A DNA stretch of 64,000 nt from Micromonospora sp. WMMD882. GTDB taxonomy: Bacteria > Actinomycetota > Actinomycetes > Mycobacteriales > Micromonosporaceae. Within the stretch, counting starts at the first letter, position 1; each line of letters starts with the position of its first letter. The position numbers and the translations under genes were made by a program. Location of the stretch: NCBI RefSeq assembly GCF_027497255.1, contig NZ_CP114903.1, positions 496,001 through 560,000 of the forward strand. Reading direction: 5' to 3'. Positions 1 to 64,000 of the stretch are shown in pieces. The notes below the pieces were generated by a model. That model ran no database searches. It worked only from the letters and a program-made list of their open reading frames with translations, and had not been told where the DNA came from.

Positions 1-381
1 TTCCCACCAGTCGCCGTCCGGCTCGCGTTGCAGGCCGCTGGCGTGGCCGAGGAGCTGCCGCAGGGTGAGCGCGCCGAGCGGGGTGCCGGGCAGGTGCCGG
101 TCGAGGGGGTCGGCCAGGTCGAGCCGGCCGGCGTCGCGGAGCTGCATGACCAGCACGGCGGTCATGGTCTTGCTGATCGACCCGAGCCGGTACTGGAGGT
201 CGGCGTGCGGGCGTGGGCGCTCCCCGGCGGCGGCCAGGTGGGCCAGCGCGCCGTCGCGGACCACGCCGAGGACCAGGGACGGGGCCCGGCCGGTGACCTG
301 GGTCCCGGCGACGAGGTCGTCGACCCGGCGGGTGGTCTCCGGCAGCAGCGGGCGGCCGGTCCGTTCCGACGGTGGGGTCAT
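1..381 (-). CDS. Serine hydrolase, class C beta-lactamase family (partial, N-terminal 127 residues)
   Basis: The gene runs off the left edge, so only the N-terminal 127 residues are seen. After a start at 381 the protein reads into the beta-lactamase/D-Ala-D-Ala carboxypeptidase fold: GSISK at residues 67-71 supplies the SxxK nucleophile Ser68 and Lys71, followed by the LRQLLGHASGL segment (about 107-117) typical of class C/esterase-like members. No signal peptide is visible, so a cytoplasmic esterase-like role is as likely as cell-wall work. The YxN motif and C-terminal triad lie outside the window. It is transcribed away from the NfeD gene, sharing a 133-bp divergent region. Confidence 0.85.
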   Translation of the reverse strand, partial: MTPPSERTGRPLLPETTRRVDDLVAGTQVTGRAPSLVLGVVRDGALAHLAAAGERPRPHADLQYRLGSISKTMTAVLVMQLRDAGRLDLADPLDRHLPGTPLGALTLRQLLGHASGLQREPDGDWWE

Positions 382-514
382 GGCGCTCCTCGGGCGGTGG
401 GACGACGGGTCGGACCGACCCTACTGAGGTCCGTCCGACCGGCCCACCGGATTCCGCCGCCCGCCTCGGTGATCTTGAGAAGTGGGCCAACGTGCGCAGA
501 CGTGCCAGTATCGA

Positions 515-988
515 ATGGTGGACGCGGTGTTCTGGATCGTTCTGGGTGTGGTGTTGGCGGTCGCCGAGATCTTCACGGCGACGCTGTTCCTGATCATGTT
601 CGCGGTCGGCGCGTTCGCCGCGGCGGGCGCGGCGGCGCTGGGCGCGCCGGTGGCGATCCAGGCGGTGGTCTTCGCCGGCGTCTCGGCGTTGACGGTGCTG
701 GCGGCGCGGCCGACCATCCAGCGGCACCGGCGCTCCGCGGTGGAGACCGGTGACCAACCCTTCGGGGTGGAGGCGTTGGAGGGCACGACCGCGCTGGTTC
801 TGGAGCAGGTCGACGCCGACCATGGCATGGTCAAGATCGACGGCGAGTTGTGGTCGGCCCGGTCGTACGACGCCACCCAGGTGTTCGCGCCGGGGCAGCG
901 GGTTCAGGTGATCCAGGTCCGGGGAGCGACCGCCCTGGTCTGGCAGGACGACATATCCTCGGGGGAGCTCCCCGAAGCGAAGGGGTGA
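515..988 (+). CDS. NfeD-like membrane protein
   Basis: A 157-residue protein with two or three N-terminal membrane segments (about residues 4-70, rich in Val, Ala and Phe) and a soluble C-terminal beta domain with a QPFGVEALEG stretch and the GALVW-like end of the NfeD OB fold. NfeD proteins partner SPFH/stomatin-type proteins at the membrane, and here the SPFH gene begins 5 bases after the stop, which makes the pair an operon. The ATG at 515 was chosen because it opens directly into the first membrane helix; an upstream in-frame GTG at 482 would add 11 poorly conserved-looking residues. No protease domain is present, so this is the short, protease-less class. Confidence 0.85.
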   Translation: MVDAVFWIVLGVVLAVAEIFTATLFLIMFAVGAFAAAGAAALGAPVAIQAVVFAGVSALTVLAARPTIQRHRRSAVETGDQPFGVEALEGTTALVLEQVDADHGMVKIDGELWSARSYDATQVFAPGQRVQVIQVRGATALVWQDDISSGELPEAKG

Positions 989-993
989 GCGTT

Positions 994-2103
994 ATGGAAC
1001 TGGCCATCGCGGTGCTGCTCGGCGCCGTGGCCCTGATCGTGGTGATCGCCCTGGCGAAGGCGGTGCGGATCGTGCCGCAGCAGCGCCAGGACGTCGTGGA
1101 ACGGCTCGGCCGGTACAAGCGCACCCTGAATCCGGGGCTCAACCTGCTCGTGCCTTTCGTCGACGCGGTCCGCACCAAGGTCGACATGCGGGAGCAGGTG
1201 GTCAGTTTCCCGCCGCAGCCGGTGATCACCTCGGACAACCTGGTCGTCTCGATCGACACGGTGCTCTACTTCAAGGTGGTCGACTCGGTCCGGGCCACGT
1301 ACGAGATCTCGAACTTCCTCCAGGCGATCGAGCAGCTCACCGTCACCACGCTGCGGAACGTGATCGGCTCGCTGGACCTGGAGCGGGCGCTGACCAGCCG
1401 GGAGGAGATCAACCGGCACCTCTCCGGCGTGCTGGACGAGACCACCGGCCGGTGGGGCATCAAGGTCACCCGGGTGGAGATCAAGGCGATCGAGCCGCCG
1501 CCGAGCATCCGCGACTCGATGGAGAAGCAGATGCGCGCCGAGCGGGACCGCCGGGCGGCGATCCTCAACGCCGAGGGGCACAAGCAGTCGCAGATCCTGA
1601 CCGCCGAGGGTGAGAAGCAGGCCGCGGTGCTGCGGGCCGACGGTGACCGGCAGGCCCGCATCCTCCAGGCCGAGGGTCAGGCGAAGGCGATCCGGACGGT
1701 CTTCGACGCCATCCACACCGCGAACCCGAGCCAGAAGGTGCTGGCCTACCAGTACCTCCAGGCCCTGCCGCAGATCGCCAACGGCACCGCCAACAAGGTC
1801 TGGATCGTCCCGGCGGAGCTGACCAAGGCCCTGGAGGGGATGGGCGGCGCGCTCGGCGGGCTGAGCCAGATGGTCGGGGACGCCCCGTCGCCGGAGGCGT
1901 CCGACGGGGCCAGTGACGTCGAGCGGGAGGCCGCCGAGGCCGCGCAGGCCGCGGCGGAGGCCGCCCAGCAGATCCACGACGAGGTACGCGTCGCCGAGGC
2001 GCAGGCCACCGGTGGGCGCAGCCCGCAGGGGCTGCCCGCGCCGGAGCCGGTCTCGCCGGCCAGCCTGCTCCAGGACCCGGCCGACCAGCGCGAACGAGCC
2101 TGA
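994..2103 (+). CDS. SPFH/Band 7 domain protein (stomatin/flotillin-like)
   Basis: A 369-residue protein with one N-terminal hydrophobic segment (residues 1-25) followed by the SPFH core (VPQQRQDVVERLGRY, then LNLLVPFVDAV and the RTKVDMREQV segment), a helical region with repeated KQ/EG units at about 175-235, and an Ala/Glu-rich C-terminal tail. Family members scaffold membrane microdomains and bind proteases. The start at 994 has an AGGGGTGA ribosome-binding site seven bases upstream; an in-frame GTG at 985 overlaps the stop of the NfeD gene and is the alternative. Together the two form the classical NfeD-SPFH operon. Confidence 0.92.
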   Translation: MELAIAVLLGAVALIVVIALAKAVRIVPQQRQDVVERLGRYKRTLNPGLNLLVPFVDAVRTKVDMREQVVSFPPQPVITSDNLVVSIDTVLYFKVVDSVRATYEISNFLQAIEQLTVTTLRNVIGSLDLERALTSREEINRHLSGVLDETTGRWGIKVTRVEIKAIEPPPSIRDSMEKQMRAERDRRAAILNAEGHKQSQILTAEGEKQAAVLRADGDRQARILQAEGQAKAIRTVFDAIHTANPSQKVLAYQYLQALPQIANGTANKVWIVPAELTKALEGMGGALGGLSQMVGDAPSPEASDGASDVEREAAEAAQAAAEAAQQIHDEVRVAEAQATGGRSPQGLPAPEPVSPASLLQDPADQRERA

Positions 2104-2140
2104 TTCCCGGGTAAGCCGGGCAAAAAGCGAATAACCCTCA

Positions 2141-2207
2141 TACGGCGTTCCGTCGCCTGCCACGATCGGGTCGAGGCCCGATGGTGACCAGGCGCCGGGA
2201 CGCCGTA
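2141..2207 (+). other. 67-nt near-continuous hairpin in the leader of the membrane-protein gene
   Basis: The outer arms 2141-2151 and 2197-2207 pair over 11 positions with one G-T wobble. Inside them GCCTG (2155-2159) pairs with CAGGC (2189-2193), CAC (2161-2163) with GTG (2184-2186), and ATCGGG (2165-2170) with CCCGAT (2177-2182), leaving a 6-nt apical loop. Only small internal mismatches interrupt the stem. It starts 38 bases after the SPFH stop and ends 33 bases before the next start codon. It has no U-tract, so it may be a structured leader, a terminator of the upstream operon, or a small RNA. Its role is unknown. Confidence 0.6.
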
Positions 2208-2239
2208 CGCGTCCCGCCCGCGACACAGCGAGGTGACGC

Positions 2240-3022
2240 ATGAACGACGCGACACGACCGCCAGCCGACCGGACGGTGACGCCGGGAGCGCACGACCCGC
2301 TCGGACCGCTCGGCAGCCGCCGTACCGGTGGCGGGTTCGGCGTGCTCCCCTTCGTCGTCGAACCGCCCGCGAGCGGCCCGGCCACCGACGCCACCTGGGC
2401 CTGGTCGCTGCGCCGCTTCGCCCGGGGGGCGGTGTGGCTGCTGCCGGCGTACGCGATCCTCACCGGCGTGGTGGCCCTGGCCAGCGACGGCGGCGTCGGC
2501 AACGACCCTTACCCGGCCGACGGCCGGCCCCTGTACCTGGTCGGCTGGGTGGCGTCGATCTGGCTCGGCCTGCTCGCCCTGCTGGCCCTGGCCGGGCTGC
2601 TGGTGACCACCCGCAGCCGCCGGTCGGCGGTGGCCGGGCTGCTGGTCAGCCTCGCCGGCACGGTGCTGCTGCTGCCGTTCACCGGGCTGGCCGAGCAGAC
2701 CCCGGTCTTCGGGGCCACCGCGCGCAGCCTGGTCCTGGTCGGGGCCACCTGCTACAGCGCCGGCTGGGCGCTGACCGGCTGGGCGGTCGCCCGGTCCGGC
2801 GTGTTCAGCATCGGTGACGGCGGCATGCTGATGATCGCCGCGCCGCTGCTCGGCGTCGGCGGCGCGTTGATCGGCTCGATGCAGACCTTCGGCGCGATGT
2901 TCGCCCTGGTCGCCGGGTTCGGCATCGCCTACCGGGCGGGCCGCCTGGTGCCGAAGCAGATCGCCCGGGACGCCGCCGCGGCGAGCCTGGCCACCCCCGC
3001 GCCCCCGGCGGCCCCCCGATGA
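2240..3022 (+). CDS. Hypothetical multi-pass membrane protein
   Basis: A 260-residue protein whose first 55 residues are polar and disordered-looking, followed by about six hydrophobic segments between residues 60 and 240 (for example LLPAYAILTGVVAL, WLGLLALLALAGLLV, LVVSLAG-like runs and FALVAGFGIAYRAG). The tail is Ala/Pro-rich. A GAGGTGA ribosome-binding site sits just upstream of the ATG. I recognise no catalytic motif or named family. It follows the 67-nt hairpin and lies upstream of the PBP gene; an alternative PBP start would overlap its stop by ATGA, which would hint at coupling with cell-wall synthesis. Confidence 0.7.
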   Translation: MNDATRPPADRTVTPGAHDPLGPLGSRRTGGGFGVLPFVVEPPASGPATDATWAWSLRRFARGAVWLLPAYAILTGVVALASDGGVGNDPYPADGRPLYLVGWVASIWLGLLALLALAGLLVTTRSRRSAVAGLLVSLAGTVLLLPFTGLAEQTPVFGATARSLVLVGATCYSAGWALTGWAVARSGVFSIGDGGMLMIAAPLLGVGGALIGSMQTFGAMFALVAGFGIAYRAGRLVPKQIARDAAAASLATPAPPAAPR

Positions 3023-3165
3023 CCAGCCGGCCAACCGGACGAACGACGCCGCAACCACCACGACGGGACGATCGGACCCGCGCGACCTGGCAGCTCGCAG
3101 TGAGTTTCCTGGCAGCACGCCCGGCAGAGTGGGCAGGACGGGCAATTGCGCGCCAATCTGGGCGG

Positions 3166-5349
3166 ATGGGTGAACGTGGTGTGGGCAGGCGGCTGGGCGC
3201 CGTGGTCGTCTGCGGCCTGCTCGCGGGGCTGGTCGTGGCCGCCGTGGCGCTGCCGGGCAACCTGGTCCTCGGGATGACGGTCAAGGCGGCCGGCGACGCG
3301 TGGCACCGCCTCCCGGCGGAGCTGCGCACCCCGGCCACCGCCCAGCGCACCACCGTCTACGCCAACGACGGTCGGACGCTGCTGACCAGCTTCTACGACC
3401 TGAACCGGCGGGAGGTGCCGCTGACCGAGGTGGCCCCGGCGATGCGGCAGGCGATCGTGGCCGCCGAGGACCGGCGGTTCTACTCGCACGGCGGGGTGGA
3501 CCTGCGCGGCGTGGCCCGCGCCCTGGTCAGCAACGTCACCGACGGCACCAGCCAGGGCGCGTCCACGCTGACCATGCAGTACGTGCGCAACGTCCTCAAG
3601 ACCGACCCGGAGCGCACCGCCGAACAGCGGGCCAGCGCCACCGAGATCAGCGTCGGGCGCAAGCTCCAGGAGGTCCGGTACGCGGCGGCGCTGGAGCAGA
3701 CCCTCGACAAGGACGAGATCCTCGCCCGCTACCTCAACATCGCCTACTTCGGCTCCGGCGCGTACGGGATCGCGGCGGCCAGCGAACGCTACTTCGGCAT
3801 CACCCCGACGGAGCTGACCCTCGGCCAGGCCAGCCTGCTGGCCGGGCTGGTGCAGTCGCCGGACGAGTACAGCCCGATCGACGGGGACGCCGACGCGGCG
3901 CTGGCCCGCCGCTCGTACGTGCTCGACGCGATGGTGGAGACCGGGGCGATCACCGCCGGGCAGGCCGACCAGGCCCGCGCCGAGCGGCTGGCGCTGAACC
4001 CGACCCCGCAGCCCAACGGCTGCACCGCCGTCGCCGACGGCCACGCCGACTGGGGCTTCTTCTGCGACTACCTGCGGAGCTGGTGGCTGACCCAGCCGGC
4101 CTTCGGCGACACCCCCGAGGAGCGGGAGCAGGCGCTGCGCCGGGGCGGGTACACCGTCGTGACCTCGCTGGACCCGCAGGTCCAAGCGTCCGCGCTGCGC
4201 CAGTCGCTGGCGGTGTTCGACCGGAACTCGCCGCGGGCGCTGCCGATCGCGGCGGTCGAGCCGGGCACCGGCCGGGTGCTGGCCATGGCGGTCAACCGCG
4301 ACTACAGCCTCGCCGCCAACCCGCCGGGCCAGGACAACCGCCCCAACACCGTCAACCAGTTGGTGGCCGGCGGCGGGGCCATCGACGGCTACCAGGCCGG
4401 CTCGACGTTCAAGCTGTTCACCATGCTCGCCGCGCTGGAGGCCGGGCTGCCCCTGGCCACCAGCTACGACGCCCCGCCCCGGCTGGTCACCCGCTACCCG
4501 GCCGAGGGCTCCACGGCCTCCTGCGGGGGCCGCTGGTGCCCGGCCAACTCCAGCGCCGACATGAGCGGCCCCCGGACCATGTGGGACGGCTTCGGCCGTT
4601 CGGTGAACACGTACTTCGTGTGGCTGTCCGAGCGGGTCGGCCCGGCGAAGGTGGTGGAGATGGCCGAGCGCCTCGGCATCACGTTCCGCTCCGACGTCGA
4701 CCAGCGCCTCGCCGCCACCGATGCCGCCGACTGGGGGGCGTTCACCCTCGGCGTCGCGGCCACCACCCCGCTCGACCTGGCCAACGCGTACGCCACGGTG
4801 GCCGCCGAGGGCACGTACTGCCGGCCGCTGCCGGTGGTCTCGGTCACCGGCCCGGACGGCGCGAAGGCCCCGGTCGGCGAGCCGTCCTGCCGGCGGGCGC
4901 TCGACGCCGACGTGGCCCGGGCCGCCACCGACGCCGCCCGCTGCCCGGTCGGCCAGCAGTCCGCGTACGCGCGCTGCGGGGGCGGCGGCACGGCCACCGC
5001 CGCCGGTCAGCTCCTCGGCGGGCGACCCCTGGCCGGCAAGACGGGCACCTCCGACGACGACGCCGCGAAGTCCTTCGTCGCGTACACCCCGCAGGTGGCG
5101 GTCGCCGGGATCGCCGCCAACCCGGACGACCCGGCCGACCGGGTCGGCGTCGCCGCGCAGTCCGGCGTGGTGACCGCGGTGGCCCGGGTGGTGGTCACCG
5201 CCACGGCGGGGCAGCCGGTCGTCGCCTTCACCCCGCCGAGCCGGGAGCTGGCCGTCGGCAACACCGTCCAGCCCCGGCCGACGCCGGGCCGCCCCGGCGG
5301 CAACCTGGACCTCGGCGACTGGCTCGGCCGGCTCAGCGTCCCACGCTGA
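3166..5349 (+). CDS. Class A penicillin-binding protein (transglycosylase/transpeptidase)
   Basis: Bifunctional peptidoglycan synthase of 727 residues that polymerises lipid II and cross-links stem peptides outside the membrane. A membrane anchor covers about residues 10-35. The GT51 domain follows, with catalytic Glu101 in the AAEDRRFYSHGG motif. The transpeptidase domain carries all three motifs: STFK with nucleophile Ser413 and Lys416, SVN starting at Ser479, and KTGT starting at Lys625. A Pro-rich tail closes the protein. The ATG at 3166 puts the anchor near the N terminus; an in-frame ATG at 3019, overlapping the previous stop, would add 49 basic residues and cannot be excluded. A strong hairpin follows the stop. 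Confidence 0.94.
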   Translation: MGERGVGRRLGAVVVCGLLAGLVVAAVALPGNLVLGMTVKAAGDAWHRLPAELRTPATAQRTTVYANDGRTLLTSFYDLNRREVPLTEVAPAMRQAIVAAEDRRFYSHGGVDLRGVARALVSNVTDGTSQGASTLTMQYVRNVLKTDPERTAEQRASATEISVGRKLQEVRYAAALEQTLDKDEILARYLNIAYFGSGAYGIAAASERYFGITPTELTLGQASLLAGLVQSPDEYSPIDGDADAALARRSYVLDAMVETGAITAGQADQARAERLALNPTPQPNGCTAVADGHADWGFFCDYLRSWWLTQPAFGDTPEEREQALRRGGYTVVTSLDPQVQASALRQSLAVFDRNSPRALPIAAVEPGTGRVLAMAVNRDYSLAANPPGQDNRPNTVNQLVAGGGAIDGYQAGSTFKLFTMLAALEAGLPLATSYDAPPRLVTRYPAEGSTASCGGRWCPANSSADMSGPRTMWDGFGRSVNTYFVWLSERVGPAKVVEMAERLGITFRSDVDQRLAATDAADWGAFTLGVAATTPLDLANAYATVAAEGTYCRPLPVVSVTGPDGAKAPVGEPSCRRALDADVARAATDAARCPVGQQSAYARCGGGGTATAAGQLLGGRPLAGKTGTSDDDAAKSFVAYTPQVAVAGIAANPDDPADRVGVAAQSGVVTAVARVVVTATAGQPVVAFTPPSRELAVGNTVQPRPTPGRPGGNLDLGDWLGRLSVPR

Positions 5350-5369
5350 CCCGACGCCCTACGCCCGAG

Positions 5370-5418
5370 CAGGGCCCCGGATCCGCCTGGTTGCCGCCGG
5401 GCAGGTCCGGGGCCCCTG
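5370..5418. terminator. Bidirectional terminator hairpin between convergent genes
   Basis: CAGGGCCCCGGA (5370-5381) pairs with TCCGGGGCCCCTG (5406-5418) with a single bulged base and a 24-nt loop. It sits 21 bases after the PBP stop and 20 bases before the end of the convergent minus-strand gene, so it can stop transcription from both sides. There is no clear U-tract, as is common in actinobacteria. Confidence 0.7.
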
Positions 5419-5437
5419 CCCTCGGGTGGAGTGACGA

Positions 5438-5782
5438 TCAGGAAGCGTCCGGCCGGCGGTACGGGGCCCAGCCGACGAAACGCTCCCACAGCCGGCCCGG
5501 CTCCGGCACCGTGTCGGGGGTGACCCGGCACAGGTCGTCCACGGCCCGGTAGAGCATCCCGCACAGGTAGACCGCCAGGCTGACCATGTTGCCCTCGTAC
5601 TCGATCAGGAGCCGCCGCCTGGCCTCGCCGCACGGCCACGGGTGCCCGCAGCCCCGGCAGACCCAGATCGGCTGCACCGGGGTGTGCGCCGTGGCGGCGC
5701 CGAACCCCGCCAGCGGACGATCGGCGGCGGGGATCCTGCGGCTCGGCTCGCGCGACTGCGGGGTCGGGCAGGGCATTGACAT
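5438..5782 (-). CDS. Small Cys-motif protein (WxCxxCxxPWPC family)
   Basis: A 114-residue protein with a zinc-ribbon-like cluster WVCRGCGHPWPC at about residues 40-51, followed by a helical segment (EARRRLLIEYEGNMVSLAVY) and a C-terminal domain with a WERFVGWAP motif. From memory, similar small actinobacterial proteins are often labelled flavin reductase in databases, but nothing here shows a flavin-binding site. It is divergent from the XRE-DUF397 pair. A second copy of the family lies at 34224-34571 next to another putative regulator, which suggests these proteins travel with small regulatory modules. Function is unknown; metal binding is inference from the three cysteines. Confidence 0.75.
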   Translation of the reverse strand: MSMPCPTPQSREPSRRIPAADRPLAGFGAATAHTPVQPIWVCRGCGHPWPCGEARRRLLIEYEGNMVSLAVYLCGMLYRAVDDLCRVTPDTVPEPGRLWERFVGWAPYRRPDAS

Positions 5783-5804
5783 CGGCCTCCTCTACCGGCT
5801 GGAA

Positions 5805-5847
5805 GGGGATCGCCCCATATCCGGGGAAGGATTGAGGGGCGATCCCC
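5805..5847. promoter_or_regulatory. Perfect 12-bp inverted repeat in the divergent promoter region
   Basis: GGGGATCGCCCC (5805-5816) and GGGGCGATCCCC (5836-5847) are exact reverse complements separated by 19 bases. The repeat lies 23 bases upstream of the minus-strand Cys-motif gene and about 145 bases upstream of the XRE gene. It could be an operator for the adjacent XRE regulator or an RNA hairpin in the leader of the minus-strand gene. Confidence 0.55.
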
Positions 5848-5992
5848 ATGCGGACCCGTCTCAGCCCTCCCCGGCGTGAAGCGGATCCGCTCACGTGACA
5901 GTCTGGTGAAGGCGCGACTACAGAGGGAAGGTGGGCGGGCTGCACGGTTCGTCCGTGCAGTTTTCGCCGCCTCAGGTACAGGAGGTGTGCAG

Positions 5993-6793
5993 ATGGATCG
6001 ACGGCCCACCGTGGAACTGTTCGCCGGTGAGCTTCGCCGGCTGCGCACCGACGCCGGGCTCTCACAGGAGGCGCTCGGCGAGCGGATCGGATACTCGGCC
6101 TCGTTGGTCGCCGCCGTTGAACAGTGTCGCCGGCCACCCCTTGAGGAGTTCGCCGAGCGTTGCGACAAGGCGCTCCAGTCGGGCGGTCTGCTGAGGAGGA
6201 TCCGGGCGACGGCGCTCCGTGAGAACGTCATGCCCTGGTTCCGCGAGTGGGTCACGATCGAGCAGGAGGCCACCGCCCTGTGCAGCTTCGAGCCGATGGT
6301 CCTGCCCGGTCTGCTCCAGACCGAGGCCTACGCCCGAGCGCTGCACGAAGGGGCCAGTCAGCTCGTCGGCGAGGCGATGGAGCAACAGATCGCCGCCCGG
6401 CTGGCCCGTCAGGAAATCCTCACCCGGGATGCTCCGCCACTGTTCGTCGGGGTGCTCGACTACACGACCCTCGAACGTCCGGTGGGCGGCGACAAGGTCA
6501 TGCGCGATCAGCTTCTGCATCTGATCGAGGTGGGCAATCGACCGAGGGTCCATCTGCACGTCGTTCCGAAGGGGACCGGCGCGTACCCTGGGATGAACGG
6601 CGCGTTCGTCATCGCCACCCCCGCACAGGGCGACGACATCGCCTACCTGGACAACCAGTTGCAGGGTGTGATCATTGAGAGAACGTCGGACGTACACTCG
6701 CTCCGGCGTACCTGGGAGTCCGTGCGAGCCGAGGCGTTGCCTCACGGGCAGACCCTCAAGTTGATCTCGGAGGCAGCGGAGCGATGGACCTGA
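5993..6793 (+). CDS. XRE-family helix-turn-helix regulator with DUF5753 domain
   Basis: A 266-residue protein. Residues 1-70 form the XRE helix-turn-helix (RLRTDAGLSQEALGERIGYS, then SLVAAVEQCRRPP), and the remainder is the DUF5753 domain typical of actinobacterial regulators (FEPMVLPGLLQTEAYARAL, then DYTTLERPVGG and VVPKGTGAYPGMNG). The ATG at 5993 has GGAGG seven bases upstream. Its stop overlaps the start of the DUF397 gene by ten bases, the classical actinobacterial XRE-DUF397 arrangement. These pairs (BldB/AbaA-type neighbourhoods in Streptomyces) influence development and secondary metabolism; targets here are unknown. Confidence 0.92.
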   Translation: MDRRPTVELFAGELRRLRTDAGLSQEALGERIGYSASLVAAVEQCRRPPLEEFAERCDKALQSGGLLRRIRATALRENVMPWFREWVTIEQEATALCSFEPMVLPGLLQTEAYARALHEGASQLVGEAMEQQIAARLARQEILTRDAPPLFVGVLDYTTLERPVGGDKVMRDQLLHLIEVGNRPRVHLHVVPKGTGAYPGMNGAFVIATPAQGDDIAYLDNQLQGVIIERTSDVHSLRRTWESVRAEALPHGQTLKLISEAAERWT

Positions 6794-6972
6794 CCGGCGC
6801 TATCTGGCACAAGAGCACCCGGAGCAGCGGAAATTCGGGCAACTGCGTGGAGGTGGCCGACAACCTCCCCGACGTGGTCGGCGTACGGGACAGCAAGGAC
6901 CGGCAGGGCCCGGTGCTCACCTTCTCGCCGCCCAGGTGGCAGCAGTTCGTGGAGTTCGCCAAGCAGCACTGA
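6784..6972 (+). CDS. DUF397 domain protein
   Basis: A 62-residue protein with the diagnostic DUF397 pattern: WHKSTRSSGNSGNCVEVAD at residues 8-26, then VGVRDSKDRQGPVLTF and the closing W-QFVEFAK segment. The start lies within the last ten bases of the XRE gene, giving translational coupling. DUF397 proteins are thought to act as small antagonists or partners of the adjacent XRE regulator. Confidence 0.93.
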   Translation: MDLTGAIWHKSTRSSGNSGNCVEVADNLPDVVGVRDSKDRQGPVLTFSPPRWQQFVEFAKQH

Positions 6973-7051
6973 CGGCACGAGCAGGCGATTCCCGCACCCG
7001 TCCCGCCGGGCCGCTTCGCCGGTCGGTCGGGCGGCCGGGGAGAATCCGGCG

Positions 7052-7918
7052 GTGCCCGTACACGAGATCACCGACCCTGACGACCCCCGGATCGCCGACT
7101 ACCGCGCGCTGACCGACGTCGAGCTGCGTACCCGGTGGGAGCCGCCGCACGGGCTGTTCATCGCCGAGGGGGAGCTGGTGCTGCGGCGGGCGCTGCGGGC
7201 CGGTTACCCGCCCCGGTCGTTCCTGGTCGACGCCAAGCGGGTCGACCAGCTCGCCGACCTGGAAACCGGGGACGCGCCGGTCTACGCGGCCACCCCGGAC
7301 GTGCTGGAGCGGGCCACCGGTTTCCACGTGCACCGGGGGGTGCTCGCCTCGTTCCGGCGCAAGCCGCTGCCGGGCGTGCCGGAGCTGCTGGCCGCCGCCC
7401 GGCGGGTGGTGATCCTGGAGGACGTCAACAACCACACCAACCTGGGCGCGGTGTTCCGGGGCGCGGCGGCGCTGGGCGTCGACGCGGTGCTGCTCTCGCC
7501 GTCCTGCGCCGACCCGCTGTACCGGCGCAGCGTACGGGTCAGCATGGGCGAGGTCTTCGCGGTGCCGTACGCGAAGCTCGACCACTGGCCGGCGGGCCTG
7601 GCGCAGGTGCGGGCGGCGGGTTTCACCGTGCTGGCCATGACGCCGGCCCCGGACGCGGTGCCGATGCAGCGGTTGGCCCCGGCGCAGCGGGCACGGGCGG
7701 CGTTGCTGCTGGGCGCGGAGGGCCCCGGCCTGACGGCGGCGGCGCAGTCGGCCAGCGACGTACGGGTGGTGATCCCGATGCGGCGCGGGGTGGACTCGTT
7801 GAACGTGGCCGCCGCGGCGGCGGTGGCGTTCTGGGAGCTGGGTCGGGACGACGAGCCGGGCCGGGACGACGAGCCGGGCCGGGACGACCCGCCGTTCGGT
7901 GACGGACAGCCGGCCTGA
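7052..7918 (+). CDS. TrmH/SpoU-family RNA 2'-O-ribose methyltransferase
   Basis: A 288-residue protein with the SPOUT methyltransferase knot. Motif 1 is NNHTNLGAVFRGAAALG, motif 2 LLLGAEGPGL and motif 3 IPMRRGVDSLNVAAAAAVAFW, all in the C-terminal two thirds; an N-terminal substrate-binding part precedes them. It would methylate a ribose 2'-OH in rRNA or tRNA using S-adenosylmethionine; the exact site cannot be told. The GTG at 7052 is the first sensible start. The C-terminus carries a short GRDDEP repeat that matches an 18-bp DNA tandem repeat and looks like recent slippage outside the catalytic domain. Confidence 0.9.
   Translation: MPVHEITDPDDPRIADYRALTDVELRTRWEPPHGLFIAEGELVLRRALRAGYPPRSFLVDAKRVDQLADLETGDAPVYAATPDVLERATGFHVHRGVLASFRRKPLPGVPELLAAARRVVILEDVNNHTNLGAVFRGAAALGVDAVLLSPSCADPLYRRSVRVSMGEVFAVPYAKLDHWPAGLAQVRAAGFTVLAMTPAPDAVPMQRLAPAQRARAALLLGAEGPGLTAAAQSASDVRVVIPMRRGVDSLNVAAAAAVAFWELGRDDEPGRDDEPGRDDPPFGDGQPA
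7844..7888 (+). repeat. 18-bp tandem repeat, 2.5 copies, at the 3' end of the methyltransferase gene
   Basis: Two exact copies of an 18-bp unit (7844-7861 and 7862-7879) plus half of a third (7880-7888) encode GRDDEP repeats. The unit length is a multiple of three, so copy-number change would keep the reading frame. Confidence 0.85.
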
Positions 7919-7950
7919 CCTGCCCGGCCGCCCGGTCGGGCGGTTCGGCT

Positions 7951-9437
<1,487 letters not shown>

Positions 9438-9470
9438 CCGCCGCTGCGGGGCCCCGGCGACCGCCGAGGG

Positions 9471-9506
9471 CCCAGGCGGCCGCCGGGGACACGGGCGGCC
9501 CCTGGG
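9471..9506 (+). terminator. Hairpin terminator after argG
   Basis: CCCAGG (9471-9476) pairs with CCTGGG (9501-9506) and GGCCGCC (9478-9484) with GGCGGCC (9494-9500), with one bulged base and a 9-nt loop. It begins 34 bases after the argG stop. There is no U-tract. Confidence 0.6.
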
Positions 9507-9564
9507 ACACGGATCCCCTGCCGGGCTGGTCGGACGTGCTGTCACGCAGGGTAGCGTGTCGCCC

Positions 9565-11220
9565 GTGTTCCCTACCGTGCGTGAGGTGTTGGCGCTGGAC
9601 CCGGTCCAGCACGGCGGGCCCCGGCTGGTCGCCGGCGAAGCCGGGCTGGACCGGCCGGTGCGCTGGGTGCACGTCACCGAGGTGCCGGACATCGCCACCC
9701 TGCTGCGCGGCGGCGAGCTGGTGCTCACCACCGGCATCGGGCTGCCCGCCCAGGACGCGGGGCTGCGCGCGTTCGTCGCCGCGCTCGCCGACGTGCCGGT
9801 CTCCGGGCTGGTGGTCGAGCTGGGCCGTCGGTACGTCGGCGGGGCGCCCCGGGCCATGGTCACCGCCGCCGCCCAGCGGGACCTGCCGCTGGTGGAGCTG
9901 CGCCGGGCCACTCCGTTCGTCCGGATCACCGAGGCGGTGCACGCGCTCATCGTCGACGCCCAACTGCACGAGCTGCGCGCCGCCGAGGAGATCCACCAGC
10001 GGTTCACCGAGCTGTCCGTCAGCGGGGCGGAGCCGCAGGAGGTGGTCCGGCAGGCCGCCGCCCTGGCCGGCTGCCCGGTGGTGCTGGAGAACATGTCCCG
10101 TCAGGTGCTCGCGTACGACCCGGCGGGGGTGAGCGCCGAGCTGCTGCTGGACGGCTGGGAGGAGCACTCCCGGCGGATCCGTCCGACCGGTCGGACCGCG
10201 TACGACAGCGACAGCGGCTGGCTGGTCACCACCGTCGGGGCCCGGGGCCAGGACTGGGGGCGGCTGCTGCTGCGCTGGCCGGGCCGGCAGCTCGTGCCCG
10301 ACGAGGCGACCCCGCCGACCCGGCTGACCATTCTGGTCGAGCGGGCCGCCTCCACGCTGGCGTTGGGGCGGCTGATCCGGCGCGACGCCGAGGGACTGGA
10401 ACGGCAACTGCACCGGACCTTGCTCACCGCCCTGCTCGACCACTCGCGACCGGTCGACGAGGTGGCGTTGCGGGCCCGCGCGCTCGGGGTGGTCCTGGAA
10501 CGGCGGCACCTGGTCGGGGTGGTGGTCCGGCAGCGGGCCGACGACGCCGACGACAGCCCACCGGGCGACCCGGCCCGGCTGCGGGACCTCGCCGAGGCCG
10601 TCGGCCAGGCTTTGCGGGAGGCGAAACTGACCGCGCTGACCAGCGCGTTGGACGACCAGTCGGTGGGCGCGCTGCTGGCGCTGCCCGAGCCGGCCGCCGA
10701 GCCGCGGGCGCTGACCGCGTTCGCCGCCGCGCTGCGCCGGGTACGCCTCGACGCCCGCCCCGGGTCGCCGGCCGCGCTGGTGGTGGCCGCCGGCAGCGGG
10801 GTGGACGGCCTGCGGGAGGCGCGCCGGTCCCTGGTGGAGGCCCGACAGGTCGCCGACGCCGCCCGCCGGGACCGGCGGGACCTGCCGGTGTTCCGGCTGC
10901 CGCACGTCGGGCTGGCCGGACTGCTGCACCTGCTGCGCGACGACCCGCGCCTGCAGACCTTCGTCGAGCGGGAGCTCGGCCCGTTGCTGTCGTACGACGC
11001 GCGGCATCCCCGAGACCGGCTGCTCGGCACCCTGCGCGCGTACCTGGAGCAGGGGCGGAACAAGTCGGCGGCGGCCAACGCCGCGCACCTGTCCCGGCCG
11101 GCGTTCTACGAGCGGCTGGCCCGGATCGCCCGGATCCTCGACGCCGACGTCGACTCGGTCGAGACCTGCCTCTCCCTGCACGTCGCCCTGCTCGCCCTGG
11201 ACGCCGTCCGCGCCCGGTGA
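9565..11220 (+). CDS. PucR-family transcriptional regulator
   Basis: A regulator of about 551 residues. The N-terminal PucR ligand-sensing domain covers about residues 1-130 (VREVLALDPV, WVHVTEVPDIATLLRGGELVLTTG). A central region follows, and the C-terminal HTH_30 domain ends the protein (LLGTLRAYLEQGRNKSAAAN, then HLSRPAFYERLARIARIL). PucR proteins control purine, polyamine or amino acid catabolism, but no catabolic gene is adjacent, so the regulon is not apparent. TAGCGT at 9552-9557 is a good -10 seven bases before the GTG at 9565, favouring a leaderless start there over the in-frame GTG at 9556. Confidence 0.88.
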   Translation: MFPTVREVLALDPVQHGGPRLVAGEAGLDRPVRWVHVTEVPDIATLLRGGELVLTTGIGLPAQDAGLRAFVAALADVPVSGLVVELGRRYVGGAPRAMVTAAAQRDLPLVELRRATPFVRITEAVHALIVDAQLHELRAAEEIHQRFTELSVSGAEPQEVVRQAAALAGCPVVLENMSRQVLAYDPAGVSAELLLDGWEEHSRRIRPTGRTAYDSDSGWLVTTVGARGQDWGRLLLRWPGRQLVPDEATPPTRLTILVERAASTLALGRLIRRDAEGLERQLHRTLLTALLDHSRPVDEVALRARALGVVLERRHLVGVVVRQRADDADDSPPGDPARLRDLAEAVGQALREAKLTALTSALDDQSVGALLALPEPAAEPRALTAFAAALRRVRLDARPGSPAALVVAAGSGVDGLREARRSLVEARQVADAARRDRRDLPVFRLPHVGLAGLLHLLRDDPRLQTFVERELGPLLSYDARHPRDRLLGTLRAYLEQGRNKSAAANAAHLSRPAFYERLARIARILDADVDSVETCLSLHVALLALDAVRAR

Positions 11221-11303
11221 TCCCGAGGCGAACACCCCGGATAGCCGAAGTGGTGTCGGCCGGGCCCGTGCCCGCCGTTCCCGGGCGTTGCCCGCTGTCG
11301 TCG

Positions 11304-12128
11304 TCAGGGCAGCGCCGGGCCGCTCGGCTGGACGACGGTGCGGGTCGGCGCCGGGGTCTGGGGGCCGCCGCTCGGGGCGACGCTGGTCGGGGCGGGCCCG
11401 CTCGGCGACGGCGGACCGGAGGGCGACGGCGAACCGCTCGGCGACGGCGGACCGGAGGGTGACGGCGAGACGGTGGGGGCCGGGCCGGACGGGGTGGGCG
11501 TCGGGGTCGGCCGGTCGACGTCGCGGCAACCCGCCGCCGCGATCCGCGCCCGTTGGTCGGCCACGAGCTGCTCGATCAGCTTCGTCTGGAGCTTGGCGAG
11601 CTCGTACTCGGTCCGGATCCGTTCGTACTCCTCGACGTCCAGCGCGCCGCTCCGCCAGGCCGCCTCGGCAGCCTCGGCGTTGGCCTTCGTGATGGCCTCC
11701 AGGTCCCTGGTGATCGCCAACTCGTCGAGCAGGCGGTTGAGTTCCAACGCGAGGTCGACGCAGTTGCGGTCGGCCGGGTTCGCCGCGTCGTTCTGGCACC
11801 TCGCCTGGGCGTAGCGGGCGTTGTTCAGGGCGAGGGCGGCTTCGTCCGCCGCCTTCCGGGCGTCCCGCAGCTCCTGGGCGTTGGCGGCGCCCTGCTGGTA
11901 CATCCGCAGCACCCGCTGGTAGCGGGCGATCGCCTGGTCGTGGCGGAGCTTCGCCTGGTCGACCCGGATCTGCTCGGCCTGGCAGACGGCCGGGTCGACC
12001 GGGACGACCGGGTACGGCGTGGTGGGCGGCACCGGCCCGGTGGCCCCGCTCGCCGTGCCCGCGGCGAGGACGAGTGTGACGAGCGCTGCGGTGAGTCCCG
12101 ACAGTACGGCGACGAGCTTGCCTCTCAC
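11304..12128 (-). CDS. Secreted coiled-coil protein with Pro/Ser/Gly-rich C-terminal tail
   Basis: A 274-residue protein with a Sec-type signal peptide (VRGKLVAVLSGLTAALV... ending in ASG-A at about residue 30). A predicted helical, charged region (about residues 50-200) has heptad-like spacing (AIARYQRVLRMYQQGAANAQ, LARTEYELAKLQTKL-like). It has four cysteines that may pair, and a Pro-Ser-Gly tail of about 70 residues made of near-identical units. I recognise no named family. The GTG at 12128 has an AGGGGAG ribosome-binding site; an upstream ATG at 12161 would place charged residues before the signal peptide. The tail looks like a cell-wall-spanning spacer, but that is inference. Confidence 0.75.
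   Translation of the reverse strand: MRGKLVAVLSGLTAALVTLVLAAGTASGATGPVPPTTPYPVVPVDPAVCQAEQIRVDQAKLRHDQAIARYQRVLRMYQQGAANAQELRDARKAADEAALALNNARYAQARCQNDAANPADRNCVDLALELNRLLDELAITRDLEAITKANAEAAEAAWRSGALDVEEYERIRTEYELAKLQTKLIEQLVADQRARIAAAGCRDVDRPTPTPTPSGPAPTVSPSPSGPPSPSGSPSPSGPPSPSGPAPTSVAPSGGPQTPAPTRTVVQPSGPALP
11401..11472 (-). repeat. 36-bp tandem repeat encoding the Pro-Ser-Gly tail
   Basis: Two adjacent 36-bp copies (11401-11436 and 11437-11472) differ by only a few bases. They encode the PSPSGPP/SPSGS repeats of the secreted coiled-coil protein and keep the frame. Confidence 0.8.
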
Positions 12129-12407
12129 CGAGGTCTCCCCTCTGTCCGGGCGGGCCCGCATTCTGGCGACCGACGCGCCCTCTTCGCCCCGCCCAACGGA
12201 CGCTATATCAATGAGAGGCTATGTGTCTGCCCGGCTGCCGGACGCGGGTGGCTGCCGGGCGGCTCACCCGGCCCGGCCCGGAGCGTCGCAGCCACCACCT
12301 GCCGGGATTTGTCACGGGCTTGTCGTAATGACGTCGCCGCGGGCCGGGTACCGAGGCGACAGGCCGGTTCCACCTGGAACCCCCGGATCCCCAGTGAGGA
12401 GTCCCCC

Positions 12408-12689
12408 GTGTTCTACCCCTGGTTCTCCGCCGGCGACGTGCCGGTGTTCCCGCCCCGCTCCGGCGACCCCGACACCGTGCTGGCCTACCGGCTGCTCGAC
12501 CAGATGCGGCAGGACCCCCTGCTGCGGTACGAGCGGATCTGCATCGAGGCGCAGAACGGCGTGATCATCCTGGAGGGGGAGGTCAGCTCGGCGGAACGCC
12601 GCGCCGAGGCACACGCCCACGCCTGGCGCGCCCCCGGCGTCCGCGACGTCAACAACCGGCTGCGCCAGCGCCGTGGGCGAACGGCGTGA
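12408..12689 (+). CDS. BON-domain protein
   Basis: A 93-residue protein that is almost entirely one BON domain: LAYRLLDQMRQDPLLR, then ICIEAQNGVIILEGEVSSAE and the closing RAPGVRDVNNRLR. BON domains bind membranes or phospholipids and are found in stress and periplasmic proteins. Here there is no signal peptide or other domain, so the protein is presumably cytoplasmic. The GTG at 12408 has GAGGAG six bases upstream. It converges with murL; only 22 bases separate the stops. Confidence 0.85.
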   Translation: MFYPWFSAGDVPVFPPRSGDPDTVLAYRLLDQMRQDPLLRYERICIEAQNGVIILEGEVSSAERRAEAHAHAWRAPGVRDVNNRLRQRRGRTA

Positions 12690-12711
12690 CCGGCGGCGCG
12701 GCGACCGTGGG

Positions 12712-14061
12712 TCAGGTCAGCGCGGCCAGGGCCTTCGCGTACGCGGGCGGGACGAAGTGCGGGCCGCCGGGGGTGAACACGTCGGATCCGGCGGCGGCGG
12801 TCCACGCCTGCGGCGGCACCTCGGCGACCAGCGCCCGGACCACCGGCGCGTCCCGCCACTGGTCCTGCTCGGCGAGCAGCCCCAACGCCACCACCGACTC
12901 CTCGACCTCGCCGACGCACTCGAACGGCTTGTGTCCGTCCACGCCGAGCAGCTCCCGGTAGCCGGGCAACTGGCTGGCGTCGGCGAGCAGGTCGCCGCCG
13001 AAGATGTCGACGATCCGCTCGCGGGGCATGTTCGGGGCCAGGGCCAGGAAGACGAACCGGCACTTCGGGCAGTCCCGGCACCAGCGGGCGCTCGGGTCGT
13101 GCAGCTTGAACGCGGCGTTGCAGCTCGTCACCACCGCGTCGTAGCGGGTGGTCGCGGCGAACAGCCGGGCGATGTGCAGCTCCGACAGGGACCGCAGCAG
13201 CGAGAAGTACGGCTCGGCGAGCCCGGCGTGGTCGGTCAGCGCCGCCCGCAGCAGCCCTTCCGCCTCGACCCCCTTGGACCACTGGTGGTTGACCTCGTGT
13301 CCGTTCCAGATCAGGTTCGGGTCGGACGCGGACCGCTCGTTGGACATCACCACCGGACCGAGCCCGTGCAGCACGGCGGTGGCGACCGCGATCAGCGAGT
13401 TGATCGCGGTGACCGGGATGTGCCCGTTGCGCGCGCCGGCCTTGTTCAGCGCGAACAGCGCCGGGTCGAGCCTGCGTCGGGCGGCCAGCGCGGGCAGCCC
13501 GGACGCCTCGTTCACCGAGACGATCACGTGGTTCGGGTTGACCGAGAACGGCACCGGGTCCAGCCCGGCCCGGCGCAGCGCCTCCAGGCTGACGATCGAG
13601 TCCTTGCCGCCGCCGACGGCGCAGAGCGGACGCCGGTCGGCGGCGTCCAGCGCCCCGGGCGGGGCCACCGAGCCGGCGGGCGTCTCGGGGACCAGCTCCA
13701 GCACGTACGGCAGGTCGTTACGGTAGGCGTACTCGGCCAGGCCCCTGGTGTAGACGGCGGTGAGCCACGCCACGGCGGCCCCGCCCAGCGGCGCCGGGGC
13801 GATCAGCCGGGGCGGCGCGGCGGCCTTGTAGTAGCTCACCCCGGCGGCCAGGTGCAGCAGCTCCAGCACCCGGTCGAGGGCGGCCCGGGTGGCCGGTGAC
13901 GGCGGCTCGGCGGGCAGCGGCAAGATGACCACCTCGGTGAACCGCAGCTCGCCGTCCGGCCCGGTGAGCGCGTAGTCCAGCCGCACCTCACCGGTGGTCA
14001 GGTCGATCGCGCGGGACGGGAAGGTGAAGGCGTCCATCCGCCGGAGCTGTTCGTTGGGCAC
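12712..14061 (-). CDS. murL: UDP-MurNAc-L-Ala-L-Glu epimerase
   Basis: MurL inverts the L-Glu of UDP-MurNAc-L-Ala-L-Glu to D-Glu in an ATP-dependent reaction; it replaces glutamate racemase in organisms with the MurD2/MurL route (known from Xanthomonas oryzae). The 449-residue protein shows the family pattern: CAVGGGKDSIVSLEAL (PP-loop-like ATP site), FSVNPNHVIV, MSNERSASDPNL, and the Cys pair in WCRDCPKCRFVFLAL near residue 330. The divergent neighbour murD2 supplies its substrate. The GTG at 14061 lies five bases from a TAGTAT -10 element, suggesting a leaderless message; the ATG at 14037 is the alternative start. Confidence 0.9.
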   Translation of the reverse strand: MPNEQLRRMDAFTFPSRAIDLTTGEVRLDYALTGPDGELRFTEVVILPLPAEPPSPATRAALDRVLELLHLAAGVSYYKAAAPPRLIAPAPLGGAAVAWLTAVYTRGLAEYAYRNDLPYVLELVPETPAGSVAPPGALDAADRRPLCAVGGGKDSIVSLEALRRAGLDPVPFSVNPNHVIVSVNEASGLPALAARRRLDPALFALNKAGARNGHIPVTAINSLIAVATAVLHGLGPVVMSNERSASDPNLIWNGHEVNHQWSKGVEAEGLLRAALTDHAGLAEPYFSLLRSLSELHIARLFAATTRYDAVVTSCNAAFKLHDPSARWCRDCPKCRFVFLALAPNMPRERIVDIFGGDLLADASQLPGYRELLGVDGHKPFECVGEVEESVVALGLLAEQDQWRDAPVVRALVAEVPPQAWTAAAGSDVFTPGGPHFVPPAYAKALAALT

Positions 14062-14076
14062 ACGCCATACTAGGCC
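14062..14076. promoter_or_regulatory. Overlapping divergent promoters of murL and murD2
   Basis: The 15-bp segment between the two GTG codons reads ACGCCATACTAGGCC. On the minus strand it gives TAGTAT five bases before the murL GTG. On the plus strand it gives CATACT five bases before the GTG at 14077. Both transcripts would use the same bases as -10 elements, so initiation in one direction should exclude the other. This is inference. Confidence 0.45.
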
Positions 14077-14115
14077 GTGACAAATGAGCCCGTACCTGGC
14101 TGGAGGGGATCCCCT

Positions 14116-15459
14116 GTGCGCCTGTCTGACCTGCGCGGACGTTCTGTCGCCGTCTGGGGCACCGGTCGGGAGGGCCGGGCCGCGGTGACCGCCGTCGCCG
14201 CGCACGGCCCGGCGCGGCTGGTCGCCGTCGACGACAGCGCGAACTTCCTGTCGCTGGACTGGTCCGGGCCGCTGGCCGAGGCCGCGCCGCTGGTCACCGG
14301 CGAGGACGGGTTCGCCGCGCTGGCCGCCGCCGACGTGGTGGTCCGGTCGCCGGGCGTCCCGCAGACCCACCCGTGGCTGGTCGAGCTGCGCCGCCGGGGG
14401 GTCACCGTGACCGGCGGCAGCGCGCTGTGGCTGGCCGACCACGCCGCCCGCACCGTCGGGGTCACCGGCAGCAAGGGCAAGAGCACCACCTCCAGCCTGG
14501 TCAGCCACCTGCTCACCGCCCTCGGCCGGCCCAACGTCTTCGGCGGCAACATCGGCGTGCCGCTGCTCGACCTGCCCGAGGCCGGGCTGTACGTGCTGGA
14601 GCTGTCCAGCTACCAGTGCGCCGACCTGACCGACTCGCCCCGGGTGGCGGTGGTCACCGCGCTGTTCCCCGAGCACCTGGACGCGCACGGCGGCGAACGG
14701 GAGTACTACCGGGACAAGCTCAACCTGCTCGCGCACGGGCCGGAGACGGTGGTCGTCAACGACCTCGACGAGCGGCTCGCCGCCGAGCTGGGCGACCGGC
14801 CGAGGGTACGCGCCGGCCGTCCCGACGGCTTCCACGTCGCCGTCGGCCCGGACGGCACGCCGTGGTTCCACGCCGCCGGCCGACCCCTCTTTCCCCGTAC
14901 GGCGTTGCCGCTGGTCGGCGCGCACAACGCGGGCAACCTGTGCGTGGCCCTGGCGGTGCTGGACGCGCTCGGCGTGGACGTGCCGGCCCGCGCCGACGAG
15001 ATCGCGGCGGCGGTCGCCGCGTTCCAGGGGCTCGCCCACCGGCTCACCGAGATCGCCGACCCGTCCGGGCTGACCTTCGTCGACGACACCCTCGCCACCA
15101 GCCCGTACGCGGCGATGCACGCGATCGACGCGTACCAGGGCCGCCCGTTGACGGTGATCGTCGGCGGCACCGACCGGGGGCTGGACTACACGCCGCTGCG
15201 GGAACACCTGACCCAGCGGGAGATCACCGTGATCGGCATCCCGGACAGCGGGCCCCGGATCGTCGACGCCCTGGCCGGGCTGCCCCGGGTGCGTACCGAG
15301 CTCGCCGACGACCTGGTCGCGGCGGTGCGGCTGGCCCGTAAGCTCACCCCGGCCGGCGGGGTGGTGCTGCTCTCCCCGGCCGCGCCCAGCTACGGCCGGT
15401 TCCGCAACTTCGAGCACCGCTCCGAGGTCTTCGCCCAGGCCGTCCGCGACACCGCCTGA
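14116..15459 (+). CDS. murD2: UDP-N-acetylmuramoyl-L-alanine--L-glutamate ligase
   Basis: Mur ligase of 447 residues that adds L-Glu, rather than D-Glu, to UDP-MurNAc-L-Ala; MurL then epimerises the product. The N-terminal UDP-binding part starts LRGRSVAVWGTGREGRAA, the ATPase core has the P-loop VTGSKGKSTTSSL near residues 116-128, and the ligase C-terminal domain ends with SPAAPSYGRFRNFEHRSEVF, a MurD signature. Pairing with divergent murL is the main reason to call MurD2 rather than MurD. The GTG at 14116 has GGAGGGG upstream and matches the usual N-terminus; an in-frame GTG at 14077 would add 13 residues. Confidence 0.9.
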   Translation: MRLSDLRGRSVAVWGTGREGRAAVTAVAAHGPARLVAVDDSANFLSLDWSGPLAEAAPLVTGEDGFAALAAADVVVRSPGVPQTHPWLVELRRRGVTVTGGSALWLADHAARTVGVTGSKGKSTTSSLVSHLLTALGRPNVFGGNIGVPLLDLPEAGLYVLELSSYQCADLTDSPRVAVVTALFPEHLDAHGGEREYYRDKLNLLAHGPETVVVNDLDERLAAELGDRPRVRAGRPDGFHVAVGPDGTPWFHAAGRPLFPRTALPLVGAHNAGNLCVALAVLDALGVDVPARADEIAAAVAAFQGLAHRLTEIADPSGLTFVDDTLATSPYAAMHAIDAYQGRPLTVIVGGTDRGLDYTPLREHLTQREITVIGIPDSGPRIVDALAGLPRVRTELADDLVAAVRLARKLTPAGGVVLLSPAAPSYGRFRNFEHRSEVFAQAVRDTA

Positions 15460-15583
15460 CCGCCCCGCCCCGCCCCGCCCCGCCCTGGCCGGGCCGTCCG
15501 GCTGACCGGTCGCCCTTGGCCGGGCCGTCCGGCGGTCGAAATGCGGGTGCGGGCGGGCCCGCGCCGTCGGTACGGTGCCGGCC

Positions 15584-16633
15584 ATGTCCCGCCTGGAGGT
15601 ACGGCCGTTGACGGCCGACGAGCTGGCCGTCTGCGGCGCGTTGCTGGCCGGGCGGCACCGCCGGCACCGGGTCGCCCAGCCGTTGCTGCCGCCCCGCTTC
15701 GAGGACCCGGCGACCGCCACGGCCGAGCTGACGGCCGCCTTCGGGACGCCGGACGCCTCGGGCGCGGTCGCCTTCCGGGCCGGCGTCCCGGTCGGCTTCC
15801 TGCTCGGCGCCCCGAAAGCGGCGGCGACGTGGGGGCCGAACGTCTGGGTCGAGGCGGCCGGGCAGGCCACCACCGACCCCGAGGCAATGCGCGACCTGTA
15901 CGGGGTGGCCGCCGCCCGCTGGGTCGACGAGGGCCGCACCGCGCACTACGTCCTGGTGCCCGCGCCCGACCGGGAGTTGGCGCACGCCTGGTTCCGGTCG
16001 GGGTTCGGTCAGCAGCACGCCCACGCCGTCCGCCCGATCCCGCCCGGGCCGCTGTCGGCCGGGCCGTCGAAGGCGGCGTCGACTCCGCCTGGGCCGTCGG
16101 CGGCGGCGTCGACTCGGCAGGGGCTGTCGGCGTCGGACGGCGCGGGGCGGCTCGTGGTGCGGCGGGCCGACCGGGCGGACGTTCCGGTGCTCGCCCGGCT
16201 CGACGCCGAGCTGCCCCGCCAGCACGGCCTGTCACCCACGTTCTCCGCCGGGCCCGCGCAGACGTTCGAGGAGAGCCTCGCCGACTGGACCGAGGACATC
16301 GACGACCCCGGCTACGCCACCTTCGTGGTGGAACGGGACGGCGAGGTGATCGGCTCGGCGTTCGGGTGCTCGGTGGAAAGGTCCGGCAGTCATCGTGGCC
16401 TGGCCCGGCCGGAGAACGCTGGCCTGCTCGCCTTCGCCGCGGTCTTCCCGCACGCGCGCGGCGTCGGCGCGGGACGGGCCCTGGGCGCGGCCGTGGTCGA
16501 CTGGGCGGCCGGGGCGGGCTTCGACAGCGTGGTCACCGACTGGCGGGTGACCAACCTGCTCTCCTCGCGGGCCTGGCCGGCGCTCGGTTTCACCGAGACG
16601 TTCCTCCGGCTGCACCGCCTGGTCGGCTACTGA
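15584..16633 (+). CDS. Tandem GNAT-family N-acetyltransferase
   Basis: A 349-residue protein with two GNAT-like halves joined by an Ala/Ser/Pro linker at about residues 160-185. The C-terminal half has the clearer acetyl-CoA site (AAVFPHARGVGAGRALGAAVVDWA, about 285-308) and a typical end (SSRAWPALGFTETFLRLHR). The N-terminal half (residues 1-150) keeps the fold pattern but lacks an obvious RxxGxG/A loop and may be catalytically silent. TACGGT seven bases before the ATG suggests a leaderless transcript. The linker DNA contains short imperfect repeats of GCGGCGTCGACT. Substrate is unknown. Confidence 0.8.
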   Translation: MSRLEVRPLTADELAVCGALLAGRHRRHRVAQPLLPPRFEDPATATAELTAAFGTPDASGAVAFRAGVPVGFLLGAPKAAATWGPNVWVEAAGQATTDPEAMRDLYGVAAARWVDEGRTAHYVLVPAPDRELAHAWFRSGFGQQHAHAVRPIPPGPLSAGPSKAASTPPGPSAAASTRQGLSASDGAGRLVVRRADRADVPVLARLDAELPRQHGLSPTFSAGPAQTFEESLADWTEDIDDPGYATFVVERDGEVIGSAFGCSVERSGSHRGLARPENAGLLAFAAVFPHARGVGAGRALGAAVVDWAAGAGFDSVVTDWRVTNLLSSRAWPALGFTETFLRLHRLVGY

Positions 16634-16751
16634 GCCCAGGATCGCGCGATCCTCACCGGATCACGCCCCTCGAAGCCCCAACGGTCACTGCGGGCGTGCG
16701 TAAACCTGCTGACGAGAGTCAGCCCTGGCGGTGACCGGCCACCGGCGGTCG

Positions 16752-17375
16752 TTACCGCTTCGGCGGGCGGTCGTCGGCGTTTTCCATCCGCTGGCCGTGG
16801 AGCACACGAAGCGCGTCGAGCGCGACCCCGGTGAGAACGGCGCGGCCGACACCGGCGCGGCCGAGCAACTCCATCCCCCGGGTTACGGCGACAAAATAGA
16901 CCGCCAGCGACTGCACGTTCGCGTCGGCCGGCAGATCCCCGTTCTCCCGCGCGTGTTCCAGGCATCGGGCGTAGACCCCGGCGAGCTGTTCGATGCCGGC
17001 CTTCGTGGTCGTCGAGAGTGGATCCTCCGCGCCGGTCGATTCGACAAGCGCGCGCGTGGCGAGCGAGACCCGCCGCTCACTGCTGCTGAACTCGATCGCC
17101 ATCATGAGCAGGTGGCCCCGAATTCGTTCCAGCGGCAGCGCGTCGTCGTGGCCGAGCGCTTCCGAGACGGCGCGGGTCGCCTCCTCCCGGTCCTCGGAGA
17201 GCGCCCGGAGAAACAATTCCCGTTTCCCGCCGAACGCGTTGTACAGGCTCTGTTTACCCAGGCCGGTCGCCCGCACCAGGTCATCAAGTGTCGCTGCGGC
17301 GAGGCCGTGCACGGCGAACACCTCACTGGCGCTGCTGACGACATCGCTCTCGATGAACTTGCGGGGGCGTGGCAT
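16752..17375 (-). CDS. TetR-family transcriptional regulator
   Basis: A 207-residue regulator. The N-terminal helix-turn-helix (about residues 25-48: ATLDDLVRATGLGKQSLYNA, then FGGKREL) is typical of TetR proteins, and the C-terminal ligand-binding domain has the TetR_C pattern. It is divergent from a SnoaL-like gene, with a TTGACC-N4-GGTCAA palindrome between them, so it likely represses that gene and perhaps itself. The ligand is unknown. Confidence 0.92.
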   Translation of the reverse strand: MPRPRKFIESDVVSSASEVFAVHGLAAATLDDLVRATGLGKQSLYNAFGGKRELFLRALSEDREEATRAVSEALGHDDALPLERIRGHLLMMAIEFSSSERRVSLATRALVESTGAEDPLSTTTKAGIEQLAGVYARCLEHARENGDLPADANVQSLAVYFVAVTRGMELLGRAGVGRAVLTGVALDALRVLHGQRMENADDRPPKR

Positions 17376-17393
17376 GTGAGCCAGCTTACGTTA

Positions 17394-17423
17394 TTGACCA
17401 TCCGGTCAAAAACCTGTTAGCGT
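17394..17423. promoter_or_regulatory. TetR-type operator over the promoter of the SnoaL-like gene
   Basis: TTGACC (17394-17399) and GGTCAA (17404-17409) are perfect inverted repeats around a 4-base spacer. TTGACC also serves as a -35, with TAGCGT (17418-17423) 18 bases downstream as the -10. A repressor bound here would block polymerase directly. The TetR gene starts only 19 bases away on the other strand. Confidence 0.65.
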
Positions 17424-17460
17424 GGCCGGAGACGACACGAAGGATCAAGGGAGGGTGGAC

Positions 17461-17931
17461 GTGAGAAGTAACGAAGATGTGGTCCGCGAGGCGTACCGGC
17501 TGGCGGAAGGCAACGTCCTCGACGGACAGGGTTTTCGCGCCTTGTTCACCGAGGATGGGACGTTCCACGACGTGCCGAATTCGCTGACCTTCCACGGGGA
17601 CCAGATCCCTCAGGCGCTGACGGGCTTCGCCGGCGTTTTCCCCGACGTCCACCGTGAGCTACTCGCAGTGCATGCGCTGGGTGACGTCGTCGCCGTCGAG
17701 TTGCGAATCCAGGGAACGCATCTGGGCGGGTTCCCGACTCCGGTCGGCGAGATCCGTCCGACCGGTAACCGTATCGACGTGCCGACGGCGGATCTCTGGT
17801 ATCTCCGGGCGGGAAGGGTGACAAGGTTCGCCTGTTACAACGCGGCGAACGTGCTACTCGCCCAGATCGGGGCCACGCCCGACTTCAGGTCGGCGGTCGA
17901 GGCCGCCAGGGCGACCACCACGGGGGATTAG
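17461..17931 (+). CDS. SnoaL-like/NTF2-fold protein (ester cyclase-like)
   Basis: A 156-residue protein of the NTF2-like superfamily: an initial helix (NEDVVREAYRLAEGNVLDG), FRALFTEDGTFHDVPN, and the RVTRFACYNAAN strand. Members include polyketide cyclases and limonene-epoxide-hydrolase-like enzymes, and many have unknown substrates. The GTG at 17461 has a GGGAGGG ribosome-binding site; an in-frame GTG at 17422 lies inside the promoter. The adjacent TetR gene and operator suggest small-molecule induction. The 3' end overlaps the convergent acyltransferase gene by 47 bases. Confidence 0.78.
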   Translation: MRSNEDVVREAYRLAEGNVLDGQGFRALFTEDGTFHDVPNSLTFHGDQIPQALTGFAGVFPDVHRELLAVHALGDVVAVELRIQGTHLGGFPTPVGEIRPTGNRIDVPTADLWYLRAGRVTRFACYNAANVLLAQIGATPDFRSAVEAARATTTGD

Positions 17932-19339
17932 CTCTACCGCGCCGCGCCGCGGATGCGGCAGATGGCCCGCCTCTCCGCGTCGGCCCGCCGGAGCCGGTGG
18001 CCCGTAGCAGCCGCAGCAGGCCGGCTCCGACGAGGTAGGCGACCAGCGCGCCGGCCGGCAGGCCCAGCGGCTCAGGCGACTGCCGGGGGGTCACCGCGTT
18101 GAACGCCAGCGCGGCGACCACGGTGGCGAAACCACCCACCGCCAACCCACCCCGCAGCCACGCCACCACCGGCCCGGCGGGCCGGCCCACCGGGCTGCCG
18201 CGGCGGATCGCGCGGGCCTCCACCGGGCCGAAGACCGCGACCAGCCCGGCCAGCGCCACCGACAGCATCAGCAGCCACGGCGCCCGCCAGGCCCACCAGG
18301 CCGGCGAGTCCACCGGCGGGGTGGGCAGCAGACCCACCAGGTCGAGTCCGCCGACCACCAGGATCGCCGCGGTGAGGTGCCAGAGGAAGACGGTCAGCAC
18401 CACCGCGTTCACCGCGATCACCACCCGCCACGGGCCGGCGCGGCGCAGCCACCGCTCGACCGGATCCCGGCACAACATGATCAACCCTAGTTGTGCGGCC
18501 GCCAGGGCCAGCAGCGCCAGGCTCGGCGGGGCGGAGTTGTCCAACCGCTGACCGGGCACGTTGAGCATGCTCACCGGGTACGGGCCGACCGTGGTGGCCA
18601 GCACCAGCACGACGCTGCCGCCCAGCAGCAGCGGCCAGCCCGTCCGACGGTCCGGCGGCAGCCGTCGCCACCGCCGTCGGACGCCGCGCCGCGCGTCGTA
18701 CCAGCCGTAGCCGAGCTGGTGCACGGCTAGCCAACCGAACAGGTAACTGCCCAGCGCCAGATGCGCCGGGCCGAGCAGCCGGCCCAGGTCACCGAGGCCG
18801 ACCAGGGTCGCCAGCGCCACCGGCACGGCGAGCCCGAAGCGTTCGTGCAGCCGGTACGTCAGGGGGGTCAACGGCACCACCACCAGGTACGCCGCGAGGA
18901 ACCACAGCGGCACGGTGGCGAACCAGACGACCGTACGGATCAGGGTCGGGTCGACGCCGGCCAGTCGCGCGGTCGACGCGCCGCCGGTGAGCACCAGCAC
19001 CAGGACGGTGGTCGGCGGGATCAGCCGGGCGCTGCGGTCGAGCAGCCAGCCGGTGGCGGTCCCGCCCCGGCGTCGCCGGGACACCAGGGAGGCGGCGTTG
19101 GCGTAGCCGCCGACCAGGAAGAACACCGGCATCACCTGGGCCAGCCAGGTCAGCGGGTACGCCCAGGGCAGCTCCGGCAGGGCGGAGCGGCCGGTGGGGC
19201 GGCCCGTCTCGTCGTACCCGAGGACGGTGGCCGTCCAGTGACCGATCACGACCATGGTGATCGCCGCCGCCCGGAGCAGGTCGACGTAGCGTTCCCGGTC
19301 GGCCGGCGTCCGCTCGGCGAGCTGCCGCAGGCGGCCCAT
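17885..19339 (-). CDS. Acyltransferase-3 family membrane protein
   Basis: A 484-residue integral membrane protein with about ten hydrophobic segments. The acyltransferase-3 signature is at the N-terminus: ERYVDLLRAAAITMVVIGHW, with the catalytic-type His38, then MPVFFLVGGYANA. It would O-acylate an extracytoplasmic sugar or lipid; the target is unknown. The C-terminus (GSGGPTRRGGPSAASAARR) is basic and low-complexity and runs 47 bases into the convergent SnoaL-like gene, so the original stop may have been lost. Confidence 0.85.
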   Translation of the reverse strand: MGRLRQLAERTPADRERYVDLLRAAAITMVVIGHWTATVLGYDETGRPTGRSALPELPWAYPLTWLAQVMPVFFLVGGYANAASLVSRRRRGGTATGWLLDRSARLIPPTTVLVLVLTGGASTARLAGVDPTLIRTVVWFATVPLWFLAAYLVVVPLTPLTYRLHERFGLAVPVALATLVGLGDLGRLLGPAHLALGSYLFGWLAVHQLGYGWYDARRGVRRRWRRLPPDRRTGWPLLLGGSVVLVLATTVGPYPVSMLNVPGQRLDNSAPPSLALLALAAAQLGLIMLCRDPVERWLRRAGPWRVVIAVNAVVLTVFLWHLTAAILVVGGLDLVGLLPTPPVDSPAWWAWRAPWLLMLSVALAGLVAVFGPVEARAIRRGSPVGRPAGPVVAWLRGGLAVGGFATVVAALAFNAVTPRQSPEPLGLPAGALVAYLVGAGLLRLLRATGSGGPTRRGGPSAASAARRGRANPPWWSPWRPRPPT

Positions 19340-19437
19340 GCCGTCAGGCTATGCCCGCCCGCCGGGTCCGGACGGGCGAACGGCCCGGCCGACCAGCGTC
19401 GTGCCGGCGCGCAGGGTGACCGGGGGAGCGGGCGCGG

Positions 19438-20580
19438 TCAGGGCGCGGCGGTCAGCAGCCGGTCGTGCAGCGCGGCCGGGTCGGTCGTCCCGGGCAGGTC
19501 GCGGGCGGCCAGCCAGGCCGCCGCGGCGGCGCCGTCCCCGGCCCGGCGTACGGACGCGTCCGGCCAGCGGCGGCGCAGCTCGGCGCGGAGCGCGGCGGCG
19601 AGCGGGGTGTCCCCGGTGAGCAGCCCGCCGCCGAGCACGACCGGGTCGGCGGCCTCCGGCGGGCGGATCCGGCCGGCGCTGTCGGCGAGGTGCGCGGCGG
19701 CCTGCGCGATCAGCGCGACGGCGGTCGGCTCGGCGTCGCGGGCGGCCTCGACGACCAGCGGGGCGAGTCGGGCCAGCTCCACCGGGGGACGTCGGGTGAT
19801 CGTCTGGACGAGCGCGTCCACGGTGTCCCGGGGGCGGGGCGCGACGGTGGCGTGGCCGAGCAGCGTGGTGAGGACCCGACCGCCGAGCGCGTCCGGCTGC
19901 CGCGCCCGGTCGAGGTCGGCCAGGACCCGGCGGACCGCCTCCCGGCCGAGCCAGAAGCCGGAGCCGGCGTCGCCGAGCAGCCAGCCGTGGCCGTCGGCGA
20001 CCCGGTCCAGGCGCAGTCCGCGCACCCGGGCGGCGATGGCGCCGGTGCCGGCGACGAGGACGGTGCCGTCCGGGGCGGACGTGCCGGCCGCGTACGCGAT
20101 CAGGGCGTCGCTGTGCACCGTGTACGGGCAGCGCAGCCCGGCGTCGCGCCAGGCGCGGTCGAAGGCGTCCCGCCCGGCCGGGTCGGCGAGGAGCCGGCCG
20201 GCGCCGGCCAGCCCGATGACCCCGGCGGCGACCCGGGACGGCGTGATCCCGGCCAGCGCGCCGCGCAGGGCGGCCCGTACCTCGTCGGCGGCCCGGTCGG
20301 GCCCGTGGCTGGTCGGGTTGCCGCCGCCGGCGCGGGCGGCGCCGAGGCGTTCCCCGGCGACGGTGGCCACGACGGCCCGGGTGGAGGTGCCCCCGACGTC
20401 CAGCCCGACGACGACGGCCCCGGAAACGCCGGCGTCCGGGCGGCCGGCGGCGGCCCCGGAGGAGCCGCCGGCGCCCGGGCGGTCCGCGACGGTCCCGGAC
20501 GCGCCGCCGGTGGCCGGACGGTCCATGACGGCGCCGGCGGAGCCGCCGGGGTCCGGGCGGTCCACGTTGCTGCCGGACAT
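19438..20580 (-). CDS. BadF/BadG-type sugar kinase, probable N-acetylglucosamine kinase
   Basis: A 380-residue ASKHA-fold kinase. The phosphate-1 motif VVGLDVGGTSTRAVVA begins near residue 57, and VLVAGTGAIAARV and GWLLGDAGSGFWLGREA are the conserved phosphate-2/adenosine regions of BadF/GlcNAc-kinase proteins. It should phosphorylate GlcNAc at C6 inside the cell. The context fits: divergent RpiR regulator and NgcEFG-like importer. The ATG at 20580 follows a GGGAGGTG ribosome-binding site. The first 50 residues are an unusual repeat-like extension (DRPDPGGSAGAV, DRPATGGASGTV, DRPGAGGSSGAA) not part of the fold. Confidence 0.82.
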   Translation of the reverse strand: MSGSNVDRPDPGGSAGAVMDRPATGGASGTVADRPGAGGSSGAAAGRPDAGVSGAVVVGLDVGGTSTRAVVATVAGERLGAARAGGGNPTSHGPDRAADEVRAALRGALAGITPSRVAAGVIGLAGAGRLLADPAGRDAFDRAWRDAGLRCPYTVHSDALIAYAAGTSAPDGTVLVAGTGAIAARVRGLRLDRVADGHGWLLGDAGSGFWLGREAVRRVLADLDRARQPDALGGRVLTTLLGHATVAPRPRDTVDALVQTITRRPPVELARLAPLVVEAARDAEPTAVALIAQAAAHLADSAGRIRPPEAADPVVLGGGLLTGDTPLAAALRAELRRRWPDASVRRAGDGAAAAAWLAARDLPGTTDPAALHDRLLTAAP

Positions 20581-20710
20581 GCCGTCGCACCTCCCGATGG
20601 TCGTCCCGTGGGGCGGATCCATGCTGGTCGACCCGGGCGCGACTGGCAAGGCGCGGAGGCGCGGCGCAGGGTGCGCCTCAGGTAACAGTTTGAAAACTTC
20701 GCCCACGCTC

Positions 20711-20760
20711 TTGACACGGAGGGGTCCTCAGTAAGAACTTTTACCACTAACAGTTAACAC
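20711..20760. promoter_or_regulatory. Regulatory region of the amino-sugar locus with palindromes
   Basis: TTGACA at 20711-20716 is a candidate -35. GTAAGAACTTTTAC (20731-20744) has GTAA/TTAC ends in inverted orientation, and TAACAGTTA (20748-20756) is a perfect 4-1-4 palindrome that overlaps GTTAAC. These AT-rich elements stand out in a 70-plus percent GC background and lie just upstream of the RpiR regulator, so they are candidate operators for it. Confidence 0.5.
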
Positions 20761-20783
20761 TCTTTTCGGAAAGGTGGGCCTCG

Positions 20784-21743
20784 ATGGTCGGTCACGAGGT
20801 GGACGCCGCCGCCCCCGTGGCGGCCGACACCGACGGGTTCGACCGCCGCAGCCCGCTCGGCGTCGCCTCGGAGGGCGTGCTGGCCCGGGTCCGGGCCGGA
20901 GCCCCCGACCTGACCGGCGCGCTGCGCCGGGTCGCCGAACACGTGCTCAGCGATCCCGAGGCGGCGGCCCGGGCGACCATCGTGGAGCTCGCCGAACGCA
21001 GCGGCACCTCGCCGGCCACGATCACCCGGTTCTGCCGGGCGATGGGCTTCGACGGGTACGCCGACCTGCGGCTCGGCATCGCCGCCGAGACCGGCCGGGC
21101 CCGCTCCGCCGGCTGGACCGTCGACATCGGCCGGGAGATCCAGCCCGGCGACCCCCTGGAACGGGTGCTCGAACAGATCATGGCCGCCGACACCCGCGCC
21201 ATGCACGACACCGCCGCGCTGCTCGACCTCGCCGAGGTGGAACGGGCCGCGGTGGCCATCGCCGGCGCGGCCCGGGTGACCATCTTCGGGGCCAGCGGCA
21301 GCGCGCTGGTCGGCGAGGAGATGCAGTTCAGCCTGCACCGCATCGGGGTGGCCGCCTGGGCCTGGAACGACGTGCACGAAGGTCTGGCCAGCGCCGCGCT
21401 GCTGCGCCCCGGCGACGTGGCGCTGGGCATCTCGCACTCCGGACAGACCCGGGAGACCATCGAGACCCTCGCCGAGGCGGGCAGCCGGGGCGCGACCACC
21501 GTCGCGTTGACCGGCTTCCCCCGTTCGCCCCTGGCCGAGCTGGCCGACGTGGTGCTGCTCACCGCCAGCCAGTCCACCACCTACCGCCCCGACGCGCTCT
21601 CCGCCCGGCATCCCCAGCTCGTCGTGCTCGACCTGCTCTACGTGGCGGTCGCGCAGCGCACCCACGACCGCGCCCACGCGGCCTTCCGGCGTACCGCCCA
21701 GGCCGTCGACGGGCACAAGGCCGCCCGCGCGGCCCTGCCCTGA
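20784..21743 (+). CDS. RpiR/MurR-family transcriptional regulator
   Basis: A 319-residue regulator with an N-terminal HTH_6 domain (about residues 40-110: LRRVAEHVLSDPEAAARATI, VELAERSGTSPATITRFCRA) and a C-terminal SIS domain (about 145-280: RVTIFGASGSALVGEEM, ALGISHSGQTRETIETL). SIS domains bind phosphosugars, so GlcNAc-6-phosphate or a related metabolite is a plausible effector. It sits at the head of the NgcEFG-like transport genes and divergent from the sugar kinase, so it likely controls both. Confidence 0.92.
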   Translation: MVGHEVDAAAPVAADTDGFDRRSPLGVASEGVLARVRAGAPDLTGALRRVAEHVLSDPEAAARATIVELAERSGTSPATITRFCRAMGFDGYADLRLGIAAETGRARSAGWTVDIGREIQPGDPLERVLEQIMAADTRAMHDTAALLDLAEVERAAVAIAGAARVTIFGASGSALVGEEMQFSLHRIGVAAWAWNDVHEGLASAALLRPGDVALGISHSGQTRETIETLAEAGSRGATTVALTGFPRSPLAELADVVLLTASQSTTYRPDALSARHPQLVVLDLLYVAVAQRTHDRAHAAFRRTAQAVDGHKAARAALP

Positions 21744-21793
21744 ACGCTCCTTCTCCCACCTCCGCACAGATCCCACTTCAAGGAGAGACGACG

Positions 21794-23227
21794 ATGTCCG
21801 TTAGCCCCGCAAGCCCGGCCGACCTGAGCCGCCGTACCGTGCTGCGCCGCGCCGCCGCCGTGGGCATGCTGGCCACGCCGGCCGCCGGCCTGCTCAGCGC
21901 CTGCGTCGGCGGCGGTGACGACGAGCCGGTGGAGCAGGCCGCCGGCGACAAGTCCGCCACCAACCCGCTCGGCGTCAAGGAGGACGCGGCGCTGGAGGTG
22001 GTCATCTTCAACGGTGGCCTCGGCACCAAGTACGCCACCGACGTGCACATCCCCTCGTACAAGAAGGTGTTCCCGAAGGCGGAGGTGAAGTTCTCCTCGA
22101 CCGAGGAGATCGGCACCGTCCTGCAACCCCGGTTCAGCAGCAACACCCCGCCGGACATGGTCAACAACGCCGGGTCGAAGTTCCTCGACCAGGGCGCGCT
22201 GGTGCAGGCCGACCAGGTGCAGGACCTCACCGAGCTGTTCGACGCCCCCGCGCTGGACGACCCGTCGAAGAAGGTCCGTGACCTGCTCGTCCCCGGCACC
22301 GTCGAGCAGGGCACCTACAACGGCAAGCCGTACGTGCTGAACTACGCGTTCACCGTCTTCGGGCTCTGGTACGACAGCGCGCTGTTCGAGAAGAACGGCT
22401 GGGTCGCGCCGAAGACCTGGGCCGACTTCACCGCCCTGTGCGACAAGATCAAGGCCGCCGGCATCACCCCGTACTCGTACGCCGGCGCGAACGCCGCCTA
22501 CTACCAGTACCTCGTCCTGCTCACCAGCGCCGCCAAGATCGGCGGCCCGGACGTGCTGAAGAACATCGACAACCTCGAAGACGGCGCGTGGCAGGCCGAG
22601 CCGGTCAAGCAGGCCGCCGCCGCCTGGGCCGAGATCGGCGCGAAGTACGGCAACAAGGCGCACCTGGGCCTCAAGCACACCGAGGTGCAGCTCCAGCAGA
22701 ACCAGGGCAAGGTCGCCTTCTACCCCAGCGGCTCCTGGCTGGAGAACGAGCAGGCCAAGGACACCCCGCCCGGCTTCAAGTACGCGGTCACCCCGGTGCC
22801 GAGCGTGACCGCCTCGGACGCGCTGCCGCAGACCGCGATCTACGCGGCGGCCGGCGAGATGTACTTCGTCCCGTCGAAGGGCAAGAACGCCCGGGGCGGC
22901 ATGGAGTACCTGCGGCACATGCTCTCCAAGGCCGGCGCGAAGGGCTTCACCGAGCTGACCAAGGTGCTCACCGTCGTCCAGGGCGCGGTCGACGGCCTCG
23001 ACATCTCGCCCGGCCTGACCAGCGGCAACGCCATGCTCACCGCCGCCGGCAAGGACTACTTCAGCTACCGTTTCGACACCTGGTACAAGAAGCTCGACGA
23101 CGAGGCCCGCGCCGCCACCAACGAGCTGATGTTCTCCGGCGGCACCGCGCAGAAGTTCTGCGACCGGATGCAGAAGGTCGCCGACGCGGTCAAGAAGGAC
23201 TCCTCCATCGAGAAGTTCACCCGCTAG
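21794..23227 (+). CDS. ABC transporter substrate-binding lipoprotein, NgcE-like
   Basis: A 477-residue extracytoplasmic solute-binding protein. The N-terminus has a twin-arginine signal (SRRTVLRRAAAVGM) and a lipobox ending in Cys37 (GLLSAC). The mature part has the family 1 binding fold and resembles NgcE of Streptomyces, which binds N-acetylglucosamine and chitobiose. The ATG at 21794 follows AGGAGA. Two permease genes follow, but no ATPase, as in the Streptomyces system, which relies on a shared ATPase (MsiK) encoded elsewhere. The sugar assignment rests on context and resemblance. Confidence 0.87.
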   Translation: MSVSPASPADLSRRTVLRRAAAVGMLATPAAGLLSACVGGGDDEPVEQAAGDKSATNPLGVKEDAALEVVIFNGGLGTKYATDVHIPSYKKVFPKAEVKFSSTEEIGTVLQPRFSSNTPPDMVNNAGSKFLDQGALVQADQVQDLTELFDAPALDDPSKKVRDLLVPGTVEQGTYNGKPYVLNYAFTVFGLWYDSALFEKNGWVAPKTWADFTALCDKIKAAGITPYSYAGANAAYYQYLVLLTSAAKIGGPDVLKNIDNLEDGAWQAEPVKQAAAAWAEIGAKYGNKAHLGLKHTEVQLQQNQGKVAFYPSGSWLENEQAKDTPPGFKYAVTPVPSVTASDALPQTAIYAAAGEMYFVPSKGKNARGGMEYLRHMLSKAGAKGFTELTKVLTVVQGAVDGLDISPGLTSGNAMLTAAGKDYFSYRFDTWYKKLDDEARAATNELMFSGGTAQKFCDRMQKVADAVKKDSSIEKFTR

Positions 23228-23251
23228 GACCGGACAAGAGACGAGACGACC

Positions 23252-24163
23252 ATGCGGCACGGCAGGTACCCGTTCATCGTCGGCTTTCTGGCGGCGCCGG
23301 TCGCGATCTACGTGACCTTCGTCCTCGGGCCGTACGCGCAGGCTTTCTACCTCGCCACCACCAACTGGCGGGGGGTCAGCGCCAACCCGGAGTTCGTCGG
23401 TCTGGAGAACTTCACCAAGCTGTTCTCCGACGACGTCTTCTGGAAGGCGATCCGGCACCACGGGCTCCTGCTGCTCGCCCTGCCGCTGCTCACGATCGCC
23501 CTCGCGCTCTTCTTCGCCTTCATGCTCAACGTGGGCGGGGGGAGCCGGGGCGGCGTGATGGCCGGGGTCCGGGGGTCGAGGTTCTACCGGGTGGTGTTCT
23601 TCTTCCCCCAGGTCCTGGCCGTCGTCATCGTCGGCGTCATCTTCAGCCGGGTGTACGCCCCGGACGACAGCGGCCTGCTCAACGGCGTGCTGGCCGCCGT
23701 CGGTCTCGACCCGGTGCTGTTCATGGCCGATCCGGACATCGCGCTCTGGTCGATCGTCGCGGTGCTGGTGTGGCAGGCGGTCGGCTTCTACGTGGTGCTC
23801 TTCTCCGCCGGCATGTCCTCGGTGCCGAAGGACATCTACGAGGCGGCCACCATCGACGGGGCCGGCCGGACGGCGATGTTCTTCCGGGTGACCCTGCCGC
23901 TGCTCTGGGACACCCTCCAGGTCGCCTGGGTCTACCTGGGCATCGCCGCGTTCGACGCGTTCGCCATCGTGCAGGTGCTCTCGGTCGACCAGGGCGGCCC
24001 CGACGGGGCCACCACCGTGCTCGGCATGGAGATCTACCGCAACGCGTTCAGCTACTCCCAGTTCGGCTACGCCTCGGCGATGGGCGTGGCGCTGTTCTTC
24101 CTGACGATCACGTTCGCCGCGCTCACCCTGCGCGTCAGCAAGCGTGACACGATCGAGCTGTAA
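23252..24163 (+). CDS. ABC transporter permease, NgcF-like
   Basis: A 303-residue inner-membrane permease with six membrane segments and the EAA loop (YEAATIDGAGRTAMFFRVTLP) that contacts the ATPase. It lies 24 bases after the binding-protein gene and 10 bases before the second permease, so the three form one transcript. It matches the first permease of carbohydrate uptake (CUT1) systems. Confidence 0.9.
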   Translation: MRHGRYPFIVGFLAAPVAIYVTFVLGPYAQAFYLATTNWRGVSANPEFVGLENFTKLFSDDVFWKAIRHHGLLLLALPLLTIALALFFAFMLNVGGGSRGGVMAGVRGSRFYRVVFFFPQVLAVVIVGVIFSRVYAPDDSGLLNGVLAAVGLDPVLFMADPDIALWSIVAVLVWQAVGFYVVLFSAGMSSVPKDIYEAATIDGAGRTAMFFRVTLPLLWDTLQVAWVYLGIAAFDAFAIVQVLSVDQGGPDGATTVLGMEIYRNAFSYSQFGYASAMGVALFFLTITFAALTLRVSKRDTIEL

Positions 24164-24173
24164 GGCGGCACCG

Positions 24174-25106
24174 ATGACCACGGAGATCGCATCCAGCGCC
24201 CCGGCCGCCCCGGCCGGAGCCGCCCCGCCGGGCCGGCGGCCCGCCTCCGCCGGCCGCCGCCAACGATCCGAGGTGGGCGCGCTCACCGTGCTGGGCCACC
24301 TCGCCCTGGCGGTCTGGGCGATCCTGGTGATCGCCCCGCTGCTCTGGACGATCCTCGCCTCGTTCAAGAGCAACACCGAGATCTTCCTCGGCAACCCGTT
24401 CGCGCTGCCCGGCAGCTTCAACTTCGACAGCTACGCCCGCGCCTGGAGCGAGGCCAACGTCGGCCGCTACTTCCTCAACAGCGTGTTCGTGGTGACGCTG
24501 AGCACCAGCGGCACCATGCTGTTCGGCGCGATGGCCGCGTACGTGCTGGCCCGCTACCCGTTCCCCGGCAACCGGGTCGTCTACTACCTGTTCGTCTCCG
24601 GTCTGGCGTTCCCGGTGTTCCTCGCCCTGGTGCCGCTGTTCCTGGTGGTCAACAACCTCGGGCTGCTCAACACGTACACCGGGCTGATCCTGGTGTACAT
24701 CGCGTACTCGCTGCCGTTCACGGTGTTCTTCCTGGCCGCGTTCTTCAAGACGCTGCCGCAGTCGGTGGCCGAGGCCGCGATGATCGACGGGGCCTCGCAC
24801 ACCCGGCTGTTCTTCCAGGTCATGATGCCGATGGCCCGTCCGGCCCTGGTCTCCATCGCGATCTTCAACATCATCGGCCAGTGGAACCAGTACCTGTTGC
24901 CGGTGGCGCTGATGCAGGGCGAGGGGGCCGACCGCAAATGGGTGCTCACCCAGGGCATCGCCAGCATCTCCACGTCGGCCGGCTACCAGGCCGACTGGGC
25001 GGCCCTGTTCGCCGCCCTCACCCTGTCCATCCTGCCGATGATCGGCGTCTACGCCATCTTCCAGCGTCAGATCCAGTCCGGTCTCACCGCCGGCGCGGTC
25101 AAGTAG
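24174..25106 (+). CDS. ABC transporter permease, NgcG-like
   Basis: A 310-residue permease, second of the CUT1 pair. After a Pro/Ala-rich cytoplasmic start, six membrane segments follow, with the EAA loop AEAAMIDGASHTRLFFQVMM. The end, FQRQIQSGLTAGAVK, is the conserved tail of sugar permeases. With its partner it forms the channel for the NgcE-like binding protein. No ATPase gene follows within the window. Confidence 0.9.
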   Translation: MTTEIASSAPAAPAGAAPPGRRPASAGRRQRSEVGALTVLGHLALAVWAILVIAPLLWTILASFKSNTEIFLGNPFALPGSFNFDSYARAWSEANVGRYFLNSVFVVTLSTSGTMLFGAMAAYVLARYPFPGNRVVYYLFVSGLAFPVFLALVPLFLVVNNLGLLNTYTGLILVYIAYSLPFTVFFLAAFFKTLPQSVAEAAMIDGASHTRLFFQVMMPMARPALVSIAIFNIIGQWNQYLLPVALMQGEGADRKWVLTQGIASISTSAGYQADWAALFAALTLSILPMIGVYAIFQRQIQSGLTAGAVK

Positions 25107-25148
25107 CCGCCGCCCCCCGCCGAGGTGTGGGCGGGTCACACGAAGTGC

Positions 25149-25191
25149 TTGACGGATCAAATTTCCGCACGGTAAATTCGACACCCGTCAA
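25149..25191 (+). promoter_or_regulatory. Sigma-70-type promoter with flanking inverted repeat
   Basis: TTGACG (25149-25154) and TAAATT (25173-25178) are separated by 18 bases and drive the small secreted protein gene at 25218. TTGACGG (25149-25155) and CCGTCAA (25185-25191) form a perfect 7-bp inverted repeat spanning the promoter, a possible operator. Confidence 0.6.
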
Positions 25192-25217
25192 TCGGTTCTG
25201 CTGGGAAGTGGTGAACC

Positions 25218-25592
25218 GTGCTGAAATCCCTTGCCCTCGCCGCAGCCGTCGCCGTCGTGCTGACCACCGCCTCTCCCGCCCCGGCGGCGACCACCCGGGC
25301 GGCAGACGACCCCTGGACGCCCGGCAACTGTCCGCAGGGCGTGCTCTGCATCTGGCCCGACTTCAACCCGTGGGGGACTCCGTCCCTGGTGACCAGCGCC
25401 GACTGGTCCGGCAACGTCACCGGGTTGTACTTCTACAACCGCACCTCCCGCAGCGTCGACATCCTCTACACCTTCAAGACCGACCCGTCCGGGCGCACCT
25501 ACGAGAGGTGCGCGAACCCCGGCGGGGGAGACCTCTACGTGCACGGGAACGTGACGAAGGTCAGTTTCCGTGCGGGCGCCTGCAACTGGTGA
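25218..25592 (+). CDS. Small secreted protein, peptidase inhibitor I36-like (copy 1)
   Basis: A 124-residue protein with a Sec signal peptide (LKSLALAAAVAVVLTTASPA, cleavage after APA-A near residue 23). The mature part has four cysteines and the pattern CPQGVLCIW, W-SGNVTGLYFYN-RT, and a C-terminal Cys, like actinobacterial proteins of the I36 inhibitor/gamma-crystallin-like family. It would be secreted and disulfide-bonded. A paralogue follows 155 bases downstream with the same layout. A protease-inhibitor role is family-based inference and is not shown by the sequence. Confidence 0.75.
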   Translation: MLKSLALAAAVAVVLTTASPAPAATTRAADDPWTPGNCPQGVLCIWPDFNPWGTPSLVTSADWSGNVTGLYFYNRTSRSVDILYTFKTDPSGRTYERCANPGGGDLYVHGNVTKVSFRAGACNW

Positions 25593-25747
25593 TCCCGTAG
25601 CGCGGCGAACCGACCCGGCCGGACCGAGGCGCGGAGGCGTGCAGGTCGGTGGGGCGGGACGGGTCGGGTCGAGCGCTGTCACGGACGAGGCGGTCCTCCG
25701 CCGGACAACCGATGTCCATCCGCGACGAATTTCCAGGTAGGTGAATC

Positions 25748-26134
25748 GTGCTGCTGAAGTCCCTCGCTGCCGCCGCCGCCCTCGCCGGCGTGCTGGTCGG
25801 CGCTCCGCCCGCCTCGGCGGCGACATCCCCGCCGCCGTACCTCTACTGGCCGCCCGGGAACTGCCCGCCGGGCATGTTCTGCGGCTGGCCCAACACCGAC
25901 CACCCGCCGGAGGGCCCCACCGCGCCCCCGTCCGTGGTGACCGCCACCGACTGGTCTGGCAAGGTCACGGTGTTCAACTACTTCAACTACACCACCCGGA
26001 ACGTCGACGTCACCTGGTCCTATTCGTACCTCGGGTCGGAGTACACCGGCACGTACTGCTCCCCTCCCGGCGACGGCCACCTCTACGTACCCATATACGT
26101 GACAAAGGTGACCTTCCACTCCCGCCCCTGCTGA
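25748..26134 (+). CDS. Small secreted protein, peptidase inhibitor I36-like (copy 2)
   Basis: A 128-residue paralogue of the upstream gene: signal peptide (LLKSLAAAAALAGVLVGAPP, cleavage after ASA), CPPGMFCGW, DWSGKVTVFNYFNYTTRN, a cysteine in GTYCSPPGDGHLYVP, and a terminal RPC. Spacing of cysteines and the strand pattern match copy 1, while the sequences have diverged, so the duplication is not recent. A GGTAGGTGA ribosome-binding site precedes the GTG. A strong hairpin terminator follows. Confidence 0.75.
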   Translation: MLLKSLAAAAALAGVLVGAPPASAATSPPPYLYWPPGNCPPGMFCGWPNTDHPPEGPTAPPSVVTATDWSGKVTVFNYFNYTTRNVDVTWSYSYLGSEYTGTYCSPPGDGHLYVPIYVTKVTFHSRPC

Positions 26135-26223
26135 CCCGTCCCTGCGGCCCTGCCCTGCGGCCCCAGCCCCGCCGTGTCGATCCAGATCGACGTTGGGGAT
26201 TCGGCGCTCCGCCAGGGCGGGCG

Positions 26224-26258
26224 GGAGGGGGCGCCGGCCGTCAGGGGGCGCCCCCTCC
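26224..26258. terminator. Bidirectional terminator hairpin
   Basis: GGAGGGGGCGCC (26224-26235) and GGCGCCCCCTCC (26247-26258) are perfect 12-bp inverted repeats with an 11-nt loop. The hairpin lies between the convergent I36-like gene (stop 26134) and pectate lyase gene (end 26282). Confidence 0.75.
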
Positions 26259-26281
26259 GCGTGGACCAGACGTGTCCGGGG

Positions 26282-27493
26282 CTACCGGAAGGTGACGTCG
26301 CTTCTGTTGACCTTGCAGTTGGCGTCGTTCCAGCCCTCACCGAGGTAGCTGGGCTCGCTGCCCTTGGGCACACCCTTGTACTTGCCGCAGATGGTGGCCG
26401 AGCCGATGACGACCACGCGGGTGATGGTCGCGGTGTCGTTCCAGTTGCTGTTGATGCCGGCGAGCATGTCGATGTCGTCGACGAGGACGTTGTCGATACG
26501 CACGTGGCGGGTGTGCGAGGTGGAGCAGTTGCCGCAGCCTCGGTACAGCTTGCCGGACCCCTTCAGGTAGAACCCGGAGATGTCGACCGTGCCGTTGCCG
26601 TTGTGCTGGAAGGTCTTGTCGCTGCCGTTGCGCGCGCCGCCGCCGATGACGTAGGAGGTGCCGCCGTTGGTCTGCTTGAAGGTGGCGGCGTCCTCACCGA
26701 TGTCGTTCCACCACACGTTGCGCAGCGTGCAGGTGCCCTCGCAGTGCACGCCGTCACCGGCGGGTGAGCCGAGGATCACGTTCTGCAGGGTGCCGCCATT
26801 GGCGATCTTGAACATCGGGTCCTGTGACTCGCCCTGCCCGCCGTCACCGATGCAGCAGTAGGTCTTCATCCCGCCGTCGAAGGTGCCGGAGACGTTGACC
26901 GTGCCCGAGATGCTCACCGAGCCGGCCGACGACGGCCACGCGCCGGTCGGCGTGCCCGGGTTGCTGGTCGGGCTGGCCGTCGGCCCGCTGGTGGGGCCAC
27001 TGGTCGGGCTGGGGGTCGGGGTCGACCCGCCGCCGTAGTACGTCTCGAACTCGGCGATCCGTGGGGTGCCGGACGCGCTGGTGATGACGAAGGAGAGCTT
27101 CTTCAGTGACGTCGAGGAGAAGTTGACGGTGCTCGGGGCGCTGCCGCCGCTGGCCAGGACGGCGCCCGTGTCGTGGTTCTTGAGCTGCCAGCCGCTGATC
27201 GAGCCGCCGCCTGAGCCCTGCACGATGACGGCGGAGGACACCGTGGTGGCGCTGCCCCACTTGACCGAGACCGTGCCGGTCGAGCCGCTCGGCGACCAGT
27301 AGCTGCTGGTGTTGCCGTCGATGACGTTGCCGTAGCTGGTGCCACTGGCCTTGCTGGAGCCGTCGGCGCCGGCGCCGAGGCTCAGGTTCGTCGCGGCCGA
27401 GGCGTGGGGAACCTGCAGCGCCAGCGCCACGACGGCGCCTGCGACCGCCGTGGCGCCACCGGCCAGCCATCGTGTGGCGACTTTGCGTCTCAT
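26282..27493 (-). CDS. Secreted pectate lyase (PL3-type) with discoidin-type carbohydrate-binding domain
   Basis: A 403-residue secreted enzyme. A Sec signal peptide covers residues 1-34 (ending SAA). A discoidin/F5-8C-type binding domain follows to about residue 150 (NVIDGNTSSYWSPSG, SGWQLKNHDTGAV). A Pro-Thr-Ser linker leads to the PL3-like catalytic domain (about 190-403), with GESQDPMFKIANGGTLQNVI, GDGVHCEGTCTLRNVWWNDI and GEDAATFK. It would cleave polygalacturonate by beta-elimination using Ca2+. A GAAAGGTGA ribosome-binding site precedes the ATG, and a LacI-type palindrome lies 39 bases upstream, so substrate-responsive repression is likely. It stands alone with no LacI gene nearby. Confidence 0.9.
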   Translation of the reverse strand: MRRKVATRWLAGGATAVAGAVVALALQVPHASAATNLSLGAGADGSSKASGTSYGNVIDGNTSSYWSPSGSTGTVSVKWGSATTVSSAVIVQGSGGGSISGWQLKNHDTGAVLASGGSAPSTVNFSSTSLKKLSFVITSASGTPRIAEFETYYGGGSTPTPSPTSGPTSGPTASPTSNPGTPTGAWPSSAGSVSISGTVNVSGTFDGGMKTYCCIGDGGQGESQDPMFKIANGGTLQNVILGSPAGDGVHCEGTCTLRNVWWNDIGEDAATFKQTNGGTSYVIGGGARNGSDKTFQHNGNGTVDISGFYLKGSGKLYRGCGNCSTSHTRHVRIDNVLVDDIDMLAGINSNWNDTATITRVVVIGSATICGKYKGVPKGSEPSYLGEGWNDANCKVNRSDVTFR

Positions 27494-27531
27494 CTGTGTT
27501 CACCTTTCGAGCCTGAGCGCCTCTGGTGGTG

Positions 27532-27545
27532 GGAAAGCGCTTTCC
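27532..27545. promoter_or_regulatory. LacI-family operator palindrome upstream of the pectate lyase
   Basis: GGAAAGCGCTTTCC is a perfect 14-bp palindrome with the central CG typical of LacI-family operators. It lies 39 bases upstream of the lyase start codon. No LacI-family gene is present in the window, so the repressor must be encoded elsewhere. Confidence 0.65.
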
Positions 27546-27726
27546 GGTAACGATAGAGACTGGCCGATGAAGAGGCAAGGGTCACACCCTGTTGACGGCC
27601 GCTTCCTGTGCCGTCCGGCTCCGGGCGGACCCGTTCCGCCCTCCGGCCCGCGGCAGCGGTGGTCGCCGCGCCCCGCGCTCCGCCCGGGCGCGCAAGCGTG
27701 TCGGTGGGTGGGGGCAGGATGAGGGC

Positions 27727-29391
27727 GTGCTGGTCGCGGTGGTGGCGGGAGAGGGCGCTGGTGGCGCGCTGTGCCCGCTGCGCCCGGACGGGCGGCCCGC
27801 CGGCCCGGCCGAGCCGGTCACCGATCTCGCCGCCGCCGTCGCCGCCCGGGAGGCCGCCGACCGGCCGCGCTGGGTGTGGGCGTCCGGCGCGACGCTCTAC
27901 CCCGCCCTGCTGCGCGCCGGGGCGCGGGTCGAGCGCTGCCACGACGTCGAGCTGACCGAGGCGCTGCTGCTCGGGTATGCCGGCCGGTGGGGTGAGCCGC
28001 GCTCGTTCCCGGCGGCCTGGGCCCGGCTGACCGGCACGGCGGTGCCGCCGGATCCGCCGCCGCGCCCGGCCGCGCCGCCCGGCGACGGGCAGGCCACGCT
28101 CTTCGACGCGCCGTCCGGGCCGACCGGTCCGGGGGTCGAGGCGTTGACCCGGGTGTACGCCGACCAGCTCGCCCGGATCGCCGCCACCGAGCGCCCCGGC
28201 CGGTTCCGGCTGCTGGTGGCCGCCGAGTCGGCCGGCGCGCTGGTCGCGGCGGAGATGGGCGCGGTCGGGCTGCCCTGGCGGGTCGACGCGCACGACGCGA
28301 TCCTCACCGGGCTGCTCGGCGAGCCGTCCCCGGTGGGCGGGCCGCCGCGCCGGCTGGCCGAGCTGGCCGCCCGGATCGCCGAGGCGTTCGGGGTGCGGCA
28401 GGTGCACGCCGACAGCCCGGCCGAGCTGCTGCGGGCGTTCGCCCGGGCCGGCGTCGACCTGCCGAACACCCGGTCCTGGGTGCTGCGCGGGGTGGACCAC
28501 CCGGCGGTGCCGCTGGTCCTGGAGTACAAGGAGCTCTACCGGATCTGGACGGCGCACGGCTGGGCCTGGCGGGACGCCTGGGTGCGGGACGGCCGCTTCC
28601 GCCCGGAGTACGTCCCCGGCGGGGTGGTCTCCGGCCGGTGGGCGACCCGGGGCGGTGGCGCGTTGCAGATCCCGAAGGTGATCCGGCGGGCGGTGGTGGC
28701 CGACCCGGGCTGGCGGCTGGTGGTGGCCGACGCCGGTCAACTGGAGCCCCGGGTGCTCGCGGCGGTCTCCGGTGACGCCCGGCTGGCGGCGGCCGGCGGG
28801 GCGGGCGACCTGTACGCCGCGCTGGCCCGGGAGTCCTTCGGCGGTGACCGGGCCCGCGCCAAGGTGGCCCTGCTCGGCGCGATGTACGGGCAGACCGGCG
28901 GGTCGGCGGCACCCGCCCTGGCGGTGCTGCGGCAGCACTATCCGACCGCGTTCGGGTACGTGGAGGCGGCGGCGCGTACCGGTGAGGCCGGCGGGTTGGT
29001 CCGGTCGTGGCTGGGCCGGACCTGCCCGCCCGGCGGCGTCGTCGACCCGGAGGCGGGGGAGGACGACGGCGGGTTCGACCCGCAGGGGCCCCGGGCGCGG
29101 GCGGCCCGGTCCCGGGGCCGGTTCACCCGGAACTTCGTCGTCCAGGCAACCGCCGCCGAGTGGGCGTCCACCCTGTTGGCGACGCTGCGGACGGCGCTGG
29201 CCGGCACCGACGCGGAGCTGGTCTTCTTCCAGCACGACGAGGTGATCGTGCACTGTCCGGCCGGGCAGGTCGACGCGGTGGTCGAGGCGGTCACCGGCTG
29301 CGGCGAGCGGGCGACGGGGTTGTTGTTCGGCGCGACGCCGGTGCGGGTCCCGCTGGACGTGGCCGTGGTCGACTGTTACGCCGACGCCTGA
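27727..29391 (+). CDS. Family A DNA polymerase-like protein (bifunctional 3'-5' exonuclease/DNA polymerase type)
   Basis: A 554-residue protein with the palm motifs of DNA polymerase I in its C-terminal half: motif A VVADAGQLEPRVLAAVSG, motif B RARAKVALLGAMYGQTGG and motif C FQHDEVIVH. The N-terminal part is a degenerate exonuclease-like domain in which I cannot see the DxE metal site. It is shorter than PolA and lacks the 5' nuclease. Actinobacterial proteins of this class accompany the main PolA; their role is unclear, with repair or translesion synthesis possible. The GTG at 27727 is the likely start. Confidence 0.85.
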   Translation: MLVAVVAGEGAGGALCPLRPDGRPAGPAEPVTDLAAAVAAREAADRPRWVWASGATLYPALLRAGARVERCHDVELTEALLLGYAGRWGEPRSFPAAWARLTGTAVPPDPPPRPAAPPGDGQATLFDAPSGPTGPGVEALTRVYADQLARIAATERPGRFRLLVAAESAGALVAAEMGAVGLPWRVDAHDAILTGLLGEPSPVGGPPRRLAELAARIAEAFGVRQVHADSPAELLRAFARAGVDLPNTRSWVLRGVDHPAVPLVLEYKELYRIWTAHGWAWRDAWVRDGRFRPEYVPGGVVSGRWATRGGGALQIPKVIRRAVVADPGWRLVVADAGQLEPRVLAAVSGDARLAAAGGAGDLYAALARESFGGDRARAKVALLGAMYGQTGGSAAPALAVLRQHYPTAFGYVEAAARTGEAGGLVRSWLGRTCPPGGVVDPEAGEDDGGFDPQGPRARAARSRGRFTRNFVVQATAAEWASTLLATLRTALAGTDAELVFFQHDEVIVHCPAGQVDAVVEAVTGCGERATGLLFGATPVRVPLDVAVVDCYADA

Positions 29392-29424
29392 GCCAACCGA
29401 AACCTTTGCACTAAATATCCGTTT

Positions 29425-29449
29425 CGCCCCGACACTACTGGTCGGGGCG
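29425..29449 (+). terminator. Hairpin between the polymerase-like gene and the nucleotidyltransferase
   Basis: CGCCCCGAC (29425-29433) and GTCGGGGCG (29441-29449) pair perfectly around a 7-nt loop. It lies 34 bases after the polymerase stop and 15 bases before the next start, so it may be a terminator or a structured leader. Confidence 0.6.
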
Positions 29450-29464
29450 CTCGTTGCACCCCAT

Positions 29465-30073
29465 GTGCGTATCGCAGGAATGATCATCGCTGCCGGGGGC
29501 GGACGCCGCATCGGCGGTCCGGAGGCTCTGCTGCACCTGCGGGAGCGGCCCCTGGTGGACCAGATGATCGACACGATGACCGAGGCGGGCTGCGCGCAGA
29601 CCGTGGTGGTGCTCGGCGCGGCGGCGGCCGAGGTGCGCCGCACCGCCGACCTGTCCGGCGCGACGGTGGTGGTCAACCAGGCGTGGGGGACCGGCGTGGG
29701 CTCGTCCATCCGGGCCGGGCTCGCCGCGCTCACCGACGACACCATCGAAGCGGTCGTGGTGATCCCGGTCGACATGCCCGGTCTCACCACCGAGGCGGTC
29801 CGCCGGGTGGTCGCCCTGCCGTACCCGGACGCGCTGGTCTGCGCCACCTACGGCGGGCTGCGCGGCTACCCGATGCTCTTCGGCCGCCGGCACTGGCCCG
29901 GCATCGCCACCCTGGCCAGCGCGGACGTCGGCGCGCGGCCGTACCTGCTGGCGCACAAGGACCTGATCGTCGACATCGCCTGCGACACCGTCGCCGACGG
30001 CAGCCGGGTGGACAGCCCCGAGCAGATGACCCGGTACGGCCTCACCGTGCCGCCCCAGCGCGTCGGCGCCTGA
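29465..30073 (+). CDS. MobA/MocA-like nucleotidyltransferase-family protein
   Basis: A 202-residue protein with the NTP-transferase fold: IIAAGGGRRIGGPEALLHL at the N-terminus, DQMIDTMTEAG, and the metal-site motif VIPVDMPGLT. It resembles molybdenum cofactor cytidylyl- or guanylyltransferases. The lysine that normally follows Pro in the AAGxGxRxGxPK loop is Glu here, so normal nucleotidyl transfer is doubtful. No molybdoenzyme gene is adjacent. The M15 peptidase gene starts 8 bases after the stop, which suggests co-transcription. Confidence 0.78.
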   Translation: MRIAGMIIAAGGGRRIGGPEALLHLRERPLVDQMIDTMTEAGCAQTVVVLGAAAAEVRRTADLSGATVVVNQAWGTGVGSSIRAGLAALTDDTIEAVVVIPVDMPGLTTEAVRRVVALPYPDALVCATYGGLRGYPMLFGRRHWPGIATLASADVGARPYLLAHKDLIVDIACDTVADGSRVDSPEQMTRYGLTVPPQRVGA

Positions 30074-30081
30074 CCGGCCCC

Positions 30082-30750
30082 GTGCCCCGACCTGCCCGCC
30101 GGAGGCGTCGATGGGCCGCGCTGCCGCTGGCCCTCGTCCTGGCCGGGACCGGATGCGTCCGGCGACCGCCACCGCCACCCGCGCCGCCCCCGTTCGTCCA
30201 CGAGGTCCACCCGGTCACCCCGGCGGAGCTGGGACCCAGTTGGCGGCCGGGCTGCCCGGTCGGCGCGGAGCGGCTACGGCTGCTGCGGCTGGGTCACTGG
30301 GACTTCGACGGCCGGGCCCACGTCGGTGAGCTGATCGTGCACGAGCAGGTCGCCGCCGCCGTGACCACCGTCTTCGCCAGCCTGTACCGGCAGCGCTTCC
30401 CGATCCGGCGGATGACCCCGGTCGACCGCTACGGCGGGGACGACGACATCTCGATGGCCGCCGACAACACCTCCGGCTTCAACTGCCGACGCGCGGTCAC
30501 CGAAGGGCCAGTGGCCTGGTCCAGGCACGCGTACGGGCAGGCGGTCGACGTGAACCCGGTGGAGAACCCGTACCTGCTCGGCGGGCGGGTGCTGCCCCCG
30601 GCCGGCGCCGCGTACGTCGACCGGAGCGCGTACCGGCCGGGCATGGCCGTGCCGGACGGCGTCCTCGTCCGTGCGTTCGCCGAGGTCGGCTGGGCGTGGG
30701 GCGGGGTCTGGTCCGACCCGGACTACCAGCATTTCAGCACGGGCGGCTGA
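30082..30750 (+). CDS. M15-family peptidase (D-Ala-D-Ala carboxypeptidase-like) lipoprotein
   Basis: A 222-residue predicted lipoprotein. The signal ends LALVLAGTGC with the lipid-anchored Cys at residue 25, and a Pro-rich spacer follows. The VanY/M15-type zinc site is visible as HAYGQAVDVNP (His149 and Asp156) and the late DYQHFS motif. It likely trims peptidoglycan stem peptides at the outer membrane face. The GTG at 30082 is the start that gives a proper signal peptide. Confidence 0.85.
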   Translation: MPRPARRRRRWAALPLALVLAGTGCVRRPPPPPAPPPFVHEVHPVTPAELGPSWRPGCPVGAERLRLLRLGHWDFDGRAHVGELIVHEQVAAAVTTVFASLYRQRFPIRRMTPVDRYGGDDDISMAADNTSGFNCRRAVTEGPVAWSRHAYGQAVDVNPVENPYLLGGRVLPPAGAAYVDRSAYRPGMAVPDGVLVRAFAEVGWAWGGVWSDPDYQHFSTGG

Positions 30751-30760
30751 ACCGGGCCGG

Positions 30761-31579
30761 TCAGCCGTCGATGGTGAAGCGCTCCAGCACCGAGGGGGCG
30801 AGCAGGCCGAGCGCGGCCAGCACGGAGACCACCGTCAACACCGAGCGGACCACCACCACCTCGGTCTTGCCACCGGCGCGCAGGGCGATGCTGTTCGGCA
30901 GGCCGATCGGCGTCCACATCCGGCGTTTGATCGGAATGGGCCACAGGATCGGCACCCCGGCCTTGGTGATCATGTCGCCGATGATGTGCACGAAACAGCC
31001 CACCGCCATGGCCACGCCGATCATCGGGTAGCCCCGGTCGCCGGGCAGGTTGACGAACGTGTACCAGGCGCCGGCCGCCGAGGTGAGGGTGACGATCACC
31101 CAGCCGGCCCGTTCCGCCCAGCGGTCGAACAGCCCACGCAGCGCCAGGCCGATCATGAAGAACAGGATGCCGACCACCGCCCATTTCCCGTACGCGGTGC
31201 AGAGCGCGGTGGTGCCCCAACCGACCAGCACGGTGAACGGGATGGTGTGGGTGAGGGTGCGGTGCCCGTTGCTGCGTTTCGGATCCCTGCTCAGCTTCGT
31301 CGCGTAGTAGACGCCGAGCGAGATCTTCTCGATCACCTCGGCGACGAACAGCGAGAAGACGCCGAACGTGCGGGCCACCGTCGCGCCGCCCTGGTTACGG
31401 GTGACCTTGCCGGAGAGGTCGAGGTCGGGAAAGAGCGCCCCGCCGGCGCAGACCGCCGTGCCGACCGCCAGCGCCAGCGCGGACTGCTCGTAGTCGGCGA
31501 AGTGCTCGAGCGCCAATGACCCGGTCAGCCACACCGCCGCGCCGGACAGCGCGTGCGACGGTCCCATCATGCCGCTCAT
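30761..31579 (-). CDS. DUF457/YdjM-family membrane protein (predicted metal-dependent hydrolase)
   Basis: A 272-residue membrane protein with about six hydrophobic segments. Motifs include MGPSHALSGAAVWL at the N-terminus, GALFPDLDLSGKV, NGHRTLTHTIPF and HIIGDMITKAGVP, the conserved His/Asp set of the DUF457 family. The hydrolase label comes from these residues in relatives and no substrate is known. It converges with the M15 gene with only 10 bases between stops, and marks the left edge of the accessory segment that follows. Confidence 0.85.
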   Translation of the reverse strand: MSGMMGPSHALSGAAVWLTGSLALEHFADYEQSALALAVGTAVCAGGALFPDLDLSGKVTRNQGGATVARTFGVFSLFVAEVIEKISLGVYYATKLSRDPKRSNGHRTLTHTIPFTVLVGWGTTALCTAYGKWAVVGILFFMIGLALRGLFDRWAERAGWVIVTLTSAAGAWYTFVNLPGDRGYPMIGVAMAVGCFVHIIGDMITKAGVPILWPIPIKRRMWTPIGLPNSIALRAGGKTEVVVVRSVLTVVSVLAALGLLAPSVLERFTIDG

Positions 31580-31769
31580 CCTCCCCGAAGATCGTGATCG
31601 ACAAGCTACGGCACGCGTACGACATCACGGGTTCCGGGGTTGACAGTCGACAGTGGACCGATGGGCGGGCGGACGGCCGCATGGGTTGCTCGCCGCCACC
31701 TGCGGGCGGGTGAAGTCGGCATCGCCGACGGCCACCGGCCCCGGCGGCGGGTGTCGCGCAGGCGGCGCA

Positions 31770-32126
31770 GTAGTACGGCTTCTGGTTGGCGACTCGGTCG
31801 ATCGGGATCAGGGTGCCGTCGAGGATCGCGTAGGCGAGCAGCCGGATCCTGGTCATGGCCGTGGCCAGGTCGCCGGCGGTCGCGGCGAGCAGGTCGATGG
31901 CCTCGCGGACATAACGCCAGGCCGTCGTGACGCCGATGTCGAATCCGGCGGCCAGGCGGGCCAGGGGGTCGCCGTTGCGCAGGTGGGCCAGGGCGAGCAG
32001 GGCTTGCCGGCCGGGGGCCAGGCGTCGCCACCGGGACCGTCGCTGCTGGCGGCGGGCTCGGATGAGGGCGGCGAGGTGGTTCAGGCCGCGGGTGGACAAC
32101 GGAATCGCGGCAGGGTAAGACAGCAC
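31770..32126 (-). pseudogene. Truncated IS5-like transposase remnant
   Basis: The first 119 codons of a transposase: an N-terminal helix-turn-helix region (RQALLALAHLRNGDPLARLA, then AGFDIGVTTAWRYVREAIDL) leading into the start of a DDE domain at ILDGTLIPIDRV and NQKPYY. The similarity stops abruptly after KPYY and the downstream sequence is unrelated, so roughly two thirds of the gene, including most catalytic residues, is gone. The GTG start is preceded by the inverted repeats of the element end. The element cannot move by itself. Confidence 0.8.
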
Positions 32127-32186
32127 AGCGAGGCTCCCGGTTGGGGCATCTGATCTTGGTCGATTGCTGTCTTACCGGGAGCCTCG
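32114..32186. repeat. Terminal region of the IS remnant with two interlocked inverted repeats
   Basis: GGTAAGACAGCA (32114-32125) is the reverse complement of 32165-32176, and CGAGGCTCCCGGT (32129-32141) is the reverse complement of 32174-32186. The arms alternate instead of nesting, so the two stems compete or form a pseudoknot-like fold. The outer GAGGCTCCCGG sequence is the likely terminal inverted repeat of the element. Confidence 0.65.
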
Positions 32187-32344
32187 TCCTACCTGGACAC
32201 CGGCCTCCCGCGCCGCCCGTGACCTGCACCGTCACGATGAAAATGGCTCATTAGGTGAAGCAACTTTTAGCCCAGTGGCTACTTCGGTGGCGGAGCCCTG
32301 TGGATGGCACCTCGGATCGGAGCTGGCATGTTTCTCCCCAGGCG

Positions 32345-32368
32345 GAACGGTACCGCGTGGTACAGTTC
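32345..32368 (+). promoter_or_regulatory. Toxin-antitoxin operator/promoter palindrome
   Basis: GAACGGTACC (32345-32354) and GGTACAGTTC (32359-32368) form a 10-bp inverted repeat with one mismatch and a 4-base spacer. TACAGT (32361-32366), inside the right arm, fits the -10 pattern and lies 7 bases before the antitoxin ATG, suggesting a leaderless transcript repressed by the antitoxin. Confidence 0.65.
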
Positions 32369-32373
32369 GGTGC

Positions 32374-32673
32374 ATGACGAGGATTACGCTGCGGGAGTTC
32401 CGCGATGGCGCGGGTCGGGTGCTGGACGGAGTTGAGCGCACCGGTGAGCCGGTCATGATCACGAAGTACGAGCGGCCGGTGGCCGTGCTGGTGGGCATCG
32501 ACGAGTGGGAAGAGATCGAGGCGTTCCGGGACCGCCGAGACGCTGCGGTGATCGCTCGTTCCCGTGCTGAGGGGCAGTTCGTGCCGCTGTCGGCGGCGCT
32601 GGAGTCGCTCGGGGTGGATCCTCGTGAGGTGGAGGCATTGCTGGCCGACCGGGCCGGCGATGCGGCGGCGTGA
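32374..32673 (+). CDS. Phd/YefM-family antitoxin
   Basis: A 99-residue antitoxin. The N-terminal Phd/YefM DNA-binding fold (ITLREFRDGAGRVLDGVERT, EPVMITKYERPVAVLVGIDE) is clear, and an acidic helical C-terminus would wrap the toxin. It overlaps the toxin gene by four bases (GTGA), as is usual for these pairs, and a palindromic operator lies immediately upstream for autorepression. Confidence 0.92.
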   Translation: MTRITLREFRDGAGRVLDGVERTGEPVMITKYERPVAVLVGIDEWEEIEAFRDRRDAAVIARSRAEGQFVPLSAALESLGVDPREVEALLADRAGDAAA

Positions 32674-32912
32674 AGGTTCAGATCGACCGGGATGTGCTGG
32701 TCTGGTTGCACAAGCAGCCCCGCAACGTCTTTCTGACCGTCCTGAGCGCGATCCTCGGCTTGGTCTCCGACCCTGAGCCACAGAGCTCGACCGAGATGCG
32801 CGACGGATCCGGTCGTCGTTTGCGGGTCGGTGACTACCGGGTCCTCTACCGCCTCGACGGCGACGACTTGACCATCCACGCCGTCGGGCATCGCAAGGAC
32901 GTCTACTCGTAA
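32670..32912 (+). CDS. RelE/ParE-superfamily toxin
   Basis: An 80-residue RelE-fold toxin: VQIDRDVLVWLHKQPRNVFL helix region, then the signature RRLRVGDYRVLYRLDGDDLTI and the closing HAVGHRKDVYS. RelE toxins cut mRNA on the ribosome, and the R--DYRVLY segment and C-terminal His/Arg/Tyr residues are the active-site region. Its start overlaps the antitoxin stop. Confidence 0.92.
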   Translation: MKVQIDRDVLVWLHKQPRNVFLTVLSAILGLVSDPEPQSSTEMRDGSGRRLRVGDYRVLYRLDGDDLTIHAVGHRKDVYS

Positions 32913-33462
32913 GCCGTCCGGGTCGCGGCGGCCTTATCAGCACAATGGGGTCGAGGTCGCCGACCGGCCGAGTCGCCGACCGGTGGGTCCCTTCGAGGCA
33001 GGGTTGCGCCACTGGCGCGGATGTCTCGCCGGCGCCCTCAGGGCCCCGGCAAAGTCGTCGGCGCGTCCGACATGAGGTATTCGGCTGGGAAGCGCCTGGG
33101 TTGCGGGCAGCAAGGCGGGTGTGACCGGTTCGGATGATCATCAGGGTGTCGAAGCCAGGTCCGCACCGGCACCGGCCCGCCCTCCGCACCGCAGGCATCA
33201 CCAACATCGCCGCCGCCAACCGACATCAATGCCCGCGACAGCACCCGCCCCTTGGCCCTCCTTGGCTCACTTGACGACTTTGCCGGGGCCCTGCTGGCTG
33301 CCCGACGGCTCCTATCACGCGTTGATCTACACGGTCTGGCCAGGACGCTGCTACGCCGTCCGCGCCGTGACCGGGACCGTATCCGACCTCGTCAGCCTTC
33401 TCGTCCGACTGGTCGGTTGCGCCCTTGTCTGGCCAGGGGCTCAGTGCGTCGTGAGGCGTCCT
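32913..33462. other. 550-bp stretch without a convincing gene
   Basis: Open frames here have no recognisable motif, no good ribosome-binding site and atypical composition. The stretch lies between the toxin gene and the AlpA-like gene in the accessory segment and may be decayed coding sequence. I see no clear repeat or RNA gene in it. Confidence 0.5.
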
Positions 33463-33693
33463 TCAGGGCTGCTCGGTGGTGGTTCGGACGTCGAGGTGCG
33501 GCCGGTGCTCGCGGATCCACGTTTCGACGTCTGCGCGTAGCCACACCTGGCCCATCCGCAGGGTCTGGTACGGCTGCGGGAAGTCACGCCGGGACGCGAT
33601 GACTCCGGCCCGCGCCCGGGACACGCCGCCCAGCATGTCTCGGATCTCTGCGATCCCGACCAACTCGCCCACACGCCGACCGTAAGCGTTCAC
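33463..33693 (-). CDS. AlpA-like small DNA-binding protein
   Basis: A 76-residue protein with a MerR/AlpA-type winged helix-turn-helix: VGIAEIRDMLGGVSRARAGV, then PQPYQTLRMGQVWLRADVETW. Such proteins act as excisionases or regulators on mobile elements, but similar ones are also common as free-standing actinobacterial regulators. No integrase gene lies nearby. Its position in the accessory segment fits a mobile-element origin. Confidence 0.7.
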   Translation of the reverse strand: MNAYGRRVGELVGIAEIRDMLGGVSRARAGVIASRRDFPQPYQTLRMGQVWLRADVETWIREHRPHLDVRTTTEQP

Positions 33694-33760
33694 GATACCG
33701 AGACGATCGGGAACGCCGATCGGGGTTGACGGTCGCTAACAGCGGATGCAGGATGAGGTC

Positions 33761-34183
33761 ATGTCGCTGTCTGTGAGACGTCCGAAACCCGTCCCTTTCG
33801 CCCCTGTGCACCGCCCGGTCATTCGTCGCTGGTTCCGATTGTCCTGCTCATGCGGGTTGCGGTCCTGGCGGCGCTGTCCGGACCGGCGGTCGCCGACGCC
33901 CCTCGGGCCGCTCGCCACGTCGGCCCGCCTGGAGTCGGAGTACCAGCCGTGCCCGCCTCGGCCGGCTGACCCACCGTCGCCGTCCGGCCCGGATCCCGAG
34001 TCGGGGCCGTCGTCTCCGACCTGTCTGACCGGGCCGTCTCCGTGGCCGTACGTCTGCCGCCGGGAGTCGGGCGACGACGCGACGGTGGTCCTGTGGATCA
34101 ACGGCGCTGCGCTGACCGCGCCCGCCCAGCGGTGGCGTGGCGGCGCAGGCCGTACGGTCCGGCCGAACGGGGGCCGGTGGTGA
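33761..34183 (+). CDS. Hypothetical small protein with a CxC...C motif
   Basis: A 140-residue frame starting at an ATG preceded by GGATGAGG. The N-terminal part is basic and contains WFRLSCSCGLRSWRRCPDR (about residues 25-43), a possible metal site. The middle is Pro/Ser-rich and the end Gly/Arg-rich. I recognise no family. It precedes the Cys-motif gene at 34224 in the same direction, so the two may form a small operon. That it is a real gene is moderately supported. Confidence 0.5.
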   Translation: MSLSVRRPKPVPFAPVHRPVIRRWFRLSCSCGLRSWRRCPDRRSPTPLGPLATSARLESEYQPCPPRPADPPSPSGPDPESGPSSPTCLTGPSPWPYVCRRESGDDATVVLWINGAALTAPAQRWRGGAGRTVRPNGGRW

Positions 34184-34223
34184 GGCGTGGGTTACCCGCT
34201 GCCGTCGACGGGCTGGTCGTCTG

Positions 34224-34571
34224 ATGGGCCGCCGCCGGGTCGGTGCCCGGCGGCGGCACGGTTACGCCCGGCCGTCGTGGTTGTGTGCGACGTGCGGCGC
34301 GCCGTGGCCGTGTCAGCCCGCGAAGTTGCGCCTGCTGGTCGAGTACCGGGACGACCTGCTCGCCCTGATGGTCCGCCTCGGCGAGACGATGGTGGCGGCG
34401 TCGTCGGAGTTGCCGTCCGATGTGGACGTGGTGGCGCGTTTCCTGTTGTGGGCCCGCCGGCCGGCGCCGGCTACCCCCGAACCGGTTCGACCTGAACCTT
34501 CGAGACCTGTGACCCCCTCCCATGAAGATCATCTCCGCGTTGGTCGACGGCCGAGAATCCACATGGGATGA
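34224..34571 (+). CDS. Small Cys-motif protein (WxCxxCxxPWPC family), second copy
   Basis: A 115-residue relative of the protein at 5438-5782. The diagnostic cluster WLCATCGAPWPC is followed by the matching helix AKLRLLVEYRDDLLALMVRL and a region with ARFLLWARR. The N-terminus is Arg/Gly-rich and the C-terminal 35 residues are low-complexity. It sits 244 bases upstream of the peptide operon and is transcribed in the same direction. Function is unknown; three cysteines suggest metal binding. Confidence 0.72.
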   Translation: MGRRRVGARRRHGYARPSWLCATCGAPWPCQPAKLRLLVEYRDDLLALMVRLGETMVAASSELPSDVDVVARFLLWARRPAPATPEPVRPEPSRPVTPSHEDHLRVGRRPRIHMG

Positions 34572-34815
34572 ACGCTTCGATCGGCAGATGCCGAAAGTGA
34601 TGGCGTCGTCACTGGTCAGTCATAGTTCCAGGTCAATGGGGATGTGATTGCCAGTCTCGACCCGGGGTCAATCATTATGTGCGGCGCGGACTATTGCGAT
34701 CGACGAGGGCGTATCTCTTGACAGTCGTCCGCGCCCGGGGCAAGACTGACGAAAGCGCTCGCCGACCAGGCAAGGGCGGATCCGGTCCGGCCGGATATTC
34801 CAGAAAGGGGCCACA
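34572..34815 (+). promoter_or_regulatory. Probable promoter region of the peptide operon
   Basis: TTGACA at 34718-34723 is a consensus -35, with a weak AAGACT 18 bases downstream. ATCCGG (34780-34785) and CCGGAT (34791-34796) form an inverted repeat 19 bases before the first start codon. GGTCAAT occurs twice (34631 and 34666). These are candidate control sites; none matches a regulator I can name. Confidence 0.4.
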
Positions 34816-34932
34816 ATGGAGGACGTCAAAGAGGTCACTCTGACCTCCGCAGAGGACATCCTGGCCGCCCTGCAGGCGGCGCACGCTGCGCCGCAGGAGA
34901 TCGCCCACAGCATCCAGTGGGGCAGCGAGTAA
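34816..34932 (+). CDS. Short peptide gene, putative RiPP-type precursor (38 aa)
   Basis: A 38-residue frame with a good GAAAGGGG ribosome-binding site five bases upstream of its ATG and a TAA stop. The N-terminal half is acidic and amphipathic (EDVKEVTLTSAEDILAALQ), like a leader that a modifying enzyme could bind, and the C-terminus is HSIQWGSE, with the only Trp. There are no cysteines, so no lanthipeptide or thiopeptide chemistry is expected. It opens a tightly packed operon whose third gene is a cobalamin-binding radical SAM enzyme, 6 bases before the next gene. A structural small protein is the alternative. Confidence 0.65.
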   Translation: MEDVKEVTLTSAEDILAALQAAHAAPQEIAHSIQWGSE

Positions 34933-34938
34933 TCATCC

Positions 34939-35601
34939 ATGTCACGCTCGGCGGTCACGCGATACGAATTGTCGTACCGGGCCACCGTGGGACCCGCGTT
35001 GGCGGAGGAAATTGCTTCCTTCGCCAACGCGGAGTTCAGTCAACTGTTCCTCAGGCGTCCCCAGGTCACCCAGTACTTCGTTTCCGCCGCCCCGGCGACC
35101 GCCGCGACCGTCGTCGCGGTACAGGACCGGTGCGACGTGGACGATTTCCGGGCGGCGATGTCGGTGAAGGAGACGCTCCCCGCCGCGGGGGCCGGGTCGC
35201 TGCCGGTGCCCCTGATCCGCCGTGAAGTCGTGCACATGATCGCCCTGCGGGAGCCCGTGCTCACCCGACAGCCTCCCGGCGGCGGCCCGGTCGGGGCGCT
35301 GGGCGGCTTCTCGTGGGGGCCCTGGCACCAGCAGCAGCGCAGCAAGTGGCGCATCGAGACCTGGCCCGGCGCGGACGTCTACCTGTCGATCGACCAGGCG
35401 GAGTGGGACCACGGTCACGGATTGCGGGCCGTCCAGCCGTCGATCGGGATCGAGGCGAACTTCTCCGACGACCGTGGTCCCGACGACTGGACGGAAGCGG
35501 CGCGGGCGCTGCTGGCGCACGCCGACCGCCTCGGCCTCAGGGACCTGCTGCCCGCGTACACCCGATCGAAAGTGGAGGCAGCCGCATGCCAGAGACCCTG
35601 A
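34939..35601 (+). CDS. Unrecognised 220-aa protein of the peptide operon
   Basis: A 220-residue soluble protein with no family I recognise. Residues 1-60 are predicted helical (ALAEEIASFANAEFSQLFLR). A Gly-rich turn with WGPWHQQQRSKWRIETWPG lies at about 125-145, followed by an acidic, aromatic segment (DQAEWDHGHGL) and a C-terminal helix (WTEAARALLAHADRLGLRDL). It starts 6 bases after the peptide gene and overlaps the radical SAM gene by 16 bases, so it is made with both. A leader-binding or scaffold role is possible but not shown. Confidence 0.75.
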   Translation: MSRSAVTRYELSYRATVGPALAEEIASFANAEFSQLFLRRPQVTQYFVSAAPATAATVVAVQDRCDVDDFRAAMSVKETLPAAGAGSLPVPLIRREVVHMIALREPVLTRQPPGGGPVGALGGFSWGPWHQQQRSKWRIETWPGADVYLSIDQAEWDHGHGLRAVQPSIGIEANFSDDRGPDDWTEAARALLAHADRLGLRDLLPAYTRSKVEAAACQRP

Positions 35602-37034
35602 TCCCGGTCGCGTCCGTCGCCGGCCGCACCCCGCGACCGTCGGCCCGGGTCTACCGGTCCGTGGCGCTGGTGAGCTACCTCGCCAGGGAATACCACATGG
35701 CGCCGTACGGCGCGGCGGTCCTCGCCAACGCGATCGAGGACGACGAGCGCCGCCGCCGTTGCGATCCGATGACGGACGTCGAGGTGATCGCGCTCGACCA
35801 CGCCACGCCCGCGGAGCAGGCGGCGGCGGAGGTGCTCGCCCGCGACCCCGCGCTGATCGGCCTGAGCCTCTACGTCTGGAACTACTCCCGGACGCTCGCC
35901 CTGGCGTCGGCGCTGCGGCGGGCCCGACCCGACGCGGTGATCGTCGTCGGCGGGCCGCACGTCAGCCGCGACGACGCCCGGCTGACCCGTGCCGTCGCCG
36001 ACGGCATCGTCGACTGTTGCATCGCGGGCGAGGGTGAGGGCGCCTTCCTGCGGATCCTCGGTCAGCCGAAGGACGAGCTGCCGGCGTTCGTCGACGGCGA
36101 CCCGGCTCTCTTCTCGGCGCGTACGTCGCCGTACCTGTCGCAGCCGGTGCTGCGCCGGGAGCTCGACGCCACCAAGACGGTGATCATCGAAGGCTCCCGT
36201 GGCTGCCCCTTCCTGTGCACCTTCTGCGACCAGGGGTGGCGCAAGGCGCGGCTGGCCGACGACGCCCCGCTGCGGGACGAGCTGAAGGCGCTGTACGACC
36301 TCGGCGCACGACACTTCATCTTCCTCGACCCGACGTTCAACTACCACCGGTCCCGGATGCACGACGTGCTCGGCTTCATGCGCGAGGAGCTGCCGGGGGC
36401 GACCTTCAGCGCCGAGCTCAAGGTCGAGATGTTGAAGGACGACGACGTCGCCGCGCTGGACGGCCTGTGCACCCACATCGAGGCCGGCCTGCAGACCGTG
36501 CACCCCGAGACGCAGCGCGTCATCCGCCGACGGGAGAACGTCGACCGCCTCTGGGAGAACACCAACGCGCTGCTCGGCACGGGTATCAAGGTCGCCGTCA
36601 ACACGATCTACGGGCTGCCCGGGGAGAGCCTGGCGGACTGGCTGGCCACCGTCGACGCCGCCTACGCCGCCACCCGCGCCCAGATCACCTCCACCTGCCT
36701 GAAGGTGCTGCCGAACACCGAGATCTGGAACCAGCGCCAGACGTTCGGCTACCTGTGGGACGAGGACGACCTGTTCCGGGCGCTGGAGTCGGACGCGATG
36801 AGCGGAGCCGAGTTCCGTCGCGCGGAGGCGCTGTCCCGGGTGCTCTCCGCCGTCCAGACCCCGGACGGGGTGGTCCCGGAGGTGCGGCTGTTCCTGGCGG
36901 ACCGGCCGGGCTGGAAGCTCAGTGACTTCCTGGTGGCCATGGTCGACGGCCGGATCGTGTTGCGCAGCGGCACCGACCGGGCCGGCGCGCGGCGACTGCG
37001 CCTCGAGATGGCCGGCGAGGCGGCGGCGGCCTGA
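35586..37034 (+). CDS. Cobalamin-binding-domain radical SAM enzyme
   Basis: A 482-residue enzyme. The N-terminal part (about residues 1-180) is a B12-binding Rossmann-like domain (ALIGLSLYVWNYSRTLALAS, VIVVGGPHVSRDDA, IAGEGEGAFLRIL). The radical SAM core has the 4Fe-4S motif CPFLCTFC with Cys207, Cys211 and Cys214, then FIFLDPTFNYH, HIEAGLQTVHPE and NTIYGLPGESL. Such enzymes methylate unreactive carbons or do other radical chemistry using methylcobalamin and SAM. A peptide substrate, perhaps the only Trp, is a hypothesis from gene order. No other radical SAM gene is nearby. Confidence 0.92.
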   Translation: MPETLIPVASVAGRTPRPSARVYRSVALVSYLAREYHMAPYGAAVLANAIEDDERRRRCDPMTDVEVIALDHATPAEQAAAEVLARDPALIGLSLYVWNYSRTLALASALRRARPDAVIVVGGPHVSRDDARLTRAVADGIVDCCIAGEGEGAFLRILGQPKDELPAFVDGDPALFSARTSPYLSQPVLRRELDATKTVIIEGSRGCPFLCTFCDQGWRKARLADDAPLRDELKALYDLGARHFIFLDPTFNYHRSRMHDVLGFMREELPGATFSAELKVEMLKDDDVAALDGLCTHIEAGLQTVHPETQRVIRRRENVDRLWENTNALLGTGIKVAVNTIYGLPGESLADWLATVDAAYAATRAQITSTCLKVLPNTEIWNQRQTFGYLWDEDDLFRALESDAMSGAEFRRAEALSRVLSAVQTPDGVVPEVRLFLADRPGWKLSDFLVAMVDGRIVLRSGTDRAGARRLRLEMAGEAAAA

Positions 37035-37036
37035 CG

Positions 37037-37795
37037 ATGGGACTTCCCCCCACGGCGACGAACGCGGGCGTGACCGCCCGGGTGGACGCGATCCTGGGGA
37101 CCTTCCGGTCCTCCCGGGCGGTGGCGGCGGAACGGTTCGGCCCGCTCTCCAAGGCGTCGTACCTGGTCACCTTCGCCACCCTGACGGCACTGTTCCACGT
37201 CCACCTGGAGTGCCTGGACAGCGCGGAGCGGGGGTGGGTCGCCGGGCGGCTGGACGACGTACGCGAGGAGCTGTACGCGATGTTCCGCCGGATGACCCAG
37301 CCGCCCCGGGCGGAGGTCCGCCGGACGCCGGGCCGGTTCGCGGGCATCGCCTGCGACCTGCTCACCTTCGACGGGGAGCGGGCCGAGGCCCGGGCGGGCC
37401 GGGAGGCGTTGCGGGGCCGCGTCGTCGGACTGGACGACGTGCTCCGCAGCGGGACGTCGCCCGGCACCTACCTCTTCTGCCTCACCGAGCAGGACGAGCT
37501 CGTGCTCTACGCCGTGCCGCTGTCGTACGGCGACATGATGACGGGGGCGGTCGCCGGGGAATTCACCGTCAAGCACACGATGCTCCCGGAGGAGGGGGTG
37601 GCGGTGGTGTGCGCGGGCGAGATCCACGTGGCCGTCTCCCCGGCCGGTGCGCCGGGAGTGATCGTGACCCGCGCCTCCGGCCATTTCCAACCGCGGGCGT
37701 CGGCCGAGCTGCTGACCCGGGACCATCTGGTCCGTCGGTACGGCATGCGGGGTGACGCGGTCTGTCTGCTCTCCCACCCCGGCGCGGTCCGGTGA
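37037..37795 (+). CDS. Unrecognised 252-aa protein of the peptide operon
   Basis: A 252-residue soluble protein without a recognised family. Residues 15-100 look all-helical (KASYLVTFATLTALFHVHLE, LDDVREELYAMFRRM), while the second half is mostly strands (TYLFCLTEQDELVLYAVPLS, EEGVAVVCAGEIHVAVSPAG). A polar or regulatory role is possible. It starts two bases after the radical SAM stop and overlaps the transporter by GTGA, so it is translationally coupled and probably essential to the pathway. Confidence 0.75.
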   Translation: MGLPPTATNAGVTARVDAILGTFRSSRAVAAERFGPLSKASYLVTFATLTALFHVHLECLDSAERGWVAGRLDDVREELYAMFRRMTQPPRAEVRRTPGRFAGIACDLLTFDGERAEARAGREALRGRVVGLDDVLRSGTSPGTYLFCLTEQDELVLYAVPLSYGDMMTGAVAGEFTVKHTMLPEEGVAVVCAGEIHVAVSPAGAPGVIVTRASGHFQPRASAELLTRDHLVRRYGMRGDAVCLLSHPGAVR

Positions 37796-39027
37796 GTTCC
37801 GCCGTCGAGGCGGGCGCGCCCCCGGGGAGGACGCCCCTTCCCCGGGGGGCGGTCTCCTTCATCGTCGCCCAGTCGGCGTCCAACGCCTGCTCGGTGATGG
37901 AGATGTTCACGCTGAGCTGGCTGGTGCTCAGCGCGGATCAGCTCCACCTGACGCCGTTCTCGTTCGCCCTGATCGTGGCCGGTCACTTCCTGCCGGTGGT
38001 GCTGCTGGGGCCGCTGTACGGCCGGATCGCCCGGCGGATCCCGCCGATCCGGCTGTGGCGTTGGTGTCTGGCGGGCGAGGCGACCCTGACCACCGTCCTG
38101 GGGGTCAGCCTGCTGGCCGGGGCGGATCCCGCGTTCGGGGTCTTCGTCGTGTACGCCGTCGCGCTCGGCACCATGCAGGCCCTGGAGGTGCCGAGCCGGC
38201 AGTCGATGCTGATGAGTTTCCTTCAGGACGCGTTCGCCCGGGGGTACGCGCTGTTCACCTCGACCAGCCGGGCCCTGTCGGCGCTCGCCCCGCTGCTGGC
38301 CGGTCTCCTGCTCGCCAACGTCGACGTCGGCGTGGTCTTCGTCGTCAACGGGGTGAGCTTCGCGGCGATCCTGCTGGTCGTGCTGCGCAACGTCGCCCCG
38401 GCCACCGCCCCGCGCCCGGACGGCAGCCGGCAGCCGGGCCCCCGGGCGTCGATCAGGGCCTGGCGGCCGCTGCTCCTGCTGGCTTTCGCGCTCGCGGCGA
38501 TCGGCAACCAGTTCCCGGTCACCAACATCCTGGCGCTCGACCATCTCTCCCACGACGGCAGCGTCGCCTTCGGCGTCGTCTCGGCCGCCCTCGCGGTCGG
38601 CATGGTGGCGGGTCCCCTGATCGCCCAGCGGGCGGAGCGGTTCGCGGCCGAGGCGACCGCGCTGGTGGCGGTGACGTTCGGGGTGTTCGAGATCGCGATG
38701 GGCTTCTTCGGCCCGATCGTCAGCTACTGCCTCCTCGCCTTCGGCGCGGGTCTGGCGCTCTCGTCCTTCATGGTCCTGTCGGTGACGACGATCAAGAAGC
38801 AGGCCGACCCGGCCGACCAACCCGGGATCATGGGCTGGTTCGGCGTGGCGACCATCGGTCTGGTGCCGGCCGGGACCCTCCTGGTGGGCTGGCTGGCCAG
38901 GTACGGGGATCAGGCCACCCTGATGGCGCCGGGCGGGCTCTGCGTCGTCGCCGGCCTCAGCTACCTCGTCCACGTGCGGCGACAGGGGGCCGAGCGCCCT
39001 GCCGTCCGGGAAGGAGCCTCGACGTGA
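37792..39027 (+). CDS. MFS transporter, probable product exporter
   Basis: A 411-residue major facilitator with about ten to twelve membrane segments and an MFS loop at PLYGRIARRIPPIRLWRW. The shape matches drug/metabolite efflux pumps of the MFS_3 type (QALEVPSRQSMLMSFLQ, SRALSALAPLLAGLLLA). In this operon it likely exports the mature product and gives self-protection. It overlaps both neighbours: GTGA with the upstream gene and GTGA with the downstream cupin gene. Confidence 0.9.
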   Translation: MSSAVEAGAPPGRTPLPRGAVSFIVAQSASNACSVMEMFTLSWLVLSADQLHLTPFSFALIVAGHFLPVVLLGPLYGRIARRIPPIRLWRWCLAGEATLTTVLGVSLLAGADPAFGVFVVYAVALGTMQALEVPSRQSMLMSFLQDAFARGYALFTSTSRALSALAPLLAGLLLANVDVGVVFVVNGVSFAAILLVVLRNVAPATAPRPDGSRQPGPRASIRAWRPLLLLAFALAAIGNQFPVTNILALDHLSHDGSVAFGVVSAALAVGMVAGPLIAQRAERFAAEATALVAVTFGVFEIAMGFFGPIVSYCLLAFGAGLALSSFMVLSVTTIKKQADPADQPGIMGWFGVATIGLVPAGTLLVGWLARYGDQATLMAPGGLCVVAGLSYLVHVRRQGAERPAVREGAST

Positions 39028-39809
39028 CCACGTCCTTCGCGCGCCTGTCCGACTTCCTCTCCACCGACGTCGACTGGGACGACTCCGAGGACGACGACAC
39101 GATGTGGCGGGTGGGTGACTTCGCGTCGTCGTTGGTGCGCCGCAACCCGTCCCTGGTCCAGGAGCGGATGGCGGAGATCAGCCGGTCCCGGTCGCTGATG
39201 GACGAGCTGGTGCCGCACTCGGAGTTCCCGCACCGGCGGCGCGACAAGTTCGTGCTGTTCCGCGACCCGGGGGAACGGTTCGTGGTCCGGCTGCACCGCT
39301 TCCACCCCTGCGGCAGCACCGACACGGAGTACGGGCCGATCCACAACCACCGGTACCCGGGGGTGACCGTCCTGCTGCGCGGCGCGTACCAGGAGCGGGT
39401 CTACACCGAGGTGGCCCGCGACGACGCCCGCCGGACGGCCGATCTCACCCTCGACGAGGAGCGGGTGCTCGCCGGCGGCCAGGTCGACGTCAAGGGCTGG
39501 CGGACCGCCCACCAGGTCCGCAACGTCTCGCCGGACCAGGCCGCGTTCACCCTCTTCGTCCGGGGACCCTCGCTGCGCCGGTTCAGCCACATCTACGACC
39601 TGGACAACGGCACGTTCATGGACACGGCGGGCGCCCACGACCTGGCGCGGGTCGGCTTCCTGACCGCGATGATGGGGTCCGCCGCGGTGCGCAGCAGGCA
39701 CGACGCGATGCGGTTCATCGGCCCCGCGGACCAGTGGTCCGAACGGTACGACGTGATGATGAGGGTGGCCGAGGGGCAGGGCTTCCCGCCCCCCGGCACA
39801 GCCCCGTGA
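39024..39809 (+). CDS. Cupin-fold protein, possible metal-dependent oxygenase
   Basis: A 261-residue protein with a cupin metal site: GPIHNHRYPGVTVLLRGAYQ gives the HxH pair, and KGWRTAHQVRN gives the later His. The N-terminal 90 residues are helical and acidic. The layout recalls cysteine-dioxygenase-like or 3-hydroxyanthranilate-like iron enzymes, but the usual Glu of motif 1 is not evident. It ends the operon and may oxidise the peptide or a tailoring substrate. The stop is followed by a 30-bp tandem repeat shared with the next gene's end. Confidence 0.7.
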   Translation: MTTSFARLSDFLSTDVDWDDSEDDDTMWRVGDFASSLVRRNPSLVQERMAEISRSRSLMDELVPHSEFPHRRRDKFVLFRDPGERFVVRLHRFHPCGSTDTEYGPIHNHRYPGVTVLLRGAYQERVYTEVARDDARRTADLTLDEERVLAGGQVDVKGWRTAHQVRNVSPDQAAFTLFVRGPSLRRFSHIYDLDNGTFMDTAGAHDLARVGFLTAMMGSAAVRSRHDAMRFIGPADQWSERYDVMMRVAEGQGFPPPGTAP

Positions 39810-39810
39810 C

Positions 39811-39870
39811 GTCGACGCGTCACCCGGCGGGCGGGCGGCCGTCGACGCGTCACACGGCGAGCAGGCGGCC
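39811..39870. repeat. 30-bp tandem duplication at the junction of the peptide operon and glycogen genes
   Basis: 39811-39840 and 39841-39870 are 27/30 identical. The right copy contains the last codons and TGA of the minus-strand glycosyltransferase gene; the left copy keeps an in-frame TGA but lies between genes. It looks like a local duplication at the end of the accessory segment. Confidence 0.75.
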
Positions 39871-41166
39871 CTCGGGAATGGCGATCTTCTGGCGGACGAC
39901 GGCGGCCGGGGCGGCGGTGTGGCGTACCCGCTGGGGTTGGTGCTCGCGGCGGGCGGCGGCGTAGCTGGCGGCGGTGGACGCGGCGATGGTCGCCCAGGCG
40001 TAGCGTTCGCCGACCATGGTGCGGGCCCGGCGGGCCACCCGGCGGGCGAAGACCTCGTCGCCGACGAGCTGGTCGACCGCGCCGGCCAGGGCGTCCGGGT
40101 CGCTGTGCGGGAAGGTCACGCCGGTCACGCCGGGCTCGACGATCTCGGCGAGGCCGCCGGTGGCGGCGACGGCGAGCGGCGCGCCGGCCGCGGCGGCCTC
40201 CAGGGCGACCATGCCGAACGGCTCGTAGAGGCTGGGCACCACTGTCGCGTCGGTGGCGCCGAGCAGCGCGGGGAGCTGGCCCTCGGTGAGGAAACCGGTG
40301 AAGCGTACGGTGTCGGCCAGCCCGAGGTGACCGATGCGCTCCCGCAGCTCGTCGCGGTACGGGCCGTCGCCGGCGATCACCACGCGCAGGCCGGGGTGCC
40401 GGCGGCGCAGCCGGGGCACCGCGTCGACCAGGTGCTGCACGCCCTTCTCGTAGACCAGCCGGCCGGCGAAGCCGATCAGCGGACCGTCGGCGGCGAAGCG
40501 GGCCCGGGCGGCGGCGACCGCCCGGGGGCGGGCGTGCCAGGCCCGACCGTCCACGCCGTTGGGCACCACGTCGACCCGCCCGGCCGGCACGTCGAAGAGG
40601 GTGGCGACCTGGTCGCGCATGTACCCGGAGCAGGCGATGACCCGGGTCGACGAGGTGCTCAGCCAGTGCTCGACGCCGTGGATGGTGCGGTTCTGCTCCT
40701 CCGGCAGCCAGCCCTGGTGCCGGCCGGCCTCGGTGGCGTGGATCGTGGTGACCAGGGGCAGGTCGAGGTGCTCGCTGATGGTGACGGCGGTGTGCGCGAC
40801 CAGCCAGTCGTGGGCGTGCACCACGTCGTACCCGCCGGTGTCGGCGGCGCGCAGCGCGGTGCGGGTCAGGGTGTGGTTGAACGCCATCGTCCAGGCGAGC
40901 AGGGCCGGGGTGGCCAGGGGGAAGGCCACCGGGTCCTCGGGGGCGCGCAGGATCCGGACGCCGTCGGTGTACTCCTCCAGGGGCGCGCCCTCGGCGTGCC
41001 GGGTGACCACGGTGACCTCGTGGCCGGCGGCGGCGAGGGCCACCGAGAGCGCGTGCACGTGCCGACCGAGTCCACCCACGAGCACCGGCGGGTACTCCCA
41101 CGAGAGCATCAGCACCCGCTGGCGGCGGGCGGGGTGGATGTCGATCACGTCCGCGTTCGGTGACAT
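39850..41166 (-). CDS. GT4 glycosyltransferase, glycogen synthase-like
   Basis: A 438-residue GT-B-fold enzyme: N-terminal VLMLSWEYPPVLVGGLGRHV (ADP/UDP-sugar enzyme loop), and in the C-terminal domain IGFAGRLVYEKGVQHLV, FTGFLTEGQLPALL and the nucleotide-sugar site VPSLYEPFGMVALEAAAAGA. Actinobacterial members make or extend alpha-1,4-glucan. Neighbouring debranching enzyme and GH63 genes support an alpha-glucan role. The start has an AAAGGGGG ribosome-binding site. The exact product (glycogen or a capsular glucan) cannot be told. Confidence 0.85.
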   Translation of the reverse strand: MSPNADVIDIHPARRQRVLMLSWEYPPVLVGGLGRHVHALSVALAAAGHEVTVVTRHAEGAPLEEYTDGVRILRAPEDPVAFPLATPALLAWTMAFNHTLTRTALRAADTGGYDVVHAHDWLVAHTAVTISEHLDLPLVTTIHATEAGRHQGWLPEEQNRTIHGVEHWLSTSSTRVIACSGYMRDQVATLFDVPAGRVDVVPNGVDGRAWHARPRAVAAARARFAADGPLIGFAGRLVYEKGVQHLVDAVPRLRRRHPGLRVVIAGDGPYRDELRERIGHLGLADTVRFTGFLTEGQLPALLGATDATVVPSLYEPFGMVALEAAAAGAPLAVAATGGLAEIVEPGVTGVTFPHSDPDALAGAVDQLVGDEVFARRVARRARTMVGERYAWATIAASTAASYAAARREHQPQRVRHTAAPAAVVRQKIAIPEGRLLAV

Positions 41167-41349
41167 GCGGCGGCCCCCTTTGAGTTGTCGTCCCCCTGCG
41201 TGTGGCGGGCGGCAGTCGTTGCCCCGGCTGCCGCCGCCGCGCCCCGGTCCGGCCCTATCCTGCCGTCGCCGAGCTAACCGGCGGAGACATCGCCGTTGCG
41301 GGTGTGTAAAGCGGGCCTATCGGATACTGAGCCTTTACGGATGCCGGGT

Positions 41350-43290
41350 CTATCGGATCCGGCGTGCGCGCAGCACCTCGGCGACGGACCACGCCTGAAA
41401 CGGGCAGCCGGTGGCCCCGTGCGGGGGCGTCCCGTCGGCCGTCTCGCTGATCGACCCTAGGCCATACTCGGTCAAATGGGCATCAACGCCCGTGAACAAC
41501 TCGTCAACTGAAATCTTGCCCCGCCGGCAGGCGTCGGCGTACGGGCCGAGCAGCCACGGCCACACCGTGCCCTGGTGGTAGGCGGTGTCCCGCTCGGCCG
41601 GCCCGCCCCGGTGCCGGCCGAGGAAACCGGGGGAGTCGGGGGAGAGACTGCGCGGGCCCAGCGGGGTGAGCAGCCCGGCCGCCACCCGACGCAGCGTCGC
41701 CTCGTCCGGCTCCAGCGGCGCGTACGGCAGCGACCAGGCCAGGAGCTGGTTGGGGCGCAGCAGGTCGTCGTCGTGGTGCGGGGCGCCGCCCAGCGGGTAC
41801 GCCGGCGCCGGCCCGTCCAGCACGTCGTGCAGCCAACCGGTCGGGGACGGGAACCGCTCCCGGAACGACGTGACCGCCCGACCGTGCAGCCGCCACAACC
41901 CGTCGGCGTCCCCACCGGCCAGCTCGGTCAGCTCGGCGAGCCCGGCCAACCCGTTGACCCACAACGCGTTGATCTCCACCGGCTTGCCGGTGCGCGGGGT
42001 CACCGGCACCCCGTACACCCGGGCGTCCATCCAGGTCAGGGCGGCCCCGGGGGTGCCGCCCTGGGCGAGCAGCCCGTCGGCCGGATCGACGCCGATGCCG
42101 TACCGGGTGCCGGCGACGTGCGCGTCCACCACCCCGCGCAGCGCCGGCAGCAGCTCGTCACCGAGGTCGGTGTCGCCGGTGACGGTCACGTGCCGACTGA
42201 CCGCGTGCAGGAACCACAGCGTCGCGTCGACCGTGTTGTACTCCACCCGACCGGTGTCGGCGGTGTTCGCCAGCATCCCCTCCGACAGCGTCGCCGCGTA
42301 CGACCGCAGCAGCTCCCGCCCCTCGGCCGCCCGGCCGGTGCAGAGGAACAACCCCTCGTACGAGATCATCGTGTCCCGCGACCACGCGCCGAACCACGGG
42401 TAGCCGGCCACCACGTCCGGCCCGGCCGGGGTGCGCACCACGAACGCGTCGGCGGCCAGGGCCAGGGTCGCCTCGACCGCGTCGGCCGGCTTGGCCGCCG
42501 CCACCACCGCGCGGTTACGGCGCCGGGCCGTGGCCACCACCTCGGTCGCCGGTGGCGGCGTCTCGTCGAGCCGGTCGGCCCAGGCCAGCACGGAGACCGT
42601 GTCCCCGGGGCGCTCCAGCAGGCCGGCGAACCGGCCCGCGTACCAGAGATCCTCCTCGCCGGTCAGGCCGCGCGCGATCTCCTCCCGGTGGCGTACGCCC
42701 AGCCACCACTGCCCCTCGGGCGTCCAGTCCGGCCCGGCCAGCCGGAACGCGCCCTCCACCACCACCCCGCCGTCGACCGGCTCCATCCGGGGCGCCGGCC
42801 CGTCGGCGCGGCGCTCGCCGTGCGCGTCCCGCCAGGTGCACACCGCCGCCAGCTCCAGCCGCACCGGCCCGCCGGAGACCAGCCGGTGCGTCACCGCCAC
42901 GCAGGACCGGCCGGGCAGCATCGCCAGCTCCCGCTCGACCACCACGTCGCCGATCCGCCACCGCCAGCGCGGCAGGCCGTCGACCAGGGCGAACCGCTCC
43001 AGCAGCTCGTGCCCGCGTGGGTCGACCTCCCCGGAGGACCACTCGTGCGCGCCGAGCCGCGCCTGCCCGCCGGAGGGCAGCAGCACCGCCGCGTCCAGAC
43101 TGGCCAGCCCCACCCGCCGGCTGGCCGGGGTCTGGCCGGCCACCACCAGCAGGCCGTGGTAACGGCGGGTGCGCAACCCGCTGACCGTGCCCATGGCGTA
43201 ACCCCCGACGCCGTCGGGGACCAGCCACTCGCGGGTCGCCCCGCCGCCGAGGTCGCCACAGACCTGCGGACCGAAACCGATGTCGATCAA
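41350..43290 (-). CDS. Glycogen debranching enzyme (amylo-alpha-1,6-glucosidase domain)
   Basis: A 646-residue protein of the GDE_N/GDE_C family. The N-terminal beta domain starts REWLVPDGVGGYAMGTVSGL, and the (alpha/alpha)6 catalytic domain has GYPWFGAWSRDTMISYEGLF (Asp catalytic region), EYNTVDATLWFLHAV and GPAERDTAYHQGTVWPWLLG. It hydrolyses alpha-1,6 branches of glycogen. The best start is a TTG at 43290 with GGAGGAAAG just upstream. It lies 183 bases upstream of the GT4 gene on the same strand and divergent from the GH63 gene. Confidence 0.9.
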   Translation of the reverse strand: MIDIGFGPQVCGDLGGGATREWLVPDGVGGYAMGTVSGLRTRRYHGLLVVAGQTPASRRVGLASLDAAVLLPSGGQARLGAHEWSSGEVDPRGHELLERFALVDGLPRWRWRIGDVVVERELAMLPGRSCVAVTHRLVSGGPVRLELAAVCTWRDAHGERRADGPAPRMEPVDGGVVVEGAFRLAGPDWTPEGQWWLGVRHREEIARGLTGEEDLWYAGRFAGLLERPGDTVSVLAWADRLDETPPPATEVVATARRRNRAVVAAAKPADAVEATLALAADAFVVRTPAGPDVVAGYPWFGAWSRDTMISYEGLFLCTGRAAEGRELLRSYAATLSEGMLANTADTGRVEYNTVDATLWFLHAVSRHVTVTGDTDLGDELLPALRGVVDAHVAGTRYGIGVDPADGLLAQGGTPGAALTWMDARVYGVPVTPRTGKPVEINALWVNGLAGLAELTELAGGDADGLWRLHGRAVTSFRERFPSPTGWLHDVLDGPAPAYPLGGAPHHDDDLLRPNQLLAWSLPYAPLEPDEATLRRVAAGLLTPLGPRSLSPDSPGFLGRHRGGPAERDTAYHQGTVWPWLLGPYADACRRGKISVDELFTGVDAHLTEYGLGSISETADGTPPHGATGCPFQAWSVAEVLRARRIR

Positions 43291-43359
43291 CTTTCCTCCA
43301 GCAGCGACGTGCAACACGCCACGACGACGGTCCCCGCGGTGGTCAAGTGACCGCGCGGC

Positions 43360-46095
<2,736 letters not shown>

Positions 46096-46179
46096 CCGGC
46101 CGGGGGCGGAAACCGGGATGAGCGCCGGCCCCCGCGCCCAGTACGGTGTGCCCGGTCCGGTCGACGGGAGGAGCGGGGG

Positions 46180-46881
46180 ATGACGCAGACGCGACAGGAG
46201 AACGGCAGGGTGCTCGTCTTCGACGCCGACGACACGCTCTGGGAGAACAACGTCCTCTTCGAGCGGGTCATCGACGACTTCCTGACCTGGCTGGACCATC
46301 CCACCCTGGACCGGGTCGAGATCCGGGCCATCCTGGACGACATCGAACGCGCCAACACCGTCGCGCACGGGTACGGCAGTCGGGTCTTCCTGCGCAGTCT
46401 CGGCGAGTGCCTGGAACGGCTGCGGCGGCGCCCGGCCACCGTCGAGGAGCGCGGGCGACTCGACGAGCTGGTGACGGCCCTGGTCACGCACCAGGTGGAG
46501 CTGATGCCGGGGGTGGCTGAGACGTTGGACGCGCTGGCCGCCCGGCACGAGCTGCTGCTCACCAAGGGCGACCGGGAGGAGCAGCAGCGCAAGCTGGACG
46601 CCTGCGGACTGCTGCCGCACTTCCGGGCCGCGCACGTGGTGGCGGAGAAAGGCGTCGACACGTACCGCTGGCTGATCCGCGAGCACGGCTTCGATCCGGC
46701 GGTGGCCTGGATGATCGGCAACTCCCCGAAGTCGGACATCCTGCCGGCCCGGGCCGCCGGGATGAACGCGGTGTTCATCCCGAACGAGAACACCTGGGCG
46801 CTGGAGCACGACGAGCTGGATCCGGGCGACCCCCGCGTGTTGCGCCTCGCCACCTTCCCCGAGCTGCTGCGACACTTCTGA
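46180..46881 (+). CDS. HAD-superfamily hydrolase
   Basis: A 233-residue HAD phosphatase. Motif I is FDADDTLW with nucleophile Asp15 and acid/base Asp17, motif II is LLTKGD (Thr), and motifs III/IV are in VAEKGVDTYRWL and MIGNSPKSDILPARAAGM. The cap is a helical C1 type. It is likely a small-metabolite phosphatase of unknown substrate. GGGAGGAG and a TACGGT -10 lie upstream of the ATG. Confidence 0.9.
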   Translation: MTQTRQENGRVLVFDADDTLWENNVLFERVIDDFLTWLDHPTLDRVEIRAILDDIERANTVAHGYGSRVFLRSLGECLERLRRRPATVEERGRLDELVTALVTHQVELMPGVAETLDALAARHELLLTKGDREEQQRKLDACGLLPHFRAAHVVAEKGVDTYRWLIREHGFDPAVAWMIGNSPKSDILPARAAGMNAVFIPNENTWALEHDELDPGDPRVLRLATFPELLRHF

Positions 46882-47281
46882 ATGACAGCGTCGGCGACCG
46901 TCGCGGCGTCACACCGACCTGCCGGCGGACGGCATTGAGATTGATCACCATTGCGCCCGGTCGGCACGCCTTGTCCGGACGATCGTCGCGCGCCTAACCT
47001 TCTCCCGTGTCGACGGTCCGTCGGGGCGGGCCGGCGACACGACCGGAGCCCGGTACGGCGCACCGTGGAGCTGAGTGCGCGCGGGCCGCTCCGTGCCCCG
47101 CAGCCTGCTGTCGAGGGACGTGTCAGGTCGCGGGGGACCGGGTGGCGGAAACCGCCGCCGGACCGGACGCCCGGTGGTCAGGACCGGGGAGTTGCGGACC
47201 CGGTCCTGACCGACTCCTCCGTACGGCGGACGCCCCGGACGCGCTCGGTGCCCCCGGGGCGCCCAGTGCCCCCGGACGCGC
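46882..47281. other. 400-bp intergenic stretch
   Basis: The space between the HAD gene and the small minus-strand gene at 47282 holds no convincing gene. A 16-base near-repeat containing CCCGGACGCGCTC occurs near 47232 and again near 47274. I see no promoter or RNA feature I can support. Confidence 0.45.
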
Positions 47282-47557
47282 TCAGTCGGCGTCGCCGCGG
47301 ACGATCGCCACGGCCACCCGGCAGAACTCGTCCATGTCGGGAGAGAACCCCGCGGCGATGTCGGGATGCAGCCCGGAGCGGGTCTCGTCCAGCAGCCGCT
47401 GACACACCTGCTCCACCGGCTCACCGGCGTAGTCGGCCCGGACCCGGTCGGTGGCGGCCCGCAGCGCCGAGGTGAGCTGGGCCTCCAACGGCCCGCGCAG
47501 TTTCTGCTGTACCGGGTCCAGCCCCCTCGGGTCGAGGGTGACATGTGGCTCCGACAT
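47282..47557 (-). CDS. Conserved-looking small helical protein
   Basis: A 91-residue, predicted all-helical protein (LRGPLEAQLTSALRAATDRV, EQVCQRLLDETRSGLHPDIA) with a C-terminal DEFCRVAVAIVRG. No family is recognised. It lies 46 bases downstream of the RusA-like gene on the same strand, so the two are probably co-transcribed. Confidence 0.6.
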   Translation of the reverse strand: MSEPHVTLDPRGLDPVQQKLRGPLEAQLTSALRAATDRVRADYAGEPVEQVCQRLLDETRSGLHPDIAAGFSPDMDEFCRVAVAIVRGDAD

Positions 47558-47603
47558 CGGCGCTCCCTTCGTCGGCGTCCGCGTACCCCGCCGCGGACGG
47601 CGG

Positions 47604-48035
47604 TCAAACCACGGGCGACGCCTCCGCCACCCGTACCTGGTAGGAGAACTCCTCGGCCGGCTCCTCCACGTACGACAGGCGGCGGATCTGCCGGTCGTCG
47701 GTGTAGAGGGCCACGTCCACCAGCACGCCGAGGTGGGCGAGGCCGATGGTGGCGATCCGCTTCTTGTCCGCCAGGACGGCGCAGATCCCGCCGAGCAGGG
47801 TGCTGGCGTCGGAGGTGCGGTGCCCGGGCGGGCAGCGCAGGGTCAGGTCGATCTCGACCGGCCCGGTCAGCGGGGTCCAGCCGGTGCGCTGGGCGGCGGT
47901 CAACGCCGCCTCCAGGAGAGCGCGGACCCGGGTGGCCTGCCGATGACCGGCGGCGAAGATCGACAGGGCTTCGGTCTTGACCGGTGGCAGGCCGCTCACC
48001 TCGAACGTCAGGGCGAGAGCGCGGGTGTCCTGCAC
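47604..48035 (-). CDS. RusA-like fold protein (tentative)
   Basis: A 143-residue protein. The pattern of a strand with LTFEV, a small-domain TSDASTLLGGICAVLADKKR, and then VDVALYTDDRQIRRLSYVEE resembles RusA-type Holliday-junction endonucleases, in which Asp residues near the second and third motifs bind metal. The match is partial and I cannot confirm catalysis. No phage genes are nearby. Confidence 0.45.
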   Translation of the reverse strand: MQDTRALALTFEVSGLPPVKTEALSIFAAGHRQATRVRALLEAALTAAQRTGWTPLTGPVEIDLTLRCPPGHRTSDASTLLGGICAVLADKKRIATIGLAHLGVLVDVALYTDDRQIRRLSYVEEPAEEFSYQVRVAEASPVV

Positions 48036-48275
48036 GACGGCACCTCCTCGTGGGACGATCCTGCCCGAGCGGACCCGTGGGAGTGAGGCGTTCCCACGAC
48101 AACCCCCCGATCGGGCCGGACGGGAGCCGGCCGAGGGTGGATCGACGACGACGGCGACGCCCCCGGCCGCGGTGACAGAACACGCTAGTGCACGACCACC
48201 TGCTCTCGGTAGTCGCCACGGTCACCGACCGGGCGGAAAGCGGCGCCGTTGCGCGGAGCGCGGCGCCGGGCCCGC

Positions 48276-48974
48276 TCAGTGACCGGGCGCGAAAGCGCAG
48301 AACTCGTTGCCCTCCGGGTCCGCCAGGATCCACCAGCCGATGTCGTCGTCCGGCTCGCGCAGCAGGGACGCGCCGGCGGCCACCAGCGCCGCGCAGTCGG
48401 GGCCGGTCAGGTCGACGTCCCAGTGCATCCGGTTCTTGACCGTCCTCGGCTCGGGCACCGGCGCGAAGACCCAGTGGTCCCAGGGGAAGCCGGCCCCGCC
48501 GACGACGGAGGTGACGCCGCCGTGGCCGTGGTCGACCCGGCCGCCGACCACCTCCGCCCACCAGGTGGCCTGCGCGACGGCGTCCCGGGCGTCGACGACC
48601 AGCTCGAACGGGCCGGCGGCGCGGCCCGGCCGGGAGGCGAACGCGCAGAACTCGTTGCCCTCCGGGTCGGCGAGCACCCACCAGGGGGCCTCGTCGTCGG
48701 GCTCGCGGACCAACCGGGCGCCGGCGGCCACCAGGGCGGCCGGGTCCGGCCGGTCCAACCGCAGGTCCAGGTGTACGCGGGTCTTGGCGGCGCGCGGCTC
48801 GGCGACCCGGTTGACCCAGATCGACTCCGGGCCGGGACGTCCGGGCCGACCGTCGACCCGGACGTCCCCGTCGCCCAGATCGACCACGTCGCCGCCGAGC
48901 GTCCGGGCCCAGAAGGCGCCGAGGGCGGGCGGGTCGAGGGCATCCAGGCAGAGATCCTTGAACCGGGCGATCAC
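48276..48974 (-). CDS. Double VOC (glyoxalase-fold) protein
   Basis: A 232-residue protein of two VOC domains in tandem. Each half ends with the same signature: PWWVLADPEGNEFCAF near residue 110 and GWWILADPEGNEFCAF near residue 220. The first half starts RFKDLCLDALDPPALGAFWA and the second FELVVDARDAVAQATWWAE. It belongs to the resistance/dioxygenase-like group found widely in actinobacteria. The substrate is unknown. Confidence 0.88.
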   Translation of the reverse strand: MIARFKDLCLDALDPPALGAFWARTLGGDVVDLGDGDVRVDGRPGRPGPESIWVNRVAEPRAAKTRVHLDLRLDRPDPAALVAAGARLVREPDDEAPWWVLADPEGNEFCAFASRPGRAAGPFELVVDARDAVAQATWWAEVVGGRVDHGHGGVTSVVGGAGFPWDHWVFAPVPEPRTVKNRMHWDVDLTGPDCAALVAAGASLLREPDDDIGWWILADPEGNEFCAFAPGH

Positions 48975-49031
48975 CGGCCCATCATGCCGCCTGCCGACCG
49001 GCGCCGCAGGGCGCCCCTCCTTGGCCGCACG

Positions 49032-49610
49032 TCAGCGACGGCCGCGTTTGATCTCGTGGAAGGCCGGCATCCGGACCAGGGGGAGCAGCGAGTCCCAGAG
49101 CAGCAGGGCGTCGTCGCGGTCGGGCGCCTCGGTGACGATCGGGCCGTGCACACCCCGCTCGGCGTCCGGCACCATCAGCACCGGGGAGCCGATGTCCGGG
49201 CCCGCCGAGGCGTACGCCTGCGCGTGCGACTCGCGTACCGCCTCGTCCCAGCTTTCGTCGTCGAGGGCCGGCGCGGCGTCCCCGAGGCCGGCCGCCTCGA
49301 CGGCGGCGGTGACCGCCTTGTCGGCGAGCGGGTCGCCGACGTCGTGGCTGCGGGCGCCGAGCTCGGCGTAGAACCGGGCGACGTCGTCGTGGCGGCCGGC
49401 GGCGCGCAGCGCCTCGACCAGCCGCAGCGCCCGGGAGCTGGCGGTCATCATCTCGGCGAACTCCGGCGGGGTCGCGCCGTCGTTGAGGATGGCCAGGCTG
49501 AACGCCCGCCACTGGATGCGCAGCGCCCTCGCCTGTCCCACCGTCACCAGCCACCGTGAGGTGCGCCAGGTGTGGGGGCAGGCCGGGTCGAAGAAGAAGG
49601 TGACGTCCAT
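49032..49610 (-). CDS. DsbA-fold protein, mycothiol-dependent nitroreductase (Rv2466c)-like
   Basis: A 192-residue thioredoxin/DsbA-fold protein. The N-terminal VTFFFDPACPHTW corresponds to the active-site loop of Rv2466c, where CPWC is usual; here it is CPHT, with Cys11 kept and the resolving Cys replaced by Thr14. Later PDIGSPVLMVP includes the cis-Pro loop. With one Cys it should work by a monothiol mechanism with mycothiol. It is divergent from the LpqY gene. Confidence 0.8.
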   Translation of the reverse strand: MDVTFFFDPACPHTWRTSRWLVTVGQARALRIQWRAFSLAILNDGATPPEFAEMMTASSRALRLVEALRAAGRHDDVARFYAELGARSHDVGDPLADKAVTAAVEAAGLGDAAPALDDESWDEAVRESHAQAYASAGPDIGSPVLMVPDAERGVHGPIVTEAPDRDDALLLWDSLLPLVRMPAFHEIKRGRR

Positions 49611-49852
49611 CGACCGAGCGTAGTCGCCCGGAGATCCAATCGCAGTGGACGGCGGTTACCGCCGGTATATCCGGTTGTCGAGCCGCTGCTCAGTCGCCAG
49701 GTTTCGCCGTTCGACGTTACGGGCAGTGAGGGGCCACGAAACGCCCGGGATGACGTCGGATCCGCGACCAGACGCCTGTCCCGCTTGTTCTCGCCGCGCG
49801 CCGGGGCGCGGTCCCTTCCCCCGGCAGGTCGCCGTAGGAGAGGGGAGGGGCG

Positions 49853-51142
49853 ATGAGCGAACCTGACGGCGCCGGCGTCCGGCGCCGACCACGGGCCCGG
49901 GCGGTGGCGGTGGCCGCCGCGTTGACGCTGCTGGCGCCGACCGCCGCCGCGTGCGGTTCGGGCGGGGACGAGGGTCCTCCGACGATCAACCTGTACTACC
50001 CGTTGGAAACGAACATGGAACAGGTGGTCGCGAACTGCAACGAGCAGGCGCAGGGCCGCTACCGCATCGCGTTCCGGGTGCTGCCCCGGGAGGCCGACGA
50101 GCAGCGGGTGCAGATGGTCCGGCGGCTGGCCGCCCAGGACACCGGCATGGACGTGCTCGGCCTGGACGTGACCTGGACGCAGGAGTTCGCCAGCGCCGAC
50201 TGGATCCGGGAGTGGACCGGCGAGCACGCCGCCGACGTCGAGCAGGGCACCCTGGAGGGCCCGCTGGAGACGGCCCGGTACGAGGGGAAGCTCTTCGCGG
50301 CGCCGAAGAACACCAACGTCCAGCTCCTCTGGTACCGCGGGGACCTGGTGCCGGAGCCGCCGCGCACCTGGGACGAGATGATCGAGCAGGCCCGCGCGCT
50401 GAAGGAGCAGGGCCAGCCGCACCAGGTGTTGACCATGGGCGCGCAGTACGAGGGCCTCGTCGTCCTCTACAACACCATGGTCGCCAGCGCCGGCGGTGAG
50501 ATCGTCAACGCCGACGGTGACAAGTCGGTGGTCGACGACGACGCGGTCCGGGCGCTCGACCAGCTCAAGCGGTTGGCCACCTCGGGCGTGGTCTCCTCGT
50601 CGTTCAGCAACTCGACCGAGGACCAGGTCCGGTTGGACTTCCAGTCCGGCAACGGGGCTTTCCAGATCAACTGGCCGTTCATCTACCCGGCCCTGCAGGA
50701 GGCCGATCCGGAGCTGGCCAGGCAGGTCAAGTGGGCCCGCTACCCCGGCGTGGACGCGCAGACCCCGAGCAAGGTGACCATCGGCGGGTTCAACCTCGCG
50801 GTCAGCAGGTACTCGGAGCACCCGGAGGAGGCCTTCGAGGCGGCCCGCTGCATGCGTAACGCCGAGAACCAGAAGGAGTCCGCGATCAAGGGTGGGGTGC
50901 CGCCGACCATCGAGGCGGTCTACGACGACCCGGAGATGGACGAGGCGTACCCGATGAAGGAGACCATCCTGGAGGAGCTGAAGGACCCGGCGGTCCGGCC
51001 GCTCACCCCGGCGTACCAGAGCATCTCGACGCTGATGTCCGCGATCCTGTCGCCGCCGTCGCAGATCGACCCGGAACGCACCGGCGACGAGCTGCGGTCG
51101 TCGATCGCCGACGCCCTGGAGTCGAAGGGGGTGCTCCCATGA
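49853..51142 (+). CDS. lpqY: Trehalose-type ABC transporter substrate-binding lipoprotein
   Basis: A 429-residue binding protein, with a lipobox ending at Cys34 (LLAPTAAAC) after a basic start. The mature domain (PTINLYYPLETNMEQVVANC, QAQGRYRIAFRVLPRE, SADWIREWTGEHAADVEQG) matches the LpqY/ThuE type. It delivers trehalose or a similar disaccharide to the SugA/SugB permease. GGGAGGGG precedes the ATG at 49853. A 55-base spacer separates it from sugA, unlike the tight spacing of the other genes. Confidence 0.85.
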   Translation: MSEPDGAGVRRRPRARAVAVAAALTLLAPTAAACGSGGDEGPPTINLYYPLETNMEQVVANCNEQAQGRYRIAFRVLPREADEQRVQMVRRLAAQDTGMDVLGLDVTWTQEFASADWIREWTGEHAADVEQGTLEGPLETARYEGKLFAAPKNTNVQLLWYRGDLVPEPPRTWDEMIEQARALKEQGQPHQVLTMGAQYEGLVVLYNTMVASAGGEIVNADGDKSVVDDDAVRALDQLKRLATSGVVSSSFSNSTEDQVRLDFQSGNGAFQINWPFIYPALQEADPELARQVKWARYPGVDAQTPSKVTIGGFNLAVSRYSEHPEEAFEAARCMRNAENQKESAIKGGVPPTIEAVYDDPEMDEAYPMKETILEELKDPAVRPLTPAYQSISTLMSAILSPPSQIDPERTGDELRSSIADALESKGVLP

Positions 51143-51189
51143 GCGTGAGGAGCGAGCCGGTTCTGCGAGCCCCGCAATCGCGAAAGAAG
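51142..51189 (+). repeat. Possible REP-like repeat element between lpqY and sugA
   Basis: The spacer between lpqY and sugA contains GTGAGGAGCGAGCC and, further on, GCGAGCCCCGCAATCGCGAA. I remember near-identical intergenic sequences scattered through Micromonospora and Salinispora genomes, but only one copy is in this window, so the repeat call rests on memory. A 20-codon frame runs through it to the sugA start (GTGA overlap) but is probably incidental. Confidence 0.35.
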
Positions 51190-51197
51190 GTGGCGCT

Positions 51198-52205
51198 GTG
51201 AGCGTTCCCGCCACGCCCGCGGGCGCCGAGGTGGCCGCGGAGAGCGCCGACAAGCCGGACGGCAGGCACGCCGCCGTCCCGACCCAGCGCTCCGGCTCCG
51301 GCCGTACCGGGAAGAAGTCCCCGCTGAGCGAGAACAAGAAGGCCGAACGGAAACTGGGCTGGCTGCTGTGCGCGCCGGCCGCGCTGGTCATGCTGGCGGT
51401 GACCGCGTACCCGATCCTCTACTCGGTCTGGCTGTCGTTGCAGCGCTTCGACCTGCGGTTCCCCGACGAGCGGGAGTTCGTCGGGCTGGAGAACTACGTC
51501 ACCGTGCTGACCAACGAGTTCTGGTGGACGGCGTTCGGCGTGACCATGCTGATCACGGTGGTCACCGTCGCCGTCGAGCTGGTGCTGGGCATGGGGCTGG
51601 CGATCATCATGCACCGGACGCTCGTCGGCCGGGGCATCGTCCGGACGTCGGCGTTGATCCCGTACGGCATCGTCACGGTGGTCGCGGCGTTCTCCTGGCG
51701 GTACGCGTGGACGCCGGGCACCGGCTACCTGGCGAACCTGTTCGGTGACGGCGCGCCGCTGACCGAGCGGGCCAGCTCGCTGGCGATCATCATGCTCGCC
51801 GAGATCTGGAAGACCACCCCGTTCATGGCGCTGCTGCTGATGGCGGGTCTGGCCCTGGTGCCGGAGGACCTGCTCAAGGCGGCCTCCACCGACGGGGCGA
51901 CGGCCTGGCAGCGGTTCACCAAGGTGATGTTGCCGGTGATGAAGCCGGCGATCCTGGTGGCGCTGTTGTTCCGCACCCTCGACGCGTTCCGCGTCTTCGA
52001 CAACATCTACGTGTTGACCGCGGGCGGCAACGAGACCTCGTCGGTGTCGATGCTCGCCTACAACAACCTGATCCGGGGGCTGAACCTCGGCATCGGGTCG
52101 ACGATGTCCGTGCTGATCTTCCTCACCGTGGCGGTCATCGCGTTCGTCTTCGTGAAGCTGTTCGGTACCGCTGCCCCGGGCAGCGACGACGGGGAGAGGC
52201 GCTGA
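51198..52205 (+). CDS. sugA: ABC transporter permease, SugA-type
   Basis: A 335-residue permease. After a 50-residue polar cytoplasmic start come six membrane segments, with PDERE-type N-terminal loop ([20 protein letters not shown]) and the EAA loop [20 protein letters not shown]. It forms the trehalose channel with SugB. The GTG start overlaps the stop of the short frame in the spacer. Confidence 0.88.
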
Positions 52206-52206
52206 G

Positions 52207-53037
52207 ATGGCTGACACCACCCGCGCGAAGGTGCGCTGGGGTCTGCTGGACGTCATCGTGGTCGTCTTCGCGCTGATCCCGGTGCTGTGGATCGTCTCGC
52301 TGTCGTTGAAGACCCCGGCGACGCTCACCGACGGGAAGTTCATCCCGCAGGAGTGGACCCTGGAGAACTACCGGACGATCTTCTCCACCGACCAGTTCGT
52401 CCGGGCGCTGATCAACTCGATCGGGATCGCCCTGATCGCCACGTTCATCGCGGTGGTTCTCGGCGCGATGGCCGCGTACGCGATCTCCCGGCTGGACTTC
52501 CCGGGCAAGCGGGCCCTGGTCGGGGTGTCCCTGCTGATCGCGATGTTCCCGCAGGTCTCCCTGGTGTCGCCGCTGTTCGAGATCGAACGGCAGCTCGGCA
52601 TCTTCGACACCTGGCCGGGGCTGATCCTGCCGTACATCACGTTCTCGCTGCCGTTGGCGATCTACACGCTGTCGGCGTTCTTCAAGCAGATCCCGTGGGA
52701 CCTGGAGAAGGCCGCGAAGATGGACGGCGCGACCCAGGGTCAGGCGTTCCGGCGGGTCATCGCCCCGTTGGCCGCGCCGGGGTTGTTCACCACGGCGATC
52801 CTGGTCTTCATCTTCTGCTGGAACGACTTCCTCTTCGCCATCTCGTTGACCTCCACCGAGCGGTCCCGCACGGTGCCGGTGGCGTTGTCGTTCTTCACCG
52901 GCGAGTCGCAGTTCCAGGACCCCACCGGGGCGATCTGCGCGGCCGCCGTGATGATCACCATTCCGATCATCCTGTTCGTCCTCTTCTTCCAGCGTCGCAT
53001 CGTCTCCGGCCTGACCTCCGGCGCCGTCAAGGGATAG
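52207..53037 (+). CDS. sugB: ABC transporter permease, SugB-type
   Basis: A 276-residue permease, second of the pair. It starts one base after the sugA stop. The EAA loop is [20 protein letters not shown], and the end, [16 protein letters not shown], is the conserved sugar permease tail. It has six membrane segments. Confidence 0.9.
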
Positions 53038-53047
53038 GTGAACCATC

Positions 53048-54253
53048 GTGGCTGACATCGTGCTCGACAAGGTGAGCAAGAAGTTCCCGGACGGCACCAC
53101 CGCCGTACAGGACGTGGACCTGGAGATCGCCGACGGCGAGTTCGTCATCCTGGTCGGCCCCTCCGGCTGCGGGAAGTCCACCACCCTGAACATGATCGCC
53201 GGGTTGGAGGACATCAGCTCCGGGGAGCTGCGCATCGGCGGCCAGCGGGTCAACGACAAGGCCCCCCGGGACCGGGACATCGCGATGGTGTTCCAGTCGT
53301 ACGCGCTCTACCCGAACATGACCGTCCGGGAGAACATGGCGTTCCCGCTGCGGCTGGCCAAACTCGACAAGGAGACCATCGACAAGAAGGTCGACGAGGC
53401 GGCGAAGGTGCTGGAGCTGACCGCGCTGCTGGACCGCAAACCGGCCAACCTCTCCGGCGGGCAGCGGCAGCGGGTGGCGATGGGCCGGGCCATCGTGCGC
53501 CAGCCCAAGGCGTTCCTGATGGACGAGCCGCTGTCCAACCTGGACGCCAAGCTGCGGGTGCAGATGCGTACGGTGGTGTCCCGCCTCCAGAAGCAGCTCG
53601 GCACCACCACCGTCTACGTCACCCACGACCAGACCGAGGCGATGACCCTCGGCGACCGCGTCGTGATCATGCGGGGCGGCGCGATCCAGCAGGTCGGCCC
53701 GCCGCAGGAGCTGTACGACAACCCCCGCAACCTGTTCGTCGCCGGGTTCATCGGCTCACCGTCGATGAACTTCCTGCACGCGGCCGTGGAGGACGGCAAG
53801 CTGCGGACCGCCCTGGGTGACGTGCCGATCGGCGAGCGGATGCGCCGCGAGCTGGAGGGCGCCGACGCACCCCGGGAGCTGATCCTCGGGGTACGGCCGG
53901 AGCACTTCGAGGACGCCGAGCTGGTCGACGACGACACCCGGCGGCGGGGCATGGAGTTCGAGGCCCCGGTGGACATCGTCGAGTCCATGGGCTCGGACAA
54001 GTACGTCTACTTCACCGTCGAGGGGGAACAGGCCAGCGCCGCCGAGCTGGAGGAGCTGGCCGCCGACACCGGCGCGGACTTCGCCGGGGCGGGCGGCAAC
54101 CTGGTGACCCGGCTCTCCGCCGAGTCGACGGTGAGCGAGGGCGAGAACCGGCGGGTCTGGTTCAACCTGGAGAAGATCCACCTGTTCGACCCGACGACCG
54201 GCCGCAACCTCACCCTGCACGAGGGCCGCGCGGCGGGCGCGCTCGCCGACTGA
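53048..54253 (+). CDS. sugC: ABC transporter ATP-binding protein, SugC/MsiK-type
   Basis: A 401-residue ATPase of the MalK type. Walker A is GPSGCGKSTT, the signature is LSGGQRQRVAMGRA, and Walker B is KAFLMDEPLSNLD followed by the switch His in YVTHDQ. A C-terminal TOBE-like regulatory domain ends the protein. It energises SugAB; as the only sugar ABC ATPase in the window, it may also serve the NgcEFG importer, as MsiK does in Streptomyces. A very strong hairpin follows. Confidence 0.93.
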   Translation: MADIVLDKVSKKFPDGTTAVQDVDLEIADGEFVILVGPSGCGKSTTLNMIAGLEDISSGELRIGGQRVNDKAPRDRDIAMVFQSYALYPNMTVRENMAFPLRLAKLDKETIDKKVDEAAKVLELTALLDRKPANLSGGQRQRVAMGRAIVRQPKAFLMDEPLSNLDAKLRVQMRTVVSRLQKQLGTTTVYVTHDQTEAMTLGDRVVIMRGGAIQQVGPPQELYDNPRNLFVAGFIGSPSMNFLHAAVEDGKLRTALGDVPIGERMRRELEGADAPRELILGVRPEHFEDAELVDDDTRRRGMEFEAPVDIVESMGSDKYVYFTVEGEQASAAELEELAADTGADFAGAGGNLVTRLSAESTVSEGENRRVWFNLEKIHLFDPTTGRNLTLHEGRAAGALAD

Positions 54254-54262
54254 CGCCCTTGT

Positions 54263-54300
54263 GGACGGGGGCGCCCGCCCCGTGCCGGGCGCCCCCGTCC
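54263..54300 (+). terminator. Strong hairpin terminator after sugC
   Basis: GGACGGGGGCGCCCG (54263-54277) and CGGGCGCCCCCGTCC (54286-54300) are perfect 15-bp inverted repeats with an 8-nt loop, 9 bases after the sugC stop. No U-tract follows. Confidence 0.85.
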
Positions 54301-54489
54301 GTGTGCCGGGCCACCTTCCCCGGCCCGACCCTCCTGGATGTCGATCCTGTCCGGTCCGTGTGGAAGTCGGATGGAAGACCGGTTGCGGCGGCCGATCCGG
54401 CTACCGTTACCCCGGTGCCCGTCCGCCCGCGCGCGGACGTGGAGCTCTGCTGCCCGGTCCGGGGGGAGTCGGTGGGAGGGGTGGTCGCG

Positions 54490-57342
54490 ATGCTGCGTGT
54501 CGGTGTGCTCGGCCCGATCGAGGTGAGCTTCGACCAGCGGCCGGTGCGCCTGGGGCCGAAACTCGTCGAGTTGTTGTCCGTGCTGCTGGTCGAGGCGGGC
54601 TCGGCGGTGCCGGCGGAGCGGATCGTCGAGCTGCTGTGGGGGGACCCCGCCCCGGAGGGGGCCCGGGCGACCCTGCGCAGCCACGTGTCACACCTGCGTC
54701 GGGCGTTGCCGCCGGCCGACGCGACGGCCGGGCCGGTGCTGGTGACCGTCGGCGGTGGCGCGGGCGTGGCGTACCGGCTGGACCTGCCCTTCGACGCGGT
54801 TGACGCGGACCGCTTCGAGCGGCGGGTGGCGGAGGCCCTTCGGCTGCTCGCCGCCGACGAGACGGACCTGGTGGAACGGGCCGCCGTCCTGCTCTCCGAG
54901 GCGCTGGCGCTGTGGCGGGGGCCGGCCTTCGCCGACCTGGCCCGCCGGCCGTTCGTGCTGGCCCGGACGGCCCGGCTCGACACGGTACGCCGCTCGGCCC
55001 GACGCGCCCACGGGGCGGCCCTGCTCACCCTCGGCCAACCCGCCGAGGCGCTCGGCGGGTTGACCACGCTGCTGGCCGAGGACCCCTACGACGAGGCGGC
55101 CCGGGAGTTGCTCGCCACGGCGCTCTACGCCGACCACCGGGTCGACCAGGCGGCTGAGGTGTGCCGTGCGGGCCTGCGGCTGCTCCACGACCGCGGGCTG
55201 GACGCTCCTCGCCTCGAGGAGCTGCAACGCGACATCCTGCGCCGTCGCCTGCCGGCGCCGGCGTTCTCCGCCCGGGAGCCCAAGCCGGTCGTGCCGGCGC
55301 TGCTGCCGCCCGACCCGCCCCGACTGGTCGGGCGGTCGGCGGAGCTGGCCCGGGCCACCCGGCTGCTGGCCGACGCCGCCGAGCGACCGGTGACGTTGCT
55401 GGTCTCCGGGCCGGCCGGCGTCGGCAAGACCTGTTTCGCGCTGCGACTGGCGCACTCCGTCGTGGCCGCCTTCCCCGACGGTCAGCTCCATATCGACCTG
55501 CGCGGGTTCGGCCCGGACGCGGTGGCGGTGGAGCCCGGCGAGGCGGTCCGGGGCTTCCTGGACGCCCTCGGGGTGCCCTCGGCCCGGATCCCCGCGACCC
55601 TGGAGGCGCAGACCGCCCGCTACCGGTCGCTGCTGGCCGGTCGGCGGATCCTGGTCGTGCTGGACAACATCGCCGACGTCGACCAGGTCCGTCCCCTGCT
55701 GCCCGGGACGCCGGGCTGTGCCGTGGTCGCCGTCAGCCGTAACCGGTTGGCCGGGTTGGTGGTGGCCGACGGCGCCGAGCAGATCCGGCTCGACCTGCTC
55801 GACGCCGCGGATGCCCGGCTGCTGCTTGCGCGCCGGCTCGGCGCGGACCGGCTGGTCGGGCAGTCCCGGGCGGTGGACGACATCGTGGCGTCCTGCGCCC
55901 GGCTGCCCCTGGCCCTGGCGGTGGTGGCGGCCCGGGCGTCCACCCACCCGGACGCGCCGCTGCGCGTCTTCGCCGAGGAGCTGCGGATCGGACGGGACCG
56001 GCCCGACCTGGACGCGTTCGACGGCGGCGACCCCGGCACCGACGTGCGGGCCGTGCTGTCCTGGTCCCGCCGCCGGCTCAGCGGCCCGGCCGGTCGGCTG
56101 TTTCCCCTGCTGGGTCTGCCCGCGGAAGCCGAGATCAGCGTGGCGGCGGCGGCTAGTCTGGCCGGTCAGCCGGTCCTGCGGGTACGTCCCGCGCTGCGGG
56201 AGCTGGTCTCGGCGCACCTGGTGACCGAGCCCCGGCCCGGCCGGCACGGCTGCCACGACCTGCTGCGGGCCTACGCCGGGGAGCTGGGCCCGGCGCGGGG
56301 CACGGCCGAGCGGCGGGCGGCGCTGCGGCGGCTGCTCGACCACCACCTGCACACCGCGCTGGCCGCGGACCGGACGCTGTGGCCCACCCGTGATCCGCTG
56401 TCGCTGCCGGCGCCGGCGCAGGGGGCGACCGTCCTCGGGTTCACCGACCGACAGGCCGCGCTGCGCTGGTGGCAGGAGGAGCACGCGGGGCTGCGGTCCC
56501 GGCTGGAGCAGGCCGTTCAGGAGGGCTTCGACGACCAGGCGTGGGCGTTGTCCTGGGCGGCGATGAATTTCCTCACCCGGCAGGGGCACTGGCACGACCT
56601 GCTCCACGTCGGACGGATCGGCGCCCAGGCCGCCACCCGCACCGGCGACCCCGTCGCGATGGCGAAAACCTGCCGGGAGCTGGGCGGGGCGTACGTGCGG
56701 CTACGCCGGTTCGACGAGGCGCGCGCCGAGTACGTTCGGACGTTGGCGCTCTGCCGCGACCTCGGTGACCTGGTCGGCGAGGGGTTCACCTGGCGCTGCC
56801 TGGGCTGGTTGGCGGAGGAGCAGGGCGAGCTGGCCGAGGCGCTGCGGCACGACCAGCGGGCCCTGGCGTTGCTGCGGCGGGCCGGGCACGAGCGGGGGGT
56901 GAGCTACGCGCTCAACTCGGTCGGCTGGTGCCACGCCCAGCTCGGCGCGTACGAGGAAGCCGTCCGCCACTGCCGGGAGGCGCTGGAGCGGCTCCAGCGG
57001 GCCGGGGACCGGATCGGTGAGGCGAGCGTCTGGGACAGCCTCGGCTCCGCCTACCAGCACATCGATCCACGGCGGGCGGTCGACTGCCACCAGCAGGCGC
57101 TCGCGCTCTTCGTGGCGCTCGGCGACCGGATCCAGGAGGCGTACTCGCTGCGCCGGCTCGGCGCGGCCCAGCTCGCCGCCGGCGACCCGGACGCGGCGGT
57201 GGACAGTTGGCGGCGGGCGTACGGCGTCTTCGCGGCGGTCGAGCATCCCGAGGCCGGGCGGCTGGCGGCGCTGCTGGCCCGACACGGCCAACCGGAGACC
57301 GCCCCCACGGCGGACGGGCACCGGGCCGTCCCGGTGGAGTGA
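54490..57342 (+). CDS. SARP/AfsR-type regulator with NB-ARC and TPR domains
   Basis: A 950-residue regulator. Residues 1-95 form the OmpR-like DNA-binding domain (MLRVGVLGPIEVSF, LLWGDPAPEGARATLRSHVS), and 100-245 the bacterial transcriptional activation (BTAD) domain. An NB-ARC ATPase follows with P-loop SGPAGVGKTC (Lys313) and LVVLDNIADVDQV. The C-terminal 300 residues hold TPR-like repeats (SWAAMNFLTRQGHW, RRFDEARAEYVRTLALCRDL). Such proteins activate antibiotic or morphogenesis genes in response to signals. No biosynthetic cluster is adjacent. The ATG at 54490 has GGGAGGGG eight bases upstream. Confidence 0.93.
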   Translation: MLRVGVLGPIEVSFDQRPVRLGPKLVELLSVLLVEAGSAVPAERIVELLWGDPAPEGARATLRSHVSHLRRALPPADATAGPVLVTVGGGAGVAYRLDLPFDAVDADRFERRVAEALRLLAADETDLVERAAVLLSEALALWRGPAFADLARRPFVLARTARLDTVRRSARRAHGAALLTLGQPAEALGGLTTLLAEDPYDEAARELLATALYADHRVDQAAEVCRAGLRLLHDRGLDAPRLEELQRDILRRRLPAPAFSAREPKPVVPALLPPDPPRLVGRSAELARATRLLADAAERPVTLLVSGPAGVGKTCFALRLAHSVVAAFPDGQLHIDLRGFGPDAVAVEPGEAVRGFLDALGVPSARIPATLEAQTARYRSLLAGRRILVVLDNIADVDQVRPLLPGTPGCAVVAVSRNRLAGLVVADGAEQIRLDLLDAADARLLLARRLGADRLVGQSRAVDDIVASCARLPLALAVVAARASTHPDAPLRVFAEELRIGRDRPDLDAFDGGDPGTDVRAVLSWSRRRLSGPAGRLFPLLGLPAEAEISVAAAASLAGQPVLRVRPALRELVSAHLVTEPRPGRHGCHDLLRAYAGELGPARGTAERRAALRRLLDHHLHTALAADRTLWPTRDPLSLPAPAQGATVLGFTDRQAALRWWQEEHAGLRSRLEQAVQEGFDDQAWALSWAAMNFLTRQGHWHDLLHVGRIGAQAATRTGDPVAMAKTCRELGGAYVRLRRFDEARAEYVRTLALCRDLGDLVGEGFTWRCLGWLAEEQGELAEALRHDQRALALLRRAGHERGVSYALNSVGWCHAQLGAYEEAVRHCREALERLQRAGDRIGEASVWDSLGSAYQHIDPRRAVDCHQQALALFVALGDRIQEAYSLRRLGAAQLAAGDPDAAVDSWRRAYGVFAAVEHPEAGRLAALLARHGQPETAPTADGHRAVPVE

Positions 57343-57437
57343 GCCGACGGGAACCCGACCGGCCGAAAGGTTCGTCAAGCGTCGATGTCTTGGTAGCGTC
57401 GGAGTACCGCCCCACACCGCCGAGGAGGCCGCCTACC

Positions 57438-57833
57438 ATGTCTCGCCGGATGTCCCGCCTGGCCGTGCTCGCCCTGGCCGTGCTGCTCGCCACGCTCGCC
57501 GCGCCGGTCGCCCCGGCGGCGGCCGTCGTCCCGCTGCCCGCGCCGGGGCAGCCGGTCGCCTCCCAGGTGACCGCCACCGGCGCCGTGCTCACCTGGACCC
57601 GGCCCGACGGGCCGGTCTGGCGCTATTCGATGAAACAGCTCGTCGACGGTGAGTGGCAGGGGTACGCCTCGATGCCCTTCACGTCGTTCACGCTGGCCGG
57701 GCTGACCCCCGACACCGAGTACACCTTCGCGGTCTACGCCGCGGCGTTGTACGGCACCGACTACGGCACGAGCCCGCTGTCCGAGCCGGTCACCTTCCGC
57801 ACGCTGCCCGCCCCGCCCGTCGACCAACCCTGA
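57438..57833 (+). CDS. Secreted fibronectin type III domain protein
   Basis: A 131-residue protein with a Sec signal peptide (LAVLALAVLLATLAAPVAPA, cleavage near residue 28) and one FnIII domain: GAVLTWTRPDGPVWRYSM, TSFTLAGLTPDTEYTFAVYA, and a terminal PVTFRTL. It has no catalytic domain. It may bind surfaces or polysaccharide. GAGGAGG precedes the ATG at 57438. Confidence 0.85.
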   Translation: MSRRMSRLAVLALAVLLATLAAPVAPAAAVVPLPAPGQPVASQVTATGAVLTWTRPDGPVWRYSMKQLVDGEWQGYASMPFTSFTLAGLTPDTEYTFAVYAAALYGTDYGTSPLSEPVTFRTLPAPPVDQP

Positions 57834-57843
57834 GCCGCCCCCT

Positions 57844-57884
57844 GATCGCGCTCCGCCCGGCGCTGCCGTAGGCGGAGCGCGATC
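57844..57884. terminator. Perfect 14-bp hairpin terminator
   Basis: GATCGCGCTCCGCC (57844-57857) and GGCGGAGCGCGATC (57871-57884) are exact inverted repeats around a 13-nt loop, 10 bases after the fibronectin-gene stop. It lies between convergent genes and can serve both. Confidence 0.8.
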
Positions 57885-58042
57885 CCCCGTTCAGGTTCGT
57901 CGGCGGTGGGCCGGGGGCCCCACCGTTGCCGCTGGAAGCAGCATCGCGCCGGGGCGGTCGGCCGGCGCCCGGCCGCCGTGGAACTTGCGGAAAACTTGAG
58001 GACAAACCGATCGATGCCGGTCAGCCCGGATCGCGCCGTCGG

Positions 58043-58594
58043 TCAGAGCCGCTGGTGCATCACCAGCAGGTCGACGTAGCGGCCGTCGGGGAGCCGGAAG
58101 CCCTCCGGGATCCGACCGACGACGTCGAAGCCGAGCGAGCGCCACAGGCGTACCGCCCGGGTGTTGGTCTCGACCACCGCGTTGAACTGCATCGCCCGGT
58201 AGCCGTCGGCGCGGGCCAGGTCGAGCAGGCGTCGGCCGAGCGCCCGTCCGACGCCGCGGCCGGCGGCGGCCGGGGCGACCATGAAGCTGGCGTTGGCCAC
58301 GTGCGCGCCCGGCCCGCCCTGGTTGGGCAGGAGCTTCGCCGAGCCGAGCACCCGCTCGCCGGCGCCGGCTCGGGCCCGGCCCCGGTGGCCGTCATGGTCT
58401 CCGTCGCCGGGCCGGTCGACGGCGACGACCGTACGGGCCGGGGGTGGCGGCAGCCACAGCGTCCGGGCCGTCGGCTCGTCCACGTCGCGGGGCCAGGTGT
58501 AGGTGTCCCCGGCCGCGACGATCTCCCGCAGGAAGGGCCAGATCCGCGGCCAGTCGTCGGCGGTGGCGTCCCTGATCTGCACGCCGTCGAGCAT
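58043..58594 (-). CDS. GNAT-family N-acetyltransferase
   Basis: A 183-residue GNAT. The start VQIRDATADDWPRIWPFLRE and the acetyl-CoA loop AAAGRGVGRALGRRLLDLAR, then AVVETNTRAVRLWRSLGFDV and VGRIPEGFRLPDGRYVDLLV, are typical of the phosphinothricin/ribosomal-protein type. The ATG at 58594 was chosen because it opens into the first strand. A GTG at 58603 is possible. It is divergent from wrbA. Confidence 0.88.
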   Translation of the reverse strand: MLDGVQIRDATADDWPRIWPFLREIVAAGDTYTWPRDVDEPTARTLWLPPPPARTVVAVDRPGDGDHDGHRGRARAGAGERVLGSAKLLPNQGGPGAHVANASFMVAPAAAGRGVGRALGRRLLDLARADGYRAMQFNAVVETNTRAVRLWRSLGFDVVGRIPEGFRLPDGRYVDLLVMHQRL

Positions 58595-58684
58595 GCCAGT
58601 CACGGGGCGGGGCGGGCGAGCCGGTTTGTCGCCCGGGACACCGGGTAGTCGACTGAGTTGATCCACTTCGAGGAGGGGACACCG

Positions 58685-59305
58685 ATGGACGATCGGACCA
58701 AGGTCGCGGTGATCTACTACAGCGCGACCGGCATCACCTACCAGATGGCCCAGGCGGCCTGCGAGGCCGCGGGCGAGGCAGGCGCCGAGGTGCGCCTGCG
58801 CAAGGTGCGTGAGCTGGCCCCGGACGAGGCGATCCGGTCCAACTCGGGCTGGCAGGCGCACGTGCTGGAGACCCAGGACGTGCCCGAGGCGCAGCTCGAC
58901 GACCTCTCCTGGGCCGACGTGGTGATCATGGGATCGCCCACCCGGTACGGGATGGTCGCCGCCCAGCTCAAGCAGTTCATCGACACCAGCGGACCGCTGT
59001 GGGCGCAGGGCGCGCTGGCCGACAAGGTCTACACCGGGTTCTGCTCCACGGCGACCGCGCACGGCGGGCAGGAGGCGACGCTGCTGTCGCTGTACACGGT
59101 CTTCTACCACTGGGGCGGGATCGTCGTCACCCCCGGTTACACCGACCCCAGCCAGTTCGTCGCCGGCAACCCCTACGGCGCCTCGCACACCAGCAACAAC
59201 GGGGAGGTCGCCCCGGACCACGTCGCGCTGGCCGCGACGGCGTTGACCGCCAAGCGGGCGGTGGCGCTGGCCAGCCGGCTGCGACGGGGCGGCGCGGCGG
59301 GCTGA
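58685..59305 (+). CDS. wrbA: NAD(P)H:quinone oxidoreductase, WrbA family
   Basis: A 206-residue flavodoxin-like protein: FMN loop YYSATGITYQMAQAA, MGSPTRYGMVAAQLKQFID and the FCSTATAHGGQEATLLSLYT stretch characteristic of WrbA. It reduces quinones by two electrons and limits oxidative stress. GAGGAGGGG precedes the ATG. It converges with the TrpE-TrpG gene (74 bases between stops). Confidence 0.92.
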   Translation: MDDRTKVAVIYYSATGITYQMAQAACEAAGEAGAEVRLRKVRELAPDEAIRSNSGWQAHVLETQDVPEAQLDDLSWADVVIMGSPTRYGMVAAQLKQFIDTSGPLWAQGALADKVYTGFCSTATAHGGQEATLLSLYTVFYHWGGIVVTPGYTDPSQFVAGNPYGASHTSNNGEVAPDHVALAATALTAKRAVALASRLRRGGAAG

Positions 59306-59379
59306 CGCCCGGTCGACCAGGCGACCGGTGGCCCGGGCGGGGGCTCTCGACCCGTCCGGACCACCGGTCGGATCGTGCC

Positions 59380-61407
59380 CTACCCGGCTTCGACGCCGTT
59401 ATGCGTACCGGTCGCCGCCGGTTCCGGCCCCGCCGGCCCGCGCTGTCCGGTCGCCGGCGCAGCCGTCGTCACGGCCGTCGTAGCCGTGACTGTCGTGGCC
59501 GTCGCCGTCGTGGGCCGCTCCAGGCGGCCCCGGGCCGGCAGCAGGTGGTCGAGCAGATCGGCCAGCACGGCCATCCCGTCCCGGCTCAGCACCGACTCCG
59601 GGTGGAACTGGACGCCGGCGAAACCCGTACCACGCAGCGCGTGCACCGCCCGGTCGGCGCCGTCCCGGGCCACCTCGACCGGGCCGTGGACGGTGTCCAG
59701 GCGTTCGCTGTCGGCCGACGCGGTGAACGTCGAGTAGAAACCGACCCGCCGGGTCACGCCGAACAACGTCACGTCCCGCTGGAGCCCCTGGTAGGTCGCC
59801 GCGCGCCGGCGCAGGGGCAGGCCGAGCAGCCCACACAGCACCTGGTGGCCGAGGCAGACCGCCAGGGTCGGCCGCCCCTCGGCCAGCAGTCCGCCCAACA
59901 GCTCACCCAGGGCCGCCATCTTCGCCCCGCCGACCGCCCGCGGATCGCCCGGGCCGGGACCGACCACCACCAGGTCGTACGCGTCGACCGGGCCGGGCCG
60001 GTGCCAGGGTCGTACGGTCACGGCCAGCCCGAGCGCGGCGAGCTGGTGGGCCAGCATGCCGGTGAAGGTGTCCTCGCCGTCGACGATCAGCGCCCGGGGG
60101 CGGGACGCGGTGACCGGGGCGGGAGGACGCTGGTCCAGCCAGAACCGGGCCAGCCGGTCGTTGCGGGCCGCCAACGCGGCGCGTACCCGCGGGTCGTCGG
60201 CGAGCCGGGCCACCGGGGCGCGGTGGTCGGGGCGCGGCGCGTCCGGACGCAGGCCGAGCGCGGCGAGCACCCCGGCCGCCTTGGCGTGCGTCTCGGCGAC
60301 CTCCCCCGCCGCGGTGGAGTGCCGCACCAGCGTCGCGCCGACCGGGACCCGCAGCTCGCCGTCCGGGGTGAACTCGGCGGTGCGGATCAGGATGGGGGCG
60401 TCGAGGGTCTGCCGGCCGGCGTCGTCCCGGCCGAGCAGCGCGAGCACCCCGGCGTAGTAGCGGCGGCCGACGCGCTCGTGCCGGGCGATGACCCGGCAGG
60501 CGTTCTCCATCGGGCTGCCGGTGACGGTGGGGGCGAACATCGTCTCCCGCAGCACCTCCCGCACGTCCCGGGTGCTCCGACCGGCCAGCAGGTACTCGGT
60601 GTGCGTCAGATGGGCCATCTCCTTCAGGTACGGCCCGACCACCTGGCCGCCGGTCTCGGCGACCGTGGCCATCATCTTCAGCTCCTCGTCGAGCACCATG
60701 TACAGCTCGTCGACCTCCTTCGGGTCGGTGAGGAAACGCAGCAGCGCGTCCCGGTCGGCGGTCGCGCCGCCGTGCCGGAAGGTGCCGCTGATCGGGTTCA
60801 TCATCACCAACCCGTCCTCGACGCTGACATGCCGTTCGGGACTGGCCCCCACCAGGGTCCGGGTCCCGGTGTGCGCCAGGAACGTCCAGTACGCGCCGCG
60901 CTCGGCGACCAGCAGCCGGCGCAGCGCGGCCAGCGCCGCCGCCAGCGGGACGCCCGGCACCTGGGCCCGCAGGGTGCGGTGGATGACGAAGTTCGCCCCC
61001 TCGCCCCGGCCGATCTCCTCGCGCAGCACCCGGTCGACGGTCGCGGCGTACTGGTCGTCGTCGAGGTCGAACCCCGCGCCGGTGGCGGCCACCGGAACGT
61101 CGGGCAGCAGCCGCAGCGCCTCGGCCAGCCCGACCCGCGCCCGCCCGGTGATCTCCAGGCACTCCAGCGGCGTGCCGTCGTCGACGCAGGCGAACCCGCG
61201 TTCGGTGACCTGCCGGTACGGCACCAGGGCCAGCGTGCGGGGGCCGGCGTCGCCGTCGGGCAGCGGCACGTCGGCGAGCCGGTCCACCGCGCGTACCGGG
61301 CCGGTGAACAGGTCGAGGTGATCGGCGCCCTCCCGGCGCAGCAGCGCGAACGGGCCGGGGTCGCCGCCGGCGGACAGCACGGCGAGCAGGGCGTTGAGGT
61401 CGGTCAT
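59380..61407 (-). CDS. Fused TrpE-TrpG anthranilate synthase (PhzE-like)
   Basis: A 675-residue fusion. The N-terminal chorismate-utilising domain (about residues 1-430) has GASPERHVSVEDGLVMMNPI, SGTFRHGG and VTGSPMENACRVI. The C-terminal glutamine amidotransferase domain (about 440-625) has CLGHQVLCGLLGLPL with the nucleophile Cys and VQFHPESVLS. It makes anthranilate from chorismate and Gln. At the N-terminus the feedback-binding LLES motif of TrpE is not seen (FALLRREGAD). A Trp-Trp leader peptide lies upstream, so Trp control is probably by attenuation. The last 50 residues are a Thr/Ala-rich low-complexity tail outside the fold. Confidence 0.88.
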   Translation of the reverse strand: MTDLNALLAVLSAGGDPGPFALLRREGADHLDLFTGPVRAVDRLADVPLPDGDAGPRTLALVPYRQVTERGFACVDDGTPLECLEITGRARVGLAEALRLLPDVPVAATGAGFDLDDDQYAATVDRVLREEIGRGEGANFVIHRTLRAQVPGVPLAAALAALRRLLVAERGAYWTFLAHTGTRTLVGASPERHVSVEDGLVMMNPISGTFRHGGATADRDALLRFLTDPKEVDELYMVLDEELKMMATVAETGGQVVGPYLKEMAHLTHTEYLLAGRSTRDVREVLRETMFAPTVTGSPMENACRVIARHERVGRRYYAGVLALLGRDDAGRQTLDAPILIRTAEFTPDGELRVPVGATLVRHSTAAGEVAETHAKAAGVLAALGLRPDAPRPDHRAPVARLADDPRVRAALAARNDRLARFWLDQRPPAPVTASRPRALIVDGEDTFTGMLAHQLAALGLAVTVRPWHRPGPVDAYDLVVVGPGPGDPRAVGGAKMAALGELLGGLLAEGRPTLAVCLGHQVLCGLLGLPLRRRAATYQGLQRDVTLFGVTRRVGFYSTFTASADSERLDTVHGPVEVARDGADRAVHALRGTGFAGVQFHPESVLSRDGMAVLADLLDHLLPARGRLERPTTATATTVTATTAVTTAAPATGQRGPAGPEPAATGTHNGVEAG

Positions 61408-61502
61408 CGGGGGTCGGTCTCCTCGGGCCGGTGGCCGCCGGTGGGGCGCCACGACCGGCACGGGACCGGTGGCCGCCTCGTCGGGCGGCCGGTGCGGAAA
61501 CG
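61408..61502 (-). promoter_or_regulatory. Transcription attenuator of the TrpE-TrpG gene
   Basis: Between the leader peptide stop and the synthase start, GGCCGCC (61484-61490, read on the minus strand) can pair with GGCGGCC at 61471-61477 with a 6-nt loop, or alternatively with a second GGCGGCC at 61433-61439. The two copies are part of a direct repeat of GGCGGCCACCGG. Mutually exclusive hairpins are what ribosome-mediated attenuation needs. Confidence 0.6.
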
Positions 61503-61562
61503 CTATCCGCGCGTGGGGACCGCCAGGTCGGCGGGCCACCAGGAGCACGGGCGCGTGGGCAT
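61503..61562 (-). CDS. trpL: Trp leader peptide (19 aa, tandem Trp)
   Basis: A 19-residue frame, MPTRPCSWWPADLAVPTRG, with two adjacent Trp codons, 95 bases upstream of the TrpE-TrpG start. TAGGCT (61569-61574 on the minus strand) is a -10 six bases before its ATG, so the message may be leaderless and begin with the peptide. When Trp-tRNA is scarce the ribosome would stall at the Trp pair and change the folding of the following hairpins. Leader control of trpE genes is known in Streptomyces. Confidence 0.75.
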   Translation of the reverse strand: MPTRPCSWWPADLAVPTRG

Positions 61563-61626
61563 GTCGGGAGCCTACGCGCCGACACCCCGCCAGGGAAGAC
61601 GTCTGCGCCGGGTACGGTGACCGACG

Positions 61627-63021
61627 ATGAAGATTCTCGCTCTCGACCTGGGCACCTCCTCGGTGCGTGGGCTCGTGCTGGACGAGCGCACCACGCCGCT
61701 GCCCGGCGCGCTGGCCCGCCGCAAGATGCGACTGACCGTCGACGACGACGGCGCGGGCACCCTCGACGGCCCCGGGTACCTGGCCTGTCTGGTCGAGTGC
61801 CTGGACGAGTTGACCGCCGCCGGTCACCTGGCGGGCGTCGAGCTGGTCGCCGTGTCGGCGCAGTGGCACTCGGTGCTGCCGACCGACGCCGCCGGTGCCC
61901 CGCTCGGGCCGGTGCTGACCTGGCTGGACAGCCGCCCGGAGCCGCTGCCCGGTCAGTCCGGTCCGGTCGACCCGGACGCCTTCCACCAGCGCACCGGCGC
62001 GTGGTGGCACCGCTGCTACTGGTCGGTGCGGTTGCCCTGGCTGCGCAAGCGGGCGGCGGTGGCCCGGTTCGTCGGGCTGGCCGAGTTCGTGCTCGGCGCC
62101 CTGCTCGGCGAGGCCCCGATGTCGGTCTCCCAGGCGTCCGGGACGGGTCTGCTGGACCTGCGTGCCTGCGAATGGGATCCGGAGGCGTGCGACCTGGCCG
62201 GGGTGCGTCCGCAGGAGCTTCCCGTGCTGGCGCCGGCCGGCTGGCGGGGCCGGCTGCGGCCGGAGTTCGCCCGGCGCTGGCCCGGGTTGGCCGGCGCGGC
62301 GTGGGCCGCGCCGATCGGCGACGGCGCGGCGTCGAATGTCGGCTCCGGCTGCGTCGGCCCGGACCGGGCCGCGGTGACCGTGGGCACCTCCGCGGCGGTA
62401 CGGCTGCTCCAGGCGGCCCCGGCGGGCGCGCCGCTGCCGTTGCTGCCCTCGGGGCTGTGGCGCTACCGGGTCGACCACGACCACGTGGTGACCGGAGCCG
62501 CGTACTCCTCCGCCGGCAACCTGTTCGCCTGGGCGAACCGGGAGCTGCGGCTGCCGCAGGGCGAGGAGCTGCACGCCGCGCTGGCACGGGTGCCGAGGTC
62601 CGGCGGCGTGTCGGCGGACCCCCGGTTCGGCGGCGACCGGCCGCCGGGGCTGGACCCGGCCGGCTCGGGCCGGTTGGCGGGGCTGTCGCTGTCCACCACG
62701 GCGGTGGAGATCCTGGCCGGACTGTTGGCCGGGGTCTGCGCCCGGGTGGCCGACGACCTCGCCGGGGTCGAGTCGACCGTGGGTCACCCGGTCGAGGTGG
62801 TGCTGGGTGGGGGAGCGGTGACCGCCTCGCCGTGGTGGCGGGAGGCGTTCGCGGTGGCGCTGGCCCCCCGCCCGGTGCGGCACCAGGCGAACCCGGAGAT
62901 CGGCGCGACCGGGGCGGCGCTGGTCGCGGCGGGCCGGTTGGCGGAGGCGGCGGAGCTGACCGGCATCGGCCGGACGGATGATCGACGCTCACCGGGTCCG
63001 GTAGGAGGGGCACGCTCCTGA
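61627..63021 (+). CDS. FGGY-family carbohydrate kinase (gluconokinase-like)
   Basis: A 464-residue ASKHA-fold sugar kinase: phosphate-1 motif ILALDLGTSSVRGLVLD, SAQWHSVLPTDAAG, the WLDSRPEPL region and the phosphate-2/adenosine part GDGAASNVGSG, VTVGTSAAVRLL and VVLGGGAVTASPWWREAFAV. Gluconate or a related polyol is the likely substrate, which the sequence alone does not settle. It is divergent from the Trp leader; TACGGT lies 8 bases before its ATG. Confidence 0.85.
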   Translation: MKILALDLGTSSVRGLVLDERTTPLPGALARRKMRLTVDDDGAGTLDGPGYLACLVECLDELTAAGHLAGVELVAVSAQWHSVLPTDAAGAPLGPVLTWLDSRPEPLPGQSGPVDPDAFHQRTGAWWHRCYWSVRLPWLRKRAAVARFVGLAEFVLGALLGEAPMSVSQASGTGLLDLRACEWDPEACDLAGVRPQELPVLAPAGWRGRLRPEFARRWPGLAGAAWAAPIGDGAASNVGSGCVGPDRAAVTVGTSAAVRLLQAAPAGAPLPLLPSGLWRYRVDHDHVVTGAAYSSAGNLFAWANRELRLPQGEELHAALARVPRSGGVSADPRFGGDRPPGLDPAGSGRLAGLSLSTTAVEILAGLLAGVCARVADDLAGVESTVGHPVEVVLGGGAVTASPWWREAFAVALAPRPVRHQANPEIGATGAALVAAGRLAEAAELTGIGRTDDRRSPGPVGGARS

Positions 63022-63042
63022 GCCTCTCCCCCGACTGACCCG

Positions 63043-63070
63043 TTGACAGTATCCGCTGGCCTGGTTGGAT
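63043..63070 (+). promoter_or_regulatory. Sigma-70-type promoter of the histidine kinase gene
   Basis: TTGACA (63043-63048) and TTGGAT (63065-63070) are separated by 16 bases, 53 bases upstream of the GTG start. Confidence 0.55.
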
Positions 63071-63122
63071 GGACTCCGCTCCCCGGTCTCGCGGCGGACG
63101 CGAGGTGACGGGGGAGGTGTGC

Positions 63123-64000
63123 GTGGGGACGGGTCCGGAGCAGACGGACGGCACGGCGGCCCCGTCCCGTCGACGCCGGCTGGACGTCCGGGTGGTGCCG
63201 CACCGGCGGCGGTCCCCGTTCCGGCTGCGGGACTGGCGGATCCGCACCAAACTGGCGGCTGTGCTGATCATCCCGTCGGTGGCGTTCCTGGTGCTGGCCG
63301 GGGTGCAGACCCGGGGCCTGGTCGGTCAGGCGGGGGTGCTCAGCGGCTTCGCCGAGCAGGTGGCGATCGGCCGGGAGATCACCCTCGCCGTGCACCAGCT
63401 CCAGCAGGAACGGGACCGGTCGGCCGGCGAGCTGGCCGGGCTGCGGGCGGCCGGCGGCGACACGGTCCGCGCCGATCCGGCGGTGGCGCTCAAGCCGTTG
63501 CAGGCCGCCACCGACGAGGCGATGCAGCGGCTCCGGCGGGCCGCCGAGCCGTTGGCCGACTCCGACGCCGCCTGGCGGGTGTCGTACGCGGAGGCGCTGG
63601 AGGCGTACGACCAGATCGTCTACCTGCGGTCGGCGATCGGCCCGGGGGTGTTGAGCAGCGGCACGGTGCTGGGCAACTACGACCGCCTCGTCGACGAGCT
63701 GCTGAACCTGCTGGCCGAGCCGTCGCCGGGCCCGGACGCGCCCGAGCTGAGCGACGCGGTGCTGCGCTACGTCCAACTGGCCCGGGTGAAGGAGCTCTCC
63801 TCCCGGATCCGGGCCCAGCTCTACGTGGCCGCCCGGGCCGGCCGGTACGGGGTCGAGGACCAGGTCCTCCTGACCGACCTGCGGGCCCAGCAGTTGACCG
63901 CGCTGGGGGCGTTCCGGGGCGCGGCCACGGTCGCCCAGGTGCGCCGGTACGACCAGACCACGCTGGATCCGGCGTTCGTGTCGGCGACCCGCCTGGAGGA
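63123..64000 (+). CDS. Sensor histidine kinase with nitrate/nitrite-sensing-type domain (partial)
   Basis: Only the N-terminal 292 residues are inside the window. After a basic start, a membrane segment (TKLAAVLIIPSVAFLVLAGV, about residues 40-63) leads to an extracytoplasmic NIT-type sensor domain of all-helical make-up (REITLAVHQLQQERDRSAGE, LQAATDEAMQRLRRAAEPLA). Actinobacterial proteins with this start usually continue to a HATPase domain and sit at the head of conservon-type operons with a roadblock protein, DUF742 and a small GTPase, which would lie beyond the right edge. The GTG at 63123 has GGGGGAGG upstream. Confidence 0.8.
   Translation, partial: MGTGPEQTDGTAAPSRRRRLDVRVVPHRRRSPFRLRDWRIRTKLAAVLIIPSVAFLVLAGVQTRGLVGQAGVLSGFAEQVAIGREITLAVHQLQQERDRSAGELAGLRAAGGDTVRADPAVALKPLQAATDEAMQRLRRAAEPLADSDAAWRVSYAEALEAYDQIVYLRSAIGPGVLSSGTVLGNYDRLVDELLNLLAEPSPGPDAPELSDAVLRYVQLARVKELSSRIRAQLYVAARAGRYGVEDQVLLTDLRAQQLTALGAFRGAATVAQVRRYDQTTLDPAFVSATRLE

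Follow-up and report, generated by a model that had tools for sequence, protein, structure and literature searches.

What is made by a tightly packed set of six genes in Micromonospora sp. WMMD882, and is the short peptide encoded by the first the substrate of the cobalamin-binding radical SAM enzyme encoded by the third? The window (the whole stretch of DNA that was analysed, 64,000 nt) carries the six ORFs at 34816-39809, all on the + strand, within a larger insertion.

31615..39850, no strand: accessory insertion with the operon inside, from alignment to four relatives
34816..34932, + strand: putative precursor peptide, 38 aa; an ORF with a 38-aa counterpart upstream of the enzyme in two Streptomyces loci (L004 and L005)
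34939..35601, + strand: 220-aa protein of no family, possibly a CYTH/TTM-like barrel; two homologues and an AF2 model
35586..37034, + strand: cobalamin-binding radical SAM enzyme, 482 aa; Pfam, CxxxCxxC, and W98
37037..37795, + strand: 252-aa protein of no family; two homologues
37792..39027, + strand: MFS transporter, 411 aa, probable exporter; PF07690, with TIGR00900 below cut-off
39024..39809, + strand: cupin, 261 aa, related to cysteine and 3-mercaptopropionate dioxygenases; PDB 6xb9 and PHROG

The initial annotation had described six co-directional genes with gaps of no more than 6 bp and four overlaps. The shared strand is borne out and the largest gap is +6 (34932 to 34939), but the spacing along the operon (+6, -16, +2, -4, and -4 nt) gives three overlaps (-16, -4, and -4), not four. 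For the 220-, 482-, and 252-aa genes, homologues begin at the same place, which supports the start codons. Across the six proteins, only B12-binding, Radical_SAM, and MFS_1 were returned by Pfam above cut-off; in agreement with the earlier remark that neither a protease nor an RRE is visible, Pfam gives none in the operon and there is no PqqD-like match in the six proteins (RRE domains are often missed by sequence methods). The insertion is flanked by a YdjM-like gene (30761-31579) and a glycosyltransferase (39850-41166); at this site, all four relatives compared have 2.1-4.3 kb without an alignment of at least 200 bp to the window. The operon is rare and mobile, and no description of it was found in the full-text literature, among the matches listed (titles and abstract openings).

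The first gene (34816-34932) is indeed a Cys-free ORF of 38 residues, as annotated, with a leader-like N-terminal part followed by a C-terminal ...AHSIQWGSE. As a bare ORF it is unremarkable (in 22 of 113 window ORFs of 30-60 aa, the GC signal by codon position is at least as strong); it stands beyond chance because of comparative evidence, not bare-ORF statistics. A scan of genome contigs revealed the two Streptomyces loci, L004 and L005, with a related enzyme (52%), and in both a 38-aa ORF lies 293 nt upstream of the enzyme. Common to the window peptide and this counterpart are GAAAGGGGC, the leader-like pattern, and S-[IL]-x-W close to the C-terminus; GAAAGGGG ends 5 nt 5' of the ATG in the window and L005, a similar ribosome-binding site. 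The peptide ORF and the enzyme are paired in all three loci with readable DNA (the window, L004, and L005), two of which are near-copies; DNA context for the enzyme relatives covers two of ten clusters (its own included), with P0007, P0008, and P0010-P0015 outside this set.

In L005, the ORF upstream of the enzyme is the top scorer among 387 small-ORF candidates (alternative starts counted). Its score against the window peptide is 32, compared with a shuffle mean of 19.8 (276 of 20,000 shuffles reach 32; p about 0.014) and with 30 for the next-best L005 ORF, which is unrelated; taken alone, the peptide similarity is modest. The L004 and L005 blocks are 96.2% identical, and as near-copies they therefore amount to about one independent comparison; the RiPP-like reading first given to the operon is strengthened to that extent by the Streptomyces pairing. 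Homologous operons lacking the peptide, or a frame that is not conserved, had been named as evidence against this reading. The 38-aa ORF was found in both of these near-copies, and the lone L004/L005 difference in its 117 nt is silent; there are 12 changes in the 108 nt directly upstream and 57 in 1452 nt of the enzyme gene.

A 20-bp terminator-like stem lies 3' of the peptide ORF in L005 (z -5.9 for a 136-nt stretch), an arrangement that fits a precursor produced in larger amounts than its enzymes. The same order of ORF, strong terminator-like stem, and enzyme could describe a regulatory leader peptide that controls the enzyme gene by attenuation via its Trp codon. We regard such a role as very unlikely: there is a single Trp codon, ending 85 nt ahead of the stem, the ORF is only 6 nt from the next gene in the window, and the peptides of the different genera resemble each other in length and pattern. 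Nothing in Rfam was matched up to E 1, which also speaks against attenuation, and a riboswitch or other known RNA was set aside on this result. An MFS gene comes after the enzyme in L005, as in the window; no homologues of the 220-aa, 252-aa, MFS, or cupin proteins were detected on L004 or L005 (tblastn, E 0.01), and L004 stops right past the enzyme.

The assignment of the third gene as a cobalamin-binding radical SAM enzyme is upheld by its Pfam domains (B12-binding, E 1.6e-17; Radical_SAM, E 2.7e-20) and by CxxxCxxC at C207/C211/C214; these cysteines and W98 are invariant in all 10 subfamily members. Among PDB profiles, the enzyme matches TokK best (2.9e-26), followed by CysS (7.3e-25) and AprD4 (2e-20). 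AprD4 is named a diol-dehydratase, not a methylase, by NCBIfam. Like the C-methylases of the TokK/CysS/KedN5 type, the enzyme has an N-terminal B12 domain, a radical SAM domain, and CxxxCxxC; unlike them, it adjoins a short peptide gene and is 482 aa in length, compared with 645-681 for the solved chains and 624 for the KedN5 model. W76 of TokK occupies the lower axial space of cobalamin (PMC9692996), and TokK W215 is found where the window enzyme has Gln in the alignment. W98, the Trp of a VWN motif, aligns with W76 (profile alignment, counted by hand; alignment only) and would hold the lower-axial position of TokK, a placement favouring C-methylation.

The window enzyme falls under the cut-off of every NCBIfam model that it matched, including KedN5 (NF033712, 89.5 bits against a cut-off of 700), ApyD (NF050148, 56.7 against 750), and TIGR03975 (49.8 against 281.85). 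The latter two represent RiPP-named B12-radical SAM C-methyltransferases; the matches are moderate, and the scores are far under both cut-offs. TokK, CysS, PhpK, AprD4, and KedN5, all matched by the enzyme, act on small or carrier-bound molecules. The window enzyme might do the same, with the 38-aa peptide a small accessory protein or subunit instead of its substrate, and the lack of a protease or RRE by Pfam would suit that arrangement; on the other side, the L005 peptide is kept as a unit ahead of the terminator-like stem, and Pfam reveals no other scaffold-making gene in the operon, two of whose proteins have no family. We consider action on a small molecule somewhat unlikely.

If the product is a RiPP, the enzyme could, in place of adding a methyl group, form a cross-link (C-C or C-X) or make some other change. 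The Trp kept near the peptide C-terminus resembles Trp-linking radical SAM RiPPs, but Trp is the only aromatic residue in each peptide (not counting His), which makes an aryl-aryl link inside the peptide impossible. PbsB, a B12-radical SAM enzyme, cross-links ortho-tyrosines in a RiPP (PMC12257519); against this, the window enzyme has two methylases, TokK and CysS, as its best PDB matches and has the lower-axial Trp in common with TokK. A change other than methylation is judged improbable.

The enzyme subfamily is rare, with nine other clusters; one relative (P0015) is from Bacillus cereus. Wider searches with profile A1 (E <= 1e-40; first few candidates per genome scored) gave two of 392 genomes in the genus of L005, both known already; two of 394 in the class, namely its own and one matching the L004 genome in place and score; and one of 300 in the family, its own only. 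Plasmid searches with P0003 and P0015 gave matches below 60% identity throughout (at most 30% among the matches listed), and a viral contig scan gave one match, at 23% identity. In PADLOC, the only model matched by the enzyme was PDC-M51A (145 bits over residues 31-423). P0023 scores 471.7 with this model and B12-radical SAM proteins outside the subfamily (P0017, P0020, and P0025) score 126-162, so PDC-M51A looks like a neighbouring family; the label is no evidence for defence, and a defence role based on it was set aside.

The 220- and 252-residue proteins, noted earlier as matching no family, have no Pfam match above cut-off, and each has two homologues. A low-confidence AF2 model of the 220-aa protein (pLDDT 54.8, pTM 0.55) gave CYTH/TTM-like fold matches, from which a barrel of this kind is possible. 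CYTH membership fails at the sequence level, where the hhalign score (15.6) lies within the range of shuffled controls (up to 19.2, n=60; CYTH alignment of six rows, one with stray residues beyond a stop). PF01928 (CYTH) had no match to the protein at E up to 1, and the two matches of a CYTH profile in its own genome are both elsewhere. Outside that genome, a scan of 197 genomes with profiles of the two proteins found only weak, incomplete matches (best E 3.8e-4 for the 220-aa and 4.8e-4 for the 252-aa protein). The best-scoring of these for the 252-aa profile is L039; among the recurrent matches in the 220-aa profile (residues ~140-171), two, L047 and L055, sit in ORFs that resemble GNAT acetyltransferases, by eye. 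A model of the 252-aa protein, run on a single sequence, was discarded (pLDDT 49.8).

The remaining two genes were annotated as an MFS exporter and a cupin, and each has matches of that kind. The former matches PF07690 (MFS_1; 8e-23) and, under cut-off, TIGR00900 (3.8e-16), and is a probable exporter. The latter matches PDB 6xb9 (E 3e-6), with H-x-H and one later H aligned, and a PHROG cysteine dioxygenase (4.2e-7); Pfam gave no family for it at E up to 1. Its relatives in three of three other genomes lie beside or at most 4 kb from a radical SAM gene (a raw count, with no chance rate). No conserved small peptide ORF was found beside the related cupins of L057 and L058, as might be expected if the enzyme acted on a small molecule. 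A search of the literature for a thiol-dioxygenase-like cupin within a RiPP pathway turned up none. The combination of a short, carrier-like peptide with radical and oxidative enzymes and a transporter would also fit a pearlin-like pathway, in which an amino acid is built on the peptide and then released; the LanB-type peptide-aminoacyl-tRNA ligase that defines such pathways is, however, absent from the operon by Pfam, making this a most improbable reading. The biphenomycin-like pbs cluster (PMC12257519) likewise combines a precursor with a B12-radical SAM enzyme and a cupin-like oxygenase. The window operon differs from it: Pfam detects neither an MNIO nor an arginase nor a TldD-type protease, the cupin is thiol-dioxygenase-like, and the peptide is without the FHAFRF motif.

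We give about an even chance to a RiPP-type pathway with TokK/CysS-like methylation, a cupin step, leader removal, and export, in which these steps and the role of the peptide as substrate are what we infer from the genes. The 38-aa peptide would be the ribosomal precursor, with its N-terminal ~25 residues as leader and the C-terminal S-[IL]-x-W segment as target. Most likely acting like TokK and CysS, the enzyme would use one SAM to methylate cobalamin and a second to form a 5'-deoxyadenosyl radical that abstracts hydrogen from the peptide, and methylcobalamin would then give its methyl to the radical-bearing peptide carbon. The cupin may afterwards oxidise the peptide, the leader would be cut off by a protease encoded elsewhere, and the MFS protein would export the product.

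More tentatively, the operon may represent a new RiPP class, horizontally transferred among genera of actinobacteria, in which a 38-aa Cys-free precursor that has a leader-like helix and only one Trp, close to the C-terminus, is combined with an undescribed B12-radical SAM subfamily, a CYTH-like barrel, a second protein of no family, and a thiol-dioxygenase-like cupin. The enzyme is shorter than TokK or CysS and its accessory proteins are without known family; with a subfamily this rare, the operon would probably escape genome mining that relies on the marker genes of known RiPPs. With a similar peptide-enzyme pair present in Streptomyces, a modified peptide of a new kind is plausible, and if the peptide is the substrate, these genes would offer a compact, testable system for radical peptide modification by a B12 enzyme.

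The window (bases 496001-560000 of a 6.37-Mb single-contig genome) carries at 34816-39809 an operon of six ORFs, all in the same direction, with intergenic spacing of +6, -16, +2, -4, and -4 nt. The operon is real, and its initial annotation is borne out by the ORF calls except that the overlaps number three, not four. In Pfam, the third gene is a B12-binding and Radical_SAM protein and the fifth an MFS protein; the first, second, fourth, and sixth have no family above cut-off, and neither a protease nor an RRE was found in the operon. The ORFs at 34939-35601 and 37037-37795 are longer than the database entries for the second and fourth proteins (P0030, 204 aa; P0033, 241 aa); homologs favor the longer forms, which were used here.

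A pattern scan with the enzyme, covering 84,980 species at one genome each, returned 24 stretches, two of which, both from Streptomyces (L004 and L005), encode a relative, 52% identical to the window enzyme. The initial annotation had tied its proposal to the peptide staying with the enzyme in relatives, and in both loci a 38-codon ORF, encoding MEQKEIKGIDSIDAILDAMNADEAPAGTVRSLPWAELD, ends 293 nt upstream of the enzyme. This product equals the window peptide (MEDVKEVTLTSAEDILAALQAAHAAPQEIAHSIQWGSE) in length, and the two share, in order, KE-[IV] (offset by one residue), IL-x-A-[LM], AP, and S-[IL]-x-W; GAAAGGGGC is common to the bases ahead of both starts. The local alignment score of 32 is equaled by 276 of 20,000 shuffles (p about 0.014) and is the highest among 387 small-ORF candidates on L005 (alternative starts counted), where an unrelated ORF scores 30; the case for a putative peptide-enzyme pairing rests on similarity combined with position, not on similarity by itself.

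L004 and L005 align from 9411 to 11561 at 96.2% (L004 ends at 11562). The peptide with its stop shows a single, silent difference in 117 nt; the 108 nt upstream hold 12 differences, the 293-nt gap downstream nine, and the 1452 nt of the enzyme 57, which alter the meaning of 19 of 484 codons (counting the stop). About 4.6 peptide changes are expected at the enzyme rate and about 3.6 at the gap rate against one observed; these small numbers are consistent with purifying selection acting at the amino-acid level. In L005 the peptide is followed by a stem of 20 bp with a T-run (z -5.9 for the 136-nt stretch), which could yield more transcript of the peptide than of the enzyme, a common arrangement for precursor genes; in the window, the gap between the peptide and the next gene is only 6 nt. 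It is quite improbable that the 38-aa ORF is a regulatory leader peptide, and a role as carrier peptide is scarcely credible.

A search of 5.8 billion proteins found at least nine other enzyme clusters (P0007-P0015, 34-71% identity), a lower bound because scoring was limited to the 7998 candidates with the most words in common; beyond these come P0016 (35% over 69%) and then remoter B12-radical SAM proteins. By eye, P0009 is nearly identical to the L005 enzyme, so DNA context covers two of the ten clusters (counting our own). RGC-x-F-x-CTFCDQGWR and VWNY are common to all ten. The window enzyme falls under the cut-off of every NCBIfam model matched (best KedN5, 89.5 of 700 bits); the other nine clusters, for which E-values only are available, reach 2.6e-31 at best, also to KedN5. 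The first solved structures matched by A1, the profile of the enzyme subfamily, are TokK (2.9e-26), CysS (7.3e-25), and AprD4 (2e-20), the last of which is not a methylase. W98 of the window enzyme, invariant in all ten clusters, stands opposite TokK W76 in the printed alignment, counted by hand. The review PMC9692996 places TokK W76 in the lower axial space of cobalamin, where TsrM has Arg69; the alignment thus favors radical methylation as in TokK over polar methylation as in TsrM. At the position of TokK W215 this family has an invariant Gln. That the enzyme cross-links the peptide rather than methylating it seems unlikely.

The cupin call for the sixth gene held up, with matches to PDB 6xb9 (E 3e-6) and a PHROG cysteine dioxygenase (4.2e-7) that suggest kinship to cysteine/3-mercaptopropionate dioxygenases. 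Among 196 other genomes of its class, three have a relative, in each case near a radical SAM gene, a raw count not set against chance: in L057 the relative (213 aa) begins 13 nt past a gene matching radical SAM/SPASM models, in L058 the preceding gene has the same radical SAM motif by eye, and in L059 a gene matching B12-radical SAM models is found on the same strand at a distance of 3.7 kb. No small peptide common to the L057 and L058 surroundings was found. The radical SAM/SPASM and thiol-dioxygenase-like cupin pair of these two actinobacterial genomes (L057:5113-6907 and L058:4928-6798), near which a NUDIX-like gene is seen by eye, is possibly a separate pathway.

On neither Streptomyces locus did tblastn at E 0.01 find a homolog of the window 220-aa, 252-aa, MFS, or cupin proteins. 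The L005 enzyme is followed by an MFS protein other than the window's and by a protein of 440 aa (L005:12841-14163) with no Pfam or NCBIfam match, apparently membrane-spanning by eye; L004 ends too early to compare. A small-molecule pathway with an accessory peptide is a doubtful reading, if one to be kept in view. The best reading, to which we give about an even chance, is that the peptide is the substrate, that the enzyme would C-methylate its C-terminal part, that the cupin may act as an oxygenase, and that the MFS protein would export. Against it count the peptide evidence, which amounts to about one independent comparison, the lack of a protease or RRE by Pfam in the operon, and the lack of matches to those four other proteins on L004 and L005.

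The operon lies in a variable region with the following features.

31615-39850, chromosomal site of variable content, flanked by a YdjM-like gene and a glycosyltransferase
32164-32912, pair of neighboring small ORFs upstream of the operon, antitoxin- and RelE-type toxin-like by eye
33463-33693, minus strand, 76-aa ORF with a small helix-turn-helix/excisionase-type look by eye

Alignments of at least 200 bp reach window base 31614 and restart at 39855-39940 in all four relatives compared, which hold other DNA there (4.3, 4.3, 3.6, and 2.1 kb). In one, L113, this includes what appears by eye to be a Ser/Thr-kinase-like gene. None of 150 relatives has a close enzyme match; remote matches at E 0.001 occur in 85, the best at E 1.4e-15 (57 bits, versus 1080 for the enzyme itself). 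A resolvase-domain ORF stands directly ahead of the conserved block in L005. Given the variable site, the lack of a close enzyme in relatives, and this ORF, the peptide-enzyme pair looks accessory and horizontally mobile. The literature searches turned up no description of such an operon among the papers listed. The operon is now better supported than sequence alone allowed as a candidate peptide-modifying system of a rare kind.
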